Part shown: positions 1-33,680 of the stretch, in pieces
Layout of the letters: each line of letters opens with the position of its first letter
Numbering within the stretch: position 1 is the first letter of the stretch
Source: Methylococcaceae bacterium
Lineage (GTDB): Bacteria; Pseudomonadota; Gammaproteobacteria; Methylococcales; Methylomonadaceae
Assembly (NCBI GenBank): GCA_020048335.1
Contig: JAIFMS010000016.1
Location: 1 to 33,680 of the forward strand
Direction of reading: 5' to 3'
DNA length: 33,680 nucleotides
Notes under the pieces: generated by a model
What the model was told of the DNA's origin: nothing
Databases searched by the model: none
Seen by the model: only the letters and a program-made list of their open reading frames with translations
Translations under genes and position numbers: made by a program

Positions 1-920
1 ACCAGCACATTAGGCAAATACTGTTCGGTAAGAATTAAACGTTTTGCCGCTTGGTCGCTATTATCTAATGAGCGGGTTGGCATTAAATAATCACCAATGG
101 TGTTAATCAGGCTCTTTTTGATTTCCGCTAAAAAGGTGACTACATCATCAATACTTTGATAATCCTCATTTAATTGATTAAACAAAGGGTCTATCGCTCG
201 ATGAATGGTCTCGCTGTCAAGCAGCTTAATCTGCTCGACCATATCACGTCGCCATTGCGGCAATTCCAGCAACATTTCACTTAAAAACTCCTCCAATGTT
301 TCAACGTGTTGATGAAAAACTTCCCGCTCTTCTGCCGATAACAAGGCAAAATCATCTTCATCTAATAACTTTTCGTCTCGAATTGGCAAAAAAGTAATGT
401 TATCCCCTTCTTTATATAAGGCAACATTCAATAAACGGGCTTTTTTGTCAACCGTATCAACCGCTGTATGATAAAGTTGATTAAAGCGGCGTTCGATTGC
501 GCCTTTGCGTTGTTGATAAGTCGGACTTTCAAAAGTGGCAGGAAACGTTGCCAATAAATTATCAATTAATTTTTCAATCGCTTTGCTAAAAACCGCGCCT
601 TGTCCTGCGGGAAGCTCAATGACCACAGGTTCACGGGAATTATCAAAATTATCACCATAGGCATAAGCAGAAGGTGCAGGCTGTTTTTGGGCATGAGAAG
701 CAAGCGTTTGGGTAATCATAGATAACTTGCCACTGCCTGATTCGCCCATCACAAAAATATTATAGCCAGGCTTTTTCATGGCAATCCCAAACTCTAGCGC
801 AGCTTGCGCACGAGATTGTCCTAAAATAGCAACAGGCGTGGTACGCACCGCTTGACAATCTATGGTATCTAAACTGATTTTTAGTTTAAGTGCCGCGCAG
901 GAAAGTTTTGTAAATGACAT
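1..920 (-). CDS. Lon-like AAA+ protease, N-terminal part (partial)
   Basis: An open frame starts at the ATG whose complement is 918-920 and runs off the left edge, so about 306 codons are visible and the C-terminal part is missing. The N-terminus (PVAILGQSRAQAALEFGIAM, then KKPGYNIFVMGESGSGK) matches the AAA_32-type ATPases of the Lon protease superfamily. The P-loop GESGSGK is at residues 59-65 and is followed by L rather than S/T, which is tolerated in this family. The rest is a helical, charged region like the insert between the P-loop and the protease part of these proteins. Known members join an ATPase to a C-terminal Ser-Lys Lon protease domain and degrade proteins in the cytoplasm; that domain would lie outside the window and is inferred. 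The gene is divergent from pilB across a 233-bp gap. Confidence 0.8.
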   Translation of the reverse strand, partial: MSFTKLSCAALKLKISLDTIDCQAVRTTPVAILGQSRAQAALEFGIAMKKPGYNIFVMGESGSGKLSMITQTLASHAQKQPAPSAYAYGDNFDNSREPVVIELPAGQGAVFSKAIEKLIDNLLATFPATFESPTYQQRKGAIERRFNQLYHTAVDTVDKKARLLNVALYKEGDNITFLPIRDEKLLDEDDFALLSAEEREVFHQHVETLEEFLSEMLLELPQWRRDMVEQIKLLDSETIHRAIDPLFNQLNEDYQSIDDVVTFLAEIKKSLINTIGDYLMPTRSLDNSDQAAKRLILTEQYLPNVL

Positions 921-1153
921 AATTTCAGACTAAAAGCGATAAAAAAGTGCCATTCTAGCATTATTTATCTTGAACAATTTTTGTAGCTTTTTAACAACGT
1001 ACTCTTTTTATAAAATCGCGGTTGCTTTTCACGCTACAGAATTTGTGTTTTTACGCTATGATAAGCAAAGTTACTATAGAAACATTGGCAGGAGAAAAGA
1101 ATAAAATCCTTACATCTTCTATAGTTGGCATCAATTTTGTGAGAAGCGTATAA
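921..1153. promoter_or_regulatory. Divergent intergenic region, Lon-like gene / pilB
   Basis: This 233-bp AT-rich gap must hold promoters for both divergent genes. A TATGAT hexamer at 1057-1062 is a possible -10 for pilB, but no good -35 lies at the proper distance. GAGAAG at 1141-1146, 7 nt before the pilB ATG, is a plausible ribosome binding site. No RNA gene or pilin gene is visible here. Confidence 0.35.
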
Positions 1154-2878
1154 ATGGCAACACTCCCTGTAAAAACTGAATTACCGTTAAGCGGTTTAGT
1201 CAAATGTTTGGTAAATGATGGTTTTTTAACTGAACCCGTTGCCAGAAAACATATTCAAGATGCACTGAAAGATAAAATTCCACTGGTCAGTTATTTGGTT
1301 GCCAAAAAGGTGGTGGACAGTCAAACCATTGCCTCTCATGCCTCACTTGAATTTGGCTTGCCCTTGTTGGATTTAAATTCAGTGGATTTATCGTTGATTC
1401 CAATAACGCTAGTCAGCGAAAAATTAATTGAATACCATCATGTGTTACCGCTGTTTAAGCGAGGCAACAAACTGTTTATTGCGGTATCAGACCCTGCAAA
1501 TTCAGGGGCATTAGCGGAAATAAAATTTAATTCGCGCATGAATACCGAAGCGATTTTAGTCGAGGAGGACAAGCTTGCCAAAGCGATTGAAAAAGCGTTG
1601 GAAGCGGCGGACACCACTATGTCAGACCTTGATGATGACTTGGTTAATTTAGAAGTTTCTGATGAAGATGGGGGCGATGATCAAGCCATTAGTGCAACGT
1701 CCGATGCCGATGAAGCACCCATTGTTAAATATATCAACAAGGTGTTATTAGATGCAATTAAAAAAGGGGTGTCAGATTTACACTTTGAACCCTATGAAAA
1801 AATCTTTCGGATTCGCTTTCGGGGGGATGGGATGCTGTATGAATATGCCAGACCGCCGCAAGCGTTGTCAGGGCGGATGGTTTCACGTCTAAAAGTGATG
1901 TCTCGGTTAGATATTGCTGAACGGCGCGTACCGCAAGATGGACGGATAAAATTAAAAATTTCCAAAACCAAGGCGATTGATTTTCGGGTCAACAGTTGTC
2001 CGACGCTGTTTGGTGAAAAAGTGGTGATGCGGATTCTTGACCCATCCAGTGCGCAGGTGGGCATTGAAAAGCTAGGATTTGAACCTGCCCAACAAAAACT
2101 GTTTGAAGAGGCGATTGAAAGACCTTATGGGATGGTGTTAGTGACAGGCCCAACAGGAAGCGGAAAAACAGTTTCGCTCTACACGGGGTTAAATATTATC
2201 AATACCATTGACCGGAATATTTCCACGGCTGAAGACCCCGTAGAGATTACCGTAGAAGGGATTAATCAGGTCAACGTTAATCCAAAAGCAGGCTTGACTT
2301 TTGCCTCTGCCTTAAAAGCGTTCTTACGGCAAGACCCTGATGTAATTATGATTGGGGAGATTCGGGATTTAGAAACTGCCAGTATTGCGGTGAAAGCCGC
2401 GCAAACCGGTCACATGGTGTTATCCACTCTACATACCAACGATGCGCCACAAACCATTAACCGCTTGATGCAGATGGGCATTGAGCCTTTTAATATTGTG
2501 TCTGCGGTCAATTTAGTGATGGCGCAGCGACTGACACGCCGGCTGTGTCCACATTGCAAAGTAAAAGCCAATTTTCCTGAAGCGTATTTACTTAAATACG
2601 GTTTTACCGCAGAAGAAATCCCTAATTTAGTGATTTATGAACCAGGGCCAGGCGGATGCGAGCAGTGTACTTTAGGCTATAAAGGACGGGTTGGGGTTTA
2701 TCAAGTAATGCCCATGACAGATGGCATTCGGGCTTTAATTCTTAGAGGTGGCAATGCAATGGAATTGGCCGCGGTGGCAAAACAAGAAGGGGTAAATGAT
2801 TTACGCACGTCGGGGATGCTAAAAGTAAGACAAGGCATTACCACTATTGCAGAAGTTGATCGGGTGACAGAGGAATAG
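1154..2878 (+). CDS. pilB: Type IV pilus assembly ATPase PilB
   Basis: The 574-residue protein is the cytoplasmic motor that drives pilus extension by hydrolysing ATP against the PilC platform. Length and order match PilB: an N-terminal MshEN/GspE-N domain (about 20-165), an acidic linker (about 170-205), then the secretion ATPase core. Walker A GPTGSGKT is at 332-339, the Walker B region VIMIGEIRD at 397-405, and a tetracysteine zinc site at C465, C468, C502 and C505 (CPHC...CEQC). The zinc site and the pilC/pilD neighbours separate it from the retraction ATPase PilT. ATG 1154 has a weak GAGAAG site upstream. pilC follows after 2 nt, so the two are surely co-transcribed. No pilA lies in the upstream gap. 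Confidence 0.97.
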   Translation: MATLPVKTELPLSGLVKCLVNDGFLTEPVARKHIQDALKDKIPLVSYLVAKKVVDSQTIASHASLEFGLPLLDLNSVDLSLIPITLVSEKLIEYHHVLPLFKRGNKLFIAVSDPANSGALAEIKFNSRMNTEAILVEEDKLAKAIEKALEAADTTMSDLDDDLVNLEVSDEDGGDDQAISATSDADEAPIVKYINKVLLDAIKKGVSDLHFEPYEKIFRIRFRGDGMLYEYARPPQALSGRMVSRLKVMSRLDIAERRVPQDGRIKLKISKTKAIDFRVNSCPTLFGEKVVMRILDPSSAQVGIEKLGFEPAQQKLFEEAIERPYGMVLVTGPTGSGKTVSLYTGLNIINTIDRNISTAEDPVEITVEGINQVNVNPKAGLTFASALKAFLRQDPDVIMIGEIRDLETASIAVKAAQTGHMVLSTLHTNDAPQTINRLMQMGIEPFNIVSAVNLVMAQRLTRRLCPHCKVKANFPEAYLLKYGFTAEEIPNLVIYEPGPGGCEQCTLGYKGRVGVYQVMPMTDGIRALILRGGNAMELAAVAKQEGVNDLRTSGMLKVRQGITTIAEVDRVTEE

Positions 2879-2880
2879 CT

Positions 2881-4104
2881 ATGGCAACAGCAGAGAAAAA
2901 TGAAATTATTGACTTTATCTGGGAAGGTAAAGATAAAAAAAGTGAAACCACCAAGGGCGAAATTAGCGCGCCCACTGAAGCCTCCGCTCGCGCTCAATTG
3001 CGGACGATGGGGGTTCGGGTTCTAAAAATTAAACCAAAACCCAAACCGTTGTTTGGTAAGAGCGGACAAAAAATAGAAACCAAAGATATTTCTATTTTTG
3101 CTAGGCAATTGGCGACCATGTTGGAGGCGGGTGTGCCATTAGTACAGGCTTTTGATATTGTGGGTAAAGGTCACGATAACGCCAGCATGGGTGACATGAT
3201 TATGGCAATTAAAGCCGATATTGAAGGCGGGGATACCTTGGCAGAGGCTCTCGGCAAGCGTCCTCTGTACTTTAATGATTTATTTTGCAACTTGGTCGGC
3301 GCGGGTGAACAGGCAGGGGTTTTAGAGACCATGCTAGGTAAAGTAGCAACCTACCAAGAAAAATCTGAGTCTATGAGGGCAAAAGTTAAAAAAGCCTTAA
3401 CCTATCCAATTGCCGTGTTAGTGGTCTGTTTTATCGTTTCGGCAATCTTGTTAATTTTCGTTGTCCCTGTATTTGCTGATTTATTCCATGGTTTTGGCGC
3501 GGAACTGCCAGCGTTTACCCAAATGGTGGTCAATATGTCGGAATGGGCGCAATCAAATTGGTGGATGGTGGTTGGGGCGATTGTTGGATTTTTCAAAACT
3601 TGGGGGTTTTTCTATCCGCGTTCAGAAGAAATGCGCAAGGGGGTAGACCGAATGATGTTGAAAATTCCCATTGTGGGAACGATTATTTTTAAATCCGCAA
3701 TTGCCCGTTTTGCCCGTACCTTAGCAACCATGTCAACGGCTGGCGTTCCGCTGGTAGAAGCGTTAGATTCTGTCGCGGGCGCGTGTGGTAATATCGTGTT
3801 TTATGAAGCGGTTAAACAAATGCAGGTGGATATTTCCGCTGGACAACGGCTGCAATTTTCGATGGAGCAATCAAGCTTGTTTCCGAACATGGTGATTCAA
3901 ATGGTCGCTATCGGTGAAGAATCGGGGGCGATAGAAAAAATGCTGGAAAAAGTCGCCGATTTTTATGAAGAAGAAGTCGATAACTTGGTGGACAATTTAA
4001 GCAGTTTAATGGAACCACTGATTATGGTGGTGTTGGGAACTATCGTCGGTGGCTTAGTGGTCGCGATGTATTTACCCATCTTCAAAATGGGTGAAGCTGT
4101 TTAA
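2881..4104 (+). CDS. pilC: Type IV pilus inner-membrane platform protein PilC
   Basis: A 407-residue polytopic inner-membrane protein of the GspF/PilC family, which couples PilB rotation to pilin insertion into the growing pilus. Two homologous GspF domains are visible (about 70-195 and 275-400), each opening with a related stretch (ISIFARQLATMLEAGVPLV and IARFARTLATMSTAGVPLV). Hydrophobic segments lie near 172-197, 226-245 and 378-400. The size is typical (about 400). The start lies 2 nt after the pilB stop, with a GAGGA ribosome site inside the pilB 3' end. pilD follows after 36 nt. Confidence 0.97.
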   Translation: MATAEKNEIIDFIWEGKDKKSETTKGEISAPTEASARAQLRTMGVRVLKIKPKPKPLFGKSGQKIETKDISIFARQLATMLEAGVPLVQAFDIVGKGHDNASMGDMIMAIKADIEGGDTLAEALGKRPLYFNDLFCNLVGAGEQAGVLETMLGKVATYQEKSESMRAKVKKALTYPIAVLVVCFIVSAILLIFVVPVFADLFHGFGAELPAFTQMVVNMSEWAQSNWWMVVGAIVGFFKTWGFFYPRSEEMRKGVDRMMLKIPIVGTIIFKSAIARFARTLATMSTAGVPLVEALDSVAGACGNIVFYEAVKQMQVDISAGQRLQFSMEQSSLFPNMVIQMVAIGEESGAIEKMLEKVADFYEEEVDNLVDNLSSLMEPLIMVVLGTIVGGLVVAMYLPIFKMGEAV

Positions 4105-4140
4105 ACGGCAAACTTTTGTGTTCTTTATTTAAAAAATACC

Positions 4141-4998
4141 ATGCCTCCTTTTCTTTCCCCGTTTGAGTTAATTGCGTTTACCACCGTCCTTGGTTTAGTG
4201 GTGGGTAGCTTTTTAAATGTCGTGATTTACCGCTTACCGATTATGATGGAACGGCAATGGCGAGAAGAATGCCACGACTTTTTAGAATTAGACCCGCCAG
4301 AATCAAGTGAGGTGTTTAATTTAGTGTTTCCCATGTCGCGCTGCCCGCATTGTCAAGCCGCGATTGCGCCGCATCAAAACATTCCTGTTATCAGTTATAT
4401 TTTTTTACAAGGCAAATGCGCACAATGCCGGCAAGCTATTTCAATGCGCTATCCGTTAATTGAAGCTTTTACGGGGTTGTGTTCTGCCTTAACAGCCTTT
4501 CATTTTGGTTACAGCATTGAATTACTCTGGGCATTATTATTAACTTGGGGCTTAATTGCCCTAAGCTTTATTGACATTGATAAACAACTGTTACCCGACA
4601 GCATTACGTTGCCTTTTTTATGGCTGGGATTGTTACTGAGTTTATTTAACATTTTTATCGACAGCCATACCAGTATTATTGGTGCAGTGGCTGGTTATTT
4701 AAGTTTATGGACAGTGTATCAACTGTTCAAATTAGCCACTGGCAAAGAAGGGATGGGCTATGGTGATTTTAAATTACTTGCCTTATTTGGCGCGTGGTTG
4801 GGTTGGCAAAGCTTGCCACTGATTATCTTGCTCTCCTCGGTAGTCGGTGCCGTCATTGGTATTGGCATGGTGGTCTGCTTAGGAAAAGACCGCACTATCC
4901 CGATTCCATTTGGCCCGTATCTGGCGGGTGCAGGATGGTTATCACTGCTATGGGGCGATGAAATGATTCAGATGTATTTTCAACTTATTGGTAGTTAA
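4141..4998 (+). CDS. pilD: Prepilin peptidase / N-methyltransferase PilD
   Basis: A 285-residue inner-membrane aspartyl protease that cleaves the leader of type IV prepilins and methylates the new N-terminus. The zinc-binding cysteines C68, C71, C93 and C96 (CPHC...CAQC) lie in the cytoplasmic loop. The catalytic aspartates are in FIDIDKQLLPD (D145/D147 region) and GYGDF (D209). Multiple hydrophobic segments and the N-terminal VGSFLNVVIYRLP signature are typical. The gene lies 36 nt after pilC with no clear Shine-Dalgarno, and coaE begins 4 nt after its stop, the usual pilBCD-coaE order. Confidence 0.97.
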   Translation: MPPFLSPFELIAFTTVLGLVVGSFLNVVIYRLPIMMERQWREECHDFLELDPPESSEVFNLVFPMSRCPHCQAAIAPHQNIPVISYIFLQGKCAQCRQAISMRYPLIEAFTGLCSALTAFHFGYSIELLWALLLTWGLIALSFIDIDKQLLPDSITLPFLWLGLLLSLFNIFIDSHTSIIGAVAGYLSLWTVYQLFKLATGKEGMGYGDFKLLALFGAWLGWQSLPLIILLSSVVGAVIGIGMVVCLGKDRTIPIPFGPYLAGAGWLSLLWGDEMIQMYFQLIGS

Positions 4999-5002
4999 GC
5001 TC

Positions 5003-5599
5003 ATGCTAAAAGTCGGTTTAACAGGTGGGATTGGCAGTGGCAAAACCACTGTGGCAGAGATTTTTGTAAGCTACGGTGTCCCTGTGCTTGATGCGGATAC
5101 GCTAGCCCATCAATTAACAACAACAGGGCAACCTGCGGTTAAAAAAATTGCCTGTTGCTTAGGTGATGGCGTTTTGCAAGCGGACGGCTCGTTAAACCGT
5201 CGCAAAGTGCGGGAATTGATTTTTGCAAACCCTGAAAAAAAACAGCAGCTTGAGGCGATTTTGCACCCCTTAGTGTATGACAAAATGCAAAAACAGCTTG
5301 CGCAACTCAATGCCCCGTATTGCATTTTAAGCATTCCTCTATTAATTGAAACACACAAAATTGATTTTGTAGACCGCATTTTAGTGGTGGACTGTCCTGA
5401 ATTCATGCAATTAGCGCGTGTCCAACAACGCAGCCAATTAACACAGGCACAAGCCACAGCCATGATGGCAAGCCAAGTTTCCAGAGCGCGGCGGCTTGAA
5501 ATTGCCCATGATATCCTTGATAATTCAAAACAAACAGCATCGCTTTTAGAGCCAATTGCTAAACTGCACACTTTCTATCTTCAATTAAGTTCAACTTAG
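5003..5599 (+). CDS. coaE: Dephospho-CoA kinase
   Basis: CoaE phosphorylates dephospho-CoA in the last step of coenzyme A synthesis in the cytoplasm. From ATG 5003 the protein has 198 residues and begins MLKVGLTGGIGSGKTT, with Walker A at residues 8-15. Further family marks are VLDADTLAH and a C-terminal DILDNS stretch. A TTG at 4988 in the same frame would overlap pilD; ATG 5003, directly before the family's conserved N-terminus, is preferred. It sits 4 nt after pilD and 13 nt before zapD, so it is probably translated from the same message. Confidence 0.95.
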   Translation: MLKVGLTGGIGSGKTTVAEIFVSYGVPVLDADTLAHQLTTTGQPAVKKIACCLGDGVLQADGSLNRRKVRELIFANPEKKQQLEAILHPLVYDKMQKQLAQLNAPYCILSIPLLIETHKIDFVDRILVVDCPEFMQLARVQQRSQLTQAQATAMMASQVSRARRLEIAHDILDNSKQTASLLEPIAKLHTFYLQLSST

Positions 5600-5612
5600 G
5601 ACACAACCACTT

Positions 5613-6389
5613 GTGAACACTCTAACTACCTACGAATTTCCGCTGAATGAGCGAATGCGGGTCTTTATGCGCTTAGAGCATCTTTTCATTCAACTCAATC
5701 ACTTTTTAGCAGGGACTAGCATTTGCGATAAACGCGCTGCTATGGCGGTATTAATTGACGTTTTGTCAATTTTTAGTCGCAATAATTTAAAATCGGAGTT
5801 ATTACTTGAAATCGAACGGCTTTCTCGTATTTTAACAACCCCAGAACATCCGTTGAGCTTTACTGAAACGGAACAGGAAAAGATTATTGCCGATTTAGAC
5901 GGTACCAAAAAAAACTTGTACGCTAGCAACGGCAAAATTGGGGCAAAATTAATGGCAAGCAATTTATTTCAAAGTGTTTCTCAACGTAGCGCGATTCCGG
6001 GTGGCAGCTGCACATTTGATTTACCTGCGTTTCATTATTGGTTAAGTCAAGATGAGGTGGTTCAGCAAAAGGAATTAGCCGATTGGACGAAGCCTTTTTT
6101 AGAAATTCACAATGCGATTGAATTGGTATTAAATTTAATTCGCCAAAGCGGAGCTGTCACACAAGAAACAGCAAAGGGAGGTTTTTTTCAATCGACCTTA
6201 CCTTTAGATAACAACGACTCTTCCCAATTACTGCGTGTACAAGTGCCGCAAGCCACCCCTTGTTATGCTGAAATTAGCGGTGGACGGCATCGTTTTACGG
6301 TACGCTTTATGCAGCCTGCCATAGAAAGTGAACGTTCCACACAAACCAGTAAAAATATTGACTTTAACCTAACGTGTTGCCAACTCTAA
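5613..6389 (+). CDS. zapD: Cell division protein ZapD
   Basis: ZapD (DUF1342) is a cytoplasmic protein that cross-links FtsZ filaments and stabilises the Z-ring. The 258-residue sequence has the family opening ([20 protein letters not shown]) and the typical length of about 250, with an alpha-helical N-terminal part and a beta-rich C-terminal part. It starts with GTG at 5613 and its TAA overlaps the yacG ATG by one base. The coaE-zapD-yacG order is conserved in gammaproteobacteria and supports the call. Confidence 0.94.
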
Positions 6390-6583
6390 TGACAGCTTCC
6401 AGCCAGCCTCGGTTTGTGTACTGCCCGACTTGTCAAAAGGCGGTTCCCTGGATTACTGAGCAGATTTTTAGACCTTTTTGCAGTGAACGGTGTCGTTTGA
6501 TTGACTTAGGGGAATGGGTTGCAGGTGAAAAAATGATTAGCGAACCAGTGACACAAAATGACAGTGTTGAATTATGGCAATAA
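6389..6583 (+). CDS. yacG: DNA gyrase inhibitor YacG (zinc finger)
   Basis: A 64-residue zinc protein that binds GyrB and inhibits gyrase activity in E. coli. The four zinc cysteines are visible in CPTC near the N-terminus and FCSERC further on, followed by the family mark RLIDLGEW. The start ATG (6389-6391) overlaps the zapD stop as TAATG, implying translational coupling. An in-frame GTG 15 nt upstream would add five residues unlike the family. The length is normal (60-70). Confidence 0.95.
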
Positions 6584-6656
6584 GTGGTTAAGAAACAGTA
6601 CAGACTCTTTATGGTACAAACGCCATTCCTTTTTTCACCTTTTAAGGAAACTGCAC

Positions 6657-7529
6657 ATGAATCATTCTTTACGCAATACGCTATTGGCTGTGGTGGCAAC
6701 AACAGGCGTTGCGGCGGGCGTTGGCTATTTTTATTTCCAAAAAAATGATACGCCAGCCTCCACCGCGCTCTTAGATGCAACATCTCAGTCCATCACAACA
6801 GAAACACTTGCGCCCCCTTTGCCCAGTGCCGCTGAAAGTTTAACGGCTTTATTTGGCATTAAAGCTATCACAAACCAAGTGGCTAACACTCCTTCCCAAT
6901 TAAGTAGTATCTGGTTTAGCCAGCCTTTTACCCAAGCAACTCGCCGATTTCAGGTTGTGTTTATTAAAACTCAAAGCCTTGACCCCGAAAGTGGCACAGT
7001 ATTAGAAAGTCATGCCGATGCTGCCACGATTAGTGCGGTGGTTTACCAATTAGAAAACAATCATTGGCAACTTTTTTCCAAACAAATTAATTTTGGCAGT
7101 TTTGGCAGTTGGGGCGATGTGCCAAAAATTGACCATACCCAAACCTTACAATTATCCGCTGACCAGTTGGTTTTTCTGATTGATAGTGGCTTTACGGGTC
7201 AAGGTTATACCGAAGAAGGCAAAGGGTTATTTAGCTTTAACTTGCAAACAAAACTCTGGAAAGAGTTAGGCTTTATCAGTACAGGTGGGGATAATTCAGG
7301 TGTTTGTGACGAAACCATTTCTTTAACGCCCGATGCGATGTCATTACCGTGCTGGCAATTTAGCGGTGAAATTACCCTTGCAGGCAAAACAGACAATTCA
7401 AATTACCCCAATTTATTGGTCACTGTAAAAGGCACGACAAATGATGACAATAACAAAATCATTCCTGCGATAAACCGTTTGTATGTGTTTAAGGGCGACC
7501 ATTATGTAGAAAATGGGCTGTCTGAGTAA
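6657..7529 (+). CDS. Membrane-anchored protein of unknown function
   Basis: I do not recognise this 290-residue protein. It starts MNHSLRNTLLAVVATTG, with one hydrophobic segment at about 7-27 followed by a low-complexity Ser/Thr/Ala/Pro linker. This suggests an uncleaved signal anchor with the rest in the periplasm. The remaining part is beta-rich with repeated aromatic/Gly motifs (NFGSFGSWGDVP, DSGFTGQGYTEEGKGLF). Two cysteines about 13 residues apart (GVCDET and PCWQF) could form a disulfide. ATG 6657 is chosen because AAGGAA lies just upstream at 6644-6649 and the hydrophobic segment starts there; an earlier in-frame ATG at 6558 falls inside yacG. It lies 73 nt after yacG and may be read with it. 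Confidence 0.75.
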   Translation: MNHSLRNTLLAVVATTGVAAGVGYFYFQKNDTPASTALLDATSQSITTETLAPPLPSAAESLTALFGIKAITNQVANTPSQLSSIWFSQPFTQATRRFQVVFIKTQSLDPESGTVLESHADAATISAVVYQLENNHWQLFSKQINFGSFGSWGDVPKIDHTQTLQLSADQLVFLIDSGFTGQGYTEEGKGLFSFNLQTKLWKELGFISTGGDNSGVCDETISLTPDAMSLPCWQFSGEITLAGKTDNSNYPNLLVTVKGTTNDDNNKIIPAINRLYVFKGDHYVENGLSE

Positions 7530-7669
7530 GTCTAAAGTTTTGTCACAGACTCTATAAACCCTGCGAAGGCTAGAAATTGGTTTATAATCAGTTGCTAATA
7601 TTACGTCTATCTGTGTTACAGTCTAGGTAAAATAAAAAAAGCAAGTCAATTAACAATGTGGAGAATTTT

Positions 7670-8940
7670 ATGTCAAACAAACATCATACCCTTTTGATTG
7701 TGGGCGGCGGCGCGGCGGGGGTGTCTGTTGCCAATACAATGCGTAGACAAGATGCCAATATAGATATTGCTATTGTTGAGCCTTCTGAAAAGCATTATTA
7801 CCAACCTGGCTTTACCATCATCGGTGGTGGCGCTTACACCATGAAACAAACAATGCGCAATGAAGCCGATTTAATTTCTGATAGCATTGTGTGGATAAAA
7901 GAGTATGTTCAAACTTTTCAACCTGAGCAAAATACCGTTACTTTGCGTTCAGGTGAAACAGTCAGTTATGATTATCTGGTGGTTTGCCCAGGATTGCAAT
8001 TGGATTGGGATAAAATTAAAGGTTTAAAAGAAACCTTAGGAAAAAATAACGTTTGCAGCAATTATTCGCCTGAAACAGTTGAATATACTTGGGAATGTAT
8101 TAAATCCATCGAATCAGGTAATGCTCTGTTTACTCAGCCACCGATGCCAATTAAATGTGCGGGCGCTCCCCAAAAAATCATGTATTTAGCGGCGGATAGA
8201 TTTCGTAAAAAAGGAATTTTAGACAAATTCACGATTGAGTTTTGCAATGCAGGACCTGGACTATTTGGGATTCCTTTTTTTGCCAAAGCCTTGTCAAAAG
8301 TGGTGGCAGATTATGGTATCAAAACCTGTTTTGGACATAATTTAGTGGCGATTGACGGTGAAACAAAAACCGCCACGTTTGAAACAACCGATGCAGATGG
8401 TAAAAAACAACAGGTTAATAAACCCTTTGACATGATTCATGTCACGCCACCGCAAAGTGCGCCTGACTTTATTAAACAAAGCCCGCTTGCCAATGCCGCA
8501 GGCTGGGTTGAAGTCCATGATAAAACCTTGCAACACGTTAAATATCCTAATATTTTTGGTCTAGGTGATGCCACGTCCACGCCTAATGCTAAAACGGCGG
8601 CGGCGGTGCGTAAACAAGTGCCTGTCGTAAACAAGTGCCTGTAGTGATAGATAATATTACCCATTTAATGCGTAGCCAAGCCGTAGTAGACGCTTATAAC
8701 GGGTATGGTTCTTGTCCCTTGACCACTTCACTGAGTACGGTGATGTTGGCTGAGTTTTCTTACGGTGGTAAAGTGACCCCATCCTTTCCTTTACTCGACC
8801 CACGCGCCAATCGCTGGATTTGGTGGGTCGGTAAAATCATGGGATTTCCGTGGATGTATTGGAGTTTGATGCTAAAAGGCTATCGCTTTGATATTCCTAG
8901 TCTTGAGTCGTATGCTAAACGTTTTATGGATAAAGAATAA
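7670..8940 (+). pseudogene. sqr: Sulfide:quinone oxidoreductase, frameshifted by a 17-bp tandem duplication
   Basis: This is a type II sulfide:quinone oxidoreductase (flavoprotein that oxidises sulfide and passes electrons to quinone at the inner membrane) in two reading frames. Part one starts at ATG 7670 (ribosome site TGGAGA at 7659-7664). It has the FAD-binding LLIVGGGAAGVSVAN and the first redox cysteine in IKCAGAPQKI (C163), and stops at 8642-8644. Part two is open to 8940 and has the second redox cysteine in GYGSCPLTT and the hydrophobic C-terminal membrane-binding part. The break is a perfect 17-bp direct repeat at 8609-8625/8626-8642. Removing one copy gives AAAVRKQVPVVIDNI and a continuous protein of about 417 residues, the normal family length. 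As read, the product lacks the second cysteine and the membrane anchor, so it should be inactive. An assembly error or phase-variable tract is the alternative. Confidence 0.93.
8609..8642. repeat. 17-bp perfect tandem duplication inside sqr
   Basis: CGTAAACAAGTGCCTGT occurs at 8609-8625 and again, immediately and exactly, at 8626-8642. Seventeen is not a multiple of three, so the second copy shifts the frame and brings in a TAG at 8642-8644. The lack of divergence between copies points to a very recent event or an assembly artefact. Confidence 0.98.
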
Positions 8941-8958
8941 AGTTTAAATTCCCTTGCC

Positions 8959-8987
8959 CCCTCCTTTTGTCAAGGAGGGTTTTTTTA
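8959..8987 (+). terminator. Intrinsic terminator after sqr
   Basis: CCCTCCTT (8959-8966) and AAGGAGGG (8972-8979) form an 8-bp GC-rich stem with a 5-nt loop, followed directly by eight T (8980-8987). It ends transcription of sqr and touches the stop codon of the convergent metal ATPase gene. No T-run follows it on the minus strand, so it acts one way. Confidence 0.93.
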
Positions 8988-10913
8988 ATAATCTGACAAA
9001 TTTTTAGGTGGCAAAGCCGCGCGTAATGCGTTTAATACCGCAAAGACATCAATCACTTCTTGCGCAATCGCCCCTGCCACTGGGGTTAAATAACCCAATC
9101 CTGCAAACACCATTCCCACCACACTTAACACCATTCCACCGATAGCACTTTGCAAGGCTATTGAGCGCATCCGTGCGCCAATGTGCAGAAGTTCATCCAC
9201 TTTTAACAACGAACTATTCATAATCACCGCATCGGCAGATTCTGCGGTAATATCACTGTGTTGTCCAAACGCAATGCCAATCGTTGCGGCATTGAGCGCG
9301 GGCGCGTCATTAATGCCATCTCCTAAGAAAACGGTTTTTGCTTTGGCGGTTTCCTCCCGCACTAATTGCAACTTCTGCTCAGGGCTTTGACCAAAATAAA
9401 CGTGTTCAATCCCGACTTGTTCTGCCAAATAGCGCACTTCTGACTCTCTATCCCCCGAAACCAACATTAACCGGTCAAACAAATGATTGGGTTGTAAATG
9501 GTTAATAAAATCGGAACTGTCACTGCGCACTTCATCACGAAATTGCAAGGTTGCCGCATACTGTTCATCAATCAACACAAGACATTCAAGTCCACCGCAA
9601 ATGGCGGGCAATTGCGCTTCCATGTCAGGGTGCAACTTTAAAAACTGTTTTCGACTGGTAATGTGAACACACTGCCCACTGACATTCCCCATCAAACCAT
9701 TGCCGGGTAACTCTTTAATATCGTCCACTTTTAACAGACTCAATTGCGCTTGCTCGGCGGCTTTGACAATCGCACTGGATAAGGGATGTTTAGAATAGCG
9801 TTCTAAGCTGGCAATCAAGGTCAAAATTTGCTGTTCATCATAATTTGAGCTAGTCAACAATGCAGTTAAGGCAGGACGACCATAAGTCAGCGTACCTGTT
9901 TTATCAAAAATAGCAGTGCGACAAGTGCCTAGCGTTTCTAAAATGGCAGGATTTTTGATAATAATCTCACGTCGTGCTGCCAATGAAATAGAGCTAATAA
10001 TGGTGACAGGAATGCCAATTAATAAAGGGCAGGGCGTGGCAATCACTAATACCGCTAAAAAGCGTATTTCATCGCCACTGAGCAACCAAGCGGCTAAAGC
10101 TAAAATGACCGCAACAGGGGTGTAAATTGCCCCTAATTGGTCGCCTAAGCGTCTTAGTTTCGGGCGATGTTGTTCTGAACCGCGCATCACTTCCATAATT
10201 TTGGCATAACGTGAATCCACGGCTAATTTATCCGCCCGAATCGTTAAAGCGGCATCGCCATTAATTGCCCCTGATAATACTTGTGAACCTGTGATTTTTG
10301 ACATCGAATAAGGCTCGCCCGTTAAATAGGACTCATCCATCGTGCCTGAGCCTGCTAAAACTGTGCCATCAACGGGACAAATTTCATGTGGCAATATCAA
10401 CAGCGTATCGCCAATTTGCACTTGCTCAATACTAATTTCTAGCAATTGCTCGCCTGTTTTGCGATGTGCAATAGACGGCATTCGCTTGGCTAAGGCTTCT
10501 AACACAGATGAGGCTTTGCGTACTGCATAACTTTCTAATACCGCGCCGCCCGATAGCATTAATACCACCAAACTGCCTGCTAAATATTCTTCTAGCCACA
10601 CCGACGTTAAGATAGAAATCCCTGCTAATAAATCTGCGCCAAATTCACCTTGGAATAATTTTCGCAATAACTGATAAACCAATGGAATGCCGCCAAAAAT
10701 TAACACGGCACACAGAGGTAAATCTATCACGCGCAGGTGCAGTTGCAAAAGTTGTTGATAGGTTGCAGCATTAGGCAGTGTTAATAGCGCGTTTAAGGCA
10801 AGCGCGTAGCTTTCGTTATGTAAATCCATCCCATAACGCAATAGAATGAAAATGCCCAGCCCGACTAAACTTACCAAGGCAATGGTGCTTTCTAATTTTG
10901 TGCTGGTGTTCAT
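8985..10913 (-). CDS. P1B-type heavy-metal-translocating ATPase
   Basis: A 642-residue inner-membrane P-type ATPase that pumps a metal cation. The actuator TGE is at 198-200, the phosphorylation motif DKTGT at 337-341, the HP motif of P1B pumps in SKHPL (374-378) and the hinge GDGIND at 531-536. The membrane metal-site motif reads TPC (293-295, ATPCPLLIG), not the CPC of copper and zinc/cadmium pumps. There is no N-terminal HMA or CXXC metal-binding domain. TPC pumps have been grouped as P1B-5, where nickel, iron or cobalt have been suggested; the substrate here is unknown. The start overlaps the folA stop by 4 nt, so expression probably depends on folA translation. Confidence 0.9.
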
Positions 10914-11401
10914 GGTTTTATGCGTTGTAAGGTAAGAAAACGGTAGGAAAAATCGACAGAACAGTCATCTATCACATCACGCCGTGCTAGTTCCTGCCAT
11001 TCTTGTGGATTAAAATCAGGAAAATAAGTATCACCCTGAAAAGTTTTTTCAATTTGCGTCAGATAGAGACAGTCTGCTTGTGGCAATAGCAATTCATACA
11101 ACGTTGCCCCCCCAATCACAAAAATTTCAGGTGCAGTAGCAAACGCGGCAAACGCTTCGGCAACCTCGTGAAACACCACACAATCTGGGGCTTGATAAGC
11201 ACGATTTTTGCTAATCACAATATTGTCGCGTTCAGGTAAGGCACGTCCAATCGCTTCGTGGGTTTTGCGTCCCATTAAAATAGGGTGTCCTAAGGTTATG
11301 TTTTTAAAGTGTTTTAAATCAGCAGATAAATGCCACGGCATCTTGCCCTTTAAACCAATCACGCGATTTTCTGCCATCGCAACAATCAAAGATATTTTCA
11401 T
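10910..11401 (-). CDS. folA: Dihydrofolate reductase
   Basis: FolA reduces dihydrofolate to tetrahydrofolate with NADPH in the cytoplasm, for thymidylate and purine synthesis. The 163-residue length matches bacterial DHFR. Family marks are [31 protein letters not shown] (N-terminal strand, Met20-like loop with PWHL, active-site Asp), [14 protein letters not shown] (NADPH binding) and the [14 protein letters not shown] stretch near the C-terminus. It is the first gene of a two-gene minus unit with the metal ATPase and is divergent from the asparaginase gene across 57 bp. Confidence 0.95.
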
Positions 11402-11458
11402 AAAGTAATTTGCTATGCTGTATTAATTTAAACATCATCGAACATCATACAACCCCTT

Positions 11459-12493
11459 ATGAAAAAAATTCTTGTTGTTTTTACGGGTGGCACGATTGGC
11501 TCAACGACACACGCGGGTATTATTGATACAACCACAGAAGCGGGCTTTACCTTGATTAAGCGTTTTGAACAATTGCCATCCGCTGAGTTGGTGCAGTTTG
11601 ATTGTATTCAGCCCTATCAATTGTTAAGTGAAAATTTACATCCAACTGCTTGGACGCAATTAATTCAGGCGATTGAGCAATGCAGTCTAGCGGATTATGA
11701 TGGCATTATTGTGACACATGGCACTGACACCTTGGCATTTACCGCTGCGGCGTTGAGTTTGTATTTTCATAAGTTAAAAAAACCGCTGTTACTGGTGTCC
11801 AGCAATTATCCTTTAGACCATCCAAATGCGAATGGCTTGCAAAATTTTGTTTGTGCGGTGGCATTTATTTGTCAGCACATACAACACGGGGTTTTTGTTC
11901 CCTATACGAATCTGCAACAAATCACACAAGTCCATCTAGGTACGCGGCTCGCCTCTTCGTTGCAACTAAGTGGTGATTTTATCAGTGTACAGTCAAAAAG
12001 TTATCTCAAATTTCAACAGGGAAAGTTTGATTATATTGATAAACCGATGTTGCCATTAGCAGAAACAGAACAATCTGATTTAAGCTTAAAACCTGTTTTT
12101 TCCAAACGAATTTTACTGATTAAACCCTATCCTGGCTTGGATTATAGCCGGTTTGATTTAACCAATGTCGATGCAGTGCTACACGATTTATACCATTCTG
12201 GCACAGCGTGTACTTTAGAAGCATGGGGTAAACAACACAGCTTAATCGGCTTTGTGCAACGCTGCCAAGCGGCTAATATTGTCTGTTATCTTGCGCCCGC
12301 CTTAAAAACCAAGGACGTGTATGCCAGTTATTGTGCGTTAGCTGCTCAAGGCATAACAGTAGTATGGAATATGTCGCTGGAAACCGCGTATGTCAAATTA
12401 TTACTGGCTTATGGCAACTTTAACGTACCCGAAAAAATAGCTGCGTTTCTCGCGCAAGACCTAGCATTAGAGCATTTTGAAAATAATGACTAA
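11459..12493 (+). CDS. Asparaginase-family protein (type I-like, divergent)
   Basis: A 344-residue cytoplasmic protein (no signal peptide) of the asparaginase/glutaminase family, which hydrolyses asparagine to aspartate and ammonia. The two catalytic threonine motifs are present: TGGTIG at 9-14 and HGTDT at 87-91. The block that in E. coli AnsA reads roughly VTGSQIPLAELRSDG is here VSSNYPLDHPNANG (113-126). It keeps position but differs in residues near the substrate. The C-terminal domain is present and full length. Activity on asparagine is likely but not certain given this change. The gene stands alone, divergent from folA. Confidence 0.82.
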   Translation: MKKILVVFTGGTIGSTTHAGIIDTTTEAGFTLIKRFEQLPSAELVQFDCIQPYQLLSENLHPTAWTQLIQAIEQCSLADYDGIIVTHGTDTLAFTAAALSLYFHKLKKPLLLVSSNYPLDHPNANGLQNFVCAVAFICQHIQHGVFVPYTNLQQITQVHLGTRLASSLQLSGDFISVQSKSYLKFQQGKFDYIDKPMLPLAETEQSDLSLKPVFSKRILLIKPYPGLDYSRFDLTNVDAVLHDLYHSGTACTLEAWGKQHSLIGFVQRCQAANIVCYLAPALKTKDVYASYCALAAQGITVVWNMSLETAYVKLLLAYGNFNVPEKIAAFLAQDLALEHFENND

Positions 12494-12530
12494 AAAAGTG
12501 GATTTAATTCCGCGTAGTTTGAGTGGGATA

Positions 12531-12539
12531 TGCTACACT
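12531..12539 (+). promoter_or_regulatory. Extended -10 promoter candidate for the 12624 gene
   Basis: TGCTACACT has a -10-like TACACT preceded by the TGn of an extended -10 element. No clear -35 is seen. It lies 84 nt before the start of the small secreted protein. A related TGCTAGAAT precedes the paralogue at 13765. Confidence 0.4.
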
Positions 12540-12586
12540 GCGAATGAGGGCGTGGTTTTCTAAAGAATCTCTTTTGCCATGCACTC

Positions 12587-12604
12587 ACTGTGATGATTCA
12601 CAGT
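12587..12604 (+). promoter_or_regulatory. Inverted repeat in the leader of the 12624 gene
   Basis: ACTGTGA (12587-12593) and TCACAGT (12598-12604) are perfect inverted arms around a 4-nt centre, 19 nt before the start codon. It could be an operator or a leader hairpin. No T-run follows, so it is not a terminator. Confidence 0.35.
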
Positions 12605-12623
12605 TATTTGAGACAACTCTTGC

Positions 12624-13004
12624 ATGAAAATTTTACAAAACATCGTTTTATCTGCTGCTCTTGCAACCTCTATGGTTGCTTTCTCAACCAGCACAATGGC
12701 AAATGAGAAAAAAGAAGCGGCAAGTGTTGATGTTCTTATTAAAAACACGCTTGAACATATCCAAGCAGCGATTGCTGGAATTGATAGCAATGCAACAACC
12801 GATGTTATTACTGCACATATAAAAGAAGCACGTCAAACACAAAAAGACATCACTGTTGGTGCATTAGATCAAAAACGGCAACACGCAAGCTCTAAATTAA
12901 TCAGAGCTAGCCGTGATATTAAAGATGGTCAAAACAAAGAAGGCAGAGCTATTTTAGTTGAAGCCTTAGCCGATTTTCAAGAACTTGAAAAACTTGCAAA
13001 ATAA
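12624..13004 (+). CDS. Small secreted helical protein (paralogue A)
   Basis: A 126-residue protein with a clear Sec signal peptide (MKILQNIVLSAALATSMVAF, cleavage probably after TMA near residue 27), so about 100 residues would reach the periplasm. The mature part is charged, predicted helical and has no cysteine. It shares a core with the genes at 13055 and 13765: an I-EA(R/K)-K block, then R-(R/H)-A-L--A, then A---L-A--F-ELE-L near the end. The family is unknown to me. The architecture recalls small helical metal-binding proteins such as SmbP, but the histidine richness of SmbP is absent, so that link is weak. It has its own candidate promoter and strong terminator, so it is monocistronic. 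Confidence 0.8.
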   Translation: MKILQNIVLSAALATSMVAFSTSTMANEKKEAASVDVLIKNTLEHIQAAIAGIDSNATTDVITAHIKEARQTQKDITVGALDQKRQHASSKLIRASRDIKDGQNKEGRAILVEALADFQELEKLAK

Positions 13005-13012
13005 GCGGTTTT

Positions 13013-13047
13013 ATCAGGTCTAATAGCTTGTATTAGACCTGATTTTT
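13013..13047 (+). terminator. Intrinsic terminator after paralogue A
   Basis: A perfect 13-bp stem (arms 13013-13025 and 13031-13043, ATCAGGTCTAATA and its complement) with a 5-nt loop GCTTG, followed by TTTT and an AT-rich stretch. It lies 8 nt past the stop codon of the 12624 gene. Confidence 0.85.
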
Positions 13048-13054
13048 CATAGGC

Positions 13055-13435
13055 TTATTTTTTATGGGTTTTGTTGTAAACAACTTCCATCTCTTTAAAC
13101 GATTTCAAAGCATCCTTTAAAGCCACATCAGCTTCAGCTCGTTTGTCTTCTTTGAGCAATTCCCGTGCTTTTCTTAAGACTTCATTGGCTCTTTGACGTT
13201 CGCGTTCTGTTCCTTCAAACCGGTATTCTTTTTGTAACTGACGTGCTTGAGTAATTGAGGCATTCACAGCTTCCTCACTACCTTTTTCTTCTACAAATTT
13301 AATCGCGTGTTCAATTTTCTCAATCGTGCCTTCAAGAGCGGCTCTTACTTTTGCATCGCCTCCTGATTCTGCAAAAGCAGTTGATGAAGCTGCAATCATA
13401 ACAGCACCGATAAAGATTTTTTTAACAAGTTGCAT
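13055..13435 (-). CDS. Small secreted helical protein (paralogue B)
   Basis: A 126-residue protein starting MQLVKKIFIGAVMIAASSTAFA, a signal peptide with a probable AFA|ES cleavage site, so the product is periplasmic. The frame stays open upstream to 13492, but that extension encodes an unrelated hydrophobic stretch and would spoil the signal peptide; the candidate promoter at 13454-13482 also excludes it. The mature part is highly charged and helical, with QARQLQKEYRFEG, RERQRANEVLRKA and ALKDALKSFKEME aligning with the paralogues at 12624 and 13765. No cysteine is present in the mature part. Function unknown. It is convergent to paralogue A and divergent from paralogue C. Confidence 0.8.
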   Translation of the reverse strand: MQLVKKIFIGAVMIAASSTAFAESGGDAKVRAALEGTIEKIEHAIKFVEEKGSEEAVNASITQARQLQKEYRFEGTERERQRANEVLRKARELLKEDKRAEADVALKDALKSFKEMEVVYNKTHKK

Positions 13436-13453
13436 AGTCGTTAAGCCCTGTAA

Positions 13454-13482
13454 ATAATATAAAAAATTTAAAACTATCGCAA
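13454..13482 (-). promoter_or_regulatory. Sigma70-type promoter candidate for paralogue B
   Basis: Read on the minus strand, TTGCGA (-35, complement of 13477-13482) is followed after exactly 17 nt by TATTAT (-10, complement of 13454-13459). The gene starts 18 nt beyond the -10, giving a very short leader. Confidence 0.55.
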
Positions 13483-13682
13483 AAAAGCACACTCAAAAAA
13501 GTCTTAGATAAACCGCTCAAGCTAAATCATCTTTTAATCGTTTTAAAATGTAAAATTTCTGTCATAGTGCCTTGTTGTAAATAAACGAAGCCTTTTTATT
13601 ATACGATGATTTAATGGCAGAAAGGCGGTTTTTCATTGTTTAAAATTAAACTGCTATTTTTATCAAAAAATAGGTTTTTTTA

Positions 13683-13691
13683 TGCTAGAAT
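13683..13691 (+). promoter_or_regulatory. Extended -10 promoter candidate for paralogue C
   Basis: TGCTAGAAT combines the TGn extension with a good TAGAAT -10. No -35 is recognisable at 17 nt. Transcription would start about 65 nt before the gene at 13765. Confidence 0.45.
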
Positions 13692-13764
13692 AAGACCGAT
13701 ACACTGCTACTGCTTGTGTATTCTCACCAAAAATATTATTAAACAACACGAGGGTATTTAATAG

Positions 13765-14151
13765 ATGAAACTTTTAAAAAATGTCGTTTTATGTCTTTTT
13801 ATGGCAGTTTCTGTAGTAGGTGTTTCAACAACGGCTGTTGCAGAGACTGATGCAGGTCGTGTCACATACAAGCCAACTGATGCGATTAACATGGTTGGAA
13901 CTAAAATAAAAGAAGCTCAAGATGCCATTACAGCTGGAAAGTCATTTGACGACGTTGTAAAAATCATTAAAGAAGCCAAAGACCTAGGTAAAGAAATTAA
14001 TGCCAATGATAAAGTTGACCGTGCGCGTCAACGTGCTTCACAACATTTATCTAAAGCAATTGGCATGGCAAAAGAACAAGATTTGAAAAAAGCGGCTGAA
14101 CATTTAGATGTAGCCGCTAAAGCATTTGCCGAGTTAAAGTCTTTGATTTAA
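13765..14151 (+). CDS. Small secreted helical protein (paralogue C)
   Basis: A 128-residue protein with a signal peptide MKLLKNVVLCLFMAVSVVGV (cleavage probably at AVA|ET near residue 27). The mature part is lysine/alanine-rich and helical: KIIKEAKDLGKEIN, RARQRASQHLSKAIGMAKE and AAKAFAELKSL match the same blocks in the genes at 12624 and 13055. It reads like a helical bundle of repeated helix pairs. Function unknown; a periplasmic binding or stress role is only a guess. It carries its own extended -10 promoter and a strong terminator, so the three paralogues are three separate transcription units. Confidence 0.8.
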   Translation: MKLLKNVVLCLFMAVSVVGVSTTAVAETDAGRVTYKPTDAINMVGTKIKEAQDAITAGKSFDDVVKIIKEAKDLGKEINANDKVDRARQRASQHLSKAIGMAKEQDLKKAAEHLDVAAKAFAELKSLI

Positions 14152-14171
14152 TTCTTTTAGGCTTGCATCAA

Positions 14172-14206
14172 AAACAGGATACTGTCACGGTGTCCTGTTT
14201 TTTTTT
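14172..14206. terminator. Bidirectional terminator between paralogue C and rdgB
   Basis: AAACAGGATAC (14172-14182) pairs with GTGTCCTGTTT (14190-14200) with one G-T pair and a 7-nt loop. On the plus strand nine T follow from the end of the stem. On the minus strand the stem is followed by TTTTTG, so it can also end the rph-rdgB transcript. Confidence 0.9.
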
Positions 14207-14208
14207 GC

Positions 14209-14811
14209 TTAAAAATCAGGCAACAGCTCTGTTAATTTTTGCAACGCTTTCCCACGGTGACTGAGGCTATTTTTCTGCTCAGAGGTTAATTGTGCCGAGG
14301 AACAGCCATAGCCTTCTAGCCAAAAAACAGGGTCATAACCAAACCCATTCTCGCCAAGCGGTTGCTGCAAAATTTTTCCTTCCCACACCCCTTGCGCAAT
14401 TATAGGAAACGGGTCATTAGCGTGTAACATAAACACCAGTACACAAATAAACCGTGCTGTGCGTTGTTCCTCAGGAACGCCTTGCAGTGCTGCTAATAAC
14501 TTCAGCACATTCTCTTCATCACTTGCGCCCACGCCAGCATAACGGGCAGAAATCACCCCAGGCGCACCTTCTAATGCGTCCACCACTAAACCTGAATCGT
14601 CAGCAATGGCAGGCAATTGACAATGCAAAGCGGCATGGCGAGCTTTAATAATGGCATTTTCTACAAACGTGCTACCTGTTTCTTCCGCCTCACTAATTTG
14701 CCAGTGGCTTTGCGGCACAATGGGATGGGTTTTTAATAAGGCTTGAATTTCTGCAATTTTGCCTGGATTACCGCTAGCAAGGACAATTTTTGACTGTTTA
14801 GAAAAAATCAT
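14209..14811 (-). CDS. rdgB: Non-canonical purine NTP pyrophosphatase RdgB (Ham1 family)
   Basis: RdgB hydrolyses dITP, XTP and related damaged purine nucleotides to monophosphates, keeping them out of DNA and RNA. The 200-residue length is typical. Marks are [11 protein letters not shown] at the N-terminus, [24 protein letters not shown] (metal and substrate site) and GFGYDPVFW with a C-terminal LSHRGKAL. Its start overlaps the rph stop by 4 nt (ATGA), so rph and rdgB are translationally coupled, an arrangement common in bacteria. Confidence 0.96.
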
Positions 14812-15530
14812 AGCGCGTTCTCTAACGTTTGTTGTTGTTTAATAAGCAATTGCGCAATCCCTGTTCGGGCTAAATCCAACAGCGCGTCCAATTCTTCTTT
14901 TCTAAACGCATGACCTTCTGCCGTGCCTTGAATTTCAATATAAGCCCCCGCTTCATTCATCACCACATTCATATCGGTTTCGGCATTGCTGTCTTCGGCA
15001 TAATCTAAATCCAAAACAGGCACGCCATTAAAAATACCCACAGAAACTGAAGCAATTTGCCCGTGAATCGGATTGGTTTTGAGCTGCTTTTTTTTCAGCA
15101 TTTTCGCCACTGCCAACGACAATGCCACAAAACCGCCTGTAATCGACGCGGTGCGAGTCCCCCCATCAGCTTGTAACACATCACAATCAATCGTAATGGT
15201 ATTTTCACCCAACGCTTTTAAATCCAGCGCGGCGCGTAACGAGCGACCAATTAAACGTTGAATTTCTAAAGTACGCCCCCCTTGTTTACCACGACTTGCC
15301 TCGCGTCCCATCCGCTGATGCGTAGAGCGTGGTAGCATTCCATATTCAGCTGTTACCCACCCTTCACCTTTGCCTTTCAAAAAACGCGGCACACCTTGTT
15401 CGATACTGGCGGTGCAGAGTACGCGCGTATCACCAAACTCAACCAACACTGACCCTTCAGCGTGTTTGGTAAAACCACAAGTAAAGTTAATTTCGCGTAG
15501 TTGCTCAGGGTTACGTCCGCTTGGTCTCAT
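14808..15530 (-). CDS. rph: Ribonuclease PH
   Basis: RNase PH is a phosphorolytic 3'-5' exoribonuclease that trims tRNA 3' ends. The 240-residue protein opens [20 protein letters not shown]. It has the conserved [45 protein letters not shown] region and [18 protein letters not shown], both typical. It is the first gene of the rph-rdgB pair. Confidence 0.97.
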
Positions 15531-15637
15531 TATTCTCTCGTCAAAATAAAAACCTACAGTATAACTGTTTTTGTGCTGTACTTCTGAGAGGTGTTTTTAG
15601 AATTTAAACCTTCATAACTAAAACGGTACTAAACCAC

Positions 15638-15666
15638 TTGCATTCAGGGATATTATTGTTTGTAAT
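15638..15666 (+). promoter_or_regulatory. Sigma70-type promoter candidate for the TerD-family gene
   Basis: TTGCAT (15638-15643) and TGTAAT (15661-15666) are separated by exactly 17 nt. The start would fall near 15673, which puts two hairpins (15675-15692, 15702-15720) in the leader. Confidence 0.5.
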
Positions 15667-15674
15667 CTTCTCTG

Positions 15675-15720
15675 TTAGGCAACAATGCCTAAAATCACGC
15701 GCCTTGTTATTCAAACAAGG
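15675..15720 (+). promoter_or_regulatory. Two tandem hairpins in the terD leader
   Basis: TTAGGCA/TGCCTAA (15675-15681, 15686-15692, loop ACAA) and CCTTGTT/AACAAGG (15702-15708, 15714-15720, loop ATTCA) are both perfect 7-bp stems. They sit between the candidate promoter and the ribosome site GTGAGGA (15741-15747). They may affect mRNA stability or bind a protein. Neither has a T-run. Confidence 0.45.
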
Positions 15721-15753
15721 TGGCTTAATATAACCATAAAGTGAGGACATATC

Positions 15754-16338
15754 ATGGCAGTATCATTAAACAAAGGCGGCAGAATTTCATTATCCAAAGA
15801 AAGCCCAGGACTGCGTAAAATCCAAGTGGGCTTAGGTTGGGATGCCCGCGCAACTGATGGCGGCGATTATGACTTGGATGCGTCTGCTTTTATTTTAACG
15901 CCTGGGGATAAGGTCAGAAGCGATGCGGACTTTATTTTTTATAACCAACTGGTCGGTGCTAACGGAGCCGTTGAACATCAAGGTGACAATCGCACAGGCG
16001 CAGGCGAAGGCGATGATGAGGTCATTAAATTGGACTTGTCAAAACTCGATAGCCAAGCCGATATTGGAAAAATTGCAATGGTGGTGACCATTCACGATGC
16101 TGAACGAAAAGGGCAAAACTTTGGGCAAATTGAAAATGCTTTTATTCGGGTGGTCAATGAAGAAAATGGACAAGAAGTTGTACGCTTTGATTTAACCGAA
16201 GATTATTCAGTTGAAACGGCGATGATTTTTGGCGAAATTTATAAAAAAGACGGTGAATGGCGTTTTTCTGCGGTTGGACAAGGCTTTGCAGGAGGATTGG
16301 CAGCGGTTTGCCACCGCTATGGCATTAATGTAGGGTGA
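15754..16338 (+). CDS. TerD-family stress protein
   Basis: A 194-residue cytoplasmic protein of the TerD/TerE/CABP family, linked in known members to calcium binding and to tellurite or general stress resistance. It opens MAVSLNKGGRISL and has the metal-binding type segment GLGWDARATDGGDYDLDASAF (about 26-46), FYNQ, and GEGDDE followed by a VVTIHDAERKGQNFGQIENAFIRV block, all characteristic. Length matches TerD/TerE (about 190). No terABC genes are nearby, so it is a stand-alone member and tellurite resistance should not be assumed. The ribosome site GTGAGGA is 6 nt upstream of ATG. Confidence 0.93.
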   Translation: MAVSLNKGGRISLSKESPGLRKIQVGLGWDARATDGGDYDLDASAFILTPGDKVRSDADFIFYNQLVGANGAVEHQGDNRTGAGEGDDEVIKLDLSKLDSQADIGKIAMVVTIHDAERKGQNFGQIENAFIRVVNEENGQEVVRFDLTEDYSVETAMIFGEIYKKDGEWRFSAVGQGFAGGLAAVCHRYGINVG

Positions 16339-16345
16339 ATGAGAT

Positions 16346-16376
16346 GACCTGTCGGATTTTAAAAATCTGGCAGGTC
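16346..16376. repeat. 31-nt palindrome after the TerD-family gene
   Basis: Arms GACCTGTCGGATTTT (16346-16360) and AAAATCTGGCAGGTC (16362-16376) pair over 15 positions with two G-T pairs around one central base. There is no T-run, so a classic terminator is not supported. Palindromes of this GACCTG...CAGGTC type occur as dispersed intergenic repeats in various bacterial genomes, from memory; copy number here cannot be seen from one window. Confidence 0.6.
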
Positions 16377-16491
16377 TTACTCAGTTATCCGTGTTAGCGG
16401 CTACCGATAGCCATAATGCAGATAGATAGACTACAATTGTTTGACTGTACACAAATAAATTCTTTTTAAGTTAAGTTGTTACGAGGAAAAT

Positions 16492-17418
16492 ATGGACCAT
16501 CAAACCACACAGGTTAAGCAACATTATGTCGATTTTCTGTCTGACTCGCGCGTTTGGTCGCGTTTTATCAGTGAAATTGGTTTTTCTACAGGCGATATTA
16601 TCATTGCCGACCCTTTTAAAGCAGGAACTACCTTTACACAACGGGTTCTTGACCAAATCTTAAGCAATGGTGAAGAGTCCAAAGAATCCCTTTCAGATAA
16701 ATCCCCTTGGTTAGATTCTAGCTGGGGTAATCACACCGCCATGCTAGACACACTTGCAAAACAACGAAAAAATCAGCGGCGTTTAATGATTAAATCCCAT
16801 CTTCCTGCCGATTTTGTTCCGATTAATCCTTTAGCTAAATATATTTTTGTTGGCAGAAATGGCAAAGATTTAGTCTGTAGTTTTCATAATTATCTGTATA
16901 ACTTTAATCCTGAAACCGTTGCTAAAATCAATCAACTCCATCAGGCGTTTTCAGGCAGTGCTGAAAAAATGGTGATTCCTGCTGACAGTGCTAAATTTTT
17001 CGATTTGTTTTTAAACACCGCAGGCGGACTAGGTTTATGTGAAGTGTTGAAATTAACCCAATCCTGGTGGAATCATAAAGCTCTGCCCAATGTGTTATTG
17101 GTTCATTACAGTAAATTAATAGGCGATTTTGATAATGAAGTAAAACGAATGGCGGCGTTTATTGGGGTTGATGTAGCATCACTTAATATAGAAAAAATTA
17201 AACAAAATTGCAGTTTTGCCTTTATGAAAGAAAATGCGGATAAATTTGTACCGTTTAATGGCGAACACATGACCGATGCGAAAGCTTTTTTTCATCAAGG
17301 CCCTGAGCGCGACAGCAGCAAGCAAATCAGTGCCGCACAAATTGCCGCGTTTGATGCGTTAGCGTCTGTACAAATGCAGCAAGACTGCGCAAAATGGTTA
17401 GAAACAGGTGATTTTTAA
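16492..17418 (+). CDS. Sulfotransferase-domain protein
   Basis: A 308-residue protein resembling PAPS-dependent sulfotransferases (Sulfotransfer_1), which move a sulfuryl group from PAPS to a hydroxyl or amine. The 5'-phosphosulfate loop reads PFKAGTTFTQ (41-50), compared with the usual PKSGTTW. RLMIKSHLPADFVP then KYIFVGRNGKDLVCSFHNYL match the IK-HLP and RNP-D--VS-Y blocks (3'-phosphate binding). The C-terminal FVPFNGEHMTDAKAFFHQGP resembles the segment before the RKG-GDW motif, but that motif is not intact. The acceptor is unknown. The ribosome site ACGAGGA is just upstream. It lies 12 nt before moaB. Confidence 0.82.
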   Translation: MDHQTTQVKQHYVDFLSDSRVWSRFISEIGFSTGDIIIADPFKAGTTFTQRVLDQILSNGEESKESLSDKSPWLDSSWGNHTAMLDTLAKQRKNQRRLMIKSHLPADFVPINPLAKYIFVGRNGKDLVCSFHNYLYNFNPETVAKINQLHQAFSGSAEKMVIPADSAKFFDLFLNTAGGLGLCEVLKLTQSWWNHKALPNVLLVHYSKLIGDFDNEVKRMAAFIGVDVASLNIEKIKQNCSFAFMKENADKFVPFNGEHMTDAKAFFHQGPERDSSKQISAAQIAAFDALASVQMQQDCAKWLETGDF

Positions 17419-17430
17419 GTGAGTTAAAAA

Positions 17431-17952
17431 ATGAGTAATGAACCTAGCTTTATTCCGTTAACGATTGCGGTATTAACGATTTCGGATACCCGCACCGCAG
17501 CGGATGACGTGTCGGGGCAAACCTTGGTTGAGCGGGTTGAGCAAGCCCAGCATCGGGTGTGTGAAAAAAAAATTGTCGCCGATAATATTTATCAGATTCG
17601 CGCGGTAATTTCAGGGTGGATAGCTAACCCTGAGATTAACGTTATTATCACGACAGGCGGCACAGGTGTCACAGGACGGGATGGTACGCCAGAGGCAGTG
17701 ATGCCATTACTGGATAAAGTGTTAGATGGATTTGGAGAAGTTTTTAGAATGCTGTCTTATCAGGATATTAAAACCTCCACCATTCAATCGCGCGCTCTGT
17801 CAGGTGTTGCCAATGGCTGCTATATTTTTTGTTTACCCGGCTCTGCCAGTGCTTGTCGAACAGGTTGGGATGGACTTATTAAAGAGCAATTGGACTCGCG
17901 CACTCGCCCCTGTAATTTAGTCCAACTAATGCCTCGGTTATTGGAAAAATAA
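17431..17952 (+). CDS. moaB: Molybdenum cofactor biosynthesis protein B
   Basis: A 173-residue MoaB/Mog-family protein that acts on molybdopterin (adenylylation or a related step) in molybdenum cofactor synthesis. Marks are AVLTISDTRT at 13-22, the substrate loop TTGGTGVTGRDGTPEAV (74-90) and FCLPGSASACRTGWD near the C-terminus. Length matches E. coli MoaB (170). No other moa/mog gene is in the window. It follows the sulfotransferase by 12 nt and overlaps the next ATG by one base. Confidence 0.95.
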   Translation: MSNEPSFIPLTIAVLTISDTRTAADDVSGQTLVERVEQAQHRVCEKKIVADNIYQIRAVISGWIANPEINVIITTGGTGVTGRDGTPEAVMPLLDKVLDGFGEVFRMLSYQDIKTSTIQSRALSGVANGCYIFCLPGSASACRTGWDGLIKEQLDSRTRPCNLVQLMPRLLEK

Positions 17953-18338
17953 TGCGAATTAACTTTTTAGGTTTGGCAGCACTTTGCGCCTTTACTGGGG
18001 TGGCGTTTGGGGCATTTGGAACGCATGGTTTAAAGCATCTTTTAAGCCCTGCGTTACTGGAAACCTACAAAACGGCGGTGACTTATCAAATGTGGCATAG
18101 TTTAGGCTTAGGGTTAATTGCTATTTTTGCCCAACAACAACCTAACAATAAGCAATTACACTGGGCAGGCAGGCTAATGTTTGCAGGGATTGTGCTATTT
18201 TCAGGCAGTTTATATTTATTGGTTTTGCTTAATATCAAAGCACTTGGAATGATTACCCCCTTGGGTGGACTCGCCTTTTTAGCCGCATGGCTCTTGCTTG
18301 CTTTATTTGCCTTAAAACAGCCGCACTCTTATCCATAA
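17952..18338 (+). CDS. DUF423 (YgdD-type) inner-membrane protein
   Basis: A 128-residue, four-helix integral membrane protein of the DUF423 family, function unknown. The family opening is clear: MRINFLGLAALCAFTGVAFGAFGTHGLK, then YKTAVTYQMWHSLGL and FAGIVLFSGSLYLL, then a GMITPLGGLAFLAAW block. Length is typical (about 125). Its ATG overlaps the moaB TAA as TAATG, implying coupling, though no functional link is known. Confidence 0.93.
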   Translation: MRINFLGLAALCAFTGVAFGAFGTHGLKHLLSPALLETYKTAVTYQMWHSLGLGLIAIFAQQQPNNKQLHWAGRLMFAGIVLFSGSLYLLVLLNIKALGMITPLGGLAFLAAWLLLALFALKQPHSYP

Positions 18339-18348
18339 ACAGCTTTAA

Positions 18349-18382
18349 CACAGGCTAAAAACGCCTCACAAAAGCCTGTGAG
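18349..18382 (+). other. Overlapping alternative hairpins after the DUF423 gene
   Basis: CACAGGCT (18349-18356) can pair with AGCCTGTG (18373-18380). The inner CTCACA (18365-18370) can pair instead with TGTGAG (18377-18382). The two stems exclude each other. No T-run follows, so a simple terminator is not clear. Confidence 0.35.
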
Positions 18383-18473
18383 TGGTTCAAAAAATTTGGT
18401 TAAAATGGCAAGGACGCACCCATTTCTTTAACCACCCAAAAAAGCTTTTATACAACCTAATGAGCCTGTATTA

Positions 18474-20267
18474 ATGATGAATTGGACACTCTTTCACTTT
18501 TTAAGACCTTATTGGTTGCTTGCATTCATCCCTTGGCTACTGATGCTGCTATTTTTAATTAAGCAACAACGACAAGGAAGCAATTGGCTTACGGTGTGCG
18601 ATGCCGAGCTGTTGCCTTATCTTTTGCAACAAAAACAATCCTTACAAACGCGCTTGCCATTGTTTGCTGCCAGTTTTGCTAGTGCATTGACCATTCTGGC
18701 GTTAGCAGGCCCAACTTGGCAACAATTGCCTACTCCTGCGTTTCGCAATCAATCAGGGTTGGTCATCGCGCTGGATTTATCCTTGTCGATGGAAGCAATG
18801 GACATCAAACCCAGTCGTTTAGTGCGGGCGCGTTACAAAATTGCCGATATTTTAAAACAACGCAAAGATGGACAAACCGCCCTATTGGTTTATTCAGGCG
18901 ATGCGTTTACCGTGACACCGCTGACTAATGATAATGCCACGATTGCCAGTCAATTGGAGGTTTTAACTCCACATATCATGCCCAGTGCTGGCAGCAATCC
19001 ACAACTGGCAATCAGCAAAGCCGTCGCTTTATTTAAGCAAGCAGGTTTGCAAAAAGGGCAGATATTATTAGTCACTGATGGAATACAAGAAGACGAAACA
19101 GAGGGCATTATTAGTCGCTTAGAAAATTATACACTCGCTGTTTTAGCGGTAGGCACAGAACAAGGTGCGCCGATTGGATTACCTGCGGGAGATTTTCTTA
19201 AAGATGAAGCAGGCAATATTGTCACAGCGACTGTGCCATTGACTTTATTGCAAAAATTAGCTCACCAAGGCGGTGGAGTTTTTGCACAATTAAGCGATAA
19301 CGACAGTGATGTTAAGGCATTACTACAGGCTGTGGATAAGCCTGTGCAAGACGCTGTGGATAAACCTGCGCAAAATGTCTTTGTTCAACAATGGGATGAA
19401 AGGGGGGTCTATTTGCTTTGGTTAATTGCGCCATTAGCCGCTTTACAATTTAGACGTGGTTTATTGGTACTCGCTTTTTTGCTGCTTCTGCCTTTACCAG
19501 AAAACAGTTACGCTCTCGGTTGGCAGGATTTATGGCAAACGCAAGACCAGCAAGCACAACAGGCTTTTTTACAACGCCAGTACAGTCAAGCGGCGGCTAA
19601 ATTTGAAAATCCACATTGGAAAGCGGCAGCCGCTTATAAAGCAAAAGATTATCAACAAGTGCTAAAATCACTCAAACAACCGTGCACTGCCGATGCTTAT
19701 TACAATCAAGGCAATGGATTGGCGCAAAGTGGGCAACTAGAACAGGCTTTGAATGCTTATAATCAAGCGTTAAAATTAAAACCAAACGATGCAGATGCGT
19801 TGTATAACAAGAAATTAGTGGAAGAGGCATTAAAAAAACAGCAACAGCAGCAGAAACAGGATAAAAATAAGGACAAGGATAAATCCAAAGACAGGGATAA
19901 ACAAGAGCCGCAAAAATCGCAAAATCAGCCCAATAATCCCCCTAAGCAGGATAAGTCAGAAAAAAAATCGCCCGAAGATAAGCAAGATACTGGACAAGGT
20001 GAGCAAAAACCGCAAACAGGGCATGATGCTGACAAATCAGAACAGAAAGGGTCGCAAGAAAAAGACTCACCCAGTCAGTCATCAAAAGAGCAAAATCAAC
20101 CATCATCCCCCCCATCTGCGAAAGGAGAAAAATCGGCTGGGCAAGCAAAAGAAGACGAAAAAAGCCAAGCCAATGCGCAATGGTTGAATCGAGTTCCTGA
20201 CGATCCAGCAGGCTTATTGCGGCGCAAATTTAAGTATCAATACGGTCAAGCCCAAGAGGTCTTTTGA
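18474..20267 (+). CDS. VWA and TPR domain protein (BatB/BatC-like fusion)
   Basis: A 597-residue membrane protein. Hydrophobic segments lie at about 12-29 and 62-80. A von Willebrand A domain spans about 93-285 with a complete MIDAS (DLSLS 101-105, TPLT near 148-151, TDG 201-203). Another hydrophobic segment at 312-341 is followed by a TPR-like helix pair at about 407-440, a long K/Q/D/E/S/P-rich tail (450-575) and a conserved end [19 protein letters not shown]. This matches Bat (aerotolerance) VWA/TPR proteins, usually encoded with a MoxR ATPase and a DUF58 protein, neither of which is next to it here. Residues 287-302 contain a tandem 8-residue repeat ([16 protein letters not shown]). The periplasmic or cytoplasmic role is unknown. 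The start could be either of two adjacent ATGs at 18474 and 18477. Confidence 0.9.
19329..19376 (+). repeat. 24-bp imperfect tandem repeat in the VWA gene
   Basis: A 24-bp unit starting GCTGTGGATAA occurs twice in direct tandem (19329-19352, 19353-19376), encoding AVDKPVQD and AVDKPAQN. The frame is kept. It lies in the linker between the VWA domain and the next membrane segment. Confidence 0.8.
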
Positions 20268-20276
20268 AACTTAAAG

Positions 20277-20299
20277 CTGAACATTTGTTCAGTTTTGTT
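20277..20299 (+). terminator. Weak hairpin with T-run after the VWA-TPR gene
   Basis: CTGAAC (20277-20282) and GTTCAG (20287-20292) make a 6-bp stem, extendable by A-T, followed by TTTTGTT. The stem is short and AT-rich, so termination would be partial; it could instead be an operator-like palindrome before gltA. Confidence 0.4.
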
Positions 20300-20398
20300 A
20301 AAATGGCTTTTCTTTGCAGATACGTTTTTGCATATTTTCCTAAAACTATCCGCTGTAAATTGATAAGCTCTTGTATTTTAATAACAAAGAAGGATGCT

Positions 20399-21697
20399 AT
20401 GACTCATTCAAACAGTATAACATTGACCAACCCGAAAAATCAGACCGCGTTTGATATGCCTATTTTATCTGGCACCATTGGCCCTGATGTTGTCGATATA
20501 CGCGACTTACAAAAAAAAAGCGGTATGTTTACCTATGACCCTGGTTTTATTTCCACTGCCAGTTGTTCATCAAACATTACCTATATTGATGGTGACGAAG
20601 GGATTTTGCTCTATCGAGGCTATCCCATCGAGCAATTGGCAGAACAGTGTGGTTTTTTAGAAGTTGCTTATTTACTGCTCAATGGCGAACTGCCCAACGC
20701 GGCTGTGTTAGAGAGTTTTAAACAGGAAATTACTCAGCACACCATGGTGCATGACCAGTTAAATAATTTTTTCAAAGGCTTTCGTCGTGATGCACATCCA
20801 ATGGCAATCATGGTTGGCATTGTCGGTGCGTTATCGGCGTTTTATCACGACGCGCTAGATATTTCTTCCAAACAACATCGGGATTTAAGTGCGATTCGGA
20901 TGCTGGCAAAAGTGCCAACCATTGTGGCAATGTGTTACAAATACAGCACGGGTCTGCCTTTTATGTATCCACAAAACAAATTAACCTATGTGGAAAACTT
21001 CATGCAGATGATGCAAGGGACACCGTGTGAAAGTTTTAAACCCAATCCTGTGTTAGTTAGAGCCTTAGAGCGAATTTTAATTCTTCACGCTGACCATGAA
21101 CAAAATGCCTCAACTTCTACCGTCCGTTTAGCAGGGTCAAGTGGAGCCAATCCTTATGCCTGTATCACAGCGGGAATTGCCTGTTTATGGGGGTCAGCGC
21201 ATGGCGGAGCGAATGAGGCTGTATTAAAAATGTTAGAAGAAATTGGTGATGTGTCAAAAATTGGCACTTATATCAATCGCGCCAAAGACAAAGATGACAC
21301 TTTTCGTTTGATGGGATTTGGGCATCGGGTTTATAAAAATCACGACCCACGCGCTAAATTAATGCGCGAAACCTGCCATGAAGTGTTAAATGAATTGGGA
21401 TTGCACGATGATAAATTATTTAAATTAGCTTTGGAATTAGAGCGAATTGCATTAGAAGACGATTATTTTATTGCCAAAAAGCTCTATCCCAACGTCGATT
21501 TTTATTCAGGAATTGTGTTACGCGCTTTGGGTGTGCCAAGCAATATGTTCACTGCGATTTTCGCGATGGGGCGCACAGTTGGCTGGATTGCCCATTGGGA
21601 TGAAATGATTTCAGCCCCTGACCAAAAAATAGGTCGCCCCAGACAACTGTACACAGGACCTGTACAACGGGATGTTCCAGCATTAAAAAGCCGCTAG
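20399..21697 (+). CDS. gltA: Citrate synthase
   Basis: GltA condenses oxaloacetate and acetyl-CoA to citrate, the entry step of the TCA cycle. From ATG 20399 (ribosome site AAGAAGGA just before) the protein has 432 residues, like the hexameric type of gammaproteobacteria. The catalytic residues are H268 ([10 protein letters not shown]), H309 (GFGHRVYKN) and D367 (VDFYSG). The frame is open upstream to 20264, but that extension lacks family similarity. The gene lies 131 nt after the VWA-TPR gene and is followed by a terminator shared with convergent dsbB. Confidence 0.97.
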
Positions 21698-21708
21698 TTG
21701 CTTATTTT

Positions 21709-21735
21709 CCCCTGACTTTTAATAAAAGTTAGGGG
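21709..21735. terminator. Terminator-like hairpin between gltA and dsbB
   Basis: CCCCTGACTTTT (21709-21720) pairs with AAAAGTTAGGGG (21724-21735) through 12 positions with one G-T pair and a 3-nt loop. Only ATTTAAT follows on the plus strand, so the T-run is weak. Its place between two convergent genes supports a terminator role. Confidence 0.7.
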
Positions 21736-21737
21736 AT

Positions 21738-22256
21738 TTAATCATCAAAAAAAGGGTCTTTAACATTCCAAAATTGCAATAGACTCAAGACTGCCAAGCC
21801 TACAAAAGCGACTAAAGTCCAGCCAGGAATACTTATGCCGAACAAACTCCACTCAATTTTTGCACATTCGCCCGTGCCACTTAGCATTAATTTAAGCGTA
21901 TCGGTGAGTGGAAAGTTTTCAAATACATAACTTAACCCAGGTCCACATTCTGGCACTTCATTCGGGGGTAAGTGTTGAATCCAAACATGACGTGCCGAAA
22001 TCGCCCCCCCTGCTAATGCAAAAAAAGTTCCCAACAGGGCGTAAATGCGAGTGCCAAACCGTTTCGGGTTGTGGATTGCCGCAATTAAAAAAATAATTCC
22101 TAGTAGCAAAATAGCAATGCGCTGTGAAATACATAACGGGCAAGGTTGTAAATTCATCACCACTTGAAAATAAGCCCCCACTCCAAGCATCAAAAAACAA
22201 CTGATGCCTGCGAGTAAGAACCAAATGCGTGCTGTTAATTTAAGTTTTTCAAACAT
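21738..22256 (-). CDS. dsbB: Disulfide bond formation protein B
   Basis: DsbB is a four-helix inner-membrane protein that reoxidises DsbA and passes electrons to quinone. In this 172-residue protein the two redox pairs are intact: C39/C42 (PCPLC) in the first periplasmic loop and C104/C131 in the second. The QR after the first pair (SQR, 44-46) is conserved for quinone interaction. Its 5' end overlaps the upstream RCK gene by 8 nt, so the two are co-transcribed, although no functional tie is known. Confidence 0.95.
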   Translation of the reverse strand: MFEKLKLTARIWFLLAGISCFLMLGVGAYFQVVMNLQPCPLCISQRIAILLLGIIFLIAAIHNPKRFGTRIYALLGTFFALAGGAISARHVWIQHLPPNEVPECGPGLSYVFENFPLTDTLKLMLSGTGECAKIEWSLFGISIPGWTLVAFVGLAVLSLLQFWNVKDPFFDD

Positions 22257-22941
22257 GATTGACTTCTTTTTTAAAGGCTTTAATTTCCCGCGTCGGGCCC
22301 ATTACAACTAAAATATCACCTACTTTTAATTGATGTTGTTTTTCAGTAATTGCAAACTGTAATTCATTGCCTAACAATTTATCAACAATACCAATTAAAA
22401 TTAAATTGTGACTGTCATTTAGATTCAGCTCACAAACTAAACGATTTTCTAAATCCGAACCTGCTTTAATTTCCACTTCTGCCATATTTAAATCATGCCG
22501 CCCAAAGACAGTATGGTCTAAAATATGGGTCATATCAGGTTTTTTTATTAGTTCATAAATTTTTTTACCGCAAATTTCATAAGGATCAATCACTTTATTT
22601 GCGCCTGCGGTTAATAATTTTTCCGTTGATGCCGCATTTTGAATTAAGGTAATGATAAATAGTTTTTCATCTATTGCGCGGGCTGACAAAATCAAAAAAA
22701 CATTGTCACCGTCTTCGGGTAAAAAACAAAAAATAACATCAATATCTGTGCCAATACCAATAGAGCGCAAATTATCATCACTGCGAAAATCAATGTCGAT
22801 GACATGAAAACCATTTTGTAAGGCAATATTGGTTTGCTTGAGGTCTGTTTCTATTAACAAAATCTGATATAACTGCGCATTTAAACGCGACATGACTTCA
22901 TGTGAAATGCGATTATAGCCAAAAATAGCAATTTTTTTCAT
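22249..22941 (-). CDS. RCK/TrkA-type regulatory protein
   Basis: A 230-residue soluble protein with a TrkA-N-like Rossmann domain (about 1-120) and a TrkA-C-like domain (about 150-225, ending KVGDILVVMGP). Such proteins gate potassium channels or transporters in response to nucleotides or ions. The nucleotide-binding turn reads FGYNRIS (7-13) in place of GxGxxG, so nucleotide binding may be altered or lost. VIDPYE (about 117-122) matches VIEPFE in the neighbouring channel's RCK domain. The channel gene ends 9 nt upstream, and the two proteins probably form one complex. The dsbB gene overlaps its end. Confidence 0.85.
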   Translation of the reverse strand: MKKIAIFGYNRISHEVMSRLNAQLYQILLIETDLKQTNIALQNGFHVIDIDFRSDDNLRSIGIGTDIDVIFCFLPEDGDNVFLILSARAIDEKLFIITLIQNAASTEKLLTAGANKVIDPYEICGKKIYELIKKPDMTHILDHTVFGRHDLNMAEVEIKAGSDLENRLVCELNLNDSHNLILIGIVDKLLGNELQFAITEKQHQLKVGDILVVMGPTREIKAFKKEVNHV

Positions 22942-22950
22942 ACGTTTGCG

Positions 22951-24570
22951 TCACATTTTTGGACAGCTTTGGATAACTTGTTCCCGAAAATAAGCAATGC
23001 TGACATCCCGCCCTAATAAAACCAAAATATCGTTTTTGCGGCATTGAAAATGGCGTTCGGGATTAAAGAAAAAATGTTGTTTTTCCACTTGATATTGGTT
23101 GCGATGTTGCCTGTGTGAGCTACTGCTCGCACTAATGACACCAATTAAACTCAGCTTTCGTGCCGCAAAATCAATCTCCATTAAGGCAATCCCTTCTAAC
23201 ATAGAGCCTTCTCGCACTAATATGGTGTCCATTGTGATTTGTTTTTGCTCATGCAAAATACCTAATAAAGCTTCAATCGCAACGGGTTGACCAATATATT
23301 CTGCGGCTAATAATCCTGCCATTTCAAAGGGTTCTATCACATGAGTTGCCCCTGCTTGGTACAATTTTCTTACATTATCATGTCGATTAGCTCGAGCAAT
23401 AATCCGAATGACAGGGTTTAAATAACGGCTGCTAAGGGTAATATAAACATTGGCAACATCATTACCTACCGTACACAAAACCGCTGCCGCTCCGCGATTA
23501 ATGCCCGCATTTAGCAGCACATCATTTTTACTGGCATCATCGTGAATGGCTAAAAATCTTGCTTTTTTGGCTAAAAATATCCGCTCTTTGTTTTTATCAA
23601 TAATCACAAAAAATTGTTTATCCTTGTATAATTGCTGTGCTACTTCTTGCCCAACTCGCCCATAGCCGCAAATAATAATAAAATCCTTGTGTTTATCAAG
23701 CAGTGCATAAGTTCTATTTTCACGCAGGTCGTGCATTTTATCATTAAACGCTGACACAATGATGGAGGTGAAAAAAGACAACACCCCCAAACCTGAGAGA
23801 ATCAGACTGATGGCTACTAAGCGTCCACCTAAACTTTTAGGCGTAATATCGCCATAGCCGACGGTGGAAACCGTGACAATCGACCAATAAAAGGCATCAT
23901 AAATATTCTTAACTTGTCCACCCTCATGGCTATTTTCAAATAGATAAATCGCAATGCTGGAAATAAATACTAAAAACCCCATGAAAATGGCTAAGGTGAT
24001 TAGCTCAAAATGTTTACTGGCTAATACTTCAGCAAATAATTTAATGCTGCTTGAATAGCGTAATAATTTAATTAAGCGAAATATTAAGAAAATTTGTAAA
24101 AAAACCCAGCCACGATAATTGGGCAACATGGCTAAGAAGTCAATAAAGGCCAAAGGAGAGCGCACATAAGCCAGTTTTTCAAAAAAAATGACTTTTAAAA
24201 TGGTGTTTAATTTAAAAGGAATTTGTAAATACACCACTTTTTCATGGTAGGCAAGAATGGTTTTTCGGCTATCGCTGTATAACCAGCCGCGCAAAAGATA
24301 TTCAATGATAAAAATAAACACCACGCTTTTCTCAAAAAAATTACCCGCAAAACTTAATTGTCCCATTTTGCCAAACTGCCCTTTGGATTCATAAATAATC
24401 AAAAAGACACTTAGGGTTACTAAGCCAATCATATAGCCATCAAAACAGGCACGCAATTGACTATGGGGATTTTCCATAAGCTCAAAAAAAAACGCTTTTG
24501 TTTTTGTGTAGCGTGCTGATTTATCCAAGGTGTAGGCGATTTTTATGAGAATGTTTTTTGCATCAAACAT
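22951..24570 (-). CDS. Six-helix potassium channel with RCK domain
   Basis: A 539-residue inner-membrane ion channel. The selectivity filter TVGYGD is at 236-241 (numbering from ATG 24570), between a pore helix and a hydrophobic S6. The N-terminal half has several hydrophobic segments, including an S4-like IFRLIKLLRYSSSIK, as in voltage-gated-like Kch channels. After S6 comes an RCK domain with canonical GYGRVG (302-307), VIDKN, and a C-terminal TrkA-C-like domain ending KNDILVLLGR. A TTG at 24591 in frame would add 7 residues; ATG 24570 is preferred. It is followed by a separate RCK protein, giving a channel with one built-in and one extra RCK subunit. Confidence 0.9.
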   Translation of the reverse strand: MFDAKNILIKIAYTLDKSARYTKTKAFFFELMENPHSQLRACFDGYMIGLVTLSVFLIIYESKGQFGKMGQLSFAGNFFEKSVVFIFIIEYLLRGWLYSDSRKTILAYHEKVVYLQIPFKLNTILKVIFFEKLAYVRSPLAFIDFLAMLPNYRGWVFLQIFLIFRLIKLLRYSSSIKLFAEVLASKHFELITLAIFMGFLVFISSIAIYLFENSHEGGQVKNIYDAFYWSIVTVSTVGYGDITPKSLGGRLVAISLILSGLGVLSFFTSIIVSAFNDKMHDLRENRTYALLDKHKDFIIICGYGRVGQEVAQQLYKDKQFFVIIDKNKERIFLAKKARFLAIHDDASKNDVLLNAGINRGAAAVLCTVGNDVANVYITLSSRYLNPVIRIIARANRHDNVRKLYQAGATHVIEPFEMAGLLAAEYIGQPVAIEALLGILHEQKQITMDTILVREGSMLEGIALMEIDFAARKLSLIGVISASSSSHRQHRNQYQVEKQHFFFNPERHFQCRKNDILVLLGRDVSIAYFREQVIQSCPKM

Positions 24571-24614
24571 GATGATTTTATCCAAAAACAAGGTTAATCA
24601 TTGTGAAAGTTGTG

Positions 24615-24620
24615 TATAAT
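24615..24620 (+). promoter_or_regulatory. Consensus -10 for the SpoIIAA-like gene
   Basis: A perfect TATAAT lies 37 nt before the ATG at 24658. No convincing -35 is placed 17 nt upstream, so activity is tentative. It sits in the 87-bp divergent gap between the channel gene and this gene. Confidence 0.45.
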
Positions 24621-24657
24621 CAAATTGTTACACTTTAATTTTAAGCGAGGCGCAATT

Positions 24658-25023
24658 ATGATTGAAATTTCTAATGAAAGTCACGACGCGGTATTAATTG
24701 CTAAAGTTTCTGGCAAAGTGACGGTAGCAGATTATCAAGATACTGTTATTCCAAAACTGGACAGTTTGCTTGCCGAATACGCTAAGGTGGCAGCACTGAT
24801 TGAATTTGGGGCAGATTTTAACGGCTGGGAAATAAAAGCGTTGTGGATTGATTTGCAATATGGCCTAAAGCATCGCAATGATTTTAGCAAATTAGCAATG
24901 CTGGGTGCACCCTGTTGTTTAGGAGGCTTGAGTCAACTAGCGAGTTTTTTTGTGAGTGCCGAATTTAAAGGCTTTTCTATTACTGAAAGAGAGCAGGCTC
25001 TGGTGTGGATAAATGCCGTTTAA
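24658..25023 (+). CDS. SpoIIAA-like (STAS-fold) protein
   Basis: A 121-residue cytoplasmic protein of the SpoIIAA-like (DUF3478) family. It has the typical opening (IEISNESHDAVLIAKVSGKVTVADYQDTVIPKLDSLL), then a central FNGWEIKALWIDLQYGLKHRNDFSKLAMLG and a terminal AEFKGFSITEREQALVWI. The family has an STAS-like fold, with suggested lipid binding or signalling roles; no reaction is known. ATG 24658 is used because GCGAGG lies upstream at 24645-24650 and the family N-terminus begins there. A longer frame from 24610 adds an unrelated segment. The gene stands alone. Confidence 0.88.
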   Translation: MIEISNESHDAVLIAKVSGKVTVADYQDTVIPKLDSLLAEYAKVAALIEFGADFNGWEIKALWIDLQYGLKHRNDFSKLAMLGAPCCLGGLSQLASFFVSAEFKGFSITEREQALVWINAV

Positions 25024-25090
25024 GCTCAAGCGGCGCAGCCAACCAAGGTCGTTTTTGCAACTGCGCGTTTGATGGGAAAGCAGGCAAGCT

Positions 25091-25411
25091 TTAGTCCATT
25101 GCTTGCGGGGAATTTTTTTCGGTTAAATCAAATCTGTCGGTTAATTGCCAGCTTGAAAAAGGAAAAGGCAATAGTTCAGTATTGAAAGTTAGATATAAGG
25201 TGATGTGATACAGGTAAGCACAAAGCCCACCACTAAAGGCGAAAATATGTTGATTGCTACGCCCTGTTAAAAGGGTAGTGATAATTTGTAATAAAATCAC
25301 TGCCCATAACAGCGTCCGTACAATACTGACAATCACAATAAGCAGCAACATAAAAATAATGCGTTTCCAAGTGCTAACTTTTTTTAAATTTGCATTGATT
25401 TGTTCAGACAT
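25091..25411 (-). CDS. DUF4389 membrane protein
   Basis: A 106-residue inner-membrane protein of the DUF4389 family, function unknown. It has two hydrophobic segments (about 17-46 and 56-76) and the family end PFPFSSWQL. It begins 27 nt after the DUF2333 gene, with AAGAGA as ribosome site, so both are in one operon. Confidence 0.85.
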   Translation of the reverse strand: MSEQINANLKKVSTWKRIIFMLLLIVIVSIVRTLLWAVILLQIITTLLTGRSNQHIFAFSGGLCAYLYHITLYLTFNTELLPFPFSSWQLTDRFDLTEKNSPQAMD

Positions 25412-25438
25412 AGCGTTCTCTTAAAAAATTTAATCGGC

Positions 25439-26476
25439 TTAACCACGGTTCATAATATCGCGCAAGTCAAGTGCCGCTGCGTTGGCTCTGGAAATATAGT
25501 TTGCCATTGATAACGAATAGTTAGCGAATAAATCAAACCCATCGCCGCTTAAAATCATAGGGCTTAAAATTGGGGTCAAGGCGTTTTCCATCGCGTAAAT
25601 CATAGTGTCTACGGTTCGCATCGCCCGTTTGTCTTCCAAAATCGCGCTAAAGTCGTGTTTAACCGATTTTAGAATATGTAATAATGCCCAACACGCCCCA
25701 CGCGCTTCGTAAAAAACGTCATCAATTTCTAGCCACGGGGTTTGTGTGGCAACCGTTTTACTGCGGTCGATTTCAATTTTAGGGTCAGTTAAAGCAAAAA
25801 TCGCGTGTTGGTCACTGCTGGCTGAAAGGCGTGTTGATAAACCACCGAGTCGTTTAATCACAATTTCAGAATATTGCCATAAATTATCCGCGCGGGAATA
25901 AAATTGGGCGTGACCTTCTTTTCCTTTGGGAATTTTTAGCCGTGTCATATACGCATGGAGTGATTCAATCCCTTTTTGATATTCCGATTCGGTGGAAGGT
26001 AATGCCCAAGAATTACGTTCGTAATAAAAATAAGGCTCGGCAACTGCTAAATCGGGGTCTTCCGATGATACCGATTGGTCACGCGAAAAATGGTTTCGTA
26101 AGGCGGTGGTGGCATCGCGTAACATAATCAACGCGCCATATTCCCAGTTTTTGATATTGTCTAAAAATAGACCAGGAGGGGCTACGTCATTGGTAATATA
26201 GCCACCTGGTTTATGCATCAATATTTCTGCCATGTGAGCTAAGGTATTGGTATAAACATAACCTAGTGGCAATTCAGGTTGCACACTATTACTGTCTACA
26301 AAATGTTCATTGGTGTAACGTTTTGTCGCTTCTTCTTCTATATCAAATAAATCGGGTTCTAACCCCCACCAGCCCCCTAACACGATGAGAACAAAAACGG
26401 CGGCGGCAACGAAAATACCAAAACTCCAGAGTATGCCTTTTGACTTTGCGTCTTGTAATGCTTCGCTAGCTGACAT
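25439..26476 (-). CDS. DUF2333 family protein
   Basis: A 345-residue protein of the DUF2333 family found in proteobacteria, function unknown. It has one N-terminal membrane anchor (about 15-37) and a large, probably periplasmic part. Family marks seen are LPLGYVYTNTLAHMAEILMHKPGGYITND (split by no gap), NWEYGALIMLRD and the C-terminal LSGDGFDLFANYSLSMANYISRANAA. Length is typical. The DUF4389 gene follows in the same operon. AGGA precedes the ATG. Confidence 0.88.
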   Translation of the reverse strand: MSASEALQDAKSKGILWSFGIFVAAAVFVLIVLGGWWGLEPDLFDIEEEATKRYTNEHFVDSNSVQPELPLGYVYTNTLAHMAEILMHKPGGYITNDVAPPGLFLDNIKNWEYGALIMLRDATTALRNHFSRDQSVSSEDPDLAVAEPYFYYERNSWALPSTESEYQKGIESLHAYMTRLKIPKGKEGHAQFYSRADNLWQYSEIVIKRLGGLSTRLSASSDQHAIFALTDPKIEIDRSKTVATQTPWLEIDDVFYEARGACWALLHILKSVKHDFSAILEDKRAMRTVDTMIYAMENALTPILSPMILSGDGFDLFANYSLSMANYISRANAAALDLRDIMNRG

Positions 26477-26514
26477 TTCCTAGTATCCTGTAAATTTTAA
26501 GAAGAGGTGAACGA

Positions 26515-26537
26515 ATAAGAAAAACGGGCTTTCTTAT
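26515..26537. other. Hairpin upstream of the DUF2333 gene
   Basis: ATAAGAAA (26515-26522) and TTTCTTAT (26530-26537) form a perfect 8-bp stem with a 7-nt loop AACGGGC. It lies about 40 nt upstream of the DUF2333 gene (minus strand), in the 222-bp gap from dapF's end. It may be a leader element. Confidence 0.35.
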
Positions 26538-26698
26538 GAAAAATAGCCGTTATAGTAGCAGATATTTTAAGTCTTTGCTGAATGTGGCGGTAATTTTTAA
26601 CCATAACTTTTGAACATAGAAGAAGATTATTTTGCCTTGGCAAACAACCTTATTCTGTTAGCGGTTACCTGATTTATTCAGCCTTAGATAAGCGTTCG

Positions 26699-27538
26699 TT
26701 ATCTCTCTGATAGTTCAATTTGCCCTTCAAATACCGAAACGGCAGCTCCTGTCATAAAAACAGGCTGTCCACGCCCTTCCCAACGAATCGCTAAATCACC
26801 GCCGCGCAATTTAACCTGCACAGCGTGGTCTAACAAACCTTGTTCTATGCCTATCACTACAGCGGCACACGCTCCGCTGCCACAGGCCAATGTTTCTCCC
26901 GCCCCGCGTTCAAAAACCCGCAACTGAATAGTTTGTCGGTCAATAATTTCCATAAAGCCAATATTGGCTCGCTGTGGGAAAAAAGGATGGCTTTCTAATG
27001 CGCCGCCAATCAAGTCAACAGGCAATTTAGCTATATGTTGTAGGGTAAGAACCGCGTGAGGATTGCCCATTGACACCGCACCAAAAGGATAAATTACTCC
27101 GTTTATTTTAATTTCATATTCTAATTGTTCAACGGTGGCTTGCAGCGGTATCTCATCTGGTTTATGGCGTGGAATGCCCATATTCACTGTCACCAAGCCA
27201 TCAGGAGTCAGGGTTAAAATAAGCTGTCCACTGTCGGTATCCACACAAATTTCATCTTTATCGGTCAACTGTTTGTCGCGCACAAAGCGGGCAAAACAGC
27301 GTGCGCCATTGCCACATTGTGCGACTTCGCTACCATCGGCATTAAAAATTCGATATTTAAAATCAGCGTTTTTACTGATGGGTTTTTCAACAACTAATAC
27401 TTGGTCACAGCCTATCCCAAAATGCCGGTCAGCAAGAAAACAAATTTGTGTTTTAGTTAAAGCAAGTGATTGAGAAATAGCATTCAGAACAATAAAATCA
27501 TTGCCCAAACCGTGCATTTTGGTAAATTCAATTTTCAT
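26699..27538 (-). CDS. dapF: Diaminopimelate epimerase
   Basis: DapF interconverts LL- and meso-diaminopimelate without a cofactor, feeding lysine and peptidoglycan synthesis. The 279-residue protein has both catalytic cysteines, C75 (AQCGNGARC) and C219 (GETLACGSGAC), and the opening FTKMHGLGNDFIVLNA. It is the last gene of the lptM-lysA-(membrane protein)-dapF unit. GAGG lies upstream of its ATG, 37 nt after the previous gene. Confidence 0.97.
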   Translation of the reverse strand: MKIEFTKMHGLGNDFIVLNAISQSLALTKTQICFLADRHFGIGCDQVLVVEKPISKNADFKYRIFNADGSEVAQCGNGARCFARFVRDKQLTDKDEICVDTDSGQLILTLTPDGLVTVNMGIPRHKPDEIPLQATVEQLEYEIKINGVIYPFGAVSMGNPHAVLTLQHIAKLPVDLIGGALESHPFFPQRANIGFMEIIDRQTIQLRVFERGAGETLACGSGACAAVVIGIEQGLLDHAVQVKLRGGDLAIRWEGRGQPVFMTGAAVSVFEGQIELSER

Positions 27539-27575
27539 AAAACCTCTATTTTTTTAAACTTTAAGTGAGAGTCAG

Positions 27576-28229
27576 TTATAAATAAACTTCCACTTTGCTA
27601 ATTTTATTTTTACTAATTGGCATTGTGGCCGATGCACCAAACCCACCTTTTTTGATTTCAATCTGCCCTGCGTTCACAGAAATAAGATGCCCCTCATGGA
27701 CTACGTTGGCGGTGGTTAAACGCACTTTTTTACCAATGTAGCCGCTCAATTGATTTACATTAATCACTTCGTAATGCTTTTGTCGGATGCTGTGTTTTTT
27801 TTCTTCTATAACAGGCGCAACTGGCTCTATGACTTCTGGCTCAGGCTCTGTAACAACCTCAGTTTCAACAACTGGTTTTGGTTGTTCGATAGGTTTAACC
27901 GTTACAGGTTCGGGGCTAGATTGTGTCGGAAAAGTGGGGGCTAAAGCAACCAATTTGTGGGCTAAATTGGGGAAAAAATCGGGTCGAAACGCAACCGCAT
28001 ACGCGGTGACTCCTGTAAAAAAAAGTAAACTTAAAATGAAATAGTAGATAATTTTGCGGGTTTTGCGTTCAAAACGGTAAGCAAAGACAAAGGGCGAAAT
28101 CGGAAACAAAAACAGGATTGAACAGCCCCAGCTTCGGTTGGCTTGAAAACCTAGGCGCACAAACCAGCCCCACATGACAATTAAACCAAGGCTGCTAATA
28201 ATAAACAATATTTCTAATAATCCTGCCAT
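27576..28229 (-). CDS. Membrane protein with Pro/Glu linker and possible Sm-like C-terminal domain
   Basis: I do not recognise this 217-residue protein. It has three hydrophobic segments (about 3-27, 34-51, 59-80), then a Pro/Glu/Val-rich linker (about 100-145, PKPVVETEVVTEPEPEV). It ends in a small beta-rich domain (about 155-217) reading YIGKKVRLTTANVVHEGHLI, then a loop, then KNKISKVEVYL. That G-x-V-x-L...G-x-L pattern followed by a short I-x-V-x-V strand resembles an Sm/LSm fold, but this rests on pattern only and no RNA-binding residue is identified. It lies between lysA and dapF, 23 nt after lysA and 37 nt before dapF, so it is co-transcribed. Confidence 0.72.
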   Translation of the reverse strand: MAGLLEILFIISSLGLIVMWGWFVRLGFQANRSWGCSILFLFPISPFVFAYRFERKTRKIIYYFILSLLFFTGVTAYAVAFRPDFFPNLAHKLVALAPTFPTQSSPEPVTVKPIEQPKPVVETEVVTEPEPEVIEPVAPVIEEKKHSIRQKHYEVINVNQLSGYIGKKVRLTTANVVHEGHLISVNAGQIEIKKGGFGASATMPISKNKISKVEVYL

Positions 28230-28252
28230 GATGCCCTCTTAAAAGCTTGCTG

Positions 28253-29449
28253 TTAAATCAGAACGCGCTCATTTGCCCAAAGTTGGCTTAATGTTTCGCG
28301 TTCGCCAATAAGATGTATTTTAGAACCATCCACCATAACCTCAGCTAAACGGGGACGTGAGTTGTAATTAGAACTCATCGCAAACCCATACGCGCCACTG
28401 GAACGCACGGCTAGCAAATCGCCTTCTGTTAAAGATAACATCCGATTTTTGCCTAAAAAATCGCCTGTCTCACACACAGGCCCGACAATATCCCACCGTT
28501 TTTCTGTTGCACAACTTTGTGCATTCACAGGAATAATCGCTTGCCACGCGCTGTATAGCGCAGGACGTAATAAATCATTCATTGCCGCATCCACAATGGC
28601 AAAATTTTTATCGGGGGTGGTTTTTAAATATTCCACTTGGGTAATTAAAATTCCTGCATTACCGACAATAGCACGACCTGGCTCTAATAAAATCTCAAAA
28701 TCATTATCGCCTAACCGTTCTAGCAATGCTGTGACGTATTCCGCAGGTTCAGGCGGGGTTTCATCGGCATAGCGAATACCTAAACCGCCGCCTAAATCCA
28801 AATGTTCTAACTCAATGTCTTTTTGTTTTAACATTTCAACTAACTGTAAAACTTTTTCCAGTGCATCTAAAAATGGGCGTGTTTCAGTCAGTTGCGAGCC
28901 AATATGACAATCAATCCCCACCACTTTAATATGGGGCATGGCGGCGGCACGTTGATATTCAAAAACAGCCGATTCTGCACTAATACCGAATTTATTTTCT
29001 TTTAATCCTGTGGATATATACGGGTGCGTTTTGGCATCAACATCAGGATTGACGCGAAATGAAATCGGTGCAATAACGCCAAGCTGTTCTGCACACGCAT
29101 TAATCCTATCTAATTCGCCACTGACTTCCACATTAAAACAGCGAATCCCGACTTGTAACGCGGCAAGAATTTCATCTTTGCGTTTGCCTACCCCTGAAAA
29201 AACAATTTTTTTCGCATCGCCGCCTGCGGTTAAAACCCGTTGTAATTCACCGATGGATACAATGTCAAAACCTGAGCCTAAACGGGCAAATAAATTCAGA
29301 ATTGCTAAATTAGAATTGGCTTTTACTGCATAGCAAATCAGATGTTTTTGCGTACCAAAGCTGTTATTAAAAGCGTGCCAATGCCGTTCTAAAGTCGCTT
29401 TAGAATAAATGTAACACGGTGAACCGTATTGTTTGACAATCTCTGCCAC
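28253..29449 (-). CDS. lysA: Diaminopimelate decarboxylase (N-terminus apparently disrupted)
   Basis: LysA is a PLP enzyme that decarboxylates meso-diaminopimelate to lysine. The open frame has 398 residues, with PLP lysine K43 (CYAVKANSN), DCHIGSQLTE, the LEPGRAIVGNAG block and VCETGDFLGKNR (active-site Cys), so the catalytic core is whole. The frame opens only at GTG 29449 (MAEIVKQYGSPCYIYSK), about 15 residues inside the normal start, and no ribosome site precedes it. Just upstream, ATG 29471 with GGAAAA reads MDYFNY, the family's usual N-terminus, but in another frame that stops after 23 codons. A short out-of-frame deletion is therefore likely; GTG 29449 may rescue a slightly shortened enzyme. 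It sits between lptM and the Sm-like gene. Confidence 0.88.
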   Translation of the reverse strand: MAEIVKQYGSPCYIYSKATLERHWHAFNNSFGTQKHLICYAVKANSNLAILNLFARLGSGFDIVSIGELQRVLTAGGDAKKIVFSGVGKRKDEILAALQVGIRCFNVEVSGELDRINACAEQLGVIAPISFRVNPDVDAKTHPYISTGLKENKFGISAESAVFEYQRAAAMPHIKVVGIDCHIGSQLTETRPFLDALEKVLQLVEMLKQKDIELEHLDLGGGLGIRYADETPPEPAEYVTALLERLGDNDFEILLEPGRAIVGNAGILITQVEYLKTTPDKNFAIVDAAMNDLLRPALYSAWQAIIPVNAQSCATEKRWDIVGPVCETGDFLGKNRMLSLTEGDLLAVRSSGAYGFAMSSNYNSRPRLAEVMVDGSKIHLIGERETLSQLWANERVLI

Positions 29450-29471
29450 AGGGATAATTAAAATAATCCAT
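29450..29471 (-). other. Out-of-frame remnant of the lysA start (MDYFNY)
   Basis: On the minus strand, ATG GAT TAT TTT AAT TAT (from 29471) encodes the typical first residues of LysA, with GGAAAA upstream inside the lptM 3' end and 2 nt from its stop. The 22-nt distance to GTG 29449 is not a multiple of three. This is the visible trace of a deletion or frameshift at the gene's 5' end. Confidence 0.8.
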
Positions 29472-29473
29472 GT

Positions 29474-29686
29474 TTATTTTTCCTTCGGTTTTTTAGCGTT
29501 GCTAGCAGGAGGTGTTGCAGCAGGCGCAGTTGTTACAGGTTTAGATGTCTCAGGTGGTTTAGGCGAGGCTTCCACAGCAGGTGGCAATGCAACAGGTTCA
29601 ATAGGTAAATATAAAGGCCCCATTTGTCCACAACCTGCTAAAGCAATGCTGATACTCAGCGAAAAAAAAAAGGGATAAAATTTCAT
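29474..29686 (-). CDS. lptM: LptM-type lipoprotein (YifL)
   Basis: A 70-residue lipoprotein, LptM (YifL family), which in E. coli binds the outer-membrane LPS translocon LptD-LptE and helps its oxidative maturation. The lipobox is L-A-G-C with C19, followed by the family mark GQMGPLYLP. The rest is a Pro/Ala/Lys-rich tail. A lipoprotein of this type upstream of lysA and dapF is a conserved gammaproteobacterial arrangement. Its stop is 2 nt from the old lysA start. Confidence 0.9.
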   Translation of the reverse strand: MKFYPFFFSLSISIALAGCGQMGPLYLPIEPVALPPAVEASPKPPETSKPVTTAPAATPPASNAKKPKEK

Positions 29687-29824
29687 CAGTTCTTAAATGT
29701 AATAGAGTTAAGCTACTATAAACGGTTTGTACTCAAATTCTACCTGAAAACCTGAACCAACTCGGTAAAACTTAAAACAATTTTCGTATTGATTTTACCT
29801 TTCAGCCACCTCGTTTGTTTTGCA

Positions 29825-29853
29825 TTGACTTGTAACCAAGCAATCACTAGACT
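29825..29853 (+). promoter_or_regulatory. Sigma70-type promoter candidate for the ABC operon
   Basis: TTGACT (29825-29830) and TAGACT (29848-29853) are separated by exactly 17 nt. This is the best promoter match in the window. It drives the ABC ATPase and permease genes, with a leader of about 65 nt. Confidence 0.6.
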
Positions 29854-29876
29854 AATTTTTGAGCAACTAAACCACT

Positions 29877-29896
29877 ACGGCATCGCACACTGCCGT
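29877..29896 (+). promoter_or_regulatory. Leader hairpin before the ABC operon
   Basis: ACGGCA (29877-29882) and TGCCGT (29891-29896) form a 6-bp stem with an 8-nt loop, between the promoter candidate and the ribosome site AAGGAG (29913-29918). It could stabilise the 5' end of the message. Confidence 0.35.
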
Positions 29897-29925
29897 GTAT
29901 TTCATTAGCCATAAGGAGAATGTCC

Positions 29926-30837
29926 GTGCTAGTCACTGTTGAAAACCTGATTTTTGAATACACAGGCTTTCGTGCCTTAAATAATGTTTCTTTTTCGATT
30001 GCCGCAGGCAGTATCACTGCCCTCGTTGGACCAAACGGCGCGGGTAAGACAACGCTGATGCGCTGTTTAGCAGGGTTAGAGCAGCCCCTCGAAGGCACAA
30101 TTGCGTTAGATGGCATTGATGTTTTGGAAGAGCCACGCTTATGTCACCGCAAAGTCGGTTATTTATCCGATTTTTTTGGTTTATATGACCGCTTAACCGT
30201 TGAGCAATGTCTCCATTTTGTGGCACGCGCCCAAGGGATTGAGGCGGCAGACTGTCCTGCGGCCATTAAATTAGCCAGTCAGCGTTTACAAATCAGTGAC
30301 CGTCTTAATGCCACTCCCATGCAATTATCACGCGGCTTGCGACAGCGGGTGGCAATTGCCCAAGCCATTATTCATCAGCCCAAACTGGTGTTATTGGATG
30401 AGCCTGCTTCTGGATTAGACCCTGAAGCCCGTCACGCGCTAGCAGAATTGTTTTTAGAATTACAGCGGCAAGGCATGACGCTGTTGGTGTCTTCTCATAT
30501 TTTGGCAGAACTTGAGGCATATTCGAGCAATATGCTCATTTTACGCAACGGTCAAGTAATTGAAAATATTAGCATTGCTCAAAATAATGCGATAAATAAA
30601 ACCTTTAGAATCCGCTTCGTGCATCCTGTTCCTGAGTTGGCGATGTTATTAGGCAATTTTCCTTATCTCAGTCACATTGCTATTCAAAATGAACAAGTGC
30701 AATTTCAATTGACAGGTGATGAGCAAGTTCAGCACCAGCTTTTGAAAGATTTGTTTGCCCATAACCTGCCCATTTGTGAATTTAGCCCCGTACTGACTAA
30801 TTTACAAGATGCTTATTTATCAAAGGTGCAACAATGA
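29926..30837 (+). CDS. ABC transporter ATP-binding protein
   Basis: A 303-residue ATPase subunit of an ABC-2-type exporter. Walker A GPNGAGKTT is at 35-43, the signature reads LSRGLRQR (134-141) in place of LSGGQ, and Walker B LVLLDEPASGLDP follows at about 155-167, with SSHI as the H-loop. A C-terminal extension of about 80 residues after the NBD is typical of exporter ATPases of this class. GTG 29926 is chosen because AAGGAG ends 7 nt upstream; ATG 29920 is only 1 nt past that site, though in frame (305 residues). Its stop overlaps the permease ATG (ATGA). The cargo is unknown. Confidence 0.9.
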   Translation: MLVTVENLIFEYTGFRALNNVSFSIAAGSITALVGPNGAGKTTLMRCLAGLEQPLEGTIALDGIDVLEEPRLCHRKVGYLSDFFGLYDRLTVEQCLHFVARAQGIEAADCPAAIKLASQRLQISDRLNATPMQLSRGLRQRVAIAQAIIHQPKLVLLDEPASGLDPEARHALAELFLELQRQGMTLLVSSHILAELEAYSSNMLILRNGQVIENISIAQNNAINKTFRIRFVHPVPELAMLLGNFPYLSHIAIQNEQVQFQLTGDEQVQHQLLKDLFAHNLPICEFSPVLTNLQDAYLSKVQQ

Positions 30838-32132
30838 ATCCTGAATTTCAACGCAATCTTTATTTAGAATTTTCCGTTGCCCGCCTCATCGGGATGCCTT
30901 TGTTTTTAATGATAATTTTTGCGCTTACCTACGCCATTGACAATCAGAAATTAACTGAAAGCACTGCCAATATTTCAATAATCGTGTATGTGCTTATCAT
31001 CTTATTTTGGGGAGCGCGGCAAACCGCCGAGAGTCTTCTGGAAGAAATTCGTAATCACACTTGGGATATTCAAAAAACCTCAGCCCTTTCTCCTTGGTCA
31101 TTAACCTGGGGGAAATTATTAGGCAGCACTTTGTTTAACTGGTATGGCGGCTTACTTTGTTTATTCATTTACAGCATCGCAACGCCGCAACGGGAAACCG
31201 TTTTTCTTGTTTGGATTTATGCTATCAGTGGGGGAATACTGGCGCAAAGTTTAGGGCTGTTGACCAGTTTACTTGCGGTGCGGCGCAAACAAATGACCGT
31301 TTCAATTCTTTACTATGGGGTCATCTTTTGCAGTTTGCCTTTTTTCATCCCTTTACTGTTTGATGCTGATTACAGCAGAGGGCAGGTTGATTGGTATAGC
31401 ATTCGGCTTGATTCACAGGTTTTCATGGCGATAAGTTTACTGCTGGCTTGTTTTTGGGCAGTAGTGGGGGTTTATCGGTTACTCGCTGAAGAATTACAAA
31501 TTCGCACCTTGCCGTGGGTTTGGTTAAGCTTTATTGGCTTTTTAGTGCTGTATTTCACAGGACTTATCATCGGTGATTTAAACTCATCGCAAGCCAGCAA
31601 ATTCGGGATAGGAGAATGTAGTTTTGTCGTGTGTGGGTGTTTAACCTATTTACTGATTTTATCCGACAATAACAACCCGATGACGGTGCGCAAACTGTGG
31701 CTGTACAGCGAGCAAGCGCAATGGCAGCGGGTATTAGAGCAAATTCCCTGTTGGCTGATTAGCTTACTGCTGCTGATTCCTGTGTCGTTGTATTTAACCT
31801 TGTTTCGCGACGTTGAAACACTCGAAAAGATGACGATTTACCCTATTCCCAGCTTCTTATTGCTGGTGCGCGATTGTGCAGTCATTTTATTTTTTAGCTA
31901 TGCGGCTAATGCCAAACGCGCCGCAGGATTAAGCTTTTTATATTTGCTGCTTATTTACTGGATTTTGCCTGCTATTTTTATAGAAGGCGGTGCAGAAGGC
32001 ATGGCGGCGGTGTTTTTACCTTTATTCAGCGATAATATTGCTTTTGCGTTAATTTTTGCAGGTGGACAAGCTGCACTGGCAGGCTTTTTTCTTTATCAAC
32101 GCTGGCAAAATTGCGTCAATCATCTTCGCTAA
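30834..32132 (+). CDS. ABC-2-type transporter permease
   Basis: A 432-residue polytopic inner-membrane protein, with a dozen or so hydrophobic segments, that forms the channel partner of the preceding ATPase. The 4-nt ATGA overlap shows translational coupling. The conserved-looking LLEEIRNHTWDIQKTSALSPWSLTWGKLLGS region (residues about 67-97) resembles the ATPase coupling region of such permeases. I cannot assign a substrate. The nearby LPS-type glycosyltransferases hint at an envelope-related cargo, which is inference. The next gene begins 29 nt later. Confidence 0.85.
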   Translation: MNPEFQRNLYLEFSVARLIGMPLFLMIIFALTYAIDNQKLTESTANISIIVYVLIILFWGARQTAESLLEEIRNHTWDIQKTSALSPWSLTWGKLLGSTLFNWYGGLLCLFIYSIATPQRETVFLVWIYAISGGILAQSLGLLTSLLAVRRKQMTVSILYYGVIFCSLPFFIPLLFDADYSRGQVDWYSIRLDSQVFMAISLLLACFWAVVGVYRLLAEELQIRTLPWVWLSFIGFLVLYFTGLIIGDLNSSQASKFGIGECSFVVCGCLTYLLILSDNNNPMTVRKLWLYSEQAQWQRVLEQIPCWLISLLLLIPVSLYLTLFRDVETLEKMTIYPIPSFLLLVRDCAVILFFSYAANAKRAAGLSFLYLLLIYWILPAIFIEGGAEGMAAVFLPLFSDNIAFALIFAGGQAALAGFFLYQRWQNCVNHLR

Positions 32133-32161
32133 ACTTCTAAAAATAATTGGTTGAGTCCCTT

Positions 32162-32914
32162 ATGCTGAGTGTCATTATTATTACCAAAAATGAAGAACAA
32201 CATATCCAACGCTGTTTAGAATCAGTGAGTTGGGCGGATGAAATTATTGTGTTGGATTCTGGCAGCCAAGACAATACTGTGTCTTTAGCCAAAGCCTATA
32301 CTGCACAGGTTTTTAGCACCGATTGGCCAGGCTTTGGCTTACAAAAACAACGCGCTCTTGAGAAAGCCCAGCACGACTGGGTTTTTTCAATTGATGCTGA
32401 TGAATATGTCAGTGCCGAATTACGCGCCCAATTGCAACAAGCAATGGTAGAAGCAAAATTTGACGGCTTTGAAATCCCGCGCCTGTCTTCTTATTGCGGA
32501 CGTGACATAAAACACGGCGGCTGGTGGCCTGATTATGTTTTGCGCTTGTTTAAACGGGAAAAAGGTCATTTTAGCCCTGAATTAGTGCATGAACGGGTTG
32601 AATTAACAGGCAGTATCGGACAATTAACCGAACCCCTCCTGCATGAAGCCTTTGTCAGTCCTGAAGAAGTGCTGCACAAAATCAACAGCTATTCCACGTT
32701 GGGGGCGCGTAAACTCCACGCCGAAGGAAAAAAAGTGTTCATAACCCATGCCTTATTCAAAGGCGTGTGGACATTTATCCGCACTTATTTTCTCAAAGCC
32801 TCGTTTTTAGATGGGCAGCATGGATTATTGCTGGCGATTTCCAATGCGGAAGGGGCGTTTTATAAATATGTCAAATTATGGGCATTACAAAATGATATGA
32901 CAGGTAAATCATGA
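32162..32914 (+). CDS. Family 2 glycosyltransferase (WaaE/KdtX-like)
   Basis: A 250-residue GT2 glycosyltransferase with no membrane anchor. It opens MLSVIIITKNEEQHIQRCLE, has WADEIIVLDSGSQDNT, and carries the metal-binding DAD at 78-80 (FSIDADEYVS). The later GGWWPDYVLRLFKR and LVHERVEL are typical of the WaaE/KdtX group, which adds a sugar to the LPS core. The exact sugar cannot be told. ATG 32162 fits the family N-terminus; TTG 32147 in frame is less likely. The stop overlaps the next ATG by 4 nt. Confidence 0.88.
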   Translation: MLSVIIITKNEEQHIQRCLESVSWADEIIVLDSGSQDNTVSLAKAYTAQVFSTDWPGFGLQKQRALEKAQHDWVFSIDADEYVSAELRAQLQQAMVEAKFDGFEIPRLSSYCGRDIKHGGWWPDYVLRLFKREKGHFSPELVHERVELTGSIGQLTEPLLHEAFVSPEEVLHKINSYSTLGARKLHAEGKKVFITHALFKGVWTFIRTYFLKASFLDGQHGLLLAISNAEGAFYKYVKLWALQNDMTGKS

Positions 32915-33680
32915 AGTTGCTCTCAGTCATCATCACCACTTATAACTGGGAAACTGCCTTAGAACGTTGTCTTAACAGCTTGTTTGCTCAAACGGATAAC
33001 CAATTTGAAATTATTATTGCCGATGATGGCTCGGGTGTTGCAACCCACACTTTAATTGCCGAATTAATTGAACAAAGCCCTGTGCCGCTGCGCCATTGTT
33101 TTCACGAAGATAAGGGCTTTCGTGCAGGGACGATTCGCAATCAGGCGGTATTAGCCAGTCGCGGCGACTATTTAATTTTTTTAGATGGCGATTGTGTGGT
33201 GTTTCGCCATTTTATTCAACGGCACAGACAGCTTATGCAGGCGGGTTATTTTGTGGCAGGGAATCGGGTGTTGCTTAACCAAGCTTTTACCCAAGCCGTT
33301 TTAAGCGCACCAATTCAACTGCCTGAAAAATCATTTTTACATTTTGTGGGATGGCGATTACAAGGGAAAATCAATCGTTTATTGCCCTTGTTATATCTGC
33401 CAGTGAATTTTTTGCGTTTGCAACGTCCACAGTATTGGCAACAAGCGATGACCTGTAATTTAGCGATGTGGAAACAGGATTTTATTACCGTGAATGGCTT
33501 TGACCAATTATTTGAAGGCTGGGGCTATGAAGACTCGGACTTGGTGATTCGTCTAATTCATGCAGGAATTAGGCGCAAAGAAGGACGCTTTGCCGTGCCT
33601 GTGTTGCATTTATGGCATCAACAAAACGACCGCTCTGAACAGCAGCGCAATTATCAACGCTTGCAGGAACGCTTGGCAAA
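32911..33680 (+). CDS. Family 2 glycosyltransferase (partial, C-terminus off the window)
   Basis: The frame starts at ATG 32911, overlapping the previous stop, and stays open for 256 codons to the right edge. It opens MKLLSVIITTYNWETALERC and has IIIADDGSG, the metal-binding DGD (92-94) in FLDGDCVV, and later CNLAMWKQDFITVNGFD and WGYEDSDLVIRL (204-215). The last matches the galactosyltransferase-like C-terminal region found in some GT2 enzymes. It probably works with the preceding transferase on LPS core or another surface polysaccharide; the donor is unknown. Confidence 0.9.
   Translation, partial: MKLLSVIITTYNWETALERCLNSLFAQTDNQFEIIIADDGSGVATHTLIAELIEQSPVPLRHCFHEDKGFRAGTIRNQAVLASRGDYLIFLDGDCVVFRHFIQRHRQLMQAGYFVAGNRVLLNQAFTQAVLSAPIQLPEKSFLHFVGWRLQGKINRLLPLLYLPVNFLRLQRPQYWQQAMTCNLAMWKQDFITVNGFDQLFEGWGYEDSDLVIRLIHAGIRRKEGRFAVPVLHLWHQQNDRSEQQRNYQRLQERLA

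Follow-up and report, generated by a model that had tools for sequence, protein, structure and literature searches.

A 29-nt net loss separates lysA from its ancestral start in a Methylococcaceae draft genome, perhaps through a local assembly error

LysA is the last enzyme of lysine synthesis. In the window analyzed here, a stretch of 33,680 nt from contig JAIFMS010000016.1 of an uncultured, methane-oxidizing Methylococcaceae bacterium, the normal N-terminus of this protein and its remaining sequence are encoded in different reading frames, which raises the question of whether lysA was broken in the organism or in the assembly. The features concerned lie on the minus strand. A gene for a small lipoprotein of 70 aa, called lptM-like after the earlier note, occupies 29474-29686 upstream of lysA and ends with TAA at 29476-29474; it is followed by AC and then by ATG 29471-29469, which stands 9 nt after a Shine-Dalgarno-like GAAGGA (29481-29486). 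From this ATG, the codons ATG GAT TAT TTT AAT TAT (29471-29454) encode MDYFNY, and CCC TGT GGC AGA come next; the frame (29400-29471) continues through 17 out-of-frame codons, comprises 23 codons and is closed by TAA at 29402-29400. The LysA frame in the ORF list is open from GTG 29449-29447, 22 nt downstream of ATG 29471, to 28253 and encodes 398 aa. The sequence agrees with the earlier note, which had described an ATG with a good ribosome site 2 nt past the lptM stop, encoding MDYFNY, and a LysA body 22 nt away in another frame. A detail absent from that note is that the LysA frame after the loss coincides with that of lptM, reading TAA and then ACA TGG ATT ATT TTA ATT ATC CCT GTG.

To define what was lost, we aligned the region with the corresponding loci of 109 relatives, comprising Methylococcales and other gammaproteobacteria and including both genus mates (G001 and G002). 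In all 109, a MDYFNY-like start, about 10 further codons and a PVAEI-like segment form a single frame. In G001 and G002, 51 nt separate the ATG from the counterpart of GTG 29449, versus 22 nt in the window. The window thus lacks 29 nt net, one nucleotide short of 10 codons, from between codons 6 and 17 of lysA; the junction lies at 29453-29454, a placement that is ambiguous by 1-2 nt. With G002 standing in for the ancestral sequence, the lost stretch would reach as far as the second base of a valine codon and would be flanked by at most about 1 base of microhomology. The earlier note had taken the ATG as the ancestral lysA start and had estimated a net loss of roughly 10 codons with a change of frame, and every aligned relative supports this view. 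It had also proposed that a related lysA with the same short N-terminus be sought as a counterexample; none was present in the 109 aligned Methylococcales and other gammaproteobacterial loci. As judged from this alignment, the 29-nt loss is private to one genome, within a genus sample of three genomes, one per species.

Apart from its start, the gene is well preserved. Translated from GTG 29449, it scored 525.3 bits against TIGR01048, for which the cut-off is 297.9 (528.4 bits in a six-frame search), and its best named matches were to Methylococcales genomes, in keeping with a place of this genome in that order. It retains 148 of 149 near-invariant columns, while intact relatives miss up to 6. 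Relative to the two genus mates, amino-acid changes private to the lineage of the window affect 34 of 396 lysA codons (8.6%), compared to 34 of 276 in dapF (12.3%) and 50 of 343 in the gene at 25442 (14.6%), with third codon positions the most changed; lysA thus evolves no faster than these neighbors. This comparison with the genus mates gave no sign in lysA of the relaxed selection that would mark an old pseudogene. The few private changes and the retention of near-invariant sites therefore indicate that lysA was under selection until very recently and, since the gene shows no decay, that the loss is recent, the protein is still in use, or the loss is not real. A six-frame search of the draft genome (90.5% complete) revealed no second LysA above the TIGR01048 cut-off. 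Two LysA paralogues were considered as a backup lysA and rejected, because both score under the LysA cut-off.

Taken at face value, the sequence describes a real and recent 29-nt deletion, private to the strain or species, after which LysA, if it is made, would be a 398-aa protein begun at GTG 29449, or else lysA would be a new pseudogene in a cell that takes up lysine. We consider this account possible, although the odds are against it. The genome is smaller (2.73 Mb in 204 contigs, at 90.5% completeness) than those of its genus mates (4.3 and 3.5 Mb), so that some gene decay is possible. The structural models are also compatible with it. An AlphaFold2 model of the intact protein of a genus mate contains a confident beta-hairpin formed by residues 4-7 and 10-13; according to the alignment and models, its counterpart is absent from the truncated frame, unlike in all close relatives, and the models indicate that one N-terminal beta-hairpin is what the 29-nt loss removes. 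The truncated protein, which still reaches 525 bits as LysA, was otherwise predicted to adopt the DapDC fold (mean pLDDT 82, pTM 0.84); the model superimposes on 4xg1 with a Z score of 45.8 and an rmsd of 2.2 over 387 residues, and its alignment to experimental DapDC structures begins at residue 1. The hairpin does not strictly define LysA, as Thermotoga maritima DapDC (2yxx) is without it. In the alignments with 2yxx, query residue 21 corresponds to residue 7 of the chain and residue 1 of the model to residue 4, i.e., the T. maritima enzyme has just 3 more residues ahead of this point, and in its wild-type form it is active (PMC8277567). Because a hairpin-less DapDC is active, a protein begun at the GTG could adopt a functional fold, as far as the models and this analogy can tell.

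Production of this protein is a separate matter, because the GTG is without a ribosome site and the better-placed ATG is out of frame. Inspection of the sequence found no ribosome site adjoining GTG 29449, and ATG 29471, the stronger start, 22 nt upstream and provided with its own ribosome site, would compete with it. The suggestion in the earlier note that LysA may be made from the GTG is thus structurally plausible by model and analogy, while the lack of a ribosome site is as that note had stated. The absence of relaxed selection in lysA and the presence of similar lesions elsewhere in the same assembly, described below, also count against a real deletion.

A second way in which a real deletion might be tolerated is that ribosomes starting at ATG 29471 slip by +1 at CCC-U (TAT CCC TGT), making LysA a minor frameshift product. 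Such a slip would rejoin the frames exactly as MDYFNYP-VAEIVKQYG, with the predicted N-terminal peptide MDYFNYPVAEIVK, and CCC-U is among the proline sequences known for +1 slippage (PMC7577736). However, the high slipping rates in that study were those of tRNA-Pro without m1G37. Moreover, the junction occurs in a single genome and in no aligned relative (of 109), so that the slippery site is not conserved; no stimulator RNA structure above that of shuffled sequences was found at the junction (fold z-score -0.50); and a CCT proline codon preceded by a codon that ends in C is all that is needed to form CCC-U. We regard frameshift rescue as highly improbable. Taken together, the combination in which the deletion is real and a hairpin-less LysA is made, from an unaided GTG or via a +1 slip at CCC-U, appears unlikely; it would be a natural biosynthetic gene that survived a frame-breaking N-terminal deletion.

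The genome, which we infer from its fragmentation and its relatives to be a metagenome assembly, contains other lesions of this kind. We compared genes from both genus mates with about 0.59 Mb of its sequence, and among 119 genes tested two more were frame-broken, both by mid-sized indels. The first lies on the same contig as lysA, where an exact tandem duplication of 17 bp (CGTAAACAAGTGCCTGT x2, 8609-8642, plus strand) frameshifts a sulfide:quinone-reductase-like gene (7658-8937), the C-terminal remainder of which runs on in another frame to 8937. This duplication is the sole exact tandem repeat with a unit above 12 bp in the 439 kb sampled, a count that covers this genome's part, as N-masked contigs of the relatives swamped theirs. 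The second is rapA on contig C140 (L131, about 2820), which lacks about 46 nt net relative to a genus mate, the exact value being alignment-dependent. In the reverse comparison, on the genus mates' side, 0 of 125 genes were frame-broken; with counts this small, 2/119 versus 0/125 is not statistically significant. Widespread single-base frameshifts from noisy reads were considered and rejected, as they were not seen in about 120 genes, in which the lesions were mid-sized indels.

Three side observations were made during this survey. The size order of the contigs, considered as a potential trace of later joining, is irregular. The sampled part of the genome contains a single run of 18 Ns (L233 on contig C130, 330-347), which may reflect masking or a gap in a scaffold. 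In the window, three adjacent small proteins of 126, 145 and 128 aa (12624-14151) have signal-like N-termini, are similar by eye and may form a local family.

Among the explanations for the broken lysA, we favor a local assembly error, followed by a real recent deletion and then by a frameshift-rescued gene, and we judge the first to be somewhat better than an even bet. It is favored because the concatenation of contig ends would explain all three lesions: an overlap that goes unnoticed would leave a duplication, and a gap that goes unfilled would leave a loss. At lysA, two contig ends were most likely joined with the bases of a short gap left out, such that 29 nt are missing from the consensus, and the living population would then probably carry an intact, conventionally started LysA. 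Local errors in uncurated metagenome assemblies have been described as a source of wrong gene sequences in databases; among these errors, unrecognized overlaps at scaffold joins leave duplicate sequence (Chen et al. 2020, PMC7111523). Counted against an assembly error are that no join is marked at 29453, that the excess of broken genes over the genus mates is not significant, and that each lesion may have arisen by real mutation, since slippage or break repair ordinarily yields changes such as a 17-bp duplication and losses of 29 or 46 nt. The start need not be the biological "fossil" of the earlier note; two similar indels in about 120 genes, the absence of relaxed selection and the status of this gene as the only LysA fit an assembly error at least as well as a real deletion.

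Most likely, the loss in lysA does not represent a new biological mechanism. If the assembly is at fault, pseudogenes, auxotrophy or new start codons should be called from this draft with caution, because two further genes are similarly broken. A real deletion would show that gammaproteobacterial LysA can do without its N-terminal hairpin, and the locus would then exemplify a gene rescued by another start codon or by a frameshift.

Of the known systems with which this locus can be compared, the assembly errors of Chen et al. 2020 (PMC7111523) are alike in that short wrong stretches or duplicated overlaps disrupt genes where sequences were joined; the lysA junction is seen here in a consensus sequence. 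Compared to LysA of Methylococcales (TIGR01048), the protein encoded here is alike in that its 398 aa reach up to 80% identity and in its PLP-lysine segment YAVKANSN, and the gene shares with those of the genus mates a downstream dapF; it is unlike them in the private 29-nt loss past codon 6, in the missing N-terminal hairpin and in having the GTG as the only usable in-frame start. T. maritima DapDC (2yxx) resembles the truncated protein in naturally being without the N-terminal beta-hairpin and in beginning near the same point, but it is short by descent, is 3 residues longer N-terminally and shares 32% identity with it.
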